From Acetobacteraceae bacterium (GTDB taxonomy: Bacteria > Pseudomonadota > Alphaproteobacteria > Acetobacterales > Acetobacteraceae): a DNA stretch of 41,054 bases. The stretch lies in contig CANJJS010000043.1 of the NCBI GenBank assembly GCA_947474705.1, forward strand, positions 1 to 41,054, read 5' to 3'. Both the position numbers and the translations under genes were made by a program. How positions within the stretch are numbered: the first letter of the stretch is position 1; each line of letters opens with the position of its first letter. Below the pieces are notes generated by a model, which was given only the letters and a program-made list of their open reading frames with translations, did no database searches and had not been told where the DNA came from. Positions 1 to 41,054 of this stretch are shown here, piece after piece.

Positions 1-148
1 AGTTATGCGGCCTCGTTTGGGACACTTATGATGCGATCGTCGAGGCCTGCAGAGCCGCTTGGCAATTTTTGATCGACGATCCAGAACGTATTCAGTCGAT
101 TGGGACGCGTGAATGGGCATCGGTCAATGGTTAGGTCAGTTGGTATTA
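1..148 (+). mobile_element. Right (3') end of an IS630-family insertion sequence, truncated by the window edge
   Basis: The first ~134 bases encode the C-terminus of an IS630-type transposase. The reading frame of a GHMP kinase resumes a few bases after its stop, so the element end must lie between about 134 and 150. IS630 elements insert at TA dinucleotides; TA occurs at 144-145 and 147-148, and the kinase frame is clean from 146 onward. I place the boundary at 148. The left end and terminal inverted repeat partner are outside the window, so the exact terminus is inferred. Confidence 0.65.
3..134 (+). CDS. IS630-family transposase, C-terminal fragment (5' end outside window)
   Basis: Open from the window edge in frame 3, stopping with TAG at 132-134. 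The 43 visible residues carry the typical IS630 C-terminal signature: YDAIVEACRAAWQFLID followed by SIGTREWA. This tail recurs in alphaproteobacterial IS630 DDE transposases. The catalytic DDE residues would lie upstream and cannot be checked, so whether the element is active is unknown. It is read in the same direction as the kinase fragment that follows. Confidence 0.75.
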   Translation, partial: LCGLVWDTYDAIVEACRAAWQFLIDDPERIQSIGTREWASVNG

Positions 149-433
149 CGCGGCGAAATCCCCCGCATGGCGGCGTTGTTGAATCATTCGTGGGAGGCGA
201 AGAAACGCACCGCGGGCGGCATTAGCACCGGCACGATCGAGGCGTTGTACGAGCGCGCCTTCGCGGCCGGCGCGATCGGAGGGAAAGTCTCGGGTGCCGG
301 CGGCGGCGGGTTCATGATGTTCATCGTGCCGCCGTCGCGGCGGATCGCGGTGATCCGCGGGCTGAATGAGGCCGGGGGAACCGCGAGCGGGGTGCATCTC
401 ACGCAGGTGGGCGCGGAGTCGTGGCAGGTATGA
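147..433 (+). pseudogene. GHMP kinase 3' remnant (D-glycero-D-manno-heptose 7-phosphate kinase-like), apparently interrupted by IS630
   Basis: About 95 residues of the C-terminal GHMP kinase domain are visible. They include an SWEAKKRT element and the glycine-rich KVSGAGGGGFMMF motif, which is highly typical of HddA-type heptose-7-phosphate kinases and related sugar kinases. The ATP-binding P-loop (PxxxGLGSS-type) and substrate-binding N-terminal two thirds are absent here. Directly upstream is the end of an IS630 transposase, so the gene looks cut by the insertion. An ATG at 113 gives a 106-aa frame, but its first residues come from IS sequence. A kinase could not work from this part alone. 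The 5' half may lie beyond the IS outside the window. A heptosyltransferase-like GT9 gene at 16364-17359 is a possible pathway partner. Confidence 0.7.
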
Positions 434-484
434 GGCGGCGGGTACGGTTCATGAACCGGATCGCGGGGTCTTGCCAGAAAGCAT

Positions 485-512
485 TGGCCCGCGCGAAACC
501 TCGCGCGGGCCA
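485..512 (-). terminator. Hairpin terminator between the kinase remnant and ahcY (serves ahcY)
   Basis: An 11-bp perfect stem (GGCCCGCGCG paired with CGCGCGGGCC plus a flanking T-A) encloses a 6-base loop. It starts 9 bases beyond the ahcY stop. No long T-tract follows on either strand, so it is an intrinsic-like terminator of uncertain strength. It can also stop transcription coming from the IS/kinase side. Confidence 0.65.
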
Positions 513-520
513 GCGCCATC

Positions 521-1816
521 TCAGTACCGGTAAAGGTCGTGCTTGAACGGCCCCTGGCTTTCAATGCCCAGGTATTCCGCTTGTTTGCCCGACAGAACCG
601 TCAGCTTAGCGCCAACCTTCGCCAAATGCAGCGCCGCGACCTTCTCGTCCAATCGTTTCGGAAGCGTATATACCTGTCTCGTGTCGTAGGTGCCCGGCGC
701 CGCGTTGTACAGCTCGATCTGCGCCAGCACCTGGTTGCTGAAGCTCGCGCTCATGACAAAGCTCGGGTGACCCGTGGCGTTGCCGAGGTTCACCAGACGG
801 CCCTCGGACAGGACAATGAGACGCTTGCCGTCGGGGAACACGACTTCGTCCACCTGCGGCTTCACGTTGTCCCAGGTGTAGTTGCGCAGCGACTCAATCT
901 GAATTTCCGAGTCGAAGTGGCCGATGTTGCACACGATGGCACGGTGCTTCATGGCGCGCATGTGATCGATGGTGATCACGTCGACGTTGCCCGTGGCGGT
1001 GACGAAGATGTCGCCCATCGGCGCCGCGTCGTCCATGGTTACGACCTGGTAGCCTTCCATCGCCGCCTGCAACGCGCAGATCGGATCGATTTCCGTCACC
1101 ATCACCCGGCAGCCGGCATTGCGCAGCGACGCGGCCGAGCCCTTGCCGACATCGCCGAAGCCGTTCACCACCGCGATCTTGCCGGCCATCATGACGTCGG
1201 TGCCGCGACGGATACCATCGACCAAAGACTCACGGCAGCCATACAGATTGTCGAACTTCGACTTCGTGACGCTGTCGTTCACATTGATCGCGGGCGTAAG
1301 AAGCTTGCCGGCCTTCACCATGTCCCACAGGCGATGCACGCCGGTCGTGGTTTCCTCGGAAATGCCGCGCACGTCCTTCAACATCGTGGGGTATTTCTCG
1401 TGCATCAGCACGGTCAGATCGCCACCGTCGTCAAGGATCATGTTCGGTGTCCAGCCATCGGGGCCGGTCACCGTCTGCTCGATGCACCAGTTGAACTCTT
1501 CCTCGTTCATGCCCTTCCAGGCGAAAACGGGGATGCCCGCGGCCGCGACACCGGCGGCGGCGTGGTCCTGCGTCGAGAAGATGTTGCACGAAGACCAGCG
1601 CACGGTGGCGCCAAGGGCCGTCAGCGTCTCGATCAACACCGCCGTTTGAATGGTCATGTGCAGGCAGCCCGCGATGCGCGCGTCTTTCAGCGGCTGGCTG
1701 GGGCCATATTCGGCGCGGATCGCCATCAGGCCGGGCATCTCGTCCTCGGCCATGCTGATTTCCTTGCGGCCCCATGCCGCCAAAGAGAAATCTTTTACCT
1801 TGAAATCGTCGGCCAT
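521..1816 (-). CDS. ahcY: Adenosylhomocysteinase (S-adenosyl-L-homocysteine hydrolase)
   Basis: 431 aa, full length for the shorter bacterial form. The enzyme hydrolyses S-adenosylhomocysteine to adenosine and homocysteine in the cytosol, relieving product inhibition of methyltransferases and feeding the methionine cycle. Visible signatures: the N-terminal [17 protein letters not shown] block, the substrate-domain segments [14 protein letters not shown] and [11 protein letters not shown], the Rossmann NAD-binding loop ([11 protein letters not shown]; most family members read GYGDVGKG), the ATGN and NIGHFDSEI motifs, and the C-terminal KHDLYRY tail that reaches into the neighbouring subunit. 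The ATG is preceded by AGGAGCGACTC, a good ribosome site. It is followed by a hairpin terminator. The gene upstream on the same strand (GT22) is 82 bases away, and a palindrome-like site lies in that gap, so ahcY probably has its own promoter. Confidence 0.97.
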
Positions 1817-1844
1817 GAGTCGCTCCTGGTTTGGTGGGCGACGT

Positions 1845-1864
1845 CATATAAAGATATCAGCATG
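1845..1864 (-). promoter_or_regulatory. Candidate operator in the ahcY leader (ATATAAAGATATC motif)
   Basis: The 82-base gap upstream of ahcY holds an A/T-rich island, CATATAAAGATATCAGCATG on the plus strand, in otherwise GC-rich DNA. It is centred on the palindrome GATATC, and the outer AT/TA pairs also match. It resembles the kind of site used by small ArsR-type, SAH-responsive regulators of methionine-cycle genes. That resemblance is from memory and is not a match to a verified matrix. It could also be part of the promoter. Confidence 0.35.
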
Positions 1865-1898
1865 TCCGCAAGAAAGATCGGCACGCGTCAGGGTTGTA

Positions 1899-3407
1899 TT
1901 AAACGCCGCAGCCCTTCGGGCGTTTGAACAGGCACAGTTCGGGTTCGCCCGGTTTCGCGTCGCCGGGGAAGCAGGCGACCGTGTCGAATCCGGCGGGCGG
2001 ATGCGCCGCCTCGGCGATGATGTGGGAGTAGGGGCCGCGTAATTGCGGCACCGGCCCGCGGTTGCGCTCGACCAGGAAGCGCAGTGGCGCGGCCACGTTG
2101 GGCAGGCGGATCTCCGGCTGGTGCGGGTGGAACATCAGCGGCACGTCGCGGTGGAGGTAGGTGTAGCCGCCGCTTTGCCAGATCGGCATGTCTCGCACCT
2201 GCAACCCGCAGAGGTCTGGCGCGGCGTGCGCGGCGAGGAAGGCGTGGACCATCCCCCGTTGCACCGACCACCGGTCCGCCATCGGGCCGGTGGCGACAAA
2301 CCAGGACAGCAGCGCGCCCAGTACCAAGGCGGCCGGCGCGCCGAAGTCCAGGACACGCGGCCCCTGCCGCCGCGCCAGCCAGGTCAGGGCGTCAATCGCC
2401 CCAAGGCCAATCAGGATCGGTGCCGCGGCGAGCGCGAGATAAATGAACCGGGCTTCCTTGTGCGGCAGCAAACTGTGCATCGCGACGGTCGCGGCGGCGC
2501 CTATCGCCAGTGCGGGGAACCGGCGAGCCCCCAGGGCGGCGAGGCCGAGGAGCAGGGGTACCGGCGCCAAGGCGATGGACAAATATTCCAAATAAAAGCC
2601 CGGCGGTTCGATCCCGATCGCCGCCGCGATCCCCTGCAGCGAGTTCTTGGAAAAATTCAGCCAGATCGACTGGAACGCCGCCCCCCAGGTGATCGCGTCC
2701 AGCACGCCGGAGAAGGGCAGCAGCACCGCGCCGCCGCCAAGGATCAACCAAGGCCAAAGGTCCCGGCGCGCCCGGTATTGCCAGAGGATCGCGGGCAGCA
2801 GCGCCGGCGCGTATTGGTAGCGTAGGCAGACCGCGAACCCGAACAGCACCCCGATCCAGAACGTGGCGCGTTTGGTGTGGCGGATGTCTACCAGCCAGAA
2901 CCCGGCGATGGCGAGATGGGCGGCCAGGACCTCCGTCATCGCCGCCGGGGCGAAGAAGATCAGGTCGAACCAGACGGCGCAGAACCCGCCGGTCAGCAGA
3001 CCGCCCATTTTTCCGGCCTGGCGCGCGCCGGCACGGTAGCCAATCAGGACGACCGTCAGCGACAGCAGGATGCACAGGCCGCGGACCGCGCCGATGTAAA
3101 GGCCGGGATGGTCGCCAACCCAGGCGCAGACGGTCATGACCAGGGCGATCAGGCCAGGCAGTAGCCAGGACCGGATGCCGTCCACATACTCCCAGGGGAC
3201 CACGCCGGACCCGAAGGCGAGCCGGTGTCCTTGTTCGAAATATTGCAGGGTTTCGTCGAAGAACAGGACGCGGGTTTGCGACCAGGTGGCATAGACCCGG
3301 AGCACCAGGGCAACGCTCAGCACACCGGGCAGAGCCAGGACAGCGGCCTTGGCCGCGACCCTGGGCGGGGGCGTTGCAACGAAGAAAGCCGATTGGGTCG
3401 TGGACAC
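1899..3407 (-). CDS. Integral-membrane glycosyltransferase, GT22 (Alg9/PIG-B-like mannosyltransferase) family
   Basis: About 502 aa with 8-10 predicted hydrophobic segments and a soluble C-terminal tail of ~110 residues. Early in the protein is an acidic luminal/periplasmic loop, FDETLQYFEQGHRL, followed by WEYVDGIRSWLLP. Mid-protein is the HKEARFIY motif. These are hallmarks of the GT22 family of polyprenyl-phosphate-mannose-dependent transferases (eukaryotic Alg9, PIG-B). Bacterial members are annotated as mannosyltransferases of surface glycans; the true substrate here is unknown. A GTG at 3417-3419 gives 506 aa without a ribosome site. The GTG at 3405-3407 has GGAG six bases upstream, and I prefer it. 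It lies 42 bases downstream of the Fe-S protein gene and is probably co-transcribed with it. Confidence 0.75.
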   Translation of the reverse strand: MSTTQSAFFVATPPPRVAAKAAVLALPGVLSVALVLRVYATWSQTRVLFFDETLQYFEQGHRLAFGSGVVPWEYVDGIRSWLLPGLIALVMTVCAWVGDHPGLYIGAVRGLCILLSLTVVLIGYRAGARQAGKMGGLLTGGFCAVWFDLIFFAPAAMTEVLAAHLAIAGFWLVDIRHTKRATFWIGVLFGFAVCLRYQYAPALLPAILWQYRARRDLWPWLILGGGAVLLPFSGVLDAITWGAAFQSIWLNFSKNSLQGIAAAIGIEPPGFYLEYLSIALAPVPLLLGLAALGARRFPALAIGAAATVAMHSLLPHKEARFIYLALAAAPILIGLGAIDALTWLARRQGPRVLDFGAPAALVLGALLSWFVATGPMADRWSVQRGMVHAFLAAHAAPDLCGLQVRDMPIWQSGGYTYLHRDVPLMFHPHQPEIRLPNVAAPLRFLVERNRGPVPQLRGPYSHIIAEAAHPPAGFDTVACFPGDAKPGEPELCLFKRPKGCGV

Positions 3408-3449
3408 CGCGCGCTCCACCGGAAACGCGCTTGTATGGCCGCGAAATCT

Positions 3450-4748
3450 TTACAGGCGGGTTGCGCGGCCCAGAGGGAGCGGTTGTTCGGAGAGTATGTC
3501 CTTGGCGACGACGGCGCGGGCTTCGTCCAGGTCGAGGTGGTGGGTTTCGATCATCGGCGCCGCCTCGGCCAGGATGGCATCGACGTCCTGCATCAGCTTC
3601 AGCCGCTTGAAGAGGTCGGGACGGGTCAGGCCCATGCTTTCGCCCAGCAGCTCCAGGAAATTGACCACCTCGAAGGGCCAGTCGCGTTCGTGGGAGCAGA
3701 ACTCGCGATGGCAGGCGTGGTAAATCCCGGCGAGGGTCGTGACCCCCGCGGCCTCGGCGGCTTCCAGTTGCTGGCGGTGCGAGTCCCGCTTGAAGGCGGG
3801 CAGCGGCGCCAGCGAGTTGCAGGCATATCCGAGGCGCGATTGTTCGAGATCGACGAAATCGAGGCCCGGAATGGCCTGGAGGATCGCCCGGGCGGCCTCG
3901 GAGACGCCGCCGACACCGGGGTGTTCGTGCAGGCCGACGCGTTTGTTCACGGGATGGATCATCAGCGGGCGGAGGTCGTCCAGCCGCTCCGCCAGGAATT
4001 TCACGATGGGCGCCATGTCGAAGGGGTTTTCGTCGCGGGCGGGGGCGACGACCTCTCCCAGTTGGATCTGGCAGGTGGGGCACCAGGAGAGCGCGCGGGG
4101 GGCGGCTTCCTTCAACCGGTCGATGGTGCGGTAGGCGATGCGGCCGGACGTCGTCAGGTCGCCCGCGCGGAATTGCAGCACGCCGCAGCAGGACGAGGGG
4201 CCGCCCATGACCCGGTAGGAAACTTTCAGCGCGTCCAGCATATCCAGGCACAACAACGCGATATGCGGCGTCTTCATCAAATTGCAGCCGGTGTAGAACA
4301 CGATTTCCGCGGGGCGGTCCGGTTCGCTTTCGGGCCGGAAGCGTTCGAGGAGATCGGGCGCCAGTTGCAGGCGCGATAGCACCCGGACGCCACGGGTCAT
4401 GTTGCCGAACGCCGCGAAGCCGGTCTGACGCCGGGCGTTATCGGGATTTCGAGATGCCATCTCCAGCCGGGCCATGGTCAGCATGAACCGTGGATCGACG
4501 CCGTGTTTACAGGCCGGAATGCAATGGCCGCTGCCGGAGCAGACCTCGGCCCATCGCGCCGCGTCCTTATGGTCGCCGCCGCGCAGCAGCGTGAGAACGC
4601 CCGCTGTCAGCGTCTTCGTGTCGGAGGTGTCGATCCCGGCGGGCGCCGGCATCGGGCACACGTCCGCGCAGGCCCCGCAGGCGACACAGCGTTCCAGCAC
4701 TTCGGCTGTCCGGGACTGAAGCGCGAGATCGAGCGGTGGAAAATCCAT
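3450..4748 (-). CDS. (Fe-S)-binding CCG-domain protein, HdrD/GlpC-like
   Basis: 432 aa, soluble. Residues 21-31 form a 4Fe-4S ferredoxin motif (CVACGACADVCP), and a second cysteine group sits at residues 70, 76 and 80 (CSGSGHCIPAC). The C-terminal half has one complete CCG-type cluster region: a TGCN segment, then SSCCGVLQF, then WCPTC. A second, weaker Cys set follows (CHREFC). This layout fits the heterodisulfide reductase D / GlpC / LldE group, which pass electrons from small organic donors to quinone or partner flavoproteins. No FAD dehydrogenase partner is next to it, so donor and acceptor are unknown. The frame stays open up to 4967, but the ATG at 4748 has AAGGGG ten bases upstream and begins a typical N-terminus. 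It is first in a two-gene unit with the GT22 gene, which is an odd pairing. Confidence 0.8.
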   Translation of the reverse strand: MDFPPLDLALQSRTAEVLERCVACGACADVCPMPAPAGIDTSDTKTLTAGVLTLLRGGDHKDAARWAEVCSGSGHCIPACKHGVDPRFMLTMARLEMASRNPDNARRQTGFAAFGNMTRGVRVLSRLQLAPDLLERFRPESEPDRPAEIVFYTGCNLMKTPHIALLCLDMLDALKVSYRVMGGPSSCCGVLQFRAGDLTTSGRIAYRTIDRLKEAAPRALSWCPTCQIQLGEVVAPARDENPFDMAPIVKFLAERLDDLRPLMIHPVNKRVGLHEHPGVGGVSEAARAILQAIPGLDFVDLEQSRLGYACNSLAPLPAFKRDSHRQQLEAAEAAGVTTLAGIYHACHREFCSHERDWPFEVVNFLELLGESMGLTRPDLFKRLKLMQDVDAILAEAAPMIETHHLDLDEARAVVAKDILSEQPLPLGRATRL

Positions 4749-5053
4749 GGTTCCGGTTCCCCTTGGGCTTTGCGGTATGGGCGAGGATGCACGAACCGCG
4801 CGGATCCGGCCAGTCATGCCCGGCACCCTCTTTCGGTTCAGTCCATGGAATTTTGTAGTGCGATCGCGCGACCCGGAGAATGGTCGTCCCCTGAAATCGC
4901 GCGACCCGATCTCCGGCTTCCCGCGTCGTTCCCGCGCGCACCGATCGTCCCGCCTGTCAGTTGCCATGACCTGACGATTGCACCACGGTATCCGACACGC
5001 GACCCTCCCGCGCGCGAACGCGGCCGTCGTACCACCATGTCAGGAAGCTCGTC
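4749..5053. other. Divergent intergenic region with a 13-bp direct repeat and a foldable segment
   Basis: 305 bases between the Fe-S gene (minus) and the amidohydrolase (plus). ATCGCGCGACCCG occurs twice, at 4863-4875 and 4896-4908, 33 bases apart start to start (about three helical turns). The same area can fold: CCGGAGA (4873-4879) pairs with TCTCCGG (4910-4916), and GGTCG (4882-4886) with CGACC within the second repeat. This could be an operator pair or a structured leader of the amidohydrolase. I see no convincing coding sequence. Confidence 0.45.
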
Positions 5054-5875
5054 ATGCCGATCGTTGATTCGCAAATCCACATCTGGGAAAATCAGAAAAT
5101 GGCGGCCCATCACCGCCAGGTTCCGACGTATTCAATGGACGACGCTCTCGCCGAAATGGCTGGCGCGGGAGTCGACGCCGCTTTGATCCATCCGCCGACC
5201 ACGCTGCTGGCGACCAACCCCACCGCCAACGCGGCGGCCAAGGCGCGGCCGGACAAGTTCGCGGTGCTGGGACATTTCGCGATTGAAAATCCGGAAAATC
5301 GTAATATCGTGGCGTCGTGGAAAAATACGCCCGGCCTGCTGGGGTTCCGTTTCACCTTCATGCAGCCGCATTACAAGCAATACTGGAACGAGGGCACCAT
5401 CGACTGGTTCTGGGAAGACGCGGAAAAATACGGCACGCCCGTGGGTCTGCTGGCTGGCGGGCATTTCGCCGATGTGGCCCGCATCGCGCGGAAACATCCG
5501 GGCCTTCGCCTGCTGATCGACCATCTTGGCCGCGGCGGGGTCGCGGCGGCTCCCGGGGGCGGCACCTGGGGCGATCTGCCGGACCTGCTGGCCCTGGCGA
5601 AGCTGCCGAATGTCGCGGTGAAAGTCTCGGGCGCGCCCAGTTATTCCAAGGAAGCTTACCCGTGGCGCGACACCCACGAACCAATCCGGCGGATTATCGA
5701 TGCCTTCGGTCCGGAGCGGTCCTTTTGGGGCACCGACATCACGCGGCTTTCGTGTACCTATCGCGAATGCGTGACGATGTTCACCGAGGACATGCCCTGG
5801 CTGAAAGGCAAGGACCTCGATCTGGTGATGGGCCGCGCGTTGTGCGACTGGATCGGCTGGGACCTGAAAGGTTGA
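5054..5875 (+). CDS. Amidohydrolase family 2 (TIM-barrel metal-dependent hydrolase)
   Basis: 273 aa. The N-terminus MPIVDSQIHIWE carries the HxW-type first metal motif of the amidohydrolase-2 family, which covers ACMSD, 2-pyrone-4,6-dicarboxylate hydrolases and other lactonase/decarboxylase enzymes. Further family features are HPPTT near the second strand, GFRF, the catalytic His region LLIDHLGRGG and the late Asp in FWGTDITR. The reaction is probably hydrolysis or decarboxylation of a small carboxylated substrate; the substrate cannot be read from the sequence. The downstream ThDP-enzyme gene begins 65 bases after the stop on the same strand, and the two probably form one transcription unit. 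Confidence 0.85.
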   Translation: MPIVDSQIHIWENQKMAAHHRQVPTYSMDDALAEMAGAGVDAALIHPPTTLLATNPTANAAAKARPDKFAVLGHFAIENPENRNIVASWKNTPGLLGFRFTFMQPHYKQYWNEGTIDWFWEDAEKYGTPVGLLAGGHFADVARIARKHPGLRLLIDHLGRGGVAAAPGGGTWGDLPDLLALAKLPNVAVKVSGAPSYSKEAYPWRDTHEPIRRIIDAFGPERSFWGTDITRLSCTYRECVTMFTEDMPWLKGKDLDLVMGRALCDWIGWDLKG

Positions 5876-5940
5876 GGCCCTCTTTCCCTCCCCCGGAAAA
5901 TGCGCGAACCTGACCCACCGAAACCAATCGGAGGAAACAA

Positions 5941-7599
5941 ATGGCAAAGCTAACAGGCGCCACGATCATGGCGCGGGCGCTGAAAGAACAAGGCGTCGAG
6001 TATATGTTCGGCATCGTCGGCTTCCCGGTGCAGCCGATCGCGCGCGCGGCGCAACTGGCCGGCATCAAATATTACGGATGCCGAAATGAGCAATCCGCGT
6101 CCTACGCGGCGGGCGCGGTGGGTTACATGACGGGACGCCCAGGAGCGGCGTTGGTTGTGTCCGGTCCGGGTGTGGTGCATGGGCTCGCCGGTCTGTCGAA
6201 CGCCAAGGAAAACTGCTGGCCGATGATCCTGATCGGCGGCGCGTCCTCCGTGAAGCAAAACGGCATGGGCGCCTTCCAGGAAGAACGTCAGGTGATGATC
6301 GCCAGCCCGTTCTGCAAGTTCGCGCATGCGGTGGAACATGTTTACCGCATTCCGTTCTATGTCGAAATGGCCGTGCGTAACTCCATCTATGGCCGTCCCG
6401 GCGCGTGCTATCTCGACATGCCGGACGACATCATTCTGGGCGAAGCCGAGGAAGAGACCGTCCATTTCCCCGCCAAATGCGCCGAGCCGCCGCGCATGAC
6501 CGCGCCGGAAGAGAGCATCCAGGCCGCGTTGAACGCGCTTGAGTCCGCCAAGAACCCGCTGATCATCGTCGGCAAGGGCATGGCCTGGTCGCGCGCGGAA
6601 GACGAGGTGCGCGCCTTCATCGAACGCACGCAGGTGCCGTTCCTCGCCTCGCCGATGGGCAAGGGCGTGCTGGACGACAACCATCCGCTGTCAGTGGGCG
6701 CCGCCCGCAGCCATGCGCTGCAGGAAGCCGATGTGATCGTGCTGATGGGCGCGCGGTTGAACTGGATCATGCATTTCGGTTTGCCGCCGCGGTTCAATAA
6801 GAATGTCCGCATCGTGCAGCTCGACATTTCGCCGGAAGCCATCAGCCAGAACGTGCCGGCCGAGGTCGCGCTGGTCGGCGACGGCAAGGCCATCGTGGGC
6901 CAGATGAACAAGGCGCTGGAGACGCGCCAGTGGTTCTATCCGAAGGATACCCCCTGGCATAAGGCGATCGCCGAGAAGTCCGCGGCGAACGCGAAACAAA
7001 TCCAGGTCATGATCGACGACGATTCCGCGCCGACGAACTATTATCGTGCCTTCCGCGATATCAGCCCCTGGATCCCCGAGAACGCGATCATCATTGGCGA
7101 AGGCGCGAACACGATGGATATCGGGCGCACCCAGATGCCGAATCACGGGCCGCGCGAGCGTCTCGACGCGGGGTCTTACGGCACCATGGGCATCGGGATG
7201 GGCTTCGTGCTCGCCGCCGCCGCGGTGCATCCGGACCGTCCGATTATCTCGGTCTCTGGTGACTCGGCGATCGGGTTCTCCGGCATGGAGATGGAGACGG
7301 TGTGCCGGTTCAAGATGCCGGTGAAGATCATCGTGCTGAACAATGGCGGCATTGGCGGTGGCGTCGCGGCGCTGCCGGATAACCCGCTGGATGCGCTGCC
7401 TGGTCATCTGACCGTCGCCGCGCGCTACGACAAAATGATGGAAGCGTTTGGCGGCAAGGGCTTCTTCGTGACCGATCCAAAAGACCTGAAGGCGGCCCTG
7501 GACGCGGCGATGGCGCATCCGGGACCGGCGCTGGTCAATGTCCAACTGCACCACGCCGCGGGCCGCAAGCCGCAGCAGTTCGGCTGGCACACGAGCTGA
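5941..7599 (+). CDS. Thiamine-diphosphate enzyme, oxalyl-CoA decarboxylase / 2-hydroxyacyl-CoA lyase family
   Basis: 552 aa with the three-domain POX fold. The catalytic Glu (E50) sits in GCRNEQSASYAAGA. The block MGAFQEERQV followed by SIYGRPGACYLDMP resembles 2-hydroxyacyl-CoA lyases (HACL1) more than classical acetolactate synthase. The Mg/ThDP motif starts GDSAIGFSGMEMET (G440) and ends in NN at 467-468. Family members cleave 2-hydroxyacyl-CoA to formyl-CoA plus an aldehyde, or decarboxylate oxalyl-CoA. After NNGGI the family usually has Tyr (Y483 in Oxalobacter OXC, as I recall); here it is Gly472 in a GGG run, suggesting altered acyl-CoA handling. The ribosome site CGGAGGAAACAA is excellent. 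No formyl-CoA transferase is adjacent. An acyl-CoA racemase lies 7 kb away. Confidence 0.85.
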   Translation: MAKLTGATIMARALKEQGVEYMFGIVGFPVQPIARAAQLAGIKYYGCRNEQSASYAAGAVGYMTGRPGAALVVSGPGVVHGLAGLSNAKENCWPMILIGGASSVKQNGMGAFQEERQVMIASPFCKFAHAVEHVYRIPFYVEMAVRNSIYGRPGACYLDMPDDIILGEAEEETVHFPAKCAEPPRMTAPEESIQAALNALESAKNPLIIVGKGMAWSRAEDEVRAFIERTQVPFLASPMGKGVLDDNHPLSVGAARSHALQEADVIVLMGARLNWIMHFGLPPRFNKNVRIVQLDISPEAISQNVPAEVALVGDGKAIVGQMNKALETRQWFYPKDTPWHKAIAEKSAANAKQIQVMIDDDSAPTNYYRAFRDISPWIPENAIIIGEGANTMDIGRTQMPNHGPRERLDAGSYGTMGIGMGFVLAAAAVHPDRPIISVSGDSAIGFSGMEMETVCRFKMPVKIIVLNNGGIGGGVAALPDNPLDALPGHLTVAARYDKMMEAFGGKGFFVTDPKDLKAALDAAMAHPGPALVNVQLHHAAGRKPQQFGWHTS

Positions 7600-7608
7600 T
7601 CGAACATT

Positions 7609-7644
7609 CCCAAGGCCCGGACCGGTCGCGGTCCGGGCCTTGGG
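7609..7644 (+). terminator. Hairpin terminator after the ThDP-enzyme gene
   Basis: A perfect 15-bp inverted repeat, CCCAAGGCCCGGACC (7609-7623) pairing with 7630-7644 around a 6-base loop, begins 9 bases after the stop codon. A long T-tract is missing; only CTTT follows. Confidence 0.75.
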
Positions 7645-7665
7645 GACAGACTTTGGCGATGACGT

Positions 7666-7703
7666 CACGATCCCGGCACGGCAACGGCGGTGCCGGGATC
7701 GTG
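7666..7703 (+). terminator. Second perfect hairpin, tandem with the first
   Basis: CACGATCCCGGCAC (7666-7679) pairs perfectly over 14 bp with 7690-7703 around a 10-base loop. It lies 21 bases after the previous hairpin and is unrelated to it in sequence. It may be a backup terminator or a protected 5' structure of a transcript entering the cytochrome gene. The remaining 183 bases up to the cytochrome start contain no gene that I can support. Confidence 0.5.
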
Positions 7704-7886
7704 CGTTTATGGGGGATATGAAAAGAACGGTATTGTCATGATTTGGCCTCTTGCCGCGTACGGTCTTTCACCCCTTAATGACAGCCTGGGGCACGGTGCC
7801 ATTTGGCGCGGGCAAACGGCCGCGCACCAACGCCGCGCCTGTCCCGCGAAGCCGTGCATTAAAAAAAGCCGCAAAGGAGCCCAACC

Positions 7887-8696
7887 ATGAAAAAATTGCT
7901 TGGTTTAGCCGCGTTCCTGGCCGTCGCGCAGGTCGCACAGGCCGCGAATATCGAGGCCGGCAAGGAACTGGCCGCCACTGTCTGCGCCGCGTGCCATGGC
8001 GCGAACGGCGTCAGTGTCAGCGACGTGTTGCCCAATCTCGCCGGGCAGCGCGCGGCCTATATCGAAACACAATTGCGGCTCTTCAAGGATGGGACGCGCA
8101 AAGCGCCAGGCGCGGCCAATCCCACACTGACGATGCAGGCCATCGCGGGTCAGCTCAGCGCCGACGACATCGCGAATACGGCGGCCTGGTATGCGTCTTT
8201 GCCTGGTGCGGCGCCTGGCGCGAAATCGCCATTTTTGCCCAATCTGGCGAAAACCGGCGTGACCTTCCCCGAGGGATACAAGGAAAATTTCACCAAATAT
8301 TTGACGATCAACTTCCCCGCGACCAAACAGGTCCGTTATTACTATGCCAACAAGGTGGCCGTGGCGGCCGCCAAAGCGGGCAAAGCCTTGCCGGATGGCT
8401 CGACGATCATCGCCGAGGTTCATTCGGCGAAGCTCGATGGAGACAAACCGGCCGTTGGACCCGATGGGTTTTTCGTGGCCGACAAGTTGATGTTTTTCAC
8501 CGCCATGGGACGCGACGCCGGCTGGGGCAAGGACATCCCGGAGATGTTGCGCAACGAAAACTGGAACTATACGGTTTTCGCCGCCGACAAGCAGCATCGT
8601 CCCGGCGTGAATCAGGCGGAATGCCTCGCCTGTCACAAACCGCTGAGCAATACGAGTTATACTTTCACGTTGAAGCAGATCGCCGATTCGAAATAA
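7887..8696 (+). CDS. Secreted dihaem protein: cytochrome c (class I) fused to a cytochrome P460-type domain
   Basis: 269 aa. Residues 1-19 are a Sec signal peptide (MKKLLGLAAFLAVAQVAQA). Residues 20-110 form a small c553/c4-like cytochrome c with haem motif C33-A-A-C36-H37 and a likely axial Met in TLTMQAIAGQ. Residues ~125-269 match the cytochrome P460 family: KQVRYYYAN, LPDGSTI, AGWGKD, LRNENWNY and a second haem site C246-L-A-C249-H250 near the C-terminus. P460 proteins in ammonia oxidisers oxidise hydroxylamine or NO. In heterotrophs their role is less clear, and detoxification of NO or hydroxylamine is an inference. The fusion would supply an electron-accepting haem directly. The ribosome site AAAGGAG is strong. 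A terminator follows at 8705. Confidence 0.88.
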   Translation: MKKLLGLAAFLAVAQVAQAANIEAGKELAATVCAACHGANGVSVSDVLPNLAGQRAAYIETQLRLFKDGTRKAPGAANPTLTMQAIAGQLSADDIANTAAWYASLPGAAPGAKSPFLPNLAKTGVTFPEGYKENFTKYLTINFPATKQVRYYYANKVAVAAAKAGKALPDGSTIIAEVHSAKLDGDKPAVGPDGFFVADKLMFFTAMGRDAGWGKDIPEMLRNENWNYTVFAADKQHRPGVNQAECLACHKPLSNTSYTFTLKQIADSK

Positions 8697-8704
8697 CCGG
8701 CGTC

Positions 8705-8737
8705 TGGCCGTCCGCGGGGCGTACCCGTGGACGGCCA
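8705..8737. terminator. Bidirectional hairpin terminator between cytochrome and rppH
   Basis: A 14-bp stem with one G-T pair: TGGCCGTCCGCGGG (8705-8718) pairs with 8724-8737 around a five-base loop. It lies between two converging genes, just past both stop codons, so it can act on both strands. Confidence 0.7.
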
Positions 8738-8745
8738 AGAATGTA

Positions 8746-9228
8746 TTACGCCGCGTGCCGCGCGAAACTCCGGGCGAGCACTTCGTATATCGGGCGCTTG
8801 AACGGGATCGCCAAGGACGGTAGGTCCGCCAGAGGCGCCCACCGCCACGCGTCGAATTCGGGGTGCGGATCGAGGTCGAGGCGGATATCGTTGTCCGTCC
8901 CCAGAAACCGCAGCGCGAACCAGCGTTGCCGTTGTCCCCGGTATTTTCCGCGTAGCGCGACCCCGATCAGTTCGGCTGGCAAATCGTATGCCAGCCATTC
9001 GTCGTGCTCGTCGATGACTTCGGCGCGATCGGTACCAATTTCCTCGGCCAGTTCGCGCAGCACGGCTTCGCGGGGGTTCTCGCCCTCGTCGATTCCGCCT
9101 TGCGGCAGTTGCCAGCCGCCCGCGGGGGCTTCGGCGTTTGGCAGATCGGCGCGCCGCGCGACCAGAACCAGGCCCGCGGGGTTGAACAGCACCGCCCCGA
9201 CATTCGGGCGGTAGGGTAGATCGGTCAT
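8746..9228 (-). CDS. rppH: RNA pyrophosphohydrolase (Nudix)
   Basis: 160 aa, the usual length for the alphaproteobacterial enzyme. It removes pyrophosphate from 5'-triphosphorylated RNA and so triggers 5'-end-dependent mRNA decay. The opening YRPNVGAVLFN and the WQLPQGGIDEGE region are typical. The Nudix box is complete: the pattern G-x5-E-x7-REL-AEEIG lies between about residues 44 and 67. The conserved YRGQRQRWFALRF follows. The ATG overlaps the TAA of the upstream deacetylase-like gene (TAATG), so the two are translationally coupled at the end of the gpmI–ctpA block. Confidence 0.95.
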   Translation of the reverse strand: MTDLPYRPNVGAVLFNPAGLVLVARRADLPNAEAPAGGWQLPQGGIDEGENPREAVLRELAEEIGTDRAEVIDEHDEWLAYDLPAELIGVALRGKYRGQRQRWFALRFLGTDNDIRLDLDPHPEFDAWRWAPLADLPSLAIPFKRPIYEVLARSFARHAA

Positions 9229-10328
9229 TATTCTCGTCCCGATAATTTCACCGGTGTGTCCGCCGGCGCGCTCGCCAGCGCGGAGGCGGGTGCCAGGGCC
9301 AGTCCGCGATCCGTCAGGCCGGTCGCCCAGGCGGCGAGGCGGGCGACGGCGACGGGGGTGGGGAGCATGATGAGGCCAAGGGCCGAGCCATGGTCTTTGG
9401 CCGATTGCTCCAGTTCCGCGAGTTTGGCGTCGATCGCCTCGCGGCCCGGGACCTCGTCCACGATCAGATCGACGTGGCGCCCCCAGGTTTTCGCGACGGG
9501 CCCCCGCTCCGCGCGCGGATCGATGTACATCAGCCCCCGCTCGGAGAGTTCCGACAGCACGGCGTCCATTTGATCGACCATCGCCGCGAGGCGCTCGCCA
9601 CGCATCGTTCCGACGATCCCGGTTGCCCCGGCATAGCCCTCGATCCGGCTCAACGCCCAGCGCAGGTTGCGGGTGTTTGTCGCGGCGGCGGCGCTGGTCA
9701 GCAAAGTTTCCGGGCCCGGATCGTTCAGCGGGAAGCCCACGGGTTCCAGCGGCAGGGCGATCAGATATTCGTGCCCATGCGCGCGGGCGGTCGAGAGCAA
9801 GCGGCCCGGCGCGCGACTGTAGGGCGACACCGCGAGGGAGATCGCGCCAGGCAGGGTCCGGATCGCCGTGTCGCTTTCGGCCTCGTTCATGCCGATTCCC
9901 GCCAGCAGCACGCCAACTCGGGGCCGGCGTGAGCTGTGATCGAAGCCGGCGGCATAGATTTGCATCGCGGTGCGGCCATCGGCGGCGATCCGCGGCAACT
10001 GGCCGGTTAATCCATCGCCCGCCGGTTCCTGCAACGATGGATCGGGGTCGGGCAGGGGGCCCGGCGTGGCCCGCCCGGCCGTGACCTTTGTCAGCGGGAC
10101 CGTATGCGCGGCGACCCCCACGACCGGCGTTTCATGCCCGCTGTGCCCGGTCCTGGCGGGGGGCGCCGCCCCGTGCGCCAGCTTCGGCGGTGACTTGGCG
10201 GGCGGTCCCAGCCATTGCACCACACCGGCCCCTGTCCCCAACAGAGAGACGACACACAGCCAGAACACGCCCAACCACCGCCAACCCGTCGGGTTGCCTG
10301 GGTTTCGCCGACCGTTCGTGTCCGCCAT
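9228..10328 (-). CDS. Divergent polysaccharide deacetylase family protein (YibQ/DUF610-like), membrane-anchored
   Basis: 366 aa. One N-terminal membrane segment at about residues 17-40 is followed by a proline- and alanine-rich linker of ~90 residues and then the divergent polysaccharide deacetylase domain: VGVLLAGIGMNE, AISLAVSPYS, YLIALPLEP, GIVGTMRGERL, YIDPRAE. The family sits in the envelope of Gram-negatives, usually next to ctpA and envC genes, which is the case here. Deacetylase activity is not established for the group. It overlaps rppH by one base and lies 37 bases after ctpA, so it is in the same operon. Confidence 0.88.
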   Translation of the reverse strand: MADTNGRRNPGNPTGWRWLGVFWLCVVSLLGTGAGVVQWLGPPAKSPPKLAHGAAPPARTGHSGHETPVVGVAAHTVPLTKVTAGRATPGPLPDPDPSLQEPAGDGLTGQLPRIAADGRTAMQIYAAGFDHSSRRPRVGVLLAGIGMNEAESDTAIRTLPGAISLAVSPYSRAPGRLLSTARAHGHEYLIALPLEPVGFPLNDPGPETLLTSAAAATNTRNLRWALSRIEGYAGATGIVGTMRGERLAAMVDQMDAVLSELSERGLMYIDPRAERGPVAKTWGRHVDLIVDEVPGREAIDAKLAELEQSAKDHGSALGLIMLPTPVAVARLAAWATGLTDRGLALAPASALASAPADTPVKLSGRE

Positions 10329-10365
10329 CGGGTCTCCCTGGCGCGCCGCGCGCGCTGCTGAACCG

Positions 10366-11742
10366 TCAGCGCGCCGCGCTGCGTTGCTTAATCATCGCCT
10401 GGGCGAGGATCACGGCCTGCTGTAGCTGGAAATCGGTTTCATCGGGTTTCATCGGATCGAATTTCGGGAAACCCTCAGGCGGTTTGTCCGGAATCTGTTT
10501 GGCGACCGGCGGCAGGTCGGTCCGCGGCGGCAGAACCTGCGCCGGGGTGCCGCCGCTGTTGCTGAGCACGCGGTTGTAATCCGACTCGCGTTCCAGCCCG
10601 AAGCTGGCCGGACCTTCCCGCGTTTCGCGGACGATCACATCGGGCACGATCCCCGTGGCCTGGATGGAACGGCCCGACGGCGTATAGTACCGGGCCGTGG
10701 TCAACCGCATGGCGCCGCCGCCCTGCAGCGGGATCACGGTCTGCACGGACCCTTTCCCGAAGCTTTTGGTGCCGAGCAAAATCGCCCGCCGATGATCCTG
10801 CAACGCGCCCGCGACGATTTCCGACGCGGAGGCGGACCCGCCATTGATCAGAACCACCAGCGGCGCGCCGCCCAGCAAATCGGTGCCGCGCGCTTCCCAG
10901 CGCTGGCTGTCCTGGGAGTGACGCGCCCGGGTGGACACAATCTCGCCCTGTTCCACGAAGGCCTGCGACACCGCGATCGCCTGATCCAGCAGCCCGCCGG
11001 GATCGTTGCGCAGATCCAGGATCAGTCCCCGCAGATTGCCGCCCGCCTGGGCTTTCAGCGCCTTGATCGCCGCCCGGACGCCGGCGTCGGCTTTCTCGGT
11101 GAACTGCGACAGCCGGACGTAGCCGATATTGTCCGGTTCCATCCGGTATTTCACGACCTGAATCTTGATGATCTCGCGGATCACCCCGATTTCCAGCGGC
11201 TTGTCGGAACCTTCCCGCTTGATCGTCAGGAGAATGCGGGAATTGGGCGCGCCGCGCATGCGCTCCACGGCTTCGTTCAACGTCAGGCCAAGCACCGTCT
11301 TGCCGTCGAGGGCGGTGATGATGTCGCCGGCCTTGATACCGGCCCGGTAGGCGGGCGTGTCGTCGATCGGGGAGACGACCTTGATCAGACCCTTTTCTTC
11401 CGTGACTTCCAGCCCGAGCCCGCCGAACTCGCCTTTGGTCTGAACCTGCATGTCCTTGAACGCTTTCGCGTTCATGTAGGAGCTGTGCGGATCGAGGCCG
11501 GTCAACATGCCGTTGATGGCGTTTTCCAGGACTTCCTTGTCCTTGACCGGTTCCACGTATTCGGCGCGGACGCGCTCGAAGACATCGCCGAAGATTTTCA
11601 GGAACTGGCTGGCTTCCGCCCGCGAGTGGTCCTGCGCGACGGCGTGCCCCAGAATATTGGCGGTCGGCCCCAGCGCGGCGCCGGCGACGAACGCCGCGCC
11701 CACCAACAAGCCGTAACGGAAACGCCGCTGGCGGAAGTTCAT
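10366..11742 (-). CDS. ctpA: Carboxyl-terminal processing protease, S41 family
   Basis: 458 aa. An N-terminal uncleaved or signal-like segment covers residues 11-34. The S41 N-terminal region contains the GLDPHSSYMN motif. A PDZ domain covers about 85-170 (GEFGGLGLEV, then AGIKAGDIITALDG). The protease core has the catalytic dyad Ser305 (middle Ser of NGGSASASEI) and Lys330 (SFGKGSVQT). It degrades or trims periplasmic proteins from the C-terminus; in many Proteobacteria it controls murein hydrolases. The frame is open to 11889, but the ATG at 11742 has AGAGGGG upstream and starts a normal signal sequence. A proline-rich tail of ~80 residues follows the protease core. Confidence 0.95.
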   Translation of the reverse strand: MNFRQRRFRYGLLVGAAFVAGAALGPTANILGHAVAQDHSRAEASQFLKIFGDVFERVRAEYVEPVKDKEVLENAINGMLTGLDPHSSYMNAKAFKDMQVQTKGEFGGLGLEVTEEKGLIKVVSPIDDTPAYRAGIKAGDIITALDGKTVLGLTLNEAVERMRGAPNSRILLTIKREGSDKPLEIGVIREIIKIQVVKYRMEPDNIGYVRLSQFTEKADAGVRAAIKALKAQAGGNLRGLILDLRNDPGGLLDQAIAVSQAFVEQGEIVSTRARHSQDSQRWEARGTDLLGGAPLVVLINGGSASASEIVAGALQDHRRAILLGTKSFGKGSVQTVIPLQGGGAMRLTTARYYTPSGRSIQATGIVPDVIVRETREGPASFGLERESDYNRVLSNSGGTPAQVLPPRTDLPPVAKQIPDKPPEGFPKFDPMKPDETDFQLQQAVILAQAMIKQRSAAR

Positions 11743-11962
11743 GCTATCTACCCCTCTGGCCCCGTGTCCCGATGACAATGCCCGCCGGTCCAGGCGAAAC
11801 GCGATACGGAAGACCGGCCGATTGCCTGTCGCACAAGACTCGTATTCCCATCTTTTCGCGCGGCGCGGTGGGTAGCGTCCAGCACTCATTTTTCATAGCG
11901 GCCAAAAGCTAACAAAATATTACTTTTCGGGGCCGCCCGGCACGGTTGGCGCGCGCCATGGA

Positions 11963-13279
11963 TCACCCGGCCGGCCGAATCCATGGCACCGGGTTGACCG
12001 GGCGGCCGCCCTTGCGAAGCTCCAGATAAAGGACCGGAGGACCCTCCGCGACCGGCCCGGAGGCGGAATCGCCGGCGCCCATGCGCATGGCCCCGACCGC
12101 GTCCCCGGCGGTCACGGTCCTGCCGGGCGCGACCGTCGTCCGGTCCAGACCGGACAGCACGGCATGGTAACCGCCCCCGCAATCGACAATCACCAGCATG
12201 CCATAGCCGCGGAACGGCTCCGCGAACACCACGCCGCCGGTGCAGGGGGCGGCCACCTCGGCGCCCGCCTCGGTTTGCCAGGACTGACCGGTCGCGGGCT
12301 CGCCATCTTCCGGATCGCCCCAGCCGCGCAACAAGGTGCCCGCCACCGGCTGCGTCAACTGGCCCGCGGGTTTGGCGCTGGCGGCGAGCATCCCGGCGCC
12401 GGCCGCCCGGCTCATCGCGGCCTGACGCAACCGCGCCGCCTCCGCCGCGACGGTCTTCTGGTCGCGCTCCGCCCGCAACACATCCTCGCGTGTCCGAGCC
12501 TCCTCCAAACGCCGCTGCGTTTCCAGCGTTTGCAACATGTCGCGCAGGGTTTTTGCCCGGGCCGCCTCCGCCGCCGCCCGCCGCGCCGCGCCCGCCGCTT
12601 CCTGCTCCGCCGCCTCGCGCCGCGCGTGAATTTCGGCCAATTGCGGTGCGAGAGCATCCGCCTCCCGCGCCCGGGCCGCCTCCGCCGCCGCCAGCCTTGG
12701 CGCCGTTTCGGCGGCGGCTTTGGTCGCGGCCTCCAGCGCCTTGCGATCCTCGGTCAGCGCATCGGCGTCGGCGATGGCCTGGCGGGCGAGGTAGCGCACG
12801 AGAATCAACCCGCGGATCGTGTCTTCCGGCGCCAGCGGCGATCCCAGCATCGTCTCCACCGGGTTTTTCGACACCCGGAGCATCGCCGGCATCAACCGCT
12901 GAAGCACCGCCTCCCGTTTCCCAATCCGCTCCTGGGCGTCCGCCCGCGCGCGCTCCAACGTCTCTAAATACGCCTTCATGTCCTTCGCCGCCTGCGACGC
13001 GCGGGTCAGACGTTCGAACGCCGCCGACTGGGCCGCGGAAAGCCGCTTTTCCTCGGCCAGGGCGGCGGCGATTTTCTCCGTGGCTTCCCGCTGCGCCGCG
13101 AGCTCGGTGGCGCGGACACGCTCGGCGTCCTCCATCTGACGGCGCGTGGCCTCTTCCCGGTCCAGACGCGGCCCAGCGGCGGGCGTTCCGGCCCCCGGCC
13201 CTTGCGCCCAGACCGAGACGGGCGAAAGAGCCAGCAAGACCAGGGCCGGAAAAAGCCTACTCCGCCGCGCGCGCCGCAT
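11963..13279 (-). CDS. Murein hydrolase activator, EnvC-like (coiled coil plus degenerate LytM/M23 domain)
   Basis: 438 aa. The signal peptide ends near residue 25 (SVWA-QG). Residues ~40-290 are an Ala/Glu/Arg-rich coiled coil. The last ~120 residues are a LytM-fold domain (GGVVFAEPFRGYGMLVIVD, VAPGRTVTAGDAVG, VLYLELRKGGRPVNPVPWI). The HxH zinc motif of active M23 peptidases is replaced by LYLEL, as in EnvC, so it should activate amidases rather than cut peptidoglycan itself during cell separation. Its start lies inside the end of gpmI (23-base overlap) and the ribosome site is weak, suggesting coupling to gpmI translation. A 220-base gap, mostly ctpA leader, separates it from ctpA. Confidence 0.88.
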   Translation of the reverse strand: MRRARRSRLFPALVLLALSPVSVWAQGPGAGTPAAGPRLDREEATRRQMEDAERVRATELAAQREATEKIAAALAEEKRLSAAQSAAFERLTRASQAAKDMKAYLETLERARADAQERIGKREAVLQRLMPAMLRVSKNPVETMLGSPLAPEDTIRGLILVRYLARQAIADADALTEDRKALEAATKAAAETAPRLAAAEAARAREADALAPQLAEIHARREAAEQEAAGAARRAAAEAARAKTLRDMLQTLETQRRLEEARTREDVLRAERDQKTVAAEAARLRQAAMSRAAGAGMLAASAKPAGQLTQPVAGTLLRGWGDPEDGEPATGQSWQTEAGAEVAAPCTGGVVFAEPFRGYGMLVIVDCGGGYHAVLSGLDRTTVAPGRTVTAGDAVGAMRMGAGDSASGPVAEGPPVLYLELRKGGRPVNPVPWIRPAG

Positions 13280-14795
13280 CGGCCCGCAGCAGCGAGTGTC
13301 CGGTCATCTCCCGCGGCACCGCCAGTCCCATCAGATCGAGCAAGGTTGGCGCGAGGTCCGACAAACGTCCATCGCCGACATGGTCCGTGGCGCCGTTCAT
13401 CACCACGACCGGCACGCGGTTGGTGGTATGCGAGGTGTGCGGCCCGCCGGTTTCCGGGTCCTTCATCGTTTCGCAATTGCCGTGATCGGCGGAAACCACC
13501 AGCGCGCCGCCCTTCGCCTGCAACGCGGCGACGATGCGGCCGAGACCAGTGTCGACGGCCTCGATGGCGGCGATCGCGGCGGGCAAAATCCCGGTGTGCC
13601 CGACCATGTCCGGATTGGCGTAATTGAGCACGATCAGGTCGTATTTACCGCCCTCGATGGCCTCGACCGCGCGGTCCGTTAACTCGCCGGCCGACATTTC
13701 CGGCTTCAGGTCGTAAGTGGCGACTTTCGGCGAGGGGATCAAAGTCCGGTCCTCGCCCGCGAAGGGCGTTTCCTGGCCGCCATTCAGGAAGTACGTGACA
13801 TGGGCGAATTTTTCCGTCTCGGCCATGCGGAGCTGGGTTTTGCCGGCGGCGGAAACGACCGCGCCAAGGATATTTTCCAAATGCTCGGCGTCGAACAGCC
13901 AGGTCATGAAGGGGGCCAAGGCGTCGGAGTAGCGCGTCATGCCGCAGGCGGCGGCGAAGTTGGCGCGGCGCGGGCGGTCGAACCCGTCGAAGGCGGGATC
14001 GAGCAAGGCGGCCAGGATTTCCCGGGCACGGTCGGCGCGGAAATTGAAGCACATGATGGCGTCGCCGTCCTTCATTCCCGCGTAATCGCCGATCGCGGAG
14101 GGCGGCACGAACTCGTCGAATTTTCCGGCGGCGTAGGCGGCCTCGATGGCGGCGGCGGGCGTCGCGAACCGATCCCCCTTCGCGTCCATCAGGGTGGCGT
14201 AGGCCAGCGATACCCGGTCCCAGCGCTTGTCCCGGTCCATCGCGTAGTACCGGCCGATGACCGTGGCGATCTTCACGCCGTCTGGCAGCGCCGCCCGCAG
14301 GCGCGCGAGGTCCTCGCCAGCCGATTGCGGTGGCGTGTCGCGCCCGTCGGTCAAGGCGTGCACCACGGTGGGGATGCCCGCGCGGCTGAGATGGTGGGCC
14401 AGGCCCGCCGCGTGATCCTGGTGCGAATGCACGCCGCCCGGCGAAACGAGGCCCAGGAGATGGCAGGTCCCGCCCGTGCGTTTCAGCGCGGCGACGAGGT
14501 CCTTGAAGGCGGGGATCTCCGCGATCGATCCGTCCTCGACCGCGTCGCCTATGCGCACCAGTTCCTGTTTGATGACCCGGCCCGCGCCAATGGTCAGGTG
14601 GCCGACCTCGGAATTGCCCATCTGGCCCGCCGGAAGACCCACGTCGCGGCCCGAGGTTTCCAGGAACGCGTGCGGATTATTGGCCCACAGCGCGGCGAAA
14701 TTCGGGGCATTGGCGAGGCGGATCGCGTTGTCCTCGCGCGCTTCCCGCCAGCCGAAACCGTCGAGAATGACCAGCATCGTGGGCCTGACCGCCAT
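13257..14795 (-). CDS. gpmI: 2,3-bisphosphoglycerate-independent phosphoglycerate mutase
   Basis: 512 aa, full length. It interconverts 3- and 2-phosphoglycerate in glycolysis and gluconeogenesis using two metal ions and a phosphoserine intermediate. The N-terminus shows VILDGFGWR with the first metal Asp. The phosphorylated Ser is S62 in PAGQMGNSEVGH. TDGRDTPP and the late metal motifs NYANPDMVGHTG and SADHGN are all present. The start has GGAGCG upstream. It heads the gpmI–envC-like–ctpA–deacetylase-like–rppH block typical of alphaproteobacteria. Confidence 0.97.
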   Translation of the reverse strand: MAVRPTMLVILDGFGWREAREDNAIRLANAPNFAALWANNPHAFLETSGRDVGLPAGQMGNSEVGHLTIGAGRVIKQELVRIGDAVEDGSIAEIPAFKDLVAALKRTGGTCHLLGLVSPGGVHSHQDHAAGLAHHLSRAGIPTVVHALTDGRDTPPQSAGEDLARLRAALPDGVKIATVIGRYYAMDRDKRWDRVSLAYATLMDAKGDRFATPAAAIEAAYAAGKFDEFVPPSAIGDYAGMKDGDAIMCFNFRADRAREILAALLDPAFDGFDRPRRANFAAACGMTRYSDALAPFMTWLFDAEHLENILGAVVSAAGKTQLRMAETEKFAHVTYFLNGGQETPFAGEDRTLIPSPKVATYDLKPEMSAGELTDRAVEAIEGGKYDLIVLNYANPDMVGHTGILPAAIAAIEAVDTGLGRIVAALQAKGGALVVSADHGNCETMKDPETGGPHTSHTTNRVPVVVMNGATDHVGDGRLSDLAPTLLDLMGLAVPREMTGHSLLRADAARAAE

Positions 14796-14946
14796 TCGAA
14801 GCGCTCCTTCGTGGATTCCAGGCTTTCATCTAGCGCGTCCGCGCAGGGGTTTACAGAGGGACGCCCGGACAATCGGCCGCGGCGCCGAGGTTGCTCAACC
14901 GGCCCGCCCGCGCCAACATCGAAGCCAGTCATCGGAGGGAACGAAA

Positions 14947-16068
14947 ATGGGACCATTGGCGGGCGTGAAAATCGTCGAATTCACGGGAATCGGACCGGCG
15001 CCGATGGCGTCGATGATGTTGGCGGACATGGGCGCGACGATCATTCGCATCGATCGCACTGGACCGGCCGATCTGGGCGTTCCCATGGCGGAACAATTCG
15101 AGTTCACCAAGCGTAGCCGCGCCGCGATCGGCCTCGACCTGAAAAAGCCGGACTCCGTGAAGCTGGCGCTGCGGCTGATCGACGGTGCGGATGCCCTGAT
15201 CGAGGGGTTCCGGCCCGGCGTGATGGAACGGCTGGGGATGGGCCCGGATGTTTGCCTGAAGCGGAATCCGAAGCTGGCCTATGGGCGGGTGACCGGCTGG
15301 GGCCAGGAAGGACCGCTGGCGCTGGCCGCCGGGCACGACCTGAATTACATCGCGCTGACCGGCGCGCTGCACGCGATCGGACGCGCCGGGCAAAAGCCGA
15401 CACCGCCGTTGAACCTGGTGGGGGATTACGGCGGCGGCGCGCTTTACCTCGTGACCGGACTTTTGGCGGCGATCATCTCGGCGCGCGCGACGGGTAAGGG
15501 CCAGGTCGTCGACGCCGCAATGGTGGACGGTGCCTTGTCGTTGATGACGCCGATCTACGCGATGAAGGCGGGGGGACGATTCACCGAACCGCGGGGGCAG
15601 AACCAGCTCGACTCGGGGTCGTATTTTTACGAGGTCTACGAGTGTTCCGACGGCCAGTTCATCTCCATCGCCTCGATTGAGGCGAAGTTCCACGCGGAGT
15701 TGTTGCAGCGGCTGGAAATCGATCCGGCGACGATGCCGCCACAATGGGACAAGGCGAAATGGCCCGATAACAAGGAGCGGCTGACCGCTCTGTTCAAGAC
15801 CCGGACCCGCGATGCCTGGTGCGCGGTGCTGGAAGGCACCGATGTGTGTTTCGCGCCGGTGCTGTCGATGGACGAGGCGCACGCCCACCCGCACAACACC
15901 GCCCGCGCCGCCTTCATCGATGTCGGCGGCATGCGTCAGCCCGCGCCGGCGCCGCGTTTCTGCGGGACGGTGCTCGGCCAGCCCAAAGCGCCGGGGACGG
16001 TCGATCCCCGTGCAACCTTGAAAGAATGGGGCCTGACCGCGGACGAGCTTGGCGCATTGCCGATCTGA
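14947..16068 (+). CDS. Alpha-methylacyl-CoA racemase (CoA-transferase family III fold)
   Basis: 373 aa. It is a CaiB/BaiF-fold protein, but the active-site signature is that of racemases: GHDLNYIALTG (catalytic His), then PPLNLVGDYGGGALYL (catalytic Asp), then GKGQVVDAAMVDGA. Racemases epimerise the alpha carbon of 2-methylacyl-CoA esters in branched-chain fatty acid, sterol side-chain or phytol breakdown. Length and N-terminus (MGPLAGVKIVEF) fit the family. The ATG has GGAGGGAACGAAA upstream. It is divergent from gpmI and has no obvious operon partner, so its substrate is unknown. Confidence 0.88.
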   Translation: MGPLAGVKIVEFTGIGPAPMASMMLADMGATIIRIDRTGPADLGVPMAEQFEFTKRSRAAIGLDLKKPDSVKLALRLIDGADALIEGFRPGVMERLGMGPDVCLKRNPKLAYGRVTGWGQEGPLALAAGHDLNYIALTGALHAIGRAGQKPTPPLNLVGDYGGGALYLVTGLLAAIISARATGKGQVVDAAMVDGALSLMTPIYAMKAGGRFTEPRGQNQLDSGSYFYEVYECSDGQFISIASIEAKFHAELLQRLEIDPATMPPQWDKAKWPDNKERLTALFKTRTRDAWCAVLEGTDVCFAPVLSMDEAHAHPHNTARAAFIDVGGMRQPAPAPRFCGTVLGQPKAPGTVDPRATLKEWGLTADELGALPI

Positions 16069-16118
16069 TCCAGGCGCACTTGTGGCATGGCGATGGCCTG
16101 GTTACTGTGCGGTGACAG

Positions 16119-16135
16119 TTGCGAACGATTCGCAA
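16119..16135 (+). promoter_or_regulatory. Perfect 7-3-7 palindrome, Fur/Irr-family-like operator candidate
   Basis: TTGCGAACGATTCGCAA is a perfect inverted repeat of TTGCGAA around CGA. It differs by one base from the 7-1-7 pattern TGNNAAT-N-ATTNNCA common to Fur-type boxes. It ends 16 bases before the ATG of the small gene at 16152, where a bound repressor would block transcription. A metal-responsive role is inferred. Confidence 0.4.
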
Positions 16136-16151
16136 TAGGGAGCGTCCGCGT

Positions 16152-16385
16152 ATGAACCAGGTCAGCCAGATCCCCCGCCGGCAAATCGCCCGCCGGTGCG
16201 AACGCGCCGTGGTTACCGCCTATTCGGAGTTGCGCGAGCATGGCTCGGACGACATGTCCGCCTTCGTCGCCTGCACGACCTTGTACCGTATTCACCATCC
16301 CGAGGCCTCGCTGAACGAGGCCCGCCGGTTGGTCGCGGAATGGGTCGATGGCCATATCGGCCGTCACGCGGGCGCGGACGCCTGA
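16152..16385 (+). CDS. Small conserved-looking hypothetical protein (77 aa)
   Basis: 77 aa, soluble, rich in Arg and Ala, with no signal peptide or membrane segment and a predicted mostly helical fold. I do not recognise a family. It contains a single Cys pair (residues ~17 and 42), several His near the middle and end, and ends at 16385, so it overlaps the convergent GT9 gene by 22 bases. The frame can be extended to a TTG at 16119, but that lies inside the palindrome; the ATG at 16152 with AGGGAGCG upstream is more plausible. The Fur-like palindrome directly upstream suggests regulation by metal or haem status. Confidence 0.6.
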   Translation: MNQVSQIPRRQIARRCERAVVTAYSELREHGSDDMSAFVACTTLYRIHHPEASLNEARRLVAEWVDGHIGRHAGADA

Positions 16386-17359
16386 TCCCGGTCTATTTCC
16401 GACAGCACCTGCGCGACCGTCAGGCGCGCCATGCCGTCGATCTTCGACACCCCGCCGGGCGGCACGATGGGAACGATCCGGCGGCTGTGATGGAAGGGCG
16501 GCACGCCGCCGAATAACCCGTAGGTGCGGCGGCCCACGGCGGCGGCCATGTTCATGACGCCGGTATCGTTGCCGACATACCAGGCGCACAGACCGAACAA
16601 GGCCGCGATCTCCGCCAGGTTCCAGCCGATCGCCGGCACGATCGCCGAGATTTTTGTTAGTGCCTGAATGTCGGCCGCCAGACCGGCCTCGGCCTTGCCG
16701 CCGATCAACACGGCCTGAGCGTATCCACGCGCCGCCAGCGCATCGGCCAGCGCGGCGAAACGCGTCGCGCCCCATTGCTTGTACGGTTCGGAACTGCCGA
16801 TCCCGATCGCGATGGGATGCCGCACACCCGCCAGACGCGCCTGGACGATCGCTGTGGCCGCCTCGGCGACCGGCAGGTCCGGCTCCGAGGCGTCCACGGG
16901 GATGCCGGCGGCTTTCAGCCAGGCGGTCGCCTGGTCGAAGGGATGCCGCTTGTAGATTTCGTCCGGCAGATACGGCGGGCGGTTGAGAAAGCGCTTCTGA
17001 ATGCCGTAGCCATAGCCGTATCGCGCGGGAATACCGGCGAGTGCGGTCATCAGAGCGATGGTTTTGCCGTGGTGCAAAATATACACGGCGTCGAACCGCC
17101 GCGCCCGTAACGACGCGACCGCCCGGGGAAAGCCCAACAGCCCGTCATGCGCGCCTTTGCGCCCCTCGGGGTTCCGGTCCAGCCACAGGAAATCGCGGAC
17201 CGTGCGCTCGGCGCCGAAAATCTGGTCGGCGGCGGATCGCGGCTTGGTCACCAGCGTCACCGGCGCGCCAACATGGGCCGAGATCGCGCGGATATGCGGC
17301 AAATGCCAGATCATATCGCCGATGCCCGGCAATGGCTGCACCACGGCGACGGAGATCAT
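16364..17359 (-). CDS. Glycosyltransferase family 9, ADP-heptose:LPS heptosyltransferase-like
   Basis: 331 aa with a GT-B fold. The N-terminal VVQPLPGIGDMIWHLPHIRAI matches the GIGD-W-LP element of GT9 acceptor domains. The donor-binding C-terminal half shows IGIGSSEPYKQW and GNDTGVMNMAAAVG, the (D/S)TG-x2-H-type motif with Met/Asn in place of the usual His. It probably adds a heptose or related sugar to lipopolysaccharide core or a surface glycan at the inner membrane. It follows pncC by 9 bases on the same strand and is likely co-translated. The kinase remnant at 147-433 belongs to a pathway that could supply its donor sugar. Confidence 0.82.
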   Translation of the reverse strand: MISVAVVQPLPGIGDMIWHLPHIRAISAHVGAPVTLVTKPRSAADQIFGAERTVRDFLWLDRNPEGRKGAHDGLLGFPRAVASLRARRFDAVYILHHGKTIALMTALAGIPARYGYGYGIQKRFLNRPPYLPDEIYKRHPFDQATAWLKAAGIPVDASEPDLPVAEAATAIVQARLAGVRHPIAIGIGSSEPYKQWGATRFAALADALAARGYAQAVLIGGKAEAGLAADIQALTKISAIVPAIGWNLAEIAALFGLCAWYVGNDTGVMNMAAAVGRRTYGLFGGVPPFHHSRRIVPIVPPGGVSKIDGMARLTVAQVLSEIDRDQASAPA

Positions 17360-17368
17360 CCCGGCGAC

Positions 17369-17854
17369 TCAAACCCGCGCGCGGATCATCGCGAAGACAT
17401 GCGCGACGGCGGCGGCGCGAATGGCGGCACGATCGCCAGGAAAGACACGCCGTTCGGTGGCCGCCGGTTCGCCCGTTTTCGCCAGTCCGAAACACACCGT
17501 ACCCACCGGCTTTTCCGCGCTGCCCCCGCCCGGTCCCGTCAGACCGGTCACCGACACCGCGATCGTCGCGCGCGACCGCGCCAGCGCGCCTTCGGCCATG
17601 GCGCGCGCCACCTCCTCGCTGACCGCGCCATGCGCTTCGATCGTCGTCATGGGCACGCCGATAAGATCGTGCTTCGCCTCGTTCGTATAGGTGACGAAGC
17701 CGCGATCCAACACGTCCGACGCGCCCGCGACGGCGGTCAGCGTGGCGGCGATCAGCCCGCCCGTGCAACTCTCCGCGGTCGCCAGCCGGATGCCGTTGGC
17801 GCGGCAGGCGTCCAGCACGGTTTCGGCTTCGGCGAGCAAGGTAGCGGCGATCAT
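17369..17854 (-). CDS. pncC: Nicotinamide-nucleotide amidohydrolase (CinA C-terminal domain protein)
   Basis: 161 aa, the stand-alone PncC form without the CinA N-terminal domain. It deamidates nicotinamide mononucleotide to nicotinic acid mononucleotide, recycling NMN produced by DNA ligase. Signatures: LATAESCTGGLIAATLT with the catalytic Ser, the VTYTNEAKHDLIGV segment, HGAVSEEVARAMAEGA, and the SVTGLTGPGGG loop near residue 115. The downstream GT9 gene starts 9 bases after the stop. Confidence 0.92.
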   Translation of the reverse strand: MIAATLLAEAETVLDACRANGIRLATAESCTGGLIAATLTAVAGASDVLDRGFVTYTNEAKHDLIGVPMTTIEAHGAVSEEVARAMAEGALARSRATIAVSVTGLTGPGGGSAEKPVGTVCFGLAKTGEPAATERRVFPGDRAAIRAAAVAHVFAMIRARV

Positions 17855-17957
17855 CCGGGACTCCCGATCTTCGCGTTATCGTCCAATTGGGGCAGGCCGG
17901 ATTGGGGCAGCAATGACCTCGCCTCGCAAGGGCGGGCGGCGCGGCGACGCGCGAGGG

Positions 17958-18548
17958 TCAATCGAAGTCCGTCCCCAGCGCCCCGCGGGTCGCCGCGCCA
18001 ATCGCGGCCATATGGCCATAGCGCGGGTGCGAGAAGCCCAGGACCGCCTCTTGCGCGTTCGCGCGAAAGGCCTCGATCTGGGACCGCGTGAACGGGAAAT
18101 GCACGAACTGAACCGAAGAGGCTTTTCCGTCCTCCCGCGTGCGGTCCTGGTCGGCTTCGGCGACGCCACGAATGGTTTCGCCGCCGATACGCAGAAACGC
18201 CGACTCCTCGATCCCGCCCAAGGTCGCGAGGACCGCCGCGCGGCGGATCGGGTCGTCGATTTCGATCATGAAGGTCGCCGTGAGTTCGGACCCGTTCGGA
18301 ATCAGCGGATTATACGCCGCGAGCTCGTCCGGCGCCTGCGCCATGCCGCCTTTCTCGATGTAAATCATCTCCTGCACCTGGAGCCACATCGTGTCCCGGC
18401 TTTCGAAATAGAAAGTGACGTAAGGCCCGACCTCGACGCGGCGGTCGCGCTTGATCGCCGCGATCTTTTGTTTCCACGCCTTCCGGTCGCGCGCGTACTC
18501 CATGGGCGGCACGATATCGGCGAGGGTCAGCGCGCGGGAAGCGGTCAT
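17958..18548 (-). CDS. DUF3501 family protein
   Basis: 196 aa, soluble. It matches the DUF3501 pattern: an N-terminal LADIVPPMEYARDRKAWK, a VGPYVTFYFESRDTMWLQVQEM core and a C-terminal SVQFVHFPFT. No biochemical function is known to me. Members are found beside rubrerythrin and GlpC/HdrD-like Fe-S protein genes, as here, which points to a shared oxidative-stress or electron-transfer task. The GAGGACAAACCC ribosome site supports the start. It lies 21 bases after the Fe-S gene. Confidence 0.85.
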   Translation of the reverse strand: MTASRALTLADIVPPMEYARDRKAWKQKIAAIKRDRRVEVGPYVTFYFESRDTMWLQVQEMIYIEKGGMAQAPDELAAYNPLIPNGSELTATFMIEIDDPIRRAAVLATLGGIEESAFLRIGGETIRGVAEADQDRTREDGKASSVQFVHFPFTRSQIEAFRANAQEAVLGFSHPRYGHMAAIGAATRGALGTDFD

Positions 18549-18569
18549 GGGTTTGTCCTCGGTTGGGGG

Positions 18570-19928
18570 TCAGGCGCGCGCGGTGGTGCCGATACCGTAG
18601 GCGCGGGCCAGGAGTTGCACGGGGTGCGAGACCAGTTCCGGTTTCGGTCCGTCCGTCTTCTGGTTCTCGATGCCCTGAGCGATATGCACACCGGCCAGCG
18701 GGCATTCCGACATCACGAAGCCCGCGCCGTTCTGTGCCGCCTGACGGGCGACGGGGCGGCCGACTTTCATGGCGACGTCGAACCACTCTTTTTTGAATCC
18801 CCAGGACCCGCCATGGCCCGAGCACCGCTCGATCACCTTGACGCTGGCCTCCGGGATCAACCGCAGCATTTCCGCCGCCTTTTGCCCCATGTTCTGCGCG
18901 CGGGCGTGGCAGGCCATGTGCACGGACAGCGTGCCGGGCACCGGTTTCATGCCGGGCACCAGGCCTTCTTTCTTGGCGATGTCGACGATGTATTCGCTGA
19001 CATCGAAGGTCGCGCGCGACAATTTCTCGATCGCGGGCTCGTTTGGCAGGATCAGCTTCCACTCGAATTTCAGCATCAACGCACAGGACGGCACCAGCGC
19101 GATGACATCGTAACCCTTGTCGATCCATGGACCGAGTTCGGCCGAGACGATTTTCGCGTTGGCGGCGACATCGGCGATGCGGCCCTGTTCCAGCAGCGGC
19201 ATGCCGCAGCATTTGGGCTGCACGACCTCTGTCTCGACGCCGTTTTTCCGCAGCACCGCGATCAGATCGACGCCCACGCCGGGGTTGTTGTAATCGCCGA
19301 AACACGTCGCGTACAGCACCGCTTTCCGGCCGAACGCCGGCGCGTCCTTGTTGACGGCGGGCGACATCGCCGCCTGCGCCTTCAGCGAATGCGAGGCGTA
19401 TTTCGGCAGTTCCACGTCCGGATGGAACCCCGCCACTTTTCGCAAGGTGGGGCCGACGATCTTATTGTCGCGTGCCGTCGCCCAATTGGCGATCGGGGAC
19501 ACCAGCGTCGCCATTTTCCCGTTGCGGTCGGTTTCCGCGATCTGCCGATCCACGAACGGCACTTTCCCCTGCTTTTCCTCCATGGCGCGGTAGCGCAGCA
19601 TCAGATGCGGAAAATCCAGGTTGAACTCGTGCGGCGGCACGTACGGGCACTTGGTCATATAGCACATGTCGCACAATGTGCAGGCATCGACGACCGGCTT
19701 GAAATCCTCGCTTTTGACGCCGTCCAGTTCCTCGGTCGGCGAGGCATCGACGAGGTCGAACAGGCGCGGAAACGAATCGCAAAGGTTGAAGCAGCGGCGG
19801 CAGCCATGGCAAATATCGAAGACGCGCCGAAGCTCTTTCTCGATCTCGTCGGGATCGTAGAATGACTCGTCCTGCCACGGAATCGGGTGGCGGGTCGGCG
19901 CCTCCAGGCTACCTTCGCGCATGGCCAT
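18570..19928 (-). CDS. Heterodisulfide reductase-related / GlpC-like iron-sulfur protein
   Basis: 452 aa. Two N-terminal 4Fe-4S motifs are present: CHGCRRCFNLCDSFP at about residue 41 and CTLCDMCYMTKCPYVPP at about residue 88. The C-terminal half has two CCG-like regions: ATCFGDYNNPG, then PKCCGMPLLEQG, then PSCALMLK; and MACHARAQNMG, then CSGHGGSWG, then SECPLAG. In the second region the CCG is CSG, which can still ligate a cluster. It probably carries electrons to the neighbouring rubrerythrin or to quinone; no flavin partner is adjacent. It may start at the ATG at 19922 rather than 19928, because AGAAAGAG is better spaced for the former. Confidence 0.88.
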   Translation of the reverse strand: MAMREGSLEAPTRHPIPWQDESFYDPDEIEKELRRVFDICHGCRRCFNLCDSFPRLFDLVDASPTEELDGVKSEDFKPVVDACTLCDMCYMTKCPYVPPHEFNLDFPHLMLRYRAMEEKQGKVPFVDRQIAETDRNGKMATLVSPIANWATARDNKIVGPTLRKVAGFHPDVELPKYASHSLKAQAAMSPAVNKDAPAFGRKAVLYATCFGDYNNPGVGVDLIAVLRKNGVETEVVQPKCCGMPLLEQGRIADVAANAKIVSAELGPWIDKGYDVIALVPSCALMLKFEWKLILPNEPAIEKLSRATFDVSEYIVDIAKKEGLVPGMKPVPGTLSVHMACHARAQNMGQKAAEMLRLIPEASVKVIERCSGHGGSWGFKKEWFDVAMKVGRPVARQAAQNGAGFVMSECPLAGVHIAQGIENQKTDGPKPELVSHPVQLLARAYGIGTTARA

Positions 19929-19953
19929 CTCTTTCTTGTAAAGGAACGAAGTG

Positions 19954-19988
19954 CCGGCCTTCCCGCTTCTGGGTCGCGGAAAGGCCGG
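19954..19988 (-). terminator. Hairpin after rubrerythrin, before the GlpC-like gene
   Basis: CCGGCCTT (19954-19961) pairs with 19981-19988, and CCGC with GCGG inside, with one C/A mismatch between the two helices. It falls in the 69-base gap inside the rubrerythrin–GlpC-like unit, so it may attenuate rather than end transcription, lowering Fe-S protein output relative to rubrerythrin. Confidence 0.5.
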
Positions 19989-19997
19989 GTCTCGGGG

Positions 19998-20417
19998 TCA
20001 GCCCAGCTCGTTCAGAGCCTTCTGGAACCGGCCGGCGTGAGAGCGCTCGGCCTTCGCCAGCGTCTCGAACCAATCGGCGATCTCGTCATGACCTTCCTCG
20101 CGGGCCGTGCGGGCCATGCCAGGATACATGTCGGTGTATTCGTGCGTCTCACCCGCGACAGCCGCGGCGAGGTTGTTGGAGGTGGAGCCGATCGGCAGAC
20201 CGGTCGCGGGATCGCCCGTTTCCTCCAGGTATTCCAGATGGCCGTGCGCGTGGCCGGTTTCGCCTTCCGCGGTGGAGCGGAAAACGGCCGCGACGTCGTT
20301 ATAGCCTTCGACGTCCGCCTTCTGCGCGAAATACAGATAACGACGGTTGGCCTGAGATTCGCCCGCGAACGCGGCCTTCAGATTGCCTTCCGTCTTGCTT
20401 CCTTTGAGCGCCGCCAT
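19998..20417 (-). CDS. Rubrerythrin family protein (ferritin-like diiron domain only)
   Basis: 139 aa. All diiron ligands of a rubrerythrin four-helix bundle are visible: E20 (AFAGESQANRRY), E53-x2-H56 (GETGHAHGH), E90 and E93 (AGETHEYTDM) and E124-x2-H127 (AERSHAGRF). The C-terminal rubredoxin domain of classical rubrerythrins is absent, so reducing power must come from another protein, plausibly the Fe-S protein encoded next. The expected role is cytosolic peroxide reduction. The frame extends to 20567, but the ATG at 20417 has AGGAAGAG upstream and gives the family's standard N-terminus. A near-perfect palindrome lies 33 bases upstream. Confidence 0.92.
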   Translation of the reverse strand: MAALKGSKTEGNLKAAFAGESQANRRYLYFAQKADVEGYNDVAAVFRSTAEGETGHAHGHLEYLEETGDPATGLPIGSTSNNLAAAVAGETHEYTDMYPGMARTAREEGHDEIADWFETLAKAERSHAGRFQKALNELG

Positions 20418-20449
20418 GTCTCTTCCTTTCCGATGTTCGTAAGGCTGCA

Positions 20450-20473
20450 CCGGCGGGGCATATGTCCCGGCGG
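20450..20473 (-). promoter_or_regulatory. Near-perfect palindrome centred on CATATG, upstream of rubrerythrin
   Basis: The segment folds as CCGGCGGG-G-CATATG-T-CCCGGCGG with a single mismatched pair and one G-T pair, spanning 24 bases. It lies 33 bases before the rubrerythrin ATG, so it may be an operator at the promoter or a hairpin in the 5' leader. The regulator is unknown. Confidence 0.35.
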
Positions 20474-20631
20474 CCAGTGGACGCAACCTAGTCCAACCGC
20501 CCGATAAATGAAAGTTGGCGGGATGATGAAATCTTTCGATCAGAGGCATCGAACCGGCCGCGCCCATGGTTTCGTCCGCTGCCTCGCCCCGCTACTGTCC
20601 GCCCAGAGGAAACAGCCCAAACGAGGACATC

Positions 20632-22092
20632 ATGCGGACCGGCACCGATTACAAGGCGGCCCTGCGCGACGGACGCCGCGTCTGGGTCATGAACGACGGC
20701 GCGGTCGAGGACGTCGCCACCCACCCCGCTACCGCCGCCATGGTCGAAACCTACGGCGCCTGGTACGATCGCCACTTCGATCCCGCCTGGCGCGACCTGC
20801 TTTTGGCGGACGCCAACACACCAGTCTGGGCCGTGGACCCCCGCTCCGCCGCCGAGCTGCGGAAACTCGGGGCGAGCTTTTCCGCGACGACCTTCCTCAA
20901 CGCCGGCAACGTCACGCACACCCCGGCTTATGGGGCGTTGATCGCTCTGGGCCTGGAAACCGCCGTTCGGGCGTATGGGAAATTCCCGGACCAGATCGAA
21001 CACGCCGCCGCCTACCGCCAGGCGCTGCTCGCCTCCGGCCGGTTTCTGACGTTCTCCTCCGGTCAGGCGCCGGTCGGCTTCCGCATGCGAACCGATCCGG
21101 CCGAACGGAGCGCGCTGCGGGTCGTCCGGGAAACGCCGGAGGGCCTTTACCTCAGCGGCAAGGTCGGCATGTTCACCAGCCCGGCCTACGCGGAAGACGT
21201 CTATATCGGCGCCAATTCCGCGTGCGAGCACAACGGCCACCGCGTCACCTGCATCGTCCCGCTGAACGCGCCCGGCGTGACGATCCTCTGCCGCAAGATA
21301 TCGGCCCATGACAAAAACCCGTTCCTGTCGCCGCTGTCGCAACGCAACGACGAACTCGACGGCCAGATGTGGTTGGACAACGTGTTCGTGCCCAGGGACC
21401 GATTGTTCTTCCTGGACGCCAATGTCGATCCGATCGCGCGCTGGCTGTTCTGGCATCAGCTTTATTGCTGGGTGTCGAAGGGCGATTACGCGTTGGGCCT
21501 CGCTTTGGCCCTGACCGACGCGATGGGACTGACACAGGCCACGCCAACCGTGGACCTGCTGCTGGACATGATCGTGGACACGCAGACCGTCCGCACCTGC
21601 CTGACCGCCGCCGAACTCGACCCGAGCTTCACGCCGGAAGGATTTTGCTACCCCAACCACACCCATATCGCGGTCGGCAGCCTCGCGATGCTGAGCGCGC
21701 GGCAGAGGCTGACCGAAACGCTTCGGATTTTGCCGGGCTCGTCGATGATCGTGGCGCCCTCCGACACCGATCTCGCCGCCCCCACGATGGGACCGGGCTT
21801 CGAGGCCTCGTTCGGCGGCGGTGGTTACACGGCGGCGCAACGATCCGCGTTGTTGCAATTGGCGTGGGATCACGTGGGGTCCGCGCTGGACGCGCGCGAG
21901 TCGGTCTACGAACTCCATTCCAACGGCGGCGTCCCGATCTGGCGGGCGCGGCTGCGGCGGAGTTTTTCGCGGTACAACGAACTCGCCAACGCCGTACTGC
22001 GCGACATCGCGATTCCCGTGCCGGAAGTGGACCTGGGCGCCATCCCCGCGGCGCCGGTCGCGCCGCGGCGTCAGGTGGCGCCCACCCGTTGA
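20632..22092 (+). CDS. 4-hydroxyphenylacetate 3-monooxygenase family, oxygenase component (HpaB-like)
   Basis: 486 aa. The N-terminus MRTGTDYKAALRDGRRVWV and the AAMVETYGAWYDRHFD region match the HpaB/PvcC family of FADH2-dependent phenol hydroxylases, which share a fold with acyl-CoA dehydrogenases. Flavin- and substrate-region motifs include AHDKNPFLSPLSQRNDELDG and MWLDNVFVPRDRLFF. These enzymes hydroxylate phenolic rings with reduced flavin delivered by a separate reductase (HpaC type), which is not nearby. The substrate here is unknown, and a 4-hydroxybutyryl-CoA dehydratase-like or secondary-metabolite role cannot be excluded. The ATG at 20632 has ACGAGGA upstream; the longer frame from 20566 has none. 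It is divergent from rubrerythrin. Confidence 0.85.
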   Translation: MRTGTDYKAALRDGRRVWVMNDGAVEDVATHPATAAMVETYGAWYDRHFDPAWRDLLLADANTPVWAVDPRSAAELRKLGASFSATTFLNAGNVTHTPAYGALIALGLETAVRAYGKFPDQIEHAAAYRQALLASGRFLTFSSGQAPVGFRMRTDPAERSALRVVRETPEGLYLSGKVGMFTSPAYAEDVYIGANSACEHNGHRVTCIVPLNAPGVTILCRKISAHDKNPFLSPLSQRNDELDGQMWLDNVFVPRDRLFFLDANVDPIARWLFWHQLYCWVSKGDYALGLALALTDAMGLTQATPTVDLLLDMIVDTQTVRTCLTAAELDPSFTPEGFCYPNHTHIAVGSLAMLSARQRLTETLRILPGSSMIVAPSDTDLAAPTMGPGFEASFGGGGYTAAQRSALLQLAWDHVGSALDARESVYELHSNGGVPIWRARLRRSFSRYNELANAVLRDIAIPVPEVDLGAIPAAPVAPRRQVAPTR

Positions 22093-22215
22093 CGGTGTCG
22101 CCGAAGCCACCCGAGCCATGGGCGACCCCTCCGGCCCCGCCGCCGTCCGAATTCGACGACCAATTCCGCTGGTTCGCCCGCGACGTCATGCCAGCCTTCG
22201 CCGGATAAATTTGTC
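22093..22215. other. Intergenic stretch after the HpaB-like gene
   Basis: 123 bases without a gene that I can support. At 22186-22206 the sequence GTCATGCCAGCCTTCGCCGG resembles one arm of the short repeats that contain GTCATGCC...GGCATGAC in alphaproteobacterial genomes, but the second arm is missing. No clear terminator for the HpaB-like gene is visible. Confidence 0.4.
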
Positions 22216-22233
22216 CATTGATCCATATCAATG
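22216..22233 (+). promoter_or_regulatory. Perfect FNR/Anr/FixK-type binding site
   Basis: CATTGATCCATATCAATG is an exact inverted repeat of CATTGAT around CCAT. It contains the full FNR-family consensus TTGAT-N4-ATCAA with no mismatch. Its centre at 22224.5 puts a class II (-41.5) start at about 22266, with a weak -10 (CATGTT, 22254-22259). The nearest downstream unit on the plus strand is the candidate sRNA that ends at 22354. No minus-strand gene starts nearby. Confidence 0.75.
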
Positions 22234-22265
22234 CCCAAAGGCGGAGGGCGGGGCATGTTCCGGGT

Positions 22266-22354
22266 CGAGGGATGAGCGGGATTGCCTTGCTTGTCTTCTC
22301 TCTTGGACTCCTCCCCAAACTTGGCGGCACCCACACGGTGCCGCCGATTTTTTT
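22266..22354 (+). ncRNA. Candidate FNR-controlled small RNA with an anti-Shine-Dalgarno loop
   Basis: From the inferred start to the end of the T-run is about 89 bases with no credible reading frame. The stretch holds a pyrimidine-rich single strand (CTTGTCTTCTCTC, 22288-22300). Next comes a small hairpin, TTGG (22303-22306) pairing with CCAA (22315-22318), whose loop reads ACTCCTCC and is complementary to ribosome-binding sites. It ends in a textbook intrinsic terminator. CUCCU loops are the hallmark of alphaproteobacterial cuckoo/alpha-r14-type sRNAs. The 5' end is inferred from FNR geometry. The alternative is a leader that attenuates the gene at 22423. Confidence 0.5.
22323..22354 (+). 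terminator. Rho-independent terminator (sRNA 3' end)
   Basis: GGCGGCACC (22323-22331) pairs perfectly with GGTGCCGCC (22337-22345) around the loop CACAC, followed by GA and seven T (22348-22354). It is the best intrinsic terminator in the window. It is 231 bases past the HpaB-like stop and 69 bases before the next ATG, so it most naturally ends a separate short transcript. Confidence 0.85.
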
Positions 22355-22422
22355 CGGGCCGCCATTTACCGCGCGTTAACCGGACCGCCGTAGCCTCCCG
22401 CGTATTCGCGAGGGGCCCGGAC

Positions 22423-22875
22423 ATGGCCTTACCCAATCCCGAAACACGTTCGATCCAACCGCTGTTGCTCCTGTCCGGCGCGACACTGCTGACCATCGTG
22501 CTGGTCGCCACCGCGGTTGCGCGGGTGGCCGCCGGGCTCAGCCCGCGGGTTGGCGATATCGTTTCCTTCGACCCCCAGGCGCCCGCCGGGTTCGCCAGCG
22601 ATGCGCGCCTGGCCGTGACCCGTCCGGGTGGAGGGGAGTGCGACCTGGATGTCGGTTTGATGCGCATGACCGGCGGCAGTCTTGTGGTCGAACGCCGCGA
22701 TCCGCCGCCCACCCGTCTGTTTCATGTCCGCTGGGTTGGGCCGCATACCAGTGTTGGCGCGCGGAATTGCGGGATGGAGGCGAGTCTGTTGCTGCCAATT
22801 TCGGACCTTGTCGCGCTGGCCAGCGCGGCCGGCGGGTTCGGGACCGGGCATCGCGGATTTCTTGGGCTGCGATAA
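22423..22875 (+). CDS. Hypothetical membrane-anchored protein
   Basis: 150 aa. One N-terminal membrane segment (about residues 13-37, LLLLSGATLLTIVLVATAVA) is followed by a ~110-residue soluble domain, probably periplasmic. That domain has two Cys (around residues 72 and 116), which could form a disulfide. I do not recognise the family. The frame is open from 22282, but that would run through the terminator; the ATG at 22423 has GAGGGGCCCGGAC upstream. It follows the FNR-box/sRNA region, so expression may depend on read-through of the 22323 terminator or on its own promoter. Confidence 0.65.
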   Translation: MALPNPETRSIQPLLLLSGATLLTIVLVATAVARVAAGLSPRVGDIVSFDPQAPAGFASDARLAVTRPGGGECDLDVGLMRMTGGSLVVERRDPPPTRLFHVRWVGPHTSVGARNCGMEASLLLPISDLVALASAAGGFGTGHRGFLGLR

Positions 22876-22926
22876 CCCGGAGGTACTTTCGCCGCCGCCC
22901 CGCTCTTCAGGCGGCCAGGGGCGGGC

Positions 22927-24270
22927 TCAGACCCAGTCGCGCGCGGCGGCGATCAACCGGGCAACGGGATCGGTCCAGTCGCCCACCTCGGTCTGCCGGA
23001 ACAACCGGGCGGCGGGATACCAGGGGCTGTCGTCGCGCCCGGTCAGCCAGCGCCAATCGGCGGGTTCGTAGACAAGGATCCAGGTGGGCACGCCCATGGC
23101 GGCGGACAGATGCGCGACGGCGCTGTCCACCGCGATCGTCAGATCGAGATTGGCGATCGCGGCGGCGGTCTCGCCGAAATCGGACAGCGCGTCCGAAAGG
23201 TCGAACAACCCCATGTCCCGCATGGTGGCGCGATCCGTTTCGGGCGGCGACAGTTGCAGTGAGATCGGTTGAAGCCCCTCGATCTCCGCCAAGGGCGCCA
23301 AAAGTTTCAAGGGGACCGAGCGGCGCCAATCTGTCGAATTGTCTGGATTTCCGGCCCAGACCAGGCCGACACGCTTTCGCCCGACGGGGAGACGGGCGGC
23401 GATGGCGGCCTGGCGGGCTGGATCGGCGGACAAATAGGACGGGGTGCCCGGAATATTGTCCAGCGTGGTGCCGAACAGGCGTGGCAGGCTGGCCATCCAA
23501 CACCAGGCGGCGTGCGGTTCGGTGTCGTGGATGCTGACCACGCAGTCCGTCACGCCGTCGAGCCGGGAAAATACCGGGATCTGCGCAGCGCGGCACAGCA
23601 CCACGACCCCGCCGCACCGTTCCGCCACAAGCGGCAAATAGCGTGAGAAATGGAACGCGTCGCCGAACCCCTGATCGGCGGCGACCAGGATCCGGCGGCC
23701 CGGCATGCGCATGCCGTTCCAGACCGGGCGGGTGAAGCGAGGCATCGCCGTCTGGAACCGCGGCGCGCGGAATCGCCATTCGTATTCTTCCCAGCCGGGC
23801 CGGTATTCGCCCTCCGACAACCACAAGTGCGCCAGGGCCAGGTGCGCGTCGACATCGTTGGGCGCGCGGAGCAGGGCCTCCAGCAAAGCCTCGCGGGCAG
23901 CGGCGGGATCGCCGCGTTCGACATGGACGCGGGCCAGCCCGACATGGAAGCGGGCATCGTTCGGGGCCAACCGGACGGCTTCGGCCGCGCGCGCCAGGGC
24001 CTCGTCCAGGCGCAGCGCGCGGCGATAGGACTGAGACAATTCCAGATGCCAGTGCGGCACGTCCGCGCGGCGGGCGATGGCCGATTCCAGGAGGGCGCGT
24101 GCTTCCTCGAAACGGTTCAGGCGCCCCAGGATAAATCCGAGCATCGCGGCTGCTTCCGGCATGTCCGGCGCGGTCGCGAGAATGTCGCGGCACATCGCCT
24201 CCGCTTCCGCGAGGCGGCCTTGATTGGCGACGGTCTGCGCCTGGTTCAGCCGTTGAAGAATATCCGTCAC
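22927..24270 (-). CDS. TPR protein with a glycosyltransferase (GT9/GT41-like) C-terminal domain
   Basis: 447 aa. Residues 1-~165 are four to five tetratricopeptide repeats (AEAEAMCRDILATAPD, FEEARALLESAIARR, LDEALARAAEAVRLAPND, PAAAREALLEALLRAPND). Then come the linker GWEEYEWRF and a GT-B-like domain (RRILVAADQGFGDAFHFSRY, VGLVWAGNPDNSTDWRRS, IAVDSAVAHLSAAMGVP). This architecture is widespread in alphaproteobacteria and often sits near flagellar or surface-glycan genes. It is thought to glycosylate proteins or lipids, but acceptor and sugar are unknown. The last motif is the GT9 donor site with an intact His. It stands alone between the unknown membrane protein and the globin. Confidence 0.82.
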   Translation of the reverse strand: MTDILQRLNQAQTVANQGRLAEAEAMCRDILATAPDMPEAAAMLGFILGRLNRFEEARALLESAIARRADVPHWHLELSQSYRRALRLDEALARAAEAVRLAPNDARFHVGLARVHVERGDPAAAREALLEALLRAPNDVDAHLALAHLWLSEGEYRPGWEEYEWRFRAPRFQTAMPRFTRPVWNGMRMPGRRILVAADQGFGDAFHFSRYLPLVAERCGGVVVLCRAAQIPVFSRLDGVTDCVVSIHDTEPHAAWCWMASLPRLFGTTLDNIPGTPSYLSADPARQAAIAARLPVGRKRVGLVWAGNPDNSTDWRRSVPLKLLAPLAEIEGLQPISLQLSPPETDRATMRDMGLFDLSDALSDFGETAAAIANLDLTIAVDSAVAHLSAAMGVPTWILVYEPADWRWLTGRDDSPWYPAARLFRQTEVGDWTDPVARLIAAARDWV

Positions 24271-24337
24271 GCCGCCGGTCTTCCGTTATCGTCCGGGATC
24301 GCCGATGTTACCATCGCCAGGAAACACCGGGAACACC

Positions 24338-24733
24338 ATGCGCGACGCCGTCATCGTCATCGCCGAAACGCTCGAGCTCGCCGCCGCCCGTGTCGCGGAC
24401 CCAACCGCCGCGATCTTCGCGCGGTTGTTCGCCGAGATCCCGGACGCCGAGGCTTTGTTCGTCCGCGACACCGGTGGCCTGGTGCGCGGTCAGATGTTTC
24501 AGGTCACCATGGAAAGCCTGCTCGATTTCCTTGGCGACAAAGACTACGGCGCCAATTTGATCCAGATCGAGCGGGTCAATCATCAGGGGCTTGGCGTCGA
24601 ACCCGAGATGTTCGACCGCTTTTACTGGACCGTCATGGCGGCGTTCAAAGACATTCTGGGCGATGACTGGACGGACGAGCACGAAGCCGTCTGGACGCGG
24701 ACGGTCGGCGAACTGACGGGCCAGGCGGCCTGA
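24338..24733 (+). CDS. Single-domain globin
   Basis: 131 aa, the length of a stand-alone globin. Helical pattern and motifs fit: FARLFAEIPDAEALFV (helices B/C), GQMFQVTMESLLDFLG (E), a proximal His at H82 in ERVNHQGLGV (F helix), and FYWTVMAAFKDILGDDWT (G/H). Roles of such globins include oxygen sensing and NO detoxification with a reductase partner; no reductase is adjacent. An ATG at 24305 would add 11 residues. I chose 24338 because the added residues fall outside the globin fold. It is divergent from the TPR-glycosyltransferase. Confidence 0.8.
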   Translation: MRDAVIVIAETLELAAARVADPTAAIFARLFAEIPDAEALFVRDTGGLVRGQMFQVTMESLLDFLGDKDYGANLIQIERVNHQGLGVEPEMFDRFYWTVMAAFKDILGDDWTDEHEAVWTRTVGELTGQAA

Positions 24734-24749
24734 CACGCCCCCGCCTGGC
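24720..24749. terminator. Bidirectional hairpin between globin and CoA-transferase subunit B
   Basis: GCCAGGCGG (24720-24728) pairs perfectly with 24741-24749 around a 12-base loop. It overlaps the globin stop codon and sits 22 bases beyond the end of the converging CoA-transferase gene. Confidence 0.6.
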
Positions 24750-24770
24750 AGCCTCTGACCCTGGGCCGTA

Positions 24771-25418
24771 TCAGCCGTTGGCGATCGTGAACGGCGCCTC
24801 TGTCTTTTCGCGCAGCTCGTCCAGGGTCACGCCGGGCGCCATCTGCACCAGCCGCAGCCCGCCATCCTCGCCCTTGCGCGCGACTTCGAACACGCCAAGG
24901 TCGGTGACGATCATGTCCACCACCCCCGCGCCGGTCAGCGGCAGGTTGCAGCGTTTAAGCAGCTTGGGCTTGCCGCCCGCGGTGTGCTCCATCAGCACGA
25001 CCACGCGGCGGACGCCGGCGACCAGATCCATGGCGCCGCCCATGCCTTTGACCATCTTGCCTGGAATCATCCAGTTCGCGAGGTCGCCGTTCTCCGCCAC
25101 CTGCAACGCGCCGAGAATGGAAATGTCGATATGCCCGCCGCGCACCATCGCGAAGCTGGCGGCGCTGTCGAAGAAGCTGGTCGTCGGCAGGGTCGTGACG
25201 GTCTGCTTGCCCGCGTTGATCAGATCGGGGTCCTCGTCGCCCTCGAACGGGAACGGGCCCATGCCCAGCATGCCGTTTTCCGAGTGCAACTGGATCGACA
25301 TGCCCTCTGGCACGTAATTCGCCACCAAAGTGGGAATGCCGATGCCGAGATTGACGTAGAATCCGTCTTTTAATTCATCGGCCGCGCGGGCGGCCATTTG
25401 ATCGCGTGTCCAGGCCAT
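24771..25418 (-). CDS. scoB: 3-oxoacid CoA-transferase, subunit B
   Basis: 215 aa. It moves CoA from succinyl-CoA (or acetyl-CoA) to a 3-oxoacid such as acetoacetate, in ketone-body or butanoate use. The catalytic Glu is in [22 protein letters not shown] at the N-terminus and the [17 protein letters not shown] block are characteristic. It is 12 bases after subunit A on the same strand, so they form one two-gene operon. Whether the substrate is acetoacetate or 3-oxoadipate cannot be told from sequence alone. Confidence 0.92.
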
Positions 25419-25430
25419 GTCGCGGGCTCC

Positions 25431-26138
25431 CTATGCGCGTTTCCGCGTGGTGCGTTGTTCGATGCGTTTTTCCACTGTCGTCAGCGGAACGATCCGGTTC
25501 ACGAAGATGCCGGGGGTGATAATGTGGTCCGGATGGATTTTCCCGGTTTCCACGACTTCCTCGACTTCCGCGACAACCATTTCCGCGGCGGTGGCCATGA
25601 TCGGATTAAAATTCCGCGCGGTCATGTTGTAGATCAAATTGCCCTCGGTGTCCGCCTTCCAGGCGTGGATCACCGCGAGGTCCGCGCGCAGGCCGCGTTC
25701 CATCACATATGTCCGCCCATCGAACACCTGGGTTGGCTTGCCCTCGGCGATCTGAGTGCCCACCCCGGTCGCGGTGAAGAAGGCGGGGATGCCCGCCCCG
25801 CCCGCGCGAATACGCTCGGCCAGCGTGCCCTGGGGGTTGAATTCGATCTCCAGTTCGCCTGCGAGATATTGTTTGGCGAAGGTCGCGTTTTCGCCGACAT
25901 AGGAGCTGATCATCTTCCGCACCTGGCGCGTGACCAGCAGCAGGCCCAGCCCGCAATCGTCGACGCCCGCGTTGTTGGAAATGATGGTGAGGTCCTTGAC
26001 GCCGGAGGCGCGAATGGCCTCGATCAGCGCCGAGGGAATACCGCACAGGCCGAAGCCGCCGGACATGATGGTCATGCCATCGCGCAATTGTCCCGCCAGC
26101 GCCGCGACCGCGTCCGGGAAGATTTTGTTGACCGCCAT
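25431..26138 (-). CDS. scoA: 3-oxoacid CoA-transferase, subunit A
   Basis: 235 aa. It carries the family signature GGFGLCGIPSALIEAI near residue 27, followed by NNAGVDDCGLGLLL and the CoA-binding ATGVGTQIAEGK segment. It forms a heteromeric enzyme with subunit B, whose gene follows 12 bases downstream. The frame runs back to 26213, but the ATG at 26138 has AAAGGGA upstream and gives the standard N-terminus MAVNKIFPDAVAAL. The gene upstream on the same strand is separated by a hairpin terminator, so this pair has its own promoter in a ~90-base gap. Confidence 0.92.
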   Translation of the reverse strand: MAVNKIFPDAVAALAGQLRDGMTIMSGGFGLCGIPSALIEAIRASGVKDLTIISNNAGVDDCGLGLLLVTRQVRKMISSYVGENATFAKQYLAGELEIEFNPQGTLAERIRAGGAGIPAFFTATGVGTQIAEGKPTQVFDGRTYVMERGLRADLAVIHAWKADTEGNLIYNMTARNFNPIMATAAEMVVAEVEEVVETGKIHPDHIITPGIFVNRIVPLTTVEKRIEQRTTRKRA

Positions 26139-26225
26139 GAACGTCCCTTTTCGCCGATGGGGCGGACTTAACCGCCGGGACCGCCGGGTGGCAAGTCCCG
26201 GTGGCGGGAACACGGTGCGCGCGGC

Positions 26226-26259
26226 CCGCGGCGGGTGAGCGTTTCGGCACCCGCCGCGG
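26226..26259 (-). terminator. Hairpin terminator after the peptide-binding protein gene
   Basis: CCGCGGCGGGTG (26226-26237) pairs perfectly over 12 bp with 26248-26259 around a 10-base loop. It starts 9 bases past the stop of the binding-protein gene and separates it from the CoA-transferase pair. Confidence 0.65.
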
Positions 26260-26268
26260 CGTCGCGTC

Positions 26269-27963
26269 CTATTTATCCAACCACGCGGTATCGTACCGAT
26301 TGACGTCGTACAATCCGAAGTAATTTTGGGGATGCACGCCTTTTACATAGTTGTACCAGGCATCGTTGATCCGTTCCCATGCGATCGGCAGCAATGGCGG
26401 GTCCTCTTCCATCGCTGTTTCCGCCTGACGAATCAGCTCCAGGCGTTTCGCCGCGTCGGTCTCCCGATCGATCCGTGGCAACAGGGCCTCGAATTTCGCG
26501 TTGTTCCAGAACGCGTGATTCTGCGGTCCGCCCTTGCTGTACCAGGCCCGGAAATAATCCGACGGGTCCAGCAACGTCGAAACGATGACGCCGAAGACGA
26601 TGTCGAAATTCCCGTTCTTCGCGTCCTCGAACCAAATCGATTCGACGGCGACGCGCATATTGGTTTCGATGTTCAGCGTTTCCTTCAGGATCGCCTGCAC
26701 CGCCTGCGCCCACAATTTCGTATTCGGCAAATCCCTTACCAGCATGTCCTGGGCTTTTAACCCATTCGGATACCCCGCCGCCGCCATCAGCGCCTTGGCC
26801 TCCGCCACCGCCGAGGCCGCGTCGGTCTTATAGCCGATGCGCTGGTACAATTTGTCCCGCGGCGTCGCGAACTCGGAAAATGGATAGATGAAACCGCCGA
26901 CCATGGTCGGGGCGACGTCCTTCACCACCTCCACCAGCACATGCTTGTCCAGCACGAGATGCATCGCGCGGCGCACCCTTGGATCGTCCATCGCCTTGCG
27001 CTTGTTGTTGGGCCAGGCCGCGTGAATGACGCTTTGATAATACTGGGTCGTGGACATGCCCGCCGTCGCCTGCACCCGCCGCGCCGTCACGGGATCGGTG
27101 ACCCGGATGTAATCGACCCGGTTGGACAGAAACGCGGACGACATTTCCGGCGAGAACGGCAGCGCGTGATATATTTCCAGTCCGTCCAGATAAGGAACCT
27201 CTGGGTTCCAATAGGATTTGTTGCGCTCGAATACCCAGACCTCGTTCTCGATCCGGCGCGCGGTGCGATACGGACCGGTGCCGGGAATGTTCACCACGCG
27301 GCGGAGGTTGTAGCCGTTGTCCTCCAGCGTCTGCTTGCGGAAGATCGTGTTCCAGCCGCTGGCGATCGACGACATGATGAATTCGGGCGGCCGTGGTTCG
27401 GCGAGTTTGAACTCGACGGTGTGGTCGTCGCGCGCCCGAATCTCGTCAATCGCGGAAAACAGCGAACTGCGAGGAATGCTGACGCCAACCGGCGGTTTGG
27501 CGATCCGGTCGAAGGTCGCTTTCACGTCTTTCGCGGTCAGTTCCGCGCCGTCGTGGAATTGCACGCCCTTGCGGAGGAAGAACGTGTAACTCGTGCCATC
27601 GGCGGAAATGTCCCAACTATGCGCCAGGTCAGGAATGATGGTCTGACCGCCGTCGCGTGGGTCCCGGCGGATCAGATTGTCGAACATGCAGGCCTGGGTG
27701 CCGATATTCGAAAACGTGCCGGACTGATGCAGATCGAAATGCGGCTGGCGGGAGAGGATGCTGATCCGCAGCACGCCGCCGCGTTTCGGGTTCGCCTCGG
27801 CGGCCTTGAGTTGGAATTTCGACCCGTCGAATTGCCGGGGCACGTTGGCCGCGACGCCCAGATTGGGCGTCAGGCCGGCGGCGGCGCCAGTCAAGGCCGC
27901 GCCGCCGCCGATCAGAAACTCTCTACGCCCGCCCGGATTATTTCCATTTTGTTCGCGGTTCAT
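26269..27963 (-). CDS. ABC transporter substrate-binding protein, family 5 (peptide/nickel/opine type)
   Basis: 564 aa, exported. The N-terminus has a twin-arginine-like signal (GGRREFLIGGGAAL, residues ~12-25), with a likely cleavage near residue 39. The mature protein has the family 5 layout: AHSWDISADGTSYTFFLRKGVQFHDG, LTAKDVKATFDRI, IPGTGPYR, and a C-terminal LLPIAWERINDAWYN. Family members bind oligopeptides, opines, glutathione or other small solutes in the periplasm. No permease or ATPase genes are adjacent, so it is an orphan binding protein here. It lies ~75 bases after an MFS gene on the same strand, separated from it by a hairpin. AGGAAGG supports the start. Confidence 0.9.
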   Translation of the reverse strand: MNREQNGNNPGGRREFLIGGGAALTGAAAGLTPNLGVAANVPRQFDGSKFQLKAAEANPKRGGVLRISILSRQPHFDLHQSGTFSNIGTQACMFDNLIRRDPRDGGQTIIPDLAHSWDISADGTSYTFFLRKGVQFHDGAELTAKDVKATFDRIAKPPVGVSIPRSSLFSAIDEIRARDDHTVEFKLAEPRPPEFIMSSIASGWNTIFRKQTLEDNGYNLRRVVNIPGTGPYRTARRIENEVWVFERNKSYWNPEVPYLDGLEIYHALPFSPEMSSAFLSNRVDYIRVTDPVTARRVQATAGMSTTQYYQSVIHAAWPNNKRKAMDDPRVRRAMHLVLDKHVLVEVVKDVAPTMVGGFIYPFSEFATPRDKLYQRIGYKTDAASAVAEAKALMAAAGYPNGLKAQDMLVRDLPNTKLWAQAVQAILKETLNIETNMRVAVESIWFEDAKNGNFDIVFGVIVSTLLDPSDYFRAWYSKGGPQNHAFWNNAKFEALLPRIDRETDAAKRLELIRQAETAMEEDPPLLPIAWERINDAWYNYVKGVHPQNYFGLYDVNRYDTAWLDK

Positions 27964-28000
27964 GCGTTCGACCTTCCTGTTACTTATCCGCGCTTCTGAC

Positions 28001-28023
28001 GGGGCGGCGTTTCGCGCCGCTCC
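28001..28023 (-). terminator. Hairpin terminator after the MFS gene
   Basis: GGGGCGGCG pairs with CGCCGCTCC (one G-T pair) around TTTCG, 14 bases downstream of the MFS stop codon and ahead of the binding-protein start. Confidence 0.5.
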
Positions 28024-28036
28024 GCCACGCGCCCGG

Positions 28037-29419
28037 TTATTTTTTCGCGGCGGGGGCGCCTTCCAGTTCCGAGTCGATCTTGGTCAGCGACTGCCGTCCC
28101 GTTTCGAAGCCGAAGAACAGGAACGCGCAGCCGCACATCGCCATCCAGGCGGCGAAGTACATGAACGAGGGGATGATCCCGTCCAGCGTCGCCTTGGGCG
28201 TGATGACGTCCGACGCGCCGACGATGACCGCGAGGCCAAGCGGTCCGATGATCTTGCCGATGCCGCCGATGCCGTAGGCCGAGCCCATACCGGTGGAGCG
28301 CAGCCGGGTCGGCCAGACCTCCGCCAGATAGGGGCCAATCGCCGCGAAGCCGCCGTCCCAGAAGAAGTCGCCAATGACGATCATCAGCCAGAACACCGAG
28401 ACGGTGCCGATCATTTCGTTATGCAGGAAGCCCGCCAGCAGAATGCAGATCGTGGCGCCGAAGCCGCACAGCATGCCGGAGTTGCGGCGTCCGATGACTT
28501 CCGCCAGCCAGGCGAAGGTGATGCGGCCGGCGATGCCGGAGAGGCGCACGTAAAGGTAGAGATACGCGGCGTAGGCCGGGGTGACGCCCAGTTGCAGCAC
28601 GAACAATGTCGGGGCCCACAGGCCGATGCCGTAGGACGCGGTTTGGGCGCCAAGGCTGGCCAGCCAGGAGACGAGCATGCTCTTGGGATATTTGAACAGA
28701 TCGGTCCACTTGGCGGTTTCTTGTTTCGGCGCGGTGAGTGGCAGGTTCAGGGTTTCGGGCTTGACCTGCAAAGCCCAGGCGATGGAGCGCCTGGCTTCTT
28801 CGCGGCGTCCCTGGGACATGAGCCAGTGGGGGGATTCGGGCACCCAGGCGCGGACGGCGAGGGTGAAGAAGGCGGGCAGCAGGCCGATGGCGAAGAGGCC
28901 GCGCCAGCCGACCTCGGCGGAGAAGAAGGCCGCGAAGGATGCCGCGAACATGACGCCAAGCGGGATGAACACGGTGACGAGGCCGCCGATGAAGCCACGC
29001 ATGCGGGCCGGTACGAATTCTTGTACCAGTGGCAGATCGACGCAATAGAGACCGCCGACCCCGAATCCGACGAAGAACCGCATGATCGACAGGTAGACCC
29101 AGCCGCCATCGGGTGTGAAATACAGCGCGCCCGTGGCCAGGGAGAAATTCAGCACGGTCGCCATGAACACGAAGCGGCGCCCGTAGATGTCCGCGATCCG
29201 TCCCCAGATGATCGCGCCCAGGATGGCGCCCGCGCCGGAGGACAGGAGAATCACCGCCGACGACATGCCGGTGAGCTGCCACGGTTTGATGATAAAGGGC
29301 AGCACGAAGGCGATGAGGTAGTAGTCGAAGAATTCCAGCATATCGCCGATTATGGCGGCCGCGACGATCTTGTATTGGTTCCATGTTAACGACTTTGCGT
29401 CGTCGAGGCGCGCGAACAT
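28037..29419 (-). CDS. MFS transporter (sugar/aromatic-acid:H+ symporter-like)
   Basis: 460 aa with twelve predicted membrane helices. The loop 2-3 signature GRIADIYGRRFVFMATV is clear, and its counterpart after helix 8 (FAWLAEVIGRRNSGML) confirms an MFS carrier. Helix 1 has the acidic FFDYYLIAF, as in SP/AAHS-like proton symporters of organic acids. The substrate is unknown; the nearby hydantoinase and binding protein suggest small nitrogenous or acidic compounds. The frame stays open far upstream to 30304, but the ATG at 29419 has GGAGGGGACTTCT in front, and upstream codons lack transporter-like composition. A palindrome overlaps its leader. Confidence 0.88.
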   Translation of the reverse strand: MFARLDDAKSLTWNQYKIVAAAIIGDMLEFFDYYLIAFVLPFIIKPWQLTGMSSAVILLSSGAGAILGAIIWGRIADIYGRRFVFMATVLNFSLATGALYFTPDGGWVYLSIMRFFVGFGVGGLYCVDLPLVQEFVPARMRGFIGGLVTVFIPLGVMFAASFAAFFSAEVGWRGLFAIGLLPAFFTLAVRAWVPESPHWLMSQGRREEARRSIAWALQVKPETLNLPLTAPKQETAKWTDLFKYPKSMLVSWLASLGAQTASYGIGLWAPTLFVLQLGVTPAYAAYLYLYVRLSGIAGRITFAWLAEVIGRRNSGMLCGFGATICILLAGFLHNEMIGTVSVFWLMIVIGDFFWDGGFAAIGPYLAEVWPTRLRSTGMGSAYGIGGIGKIIGPLGLAVIVGASDVITPKATLDGIIPSFMYFAAWMAMCGCAFLFFGFETGRQSLTKIDSELEGAPAAKK

Positions 29420-29432
29420 AGAAGTCCCCTCC

Positions 29433-29447
29433 AAACCATGATGGTTT
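29433..29447 (-). promoter_or_regulatory. Perfect 7-1-7 palindrome in the MFS leader
   Basis: AAACCATGATGGTTT is an exact 15-base inverted repeat, 14 bases before the MFS start codon and directly next to its ribosome site. It has the look of a dimeric repressor operator (GntR- or LacI-like spacing). No regulator gene is adjacent. The rest of the 225-base divergent gap shows no gene. Confidence 0.45.
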
Positions 29448-29644
29448 ATCGTTGTTTTCAGGCGCCCCGGGATCGGTCCGCCCGCTCGCCTCTCTTGCAC
29501 ACGGGTTTCAGGGGCGAGGTCAAGACCCAGGCCTGGAACCGCGCCGAAACCTTTGCCGCGCCACTCTGCCGCGGTGGCCGCTAAACTCATCCTTTTCATT
29601 GCGTTTTTCATCGGGATCGCGTCGTCGCGCGGGGACGGCGCGCG

Positions 29645-30358
29645 ATGACGTTCGATCCGTTGTTTTGCTTTTTCGCCGGCCTGCTGTCCTGCCTGACGCC
29701 GGAGGCGCTGCTGTTGCTTCCGCTGTTGCTGGGCGCCAGCGCGGCCTCGGGCCGCGTGGTGCCTGTCATGACCGCCGCGGGCCTGGGGCTCGCGCTGGCG
29801 GCGACAGGCGCAGTCGCCGTGTGGCTTGGCGCGGCCTGGGGGTTCGAGGCCGTTTGGGTGCGGCGCGCCGCCTGTCTGGTCCTGCTGGCGCTGGGGATCG
29901 TGCTGCTGCGGCGGGATACGGTGGCGCGGATGGCGATTCTGACCGGTGGGACCGGCGGGCCTTTCGCGGCGGCGGTTCCGCCTTGGCCGGGTCCGGCGGC
30001 GCGGCACTTTCTGCTGGCGGCGCTGGTGGGCGCGAGCTGGTTGCCGCGTCTTGGTCCCTTGCTCGGCAAGGCCACGCTCATGGCCGCCGATGCTTTGAAC
30101 GCGCGACTCGCTTTGGGCATGTTGTTCGCCTTTGGCGCGGGCGCGGCGGTGCCCTGGCTGATCATGGGCCGTGGCGTCCGGGCCGTGGTCCGGCCGTTCG
30201 CGGAGGGCGTTCTGACGGGCATGGCGGGCAAACGGCTGCTGGGCCTGACACTGCTGGCCGTGGCGATCGCCGGGCTCACCGGGCTGGACGTGACTCTGGC
30301 GCATTGGGTCGATGGCGCGACCCCGCTTTCGATCCGGCGGCTCGCGCTGGTGTTTTAG
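29645..30358 (+). CDS. CcdA/DsbD-like membrane protein lacking the redox cysteines
   Basis: 237 aa with six predicted membrane helices. The two-fold layout matches CcdA/DsbD transmembrane domains: FFAGLLSCLTPEALLLLPLLLG near the start and ASWLPRLGPLLGKA at about residue 135. These align with the SPC-LPL and WTPC-GP elements of CcdA, but both catalytic Cys are replaced (Glu and Arg); a different Cys sits three residues earlier in the first motif (LSCLTPE). It therefore should not relay disulfides as CcdA does. Relatives in this superfamily include metal and sulfur transport proteins. It converges on a 100-aa gene, with overlapping stop codons. Confidence 0.65.
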   Translation: MTFDPLFCFFAGLLSCLTPEALLLLPLLLGASAASGRVVPVMTAAGLGLALAATGAVAVWLGAAWGFEAVWVRRAACLVLLALGIVLLRRDTVARMAILTGGTGGPFAAAVPPWPGPAARHFLLAALVGASWLPRLGPLLGKATLMAADALNARLALGMLFAFGAGAAVPWLIMGRGVRAVVRPFAEGVLTGMAGKRLLGLTLLAVAIAGLTGLDVTLAHWVDGATPLSIRRLALVF

Positions 30359-30657
30359 CCCGGCGGAGCGCCGCCGACCCGTGCTTTCGGGCCGCGCGCG
30401 GCGCCAAGGTTGTTACGCAGCGCGGACAGCGCCGCCACGATGGATGGCGCCATGCGTGGCGGACGGGCGGCGGCCCGGCGTTCCGGCGTTTGCAGCCACC
30501 AGCGCGCGGGCCGGAGGTCCGGATCGGCGCGCCCGATGGCGAACGCGCCGTCCTCTGTTTCGATGGTCCAGCCGTCTTCGTCAGGCCGGGGCTGTGCTGG
30601 AATATCCCAGAGCTTCAGGCAGTCGCGCAGAAGCCCCAGGACTTCCGCATCCGTCAC
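30355..30657 (-). CDS. Hypothetical protein translationally coupled to the hydantoinase
   Basis: 100 aa from a GTG at 30655-30657 that overlaps the TGA of the hydantoinase gene (GTGA). Codon use and composition look like coding sequence: an acidic middle (PDEDGWTIETEDGAFAIGRAD), a WW pair and a basic Ala-rich C-terminus. There is no signal peptide or membrane segment. I do not recognise a family. The coupling suggests a role with the cyclic amidase, but no function can be assigned. Its stop overlaps that of the convergent CcdA-like gene. Confidence 0.6.
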   Translation of the reverse strand: MTDAEVLGLLRDCLKLWDIPAQPRPDEDGWTIETEDGAFAIGRADPDLRPARWWLQTPERRAAARPPRMAPSIVAALSALRNNLGAARGPKARVGGAPPG

Positions 30658-32081
30658 AAACGCGCGCCGGTGAACATCTCGTCGGCGATTTTCCGGTGCT
30701 GCCACTGGCCGTCGTTCAGGCTGCCTTTGTAGACGCCGTTTTCGACGACGATCTTGCCGCGGAGAACGGTCAGGCACGGCCAGGCCTCCATCTTGCGGCC
30801 TTCCCATGGGGTGTAATCGGCCTCGTGCAGGTCCGAGGCCGTGATGACCCGCTTGTCCTGGGGATCGAGCACGACGACATCCGCGTCCGCCCCGGCCGCC
30901 AGCGCGCCTTTGCGGGGATACAGGCCCATGATCTTCGCGGCGTTGGTCGAGACGAGATCGACGAATTGCGTCAGCGAATACCCGCGTTTGCCGACCATTT
31001 CCGTGTACATCAGTGACACCCGCGGCTCGACGCCCGCGTTGCCGCCGGTGGTGTCGTCGATGCGGGAGCCCTGCAACTTCTTCGCCAGCGTGCAGCAAAT
31101 TTCGTCCGTCGCGACGCAATTGATGGCGCCGTCCAACGTGCCGGCCCACAACTCCGCCTGATCCTCCGGCGATTTCAGCGAGGGGTAGGTGTGGTAAATC
31201 TGCCCGTTCGGGGTTTTATAGTCGGCGCTCGTTTTGAGCATGTATTGATGCAGCGATTCGCCGTAAATCGGCACGCCCTTGGCGCGGGCGTCGCGGATCG
31301 CCTGCACGCCGGTGCCGGCGGAGACATGCATCATATACAGCGCGGTGCCCGGGACCTTTTCGGCGAGACGCATGACGCGGCGGAACGAGACGTCCTCGGA
31401 CAGGGTGTTGTGCACTTCCGCCAGATGCTCGAACCCGGTCCGGCCTTCGCGGATCAGCTTCGCGTACATGTGCATAACGATGTCGTTGTCTTCAGAGTGG
31501 ATAACGCCCAGACCTTTATTGGCGGCGAGGACCTGGAAGATTTCCCAGATGTCGCCGAAATCGACCATCCGGCCCTTACGGCTGGGGGTGATGTCCGTGG
31601 TGAAGATTTTCACGGTCGGGAAACCGGCCTGAATCGCCTCGCCCACCTGTCCCGGCAGATCGACGGGCAACGCGCCTTCCACCATCAAATGTTGCGCGTA
31701 ATCGCAGGCGGTGTGGCCCTTCCAGTCGAGTTCCCGCTTTTCGATCGCGTCGCGGACATTGTCGCCCTGCGAGGCCCGCGTGAAATCGATCATCGTCGTC
31801 GTGCCGCCATGCACGGCGGCCTTGCTGACGACATCCGGCGGATCGGTCAGACCGGCGGTGCCGTCCGGGTTCGGCAAATGCCACTTGCAATGCACATGCG
31901 GATCGATGCCGCCGGGCATGACGATCTTGCCCGTGGCGTCGATCAGCCGTGCGCCCTCCGGCACCGGCAGCGCGCCTTTCGCGGTCATCGCGACGATCTT
32001 GCCGCCCGCGATCAGGATATCATGGGCGCCAACGCCCTGTGGGGTAACGACCGTGTCGCCGCGGATCACCAACTCGACCAT
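30654..32081 (-). CDS. Dihydropyrimidinase / D-hydantoinase family cyclic amidohydrolase
   Basis: 475 aa, standard length. It opens cyclic amide rings (dihydropyrimidines, 5-substituted hydantoins) to N-carbamoyl amino acids. The binuclear metal site is visible: H62-V-H64 (GGIDPHVHC), the carbamylated Lys K158 (FPTVKIFTTD), His in GVIHSED and MMHVSAGTG, and the Asp in VATDEICCT. The last is usually TDHCPF, so the loop is unusual and the substrate may not be a simple pyrimidine. The ribosome site ACGGAGG is strong. An M20 carbamoylase at 39286-40536 could process the product. Confidence 0.9.
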   Translation of the reverse strand: MVELVIRGDTVVTPQGVGAHDILIAGGKIVAMTAKGALPVPEGARLIDATGKIVMPGGIDPHVHCKWHLPNPDGTAGLTDPPDVVSKAAVHGGTTTMIDFTRASQGDNVRDAIEKRELDWKGHTACDYAQHLMVEGALPVDLPGQVGEAIQAGFPTVKIFTTDITPSRKGRMVDFGDIWEIFQVLAANKGLGVIHSEDNDIVMHMYAKLIREGRTGFEHLAEVHNTLSEDVSFRRVMRLAEKVPGTALYMMHVSAGTGVQAIRDARAKGVPIYGESLHQYMLKTSADYKTPNGQIYHTYPSLKSPEDQAELWAGTLDGAINCVATDEICCTLAKKLQGSRIDDTTGGNAGVEPRVSLMYTEMVGKRGYSLTQFVDLVSTNAAKIMGLYPRKGALAAGADADVVVLDPQDKRVITASDLHEADYTPWEGRKMEAWPCLTVLRGKIVVENGVYKGSLNDGQWQHRKIADEMFTGARL

Positions 32082-32166
32082 GTCACGCCTCCGTGTTTCG
32101 CCGGATCATCGGACGGGCGGGCGGCGGAGGCAAGATGCCGGGATCGTTGGACATAGGCCACGCGCG

Positions 32167-32736
32167 ATGTCTATGCTTCACGCCATGGACACGATTCTGG
32201 ATCGCCCCTGGACCGTCGAGAGCTTTCTCGCCTGGGAGGACAGGCAAGAGGGCAAGTATGAATTCGACGGGCGGGATATCGTCCCGATGACCGGCGGCAG
32301 TATCGCGCACCAGGACATCGTCTTCAATCTGCGAAGCCTCCTGGGCCGGCTTCTCGCCGGCCAGGCCTTCCGCGCCGTTCAGGAAATGCGGCTGCGGTGC
32401 GGCGTCAAAATCCGCTATCCCGATGTGCTGGTGTGCGCGGGCCGGCCCGATCAAACAACACGCACCCTGACCGATGCCGTCGCGGTGTTCGAGGTGTTGT
32501 CGGACGATACCGCCAAAACCGATCGCGTCGAAAAACTGGCGGATTACGCGACGGTGCCATCGATGCGGTGTTACGTGTTGCTCGAACAAACCGCCATGGC
32601 GGCCACTTTGTTCCGGCGCGAACCGGGCGGTCCTTGGACCGCCACCGCCCACACGGACGGCGAACTGGTCCTGCCCGGCCTGGATTTCGCGGTGTCGCTG
32701 GCGGATTTGTATCAGGGGTTGACGTTCCAGGGCTGA
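32167..32736 (+). CDS. Uma2 family (DUF820) putative nuclease-fold protein
   Basis: 189 aa. The pattern TVESFLAWEDRQEGKYEFDGRDIVPM, then the HQDIVFNLRSLL helix, then KIRYPDVLVCAG, then VFEVLSDDTAKTDRVEKLADYATVPS is diagnostic of Uma2/DUF820. These proteins have a PD-(D/E)XK nuclease fold, with the Asp of YPDVLV and the E-x-L in FEVLS as core residues. The physiological role is unknown; some are linked to mobile DNA. A later ATG at 32185 is an alternative start and neither has a clear ribosome site. It is divergent from the hydantoinase gene. Confidence 0.82.
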   Translation: MSMLHAMDTILDRPWTVESFLAWEDRQEGKYEFDGRDIVPMTGGSIAHQDIVFNLRSLLGRLLAGQAFRAVQEMRLRCGVKIRYPDVLVCAGRPDQTTRTLTDAVAVFEVLSDDTAKTDRVEKLADYATVPSMRCYVLLEQTAMAATLFRREPGGPWTATAHTDGELVLPGLDFAVSLADLYQGLTFQG

Positions 32737-32748
32737 AGCGGCGACGCT

Positions 32749-32773
32749 CCACCCCTTCCGTCGGAAGGGATGG
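32749..32773. terminator. Bidirectional hairpin between Uma2 and the PEP-CTERM gene
   Basis: CCCTTCC (32753-32759) pairs with GGAAGGG (32763-32769) around GTC, extended outside one mismatch by CCA/TGG. It lies between two converging genes, 12 bases after one stop and 16 beyond the other. Confidence 0.6.
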
Positions 32774-32789
32774 GCTGCCTTCAGACTTG

Positions 32790-33686
32790 TTACCGGCACG
32801 CGCGACGCCGCCGCACCGCCCCGATTCCGGCGAGGCCCATCCCCAACAGCGCCATGGAGGCGGGTTCGGGAACCGGAGCCTGTTGGGAAATCGTGACGAA
32901 CCCGTTGCCGCTCTGCGTGCCCGGCGTCATGACCGCGTTCGCGCCGATGTCGAACGAACCGCCGCCGCCGCTGCCGACAGACGGGCTATTGCTACCACCC
33001 GCACCGCCCGCGTAGCCGCCGCCTCCGCCGCCCCCGGCACCGCAGCAATAAAACGACCCCGCGCCACCACCACCGAATCCGCCGATGGCGTCGCCAAATC
33101 CGCCGCCGAGGCCGTGGGCGTAGCTCTGTCCGCCGTTTGCCGGGCCCGCATTGCCGCCGTCCGTGCTGAAGCCGCCTCCGCCGCCGGAGTTGTTAACGCT
33201 GGCTGCCCCACCATTCGATCCCGCCAGGGTCGCGCCGCCCGCGCCTCCAGCGGCGTTGCCAGTGCCGCCGCCGCCACCGGCAACGATAAAGGGATTACCG
33301 GTCGCGTGGTCCACCACGAAGGTCCCGCCGCCGCCGCCGCCGTGACGATTATTACCGCCCTGACCCACTGTGGCCCCAACGCCGCCCACCGCGATATCCA
33401 GGACTTCTCCGGCATAAAGGCTGAACGTCCCCAAGGCGGAACCCCCGAGGCCGCCGTTACCGCCGTTACCCCCGCCACCCTGGGCACCCGCCACGGAGAT
33501 ATCGTAGAGTCCGTCCGACGGCGCGGTGAAGGACGTAAACGCACCTGTATAACTGAACGCGATCGGGCTGGCGTTCGCCATCCCGGACGCGGCGAGGGCC
33601 AGAGCGATCGTGCCGGCGAACAAACGCGCTTTCCCGGCGCGAAGGGATCGAGAGGCGAGACTCGTCGGACACGTGAGATTTCGCAT
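32790..33686 (-). CDS. Glycine-rich PEP-CTERM surface protein
   Basis: 298 aa. A signal peptide ends about residue 40 (SGMANA-SP). Residues ~45-105 form a beta-rich head (FTAPSDGLYDISVAGAQGG, then GEVLDIAVGG). Residues ~105-265 are dominated by Gly-Gly repeats with a Cys pair in FYCCGAGG. The last ~27 residues are a PEP-CTERM sorting signal: VPEPASMALLGMGLAGIG followed by RRRR. Such proteins are cut and anchored or released by an exosortase of the EpsH type, which is not in this window, and often contribute to extracellular matrix. The glycine-rich portion should be partly disordered or form polyglycine helices. The start has GGAGCATAACC upstream. A short TCGAT-AGG-ATCGA palindrome lies ~60 bases before it. 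Confidence 0.88.
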   Translation of the reverse strand: MRNLTCPTSLASRSLRAGKARLFAGTIALALAASGMANASPIAFSYTGAFTSFTAPSDGLYDISVAGAQGGGGNGGNGGLGGSALGTFSLYAGEVLDIAVGGVGATVGQGGNNRHGGGGGGTFVVDHATGNPFIVAGGGGGTGNAAGGAGGATLAGSNGGAASVNNSGGGGGFSTDGGNAGPANGGQSYAHGLGGGFGDAIGGFGGGGAGSFYCCGAGGGGGGGYAGGAGGSNSPSVGSGGGGSFDIGANAVMTPGTQSGNGFVTISQQAPVPEPASMALLGMGLAGIGAVRRRRACR

Positions 33687-33824
33687 GGTTATGCTCCATT
33701 GAGATTCTGGTTGAACTGATTATCGAAACTCTGTTTATTTGGTCGATAGGATCGAAAGGCACACGCCAGGACGACACCGGGTGGCGCCTGGCCTTCTTGT
33801 CGACACCCCTTGGCCGGGCGCCGA

Positions 33825-34847
33825 TTACCCGCCGGCCACCTCCCGCGCCGGATCGACGCCCCCCTCCGGCGGATTGAACCGCGCGCGGTATTCCGACGGC
33901 GTCGCGGAAATCGCCCGCCCGAACGCCCGGTCCATCTGCCGGCGGGAGCCAAAGCCGCAGTCCCGCGCGATGCTTTCCACGGTCTCGGCGGTTTCCAACA
34001 GCGCCCGCCGCGCCGCCTCTATCCGAACCCCATCGACGAATTCCGCGGGGCTGGTGCCCAGTACGCTCTGGAACAACCGGCTCAGGGAGCGCGAGGACAG
34101 GCCGGCTTCCGCCGCCATCGCCTCCGCCCGCCAGTCCGCGCGCGGATTGGCGATCACGGCGTCCATGGCCTGGGATATGCGCTTGTCCCGCACGGCTTCG
34201 CGCGCGGTGACGCCCAGGGCGAACTGGCCCTGGCCGCCGGGACGGGTGCGGAAAACGACGTGGCGGCGCGCGACGGCCAGGGCGATCTCGGACCCGAAAT
34301 CGGCGTCGATCAACGCCAGTGCCAGGTCGATCCCGGCGGTGACGCCCGCCGAACTCCAGACGTTTCCATCCCGCACGAACAAGGCCTCGGCATCGACGGT
34401 CGCCGCGGGCCGGAACGCCCGCAATTTTTCCACCGCGCGCCAGTGCGTCGCGACCCGGCGCCCGTCCAGCACACCCGCCGCCGCCAGAAAAAACGCGCCC
34501 GCGCAAATCGAAACGATCCGCGCGTTTGTCTGGCTCGCGGCCCGGACCACCGCGATCAGGCCGCGCAACCCGGGCACCGCCGCGATCCCGCCGTCGCCGC
34601 CCGCGACCATGACGGTGTCATCGCTGTTCCAGATGCGGCCGGCCAGCGCGGAGAACGCGATATCCGCGATAAGCCATAATCCGGAAGAGGTTTCGAACGG
34701 CCCGGCGTCCGGCGCCGCGATGGTCAGCCGGTAGGCCGGGCGGCCGAGTTCCACGTTGGCGCCCGCCAGCATTTGCAACGGCCCGGCGATGTCCAAAATC
34801 TGGCAACCGGGAAACGCGAGCATCGTGACGTCGTGGTTTACGGTCAT
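33825..34847 (-). CDS. GlxA-type transcriptional regulator (DJ-1/PfpI domain plus AraC helix-turn-helix)
   Basis: 340 aa. Residues ~5-180 are a DJ-1/PfpI-like domain (MLAFPGCQILDIAGPLQML; nucleophile-elbow Cys in VSICAGAFFLAAAG). Residues ~225-330 are an AraC DNA-binding domain with two helix-turn-helix units (LSSRSLSRLFQSVLGTSPAEFV and ESIARDCGFGSRRQMDRAF). In this family the first domain senses a small molecule and is not a protease. The divergent FAD oxidoreductase gene is a natural target, by analogy with GlxA-type control of amine catabolism genes. The frame extends upstream to 35201; I chose the ATG at 34847, which starts the PfpI domain. Confidence 0.88.
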   Translation of the reverse strand: MTVNHDVTMLAFPGCQILDIAGPLQMLAGANVELGRPAYRLTIAAPDAGPFETSSGLWLIADIAFSALAGRIWNSDDTVMVAGGDGGIAAVPGLRGLIAVVRAASQTNARIVSICAGAFFLAAAGVLDGRRVATHWRAVEKLRAFRPAATVDAEALFVRDGNVWSSAGVTAGIDLALALIDADFGSEIALAVARRHVVFRTRPGGQGQFALGVTAREAVRDKRISQAMDAVIANPRADWRAEAMAAEAGLSSRSLSRLFQSVLGTSPAEFVDGVRIEAARRALLETAETVESIARDCGFGSRRQMDRAFGRAISATPSEYRARFNPPEGGVDPAREVAGG

Positions 34848-34993
34848 GCGCGATGCTACGAGCCGCGCGGGTGTTAAGACAGGCCAATCATAGGACGATT
34901 TCGGCCAACATTCCTTTATTTTAAAGACAAAGATCGAAATGCGCCATCGGGCGCCATCGGCGCGGCCGGCGTTCGGAGTATCATGGATTTGCA
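34848..34993. promoter_or_regulatory. Divergent promoter region between the GlxA-type regulator and the oxidoreductase
   Basis: An A/T-rich island at 34908-34936 (CATTCCTTTATTTTAAAGAC and following) stands out in GC-rich DNA and probably holds one or both promoters. Immediately downstream is a tandem direct repeat of GCGCCATCGG (34939-34948 and 34950-34959, one base between), which could be a site for the AraC-type regulator. No operator of known type is recognised. Confidence 0.4.
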
Positions 34994-35146
34994 ATGAAAC
35001 CGCTTTTCCCGGAGTCGCCATGGCGTCGTCATGGATACGAGGCCGGTTTCGAGCCGTTCTGTATTCCCAACCATACCGGCACGGCTTTCGCGATGGTCGT
35101 CGAAGTCCTACGATGGCACCCCGGTTCTGGCGCGGCGACCTGGTGA
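34994..35146 (+). CDS. Candidate 50-aa small protein upstream of the oxidoreductase
   Basis: An ATG at 34994 opens a 50-codon frame ending TGA at 35144-35146. The product starts MKPLFPESPWRR and contains CIPNHTG and VVEVLRWHPGSG. It has no membrane segment. Its stop is followed directly by AAGG, which serves the TTG start of the next gene, so it could be a coupled leader ORF. Evidence is limited to the open frame, position and spacing. I do not recognise it, and it may be chance. Confidence 0.3.
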   Translation: MKPLFPESPWRRHGYEAGFEPFCIPNHTGTAFAMVVEVLRWHPGSGAATW

Positions 35147-35157
35147 AAGGCACGAAT

Positions 35158-36273
35158 TTGTCCTCCAACACCTTCGACATCGCCGTCATCGGCGCCGGCA
35201 TGGCGGGCGCGTCGTGCGCCGCCTTTCTTTCGGAAACAAAACGCGTCGTGCTGATCGAGGCGGAGGACGCCCCAGGCTACCACACCACCGGCCGTTCCGC
35301 CGCGCTTTGGACCGAGAATTATGGCCCGCCCGACGTTCGCATTTTGACGCGCCTGTCCCGGTCCTTCTTCGAACAACCGCCACCGGGTTTCGCCACCGTG
35401 CCCCTGCTCCGCCGCCGGCCCGTGTTGTTTTTGGCGACGGCGGCCCAACTGCCGGAACTCGACGCCGCGCTGGCGGCGGGCGCCGGTCTACGCCGCGTCT
35501 CGCCCGTGGAGGCGCGCGCGATGCTGCCCGCCCTGCGTCCGAATTACGCCACCGGGGCGGCGGTCGAGGACGAGGCGTTCGACATGGACGTCGGCGCGAT
35601 TCACCAGGGGTTCCTGCGCCAGCTCCAATCCCGGGGCGGCGTGCTCGCCCTTCGCCATCGCGCCGGACGAATGTCCTGTGGCGGTGATGCCTGGCGGATC
35701 GAAACCTCCTCCGGCGCGATTTTCCAGGCGGGTATCGTCGTCAACGCCGCCGGTGCCTGGGGGGACGAGGTCGCGATCCAGGCCGGAATCGCACCGCTGG
35801 GGCTGGTGCCCAAACGCCGCACCGCCGCCATCGTTCACCCGGAACCCTGGGATGCCGAGAACTGGCCGATGACCCTGGATATCGCCGAGGACTGGTACGC
35901 CCGCCCGGAAGCCCGCACCCGCCTCATGGTCTCGCCCGCCGACGAAACCCCGGTTCACCCGCACGACGTCCAGCCCGAGGAAATCGACATCGCCACCGGC
36001 ATCGACCGCATGCAACGCGCCCTCGACATCCAAATCCGCCGCGTCGAACACGCCTGGGCCGGACTCCGGACCTTCACCCCGGACGGGAGCCTGGCCTTCG
36101 GCTGGGAACCGTCGTGCGAGAGGTTCTTTTGGTGTGTGGGCCAAGGTGGTTACGGCATCCAAACCGCCCCCGCCGCGGGATGCCTCACCGCCGATCTGGT
36201 GCTGGGACGCGATCCCGGCGAGGCGGCTGCCGCGGTGAGCCAGGTGGATCCGGGCCGGTTTCGGGCGCGGTAG
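35158..36273 (+). CDS. FAD-dependent oxidoreductase, DAO (amine/amino-acid oxidase) family
   Basis: About 371 aa. The Rossmann dinucleotide site is at the extreme N-terminus: FDIAVIGAGMAGASCAAFL, then VVLIEAEDAPGYHTTGRSAA, the hallmark of the D-amino-acid oxidase/sarcosine oxidase superfamily. VVNAAGAWGDEVA is the second FAD contact, and the C-terminal WCVGQGGYGIQTAPAAG closes the flavin site. It oxidises a C-N or C-O bond of a small metabolite, and its DAO-like relatives are D-arginine-dehydrogenase-like. I chose the TTG at 35158: AAAGG stands seven bases upstream and the N-terminus is then typical. An ATG at 35113 would add 15 residues but has no ribosome site. It is divergent from the GlxA-type regulator. 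Confidence 0.85.
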   Translation: MSSNTFDIAVIGAGMAGASCAAFLSETKRVVLIEAEDAPGYHTTGRSAALWTENYGPPDVRILTRLSRSFFEQPPPGFATVPLLRRRPVLFLATAAQLPELDAALAAGAGLRRVSPVEARAMLPALRPNYATGAAVEDEAFDMDVGAIHQGFLRQLQSRGGVLALRHRAGRMSCGGDAWRIETSSGAIFQAGIVVNAAGAWGDEVAIQAGIAPLGLVPKRRTAAIVHPEPWDAENWPMTLDIAEDWYARPEARTRLMVSPADETPVHPHDVQPEEIDIATGIDRMQRALDIQIRRVEHAWAGLRTFTPDGSLAFGWEPSCERFFWCVGQGGYGIQTAPAAGCLTADLVLGRDPGEAAAAVSQVDPGRFRAR

Positions 36274-36329
36274 CCGGACGGGCGCGGGGCCTGTAACCTC
36301 GGGCGATCGGCAACAAGAGGAAACCGGCC

Positions 36330-37271
36330 ATGTGGGAACCATCCACCCGTTACCCCGATCCATCCGTTCAGGTTCTGGACCCCGCCTTCAACGCGCTGCG
36401 CCTGCCTTTGGCCTCGGTGGAGCGGTTGTATACCGGCTGCCGCTGGTCCGAAGGGCCGGTGTGGTTTGGCGACGGGCGGTATGTGTTGTGGAGCGACATT
36501 CCCAACGACCGCATCTTGAAATGGGAAGAAGAAACCGGTGCGGTCAGCGTCTTCCGGAAATCCTCGAATAACGCGAACGGCAATACCCGCGACCGGCAGG
36601 GCCGTTTGGTGACCTGCGAGCATCGCGGGCGCCGCGTCACCCGGACGGAATACGACGGCACCATCACGGTTCTCGCGGACTCCTATCAGGGCAAGAAGCT
36701 GAACTCGCCGAACGATGTGGTGGTGAAGTCGGACGGCTCGGTTTGGTTCACCGATCCGGCGTTCGGGCTGCTGGGGTATTACGAAGGCGAAATGCACCCC
36801 CAGGAACTTCCGATGTGCGTGTATCGCATCGACGGGCAGACGGGCGAGCTGACGATGGTGGCGGACGATGTGGAAGGGCCGAACGGGCTCGCGTTCTCGC
36901 CCGATGAATCAATCCTTTACGTGGTGGCGTCGCGCGCCATGCCGCGACGGATGATCCGCGCGTTCGATGTCGTGGGCGGGACGCGCCTGACGAAAAACCG
37001 GGTGTTTATCGACGCGGGGCCGGGGGGATCTCCGGATGGGTTCCGGGTGGATATCCACGGCAATTTGTGGTGCGGCTGGGGTATGGGCGACCCGTCGCTG
37101 GATGGGGTGCGGATTTTCAATTCCGCCGGGCATCCGATCGGACATATCGCGTTGCCGGAACGGTCGGCCAATGTGTGCTTCGGCGGGCGCTGGCGCAACC
37201 GGCTGTTCATGGCGGCCAGCCACGGGCTTTACTCGCTGTATGTGAACACCCAGGGCGCCGCGGGCGGCTGA
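36330..37271 (+). CDS. SMP-30/gluconolactonase family lactonase
   Basis: 313 aa forming a six-bladed beta-propeller. Metal ligands of the family are visible: Glu in CRWSEGPVWF, Asn in LNSPNDVVVKSDGSVWFTDP, Asn in EGPNGLAFSPDES, and Asp in GSPDGFRVDIHGNLWC. Family enzymes hydrolyse sugar-acid lactones such as gluconolactone. The EGEMHP insert in the second blade is typical of the bacterial subgroup. There is no signal peptide, so it acts in the cytosol. AAGAGGAAACCGGCC supports the start. It follows the FAD oxidoreductase by 56 bases on the same strand and may share its transcript, so an oxidase–lactonase pair is conceivable. Confidence 0.9.
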   Translation: MWEPSTRYPDPSVQVLDPAFNALRLPLASVERLYTGCRWSEGPVWFGDGRYVLWSDIPNDRILKWEEETGAVSVFRKSSNNANGNTRDRQGRLVTCEHRGRRVTRTEYDGTITVLADSYQGKKLNSPNDVVVKSDGSVWFTDPAFGLLGYYEGEMHPQELPMCVYRIDGQTGELTMVADDVEGPNGLAFSPDESILYVVASRAMPRRMIRAFDVVGGTRLTKNRVFIDAGPGGSPDGFRVDIHGNLWCGWGMGDPSLDGVRIFNSAGHPIGHIALPERSANVCFGGRWRNRLFMAASHGLYSLYVNTQGAAGG

Positions 37272-37284
37272 GCCCCCCGCGTTT

Positions 37285-37309
37285 CCCGGCGCTGGGCTTC
37301 AGCGCCGGG
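37285..37309. terminator. Bidirectional hairpin terminator between the SMP-30 gene and dedA
   Basis: CCCGGCGCTG (37285-37294) pairs perfectly with CAGCGCCGGG (37300-37309) around GGCTT. It overlaps the stop codon of the DedA gene on the minus strand and follows the lactonase stop by 13 bases on the plus strand. Confidence 0.65.
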
Positions 37310-37952
37310 GCGCGAGCAGGATCGGCGCCAGGCGTTTATGCGCGAGCCACACCAACGCGCCGCAAGCGAGCACGCCCGCCCCAAGCCAGGTCGCCGATTC
37401 CCAGTCTCCCGCGCGGATACGGTCCACCGACAATCCCGCGAGTTGCGACGGCACCACATGCGCGGGCGCCCAGATGAAGGCGGAGGTCACGTTCGCGACC
37501 AGGAATTTCTTGCGCGACATGCCCGCGACGCCCGCGACCAGTGGGACGGTGGAGCGGAGCACGGGAATAAAGCGGCAAAGCGCGACGCTGTAGGAGCCAT
37601 ACCGTTCGAAGAAACGATCCGCGCTGGCCATGATTTCCGGACGGCGGGCGAGAAAGCGCCAGCCGCGGATCGAATCCCGGTACCGGAAACCAACCCAGTA
37701 CGACAGAAAATCGCCGATCACGGCGCCAATAATCGCCAATATCACGAACGGCATCATGGGCTGGCCCGCGGCTGCGGCCGCGCCGGCGACGCCCATGACG
37801 ATGACCGTCCCCGGGATGATCGTTCCAACGATCGCCACGGCCTCGATGATCGCCGCGAGAAACGCGACGGCCAAAGCCCAGTCGGGGTGCTGCGCCACCA
37901 AAGCGATGGCGTGAGACATCCAGCTGGAAAAATCGTTGATCCAGTCCCACAT
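37299..37952 (-). CDS. DedA family inner-membrane protein
   Basis: 217 aa with four to five predicted membrane segments. The DedA/VTT signatures are clear: EAVAIVGTIIPGTVIVMGVAG near residue 36, GDFLSYWVGFRYRD near 80, and the FxxRFIPxxRSTVPLVAG block (ALCRFIPVLRSTVPLVAG) near 125. DedA proteins act in the inner membrane. Recent work links the family to polyprenyl-phosphate or phosphatidyl-lipid flipping and proton-motive-force balance; which substrate applies here is unknown. The frame continues upstream to 38159, but the ATG at 37952 gives the normal N-terminus. The 228 bases between it and the next gene hold no gene that I can support. Confidence 0.88.
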   Translation of the reverse strand: MWDWINDFSSWMSHAIALVAQHPDWALAVAFLAAIIEAVAIVGTIIPGTVIVMGVAGAAAAAGQPMMPFVILAIIGAVIGDFLSYWVGFRYRDSIRGWRFLARRPEIMASADRFFERYGSYSVALCRFIPVLRSTVPLVAGVAGMSRKKFLVANVTSAFIWAPAHVVPSQLAGLSVDRIRAGDWESATWLGAGVLACGALVWLAHKRLAPILLAPRR

Positions 37953-38180
37953 CGGCGTGCTTCGGCGGCTCCCTGGCGTCTCTTTGTTCAGGCGAGGATA
38001 GGGTAACAGTTTGTAAATGGGAAGCGTCTTTCCCCCAGATTGCAATATGGCCATGAGGGCGGAATTTTCCGCGCCGGCGTCCCATCCGTCGCGAGAATCG
38101 CCGCGCCGTCCGGGTTGGCTTAACCGGCCGCGACGCCCGAACGGCCAAGGGAGATCCAAGACCAGGCGGCGCGGCTCATG

Positions 38181-39179
38181 TCAATCTCCGGGCTCGCCAT
38201 GGACCAGCGGCAAATACAATTCCTTCCAGTCCGCCGGTTCCGCCGCGATCATCCCCGCGCGCTTCAAAAAACGCGCCATGACCAATGTCCCGTGCGGCGC
38301 GACATCCCAGGTCGTGCCTGGCAGTTTAATCATCGCCTCGATATCCTCGACCGCCGTGCGCTCCCCCGAGATTTGCAAATACGCCTGGGCGGCACGGCGG
38401 GGATCGGCATTGATCAGCGCCACGGACCGGCGCAGCGCCTCGTACAGCGCCGCGACGGTCTTTGGATTTTCCTCGGCGAAGCGCGTGGTCAGATAGACGG
38501 TGCCATTCGACACAGCGCCTCCGGCGATTTCCTCTGACGTCGTCACGATGTGAATGTCCGGCCGCTTCAACTCCAGTTGCAGGTAAGGCGGCACGCTGAA
38601 ATGGGCGTTGATCTCGGTGTTTCCCATCAGCGCCGCCATCGCGTCGGGATGGCCGCGGGTCACGGTGATCGCGTCGAAACGATCCCGCTGCTCCGGGCCG
38701 AACAGTTTTTCGGCCGCCATCGCCAGGAAAATCGCCTGCACGGAGGTTTTGACGCCCGGCGTCGCGATCCTGTCCTTGTCCGTGAAATCCGCGAGGGTCT
38801 TCACGTTGGGATTGCGGGAAACAAGCGCGATGCGGATCGTTCCGTAAGACGCGAGGCCGCGCACCGCGAAACGTCCTTTGCCCTTGGCCCATAACGCGAG
38901 GAAGGATGGAATCCCGGTCGCGGCCACGTCGAGCGAGTTCGACAACAGCCCATCGTTCATCGCCGCGCCGCCGGAATGGATCGCATACGTGACTTTTGGC
39001 GGCGGAAGACCTTTCTCGGCGGCCACGGTCTCAACCAGGCGTTCGTGTTCGATCACGGCCCAAGGGAGGTAGGTCAGGCCGCGCTGGACACCGAGCCGTA
39101 GTTCGGCGGTTTCGGCCAAAGCGAACCGGCATGGCACCAGGATCGACAGGCTCAGCAGCAATAAGCAGCGGAGAATCAC
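38181..39179 (-). CDS. ABC transporter substrate-binding protein, NMT1/TauA-like (sulfonate/nitrate/thiamine-precursor type)
   Basis: 332 aa from a GTG start at 39177-39179, with AAAGGA upstream. The signal peptide ends about residue 22 (CRFALA-ETA). The mature protein matches the SsuA/TauA/NMT1 group: LRLGVQRGLTYLPWAVIEHERL, IHSGGAAMNDGLLSNSLDVAATG, VKTSVQAIFLAMAAEK, and the AALMGNTEINAHFSVPPYLQ segment. The ligand could be a sulfonate, nitrate, a pyrimidine or an aromatic. No permease or ATPase genes lie beside it. It is not in an operon with the carbamoylase, since 106 bases separate them. Confidence 0.85.
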   Translation of the reverse strand: MILRCLLLLSLSILVPCRFALAETAELRLGVQRGLTYLPWAVIEHERLVETVAAEKGLPPPKVTYAIHSGGAAMNDGLLSNSLDVAATGIPSFLALWAKGKGRFAVRGLASYGTIRIALVSRNPNVKTLADFTDKDRIATPGVKTSVQAIFLAMAAEKLFGPEQRDRFDAITVTRGHPDAMAALMGNTEINAHFSVPPYLQLELKRPDIHIVTTSEEIAGGAVSNGTVYLTTRFAEENPKTVAALYEALRRSVALINADPRRAAQAYLQISGERTAVEDIEAMIKLPGTTWDVAPHGTLVMARFLKRAGMIAAEPADWKELYLPLVHGEPGD

Positions 39180-39285
39180 GCGCGTTCCTTTCGTCCTGAC
39201 GAGGATAACCGGGCTCCTGAGCGCGGCGGGGGATTTCGCGACGATGGTCTGGCGGCCGTCAAGCCCTCGGTTCGGGCCGCGCGGG

Positions 39286-40536
39286 TTATGCCGCGTTCGC
39301 CGCCGCCAGCACCGCGTCCGCCAGCACGGTCAGCCCGGCGTGGGCCCAGTCCGGGGTGATGCTTTCAGCTTCGTTATGGCTGATGCCGCCGTGACAGGGG
39401 CAGAACAGCATCACCGTCGGCACCTCGCGCGCCATGTAAACAGCGTCGTGCCCGATCCCCGTGGGCATGTCCTTGAATTTATAGCCGCGGGCACGGGCCG
39501 CGGCGCGGAGCCGCTCGGCCAGATCCGGGGCGAACTGGGTCATGGGCGAGTGCCAGAAGTCCAGGACCTCGACCTTCACCCCTCGGCGCGCCGCGATGTC
39601 CGCCGCGCGCGCCTTCAGTTCGGTGCCCATCCAGGCCAGCCGCTCTGGGTCGCCGTGGCGGGTATCCACGCTGAACCAGACTTTGCTGGGGGCGATGTTG
39701 CGGCTGGAGGGATAGACATTGACGCAACCAACGGTGCCACGGCCGGCTTCGCCGGTGGGGGAGATCGCGGACAAGGCGATCTCTTCCACGGCGGCGATTA
39801 ACGGCGCGGCGGCCATCAGCGCGTCGTGGCGTCCGGCCATCAGGCTGCCGCCATGGGCTTCCTCGCCGGTGACGGTGACTTCGTACCAGCTTTGGGCCAG
39901 CGCGTGGGTGACGATGCCCAGATCGAGGGATTCGTTTTCGAGTTGGGGTCCTTGTTCGATATGGAGTTCGAAATAGGCGCCGAGTTCGCGAAGTTCGGCG
40001 GGATCGGCGGTGCCTTGCCAGCCGATGCGGCGCAGTTCCTCGCCGAAGACTTTGCCGTCGGCGTCTTGTTTGGCGAGGACTTCGGCCTCCGTGAAGACGC
40101 CCATGGCGGCGCCGCTGCCCATCATGGGCGGCGAGAAGCGGGCGCCTTCCTCGTTGGTCCAGTTGATCAGCACCAGCGGCGCCTCGGTTTCGGCGCCGGC
40201 CTCGTGCAAGGCGCGCATGATTTCGAGGCCGGACAGAACGCCCAGAATGCCGTCGAATTTCCCGCCGGTGGGCTGGGTGTCGAGGTGGCTACCGATGGCG
40301 ATCGCTTTCCGGGATGGATCGCGGCCGGGCCGCCGGAAAATCATGTTGCCGACGCGATCGACGGTCAGCGTCAGACCGACGGCCTCGCCCCAGCGCTGGA
40401 ACAGGGCTCGGCCCTCGCCGTCGAGGTCCGTCAGCGTTTGCCGGTTACAGCCGCCTTTCGCCGTTCCGCCGATTTTGGCGATTTCCATCAGACTGTCCCA
40501 GAGGCGTGTGCCGCTGAGCGGGATGTTCGTGGTCAT
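39286..40536 (-). CDS. Zn-dependent M20 amidase: N-carbamoyl-L-amino acid hydrolase / beta-ureidopropionase type
   Basis: 416 aa, standard length for the hydantoinase/carbamoylase branch of M20. The dimetal site is visible: His and Asp in GSHLDTQPTGGKFDGI, Glu-Glu in NWTNEEGARFSP, His in YFELHIEQGP, and the final His in CHGGISHNEAES. The GEEAHGGSLMAGRHD segment marks the dimerisation (lid) domain of the subgroup. It removes the carbamoyl group from N-carbamoyl amino acids or 3-ureidopropionate, giving ammonia, CO2 and an amino acid, and could follow the hydantoinase 7 kb away. The start is supported mainly by family length; its ribosome site is weak. Confidence 0.93.
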   Translation of the reverse strand: MTTNIPLSGTRLWDSLMEIAKIGGTAKGGCNRQTLTDLDGEGRALFQRWGEAVGLTLTVDRVGNMIFRRPGRDPSRKAIAIGSHLDTQPTGGKFDGILGVLSGLEIMRALHEAGAETEAPLVLINWTNEEGARFSPPMMGSGAAMGVFTEAEVLAKQDADGKVFGEELRRIGWQGTADPAELRELGAYFELHIEQGPQLENESLDLGIVTHALAQSWYEVTVTGEEAHGGSLMAGRHDALMAAAPLIAAVEEIALSAISPTGEAGRGTVGCVNVYPSSRNIAPSKVWFSVDTRHGDPERLAWMGTELKARAADIAARRGVKVEVLDFWHSPMTQFAPDLAERLRAAARARGYKFKDMPTGIGHDAVYMAREVPTVMLFCPCHGGISHNEAESITPDWAHAGLTVLADAVLAAANAA

Positions 40537-40628
40537 GGCGTTTTACCGGCGGTTGGAGGTTGCGGTTGTATGACCGGCGTAGGGTTGGAGGGCGGGTCTC
40601 GGGACGCCGCCCCCGGTTCGACGGTTTG

Positions 40629-40955
40629 TTACGGGTGCGGACCCCAGGGTGCGGCGGTGAGCAGTTTCACTTCCTGCGATTGCAGCAGCGGGCGGAATTT
40701 CGAGGCGAAGCCTTCGACGAAATCCTTGTTTTGGAAGACCGCGGCCCAGTGCGCGCGGCGCGCGTTGTCGTCCTCGAACTTCCAGAGGTGGACGAGCTGG
40801 TTGATCATGCCCGTATCGGCCTGGAAATACCCGACCAGGTTCTTGTCGTGCCCGCCCTTTTGCAACGCGGGGAAGCCGAGTTCGGTATACAGCTTCACGG
40901 CCTCGGCCATTTTGCCGACGTGCAGCGTGTAGGTGCGCATTTCGTAGAGAGCCAT
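40629..40955 (-). CDS. NIPSNAP family protein
   Basis: 108 aa, a single dimeric alpha+beta barrel (ferredoxin-like) domain. MALYEMRTYTLHVGKMAEAVKLY and YFQADTGMINQLVHLWKFED are the NIPSNAP hallmarks. Bacterial members are small soluble proteins of unknown activity, often near catabolic genes. The frame is open to the window edge, but the ATG at 40955 has AGGGGACGAGACAAA in front and is the family's usual start. The ~92 bases before the carbamoylase gene hold nothing obvious, so the two may share a transcript. The last 99 bases of the window contain no complete gene. Confidence 0.9.
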   Translation of the reverse strand: MALYEMRTYTLHVGKMAEAVKLYTELGFPALQKGGHDKNLVGYFQADTGMINQLVHLWKFEDDNARRAHWAAVFQNKDFVEGFASKFRPLLQSQEVKLLTAAPWGPHP

Positions 40956-41054
40956 TTTGTCTCGTCCCCTGGTTTCCGGTGAATGGCCCATCGTCCGAAC
41001 CGGGGAAGCCCTTGTCAACGGCGTCCCGGTGCTGTTTGAACGCCCGCCGCCCAT

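Follow-up and report, generated by a model that had tools for sequence, protein, structure and literature searches.

Positions 22216 to 22354 of the window, the 41,054-nt stretch of DNA analysed here as a whole, look on sequence evidence like a real gene for a regulatory RNA of about 90 bases. The product is most likely a trans-acting sRNA of ~89 nt, a paralogue of the alpha-r8 family (suhB/MmgR/SisA) that would be activated by FNR at low oxygen and would block Shine-Dalgarno (SD) sequences. The comparisons with relatives described below point to a genuine and well-conserved sRNA gene with a probable oxygen input and an altered seed. The unit and its surroundings are laid out as follows:

20566-22092: HpaB-like gene; the intergenic unit comes after it.
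22096..22208, + strand: probable C-terminal remnant of a luciferase-like gene, outside the sRNA unit.
22216..22233, + strand: FNR/FixK-type box CATTGAT-CCAT-ATCAATG, with the core TTGAT-N4-ATCAA at 22218-22231 and its centre at 22224.5.
22254..22259, + strand: -10-like hexamer CATGTT, 36 nt past the start of the box core.
22266..22354, + strand: predicted sRNA of ~89 nt, with an inferred start relative to which the box centre lies at -41.5.
22267..22300, + strand: 5' hairpin, variable in sequence, with pairing retained across copies.
22303..22318, + strand: TTGG/CCAA mini-hairpin with the loop ACTCCTCC, carrying the anti-Shine-Dalgarno (aSD) CUCCUCC at 22308-22314.
22321..22354, + strand: intrinsic terminator, an 11-pair stem at 22321-22347 followed by T7 to 22354.
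22423..22875, + strand: downstream gene of unassigned function, outside the sRNA unit.

The model R1, which was built with the window copy included, matched 22266-22355 at 90.3 bits. The predicted RNA is more stable than its own shuffles, with a fold z-score of -5.35, and three relatives gave values of -3.35 to -6.20.

Used as a query against the DNA of 59 genomes, 58 of them relatives and one the window's own, the intergenic region found matches in 20. Among the matches listed, most fell on the loop-plus-terminator part and several genomes had more than one match. The matches fall into two types, type A with CTTGGACTCCTCCCCAAACTTGG, which is the type of the window, and canonical alpha-r8 with CTTGGACGTTTCCTCCCTAAACTTGG. 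The type-A core was found in 18 of the 33 genomes of the window's genus, with 19 matches, two of which lie at contig ends in G023 and are probably one locus. Of 397 family genomes sampled, 11 had it, nine from the window's genus and two from a second genus with three copies; of 385 genomes sampled across the class, a single one did, namely the window's own. When the named genome collection was scanned for exact matches, 18 stretches came up, all from MAGs, of which 13 carry the name Acetobacteraceae, two Rhodospirillales, two Asaia bogorensis, and one Nitrosovibrio. The R1 model matched alpha-r8 paralogues in 248 of 299 genomes across the bacterial family, and scores of at least 76 bits were confined to the window's genus, the lowest copy of which reached 73.6. 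Since the type-A copies of the second genus scored 45.7-55.7, among the range of the paralogues, type was assigned by sequence motif and not by R1 score.

An exact FNR-family box had been reported in the initial annotation and is present at 22216-22233, whereas its description as a perfect 18-base palindrome does not hold, as the box consists of 7-base arms around an N4 (CCAT) that is not self-complementary. Boxes with at most one mismatch are expected 0.46 times in the window and were found twice, the second lying inside a globin gene. The 5.48 Mb genome holds 13 perfect boxes vs none for a backwards-pattern control; eight of the 13 are inside heuristically called frames, one of which, opposite an FNR gene, is implausible. 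Taken alone, the box is weak evidence. It is significant because it is conserved: among 22 type-A copies examined, 21 had enough upstream DNA to be assessed and all 21 carried it (13 exact, eight with one mismatch), whereas none of 3907 150-nt windows drawn at random from these loci had a comparably good box.

The spacing is equally constant. A hexamer starting with CA lies exactly 36 nt past the start of the box core in 21/21 copies, with T at position 6 of this -10-like hexamer in 19/21. The unit has the geometry of a class II promoter, with TTGAT-N4-ATCAA at -41.5 from the inferred start and the arrangement fixed in every assessable copy, as the initial annotation had proposed for the window. 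The position -41.5 is the classical activating position for FNR. A consensus scan found no sigma-70 type -35/-10 pair in the unit, as expected of an activator-dependent promoter. Other perfect boxes of the genome do not generally show the -10 geometry: when the 13 were read both ways, CA at +36 occurred in three of 26 cases, the window, L156 (CATGTT), and L164 (CAGCAC). At L156 (1501-1728; G000:C21 near 18528), another FNR-type promoter has its box and CATGTT at the spacing seen in the window, and a 49-codon ORF with one hydrophobic stretch begins there 78 nt past the box start, matching nothing in Pfam or NCBIfam. Upstream of canonical alpha-r8, a box with at most two mismatches within 130 nt was found in 0 of 70 copy records, which represent 67 loci mostly of the same bacterial family, with five loci from other families of the class.

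Candidate regulators are encoded in the window's own genome (G000), where three FNR-like proteins, L144 (C88), L145 (C119), and L146 (C114), share an N-terminal motif of the CxxC-x6-C type. Inspection by eye, confined to these three, showed a fourth, central cysteine, and in NCBIfam each of them matches FnrL best, with a score under the cut-off. The L144 gene is preceded by a perfect box, at a distance of 38 or ~165 nt depending on which of two possible starts is used. Another perfect box (L158; G000:C26:53423), which lacks CA at +36, starts 77 nt before hemA, encoding 5-aminolevulinate synthase (TIGR01821, over its cut-off). A close FNR (E < 1e-70) was detected in 16 of 18 genomes bearing the RNA vs 2 of 15 non-bearers (Fisher p 1.7e-5, kinship ignored), a co-occurrence that is confounded by clade. 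The close FNR of all 16 bearers has the N-terminal Cys motif and an ETxSR-type helix; of the two remaining bearers, G027 holds an FNR fragment only and G021 no close FNR. Twelve of the 16 carry one close FNR, G004, G008, and G026 carry two, and G000 carries three.

The same RNA may instead be switched on by a FixK-like protein without an Fe-S cluster, or by another CRP/FNR protein, with relayed oxygen, NO, or redox as the signal. This is possible, if clearly the less probable reading. FixK and FNR bind the same box, and FixK stays a rival activator because FixK-like proteins lacking the Cys motif are common in the genus. These proteins have an ETxSR/ETxCR-type helix, and the two that were compared with NCBIfam matched NF050806 FixK best, below its cut-off. 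They include the FNR-like L229 of G021, which is nearest FixK and without the Cys motif, in a genome that has both the RNA and an exact box. Against a FixK-like activator, it is the Cys-motif FNR that tracks the RNA in the counts given above, and the RNA is absent from 13 of 14 genomes without any close FNR match, both comparisons being confounded by clade. The start of transcription at low oxygen by an FNR-type regulator is inferred from the box, its spacing, and the co-occurrence with Cys-motif FNR.

An Rfam scan of the window returned no family at its cut-off. The best family was RF00519 (suhB/MmgR, alpha-r8), which the window matched at E 3.7e-4 and L008 at E 5e-6 in short searches, with scores of 27.7 bits for the window, 35.4 for L008 and L129, and 29.7 for L134, all below the gathering score of 41. 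At least nine type-A matches in at least eight genomes scored 32.1-36.2 bits (E 1.8e-5 to 1.8e-4 per genome), and the similarity to the RF00519 model in sequence and structure is significant. Relatives match RF00519 widely: at E 0.1 a match occurs in 51 of the 59 genomes, and in 43 it exceeds the cut-off. Weak matches of this kind prove little by themselves, because 7 of 14 named control genomes also match at E 0.1, one of them over the cut-off. Type A is tied to alpha-r8 by the CTTGGAC and AAACTTGG flanks that the two have in common and by the cmscan alignment, in which GUU is deleted from the conserved 10-mer GUUUCCUCCC, so that type A reads ACUCCUCCCC instead. The letters of the 10-mer were taken from canonical copies and the Rfam consensus, and its length from PMC12559287. 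Judged by its sequence, type A is a divergent alpha-r8 paralogue and not a member under Rfam's rule. With the GUU lost and an FNR-type box that the canonical copies lack, promoter and seed have both changed.

RF00519 matches are numerous in this bacterial family, the highest count at E 0.1 being 13 in G006, and are sometimes arranged in tandem (G009 C4, G011 C60, G007 C28). The sequences upstream of RF00519 loci L050-L079 and L085-L124 were sigma-70-like when judged by eye.

The kinship with cuckoo RNAs suggested in the initial annotation was rejected. CcsR1 (RF02791) scored 13.7-16.6 bits vs a cut-off of 65.3, the window itself reaching 16.6 (E 0.063). No family named alpha-r14 appears among the Rfam matches listed up to E 10, and Rfam may not hold one. 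The FnrS family is likewise missing from the Rfam matches up to E 10, in agreement with the earlier statement that the RNA is unrelated to FnrS in sequence.

The RNA comes directly after gltX (TIGR00464, with a score above the cut-off) in 15 of the 18 bearers, and gltX also precedes all three copies of the second genus. Twelve of the 15 non-bearers could be compared at this site, G012, G017, and G019 being outside both the check and the tree, and in all twelve neither box nor core follows gltX. The sequence available after gltX was only 232 nt in G027 and 306 nt in G011. The gltX tree comprises 33 rows, 30 of the 33 genus genomes and three rows of the second genus, and places the presence of the RNA on one change with a support of 100/100. 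The twelve non-bearers form one clade; the change is a gain or a loss of the RNA depending on where the tree is rooted. The initial annotation had looked to close relatives for retention of box and loop. About half of the genus lacks the RNA, but bearers keep both elements and the twelve non-bearers lack box and core jointly.

In G000, G004, and G027, which cluster on the gltX tree (support 84/85), the unit lies away from gltX and retains the box and the -10-like element. A luciferase-like gene is directly upstream of the RNA in G004 and G027, that of G027 matching PF00296 and that of G004 being its homologue; the intact gene beside the sRNA measures 379 aa at L047 (PF00296) and 398 aa at L037. 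The 36-residue luciferase-like remnant of the window had no Pfam match. This arrangement suggests a local deletion in the window lineage. HpaB, in G027, is the only one of the nearest upstream genes to recur. The oxygen-themed neighbourhood that the initial annotation had counted as support is incidental, the usual neighbour being gltX.

The usual neighbour raises the reading that the RNA is a gltX 3'-UTR element or terminator processed into an sRNA, next to which the box would be incidental. Its position directly after gltX in most bearers is what this reading would predict. The three genomes in which the unit left gltX speak against it, as they keep the box and the -10-like element, and so does the spacing from box to hexamer, which is fixed in 21/21 copies; we consider it very improbable.

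A comparably slim chance is given to the stretch being the leader of the gene at 22423-22875, with the terminator acting as an attenuator. That gene is on the same strand and had no Pfam or NCBIfam match over cut-off, and its homologues follow the RNA in L033, L041, L166, L168, and L167. Across the 18 named loci the core is always present, yet the first downstream gene is on the opposite strand in nine, by heuristic gene calls and with two of the nine genes more than 750 nt away. Homologues of the downstream gene were found in 12 of 33 loci searched, and near gltX they are commoner without the RNA (7 of 12 non-bearing genus loci) than with it (2 of 18 bearing genomes); all three second-genus loci have one.

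The claim of a free-standing, terminated sRNA gene is strengthened by its conservation in relatives and by compensatory changes in the 5' stem and terminator. In an alignment of 21 copies, which was fitted to the model structure, 7 of 17 pairs were altered on both sides, a number reached by 0 of 500 shuffles, and 98.6% of cells were paired, with 0 of 500 shuffles as high. Sliding the pair partners abolishes the signal. Of five covariation measures, the one counting further pair types was 11 vs 9.4 and was reached by 57 of 500 shuffles. Two of the four modelled pairs of the 5' hairpin changed on both sides, with 98.8% of its cells paired, and compensatory change occurred in five of the nine modelled terminator pairs. 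The T-rich intrinsic terminator noted earlier was recovered as the stem-loop and T7 tract given above; because chance alone would give a consensus scan 0.5 such sites per 341 bases, its case rests on conservation and covariation.

The TTGG/CCAA mini-hairpin with its anti-SD loop, also noted earlier, was recovered with a predicted pair probability of 0.80, and the aSD stretch of the window copy is predicted to be 0.95 unpaired. Across copies this stretch is predicted to be exposed in 20 of 21 (at least 0.87 unpaired), with only 0.51 in L168. The mini-hairpin is invariant within the window's genus, and therefore beyond a test by covariation, and the three second-genus copies have lost its outer pair. 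In the fitted model, the 5' stem and terminator are thus backed by covariation and the mini-hairpin is predicted only.

The unit had been described as free of reading frames, which is not entirely accurate, since a non-conserved ATG frame of 35 codons with a hydrophobic N-terminus runs from 22272 to 22379 across the terminator. That this open frame encodes a small protein behind an FNR promoter is the least credible reading, as the 21 copies agree neither in frame nor in start (by the distance from start to core, 9, 7, and 5 of them belong to the three frames) and the frame crosses a terminator stem whose changes are compensatory.

In the FNR-activated sRNA favoured here, an FNR-type regulator bound at -41.5 would start transcription at low oxygen. 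The predicted fold of the RNA begins with a variable 5' hairpin, continues with a weak mini-hairpin in which ACUCCUCC is exposed, and ends in a terminator whose tail is U-rich. The exposed CUCCUCC would pair with the SD sequences of mRNAs and block their translation; the target sequence expected for the type-A loop would be GGGGAGGAG(U), close to start codons. Among the start regions within the window, a duplex scan gave no convincing target. With the GUU of the 10-mer lost, the set of targets should differ from that of canonical alpha-r8. Hfq is probably involved, and both its use and the blocking of ribosome sites are inferred from the known behaviour of SisA and MmgR.

In Caulobacter, SisA represses its targets through the anti-SD 10-mer, and the SisA-D promoters have no motif in common (PMC12559287). 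The same paper describes multiple alpha-r8 siblings in the genomes of many genera and leaves open the choice between redundant and separate action. PMC7143759 presents MmgR as an Hfq-dependent RNA under the control of NtrC and AniA, for which no direct target is known. Type A resembles alpha-r8 (RF00519 of Sinorhizobium meliloti; SisA-D of Caulobacter crescentus) in the flanks noted above, found in canonical copies of the same family, in the CCUCCC anti-SD core, and in its three stem-loops, the last of which is a terminator with a U tract. It also agrees with the pattern of several siblings per genome with differing promoters, as described in PMC12559287 and PMC7143759. It differs in scoring below the Rfam cut-off, in lacking the GUU and ending in CCCC rather than CCCU, and in its FNR-type promoter, unlike the NtrC/AniA input reported for MmgR or the SisA-D promoters with their lack of a common motif.

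The FNR-linked sRNAs covered by the review PMC8139620 comprise the E. coli RNAs FnrS and NarS, PaiI, which is probably indirect, and PcrZ. The expected logic of type A would be that of Escherichia coli FnrS, the FNR-activated repression of genes unneeded without oxygen (PMC8139620), whereas type A has no detected sequence relation to it, carries an alpha-r8-type anti-SD loop, and belongs to another bacterial class. PcrZ of Rhodobacter sphaeroides is, like type A, an alphaproteobacterial RNA linked to low oxygen, and depends on PrrA and FnrL; its control by FnrL may be indirect according to that review, unlike type A with its box at -41.5. No FNR-driven alpha-r8 RNA was found among the open-licence papers listed in literature searches, as judged from the listings. 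The CUCCUCC-type loop motif is common to type A and to cuckoo/CcsR (RF02791) and alpha-r14 RNAs. Type A nevertheless differs from cuckoo/CcsR in its score far under the CcsR1 cut-off and in having gltX as the usual neighbour.

It is fairly probable that the widespread anti-SD family alpha-r8 was captured by FNR in this Acetobacteraceae lineage, with promoter and pairing motif rewritten, which would make type A an alphaproteobacterial counterpart of FnrS that re-targets the blocking of ribosome sites to low oxygen. With a single sibling and a single change on the tree, type A offers a clean natural experiment in which an oxygen-linked promoter goes together with an altered seed. It opens to direct testing the idea of sibling sRNAs that diverge through swaps of input and seed.
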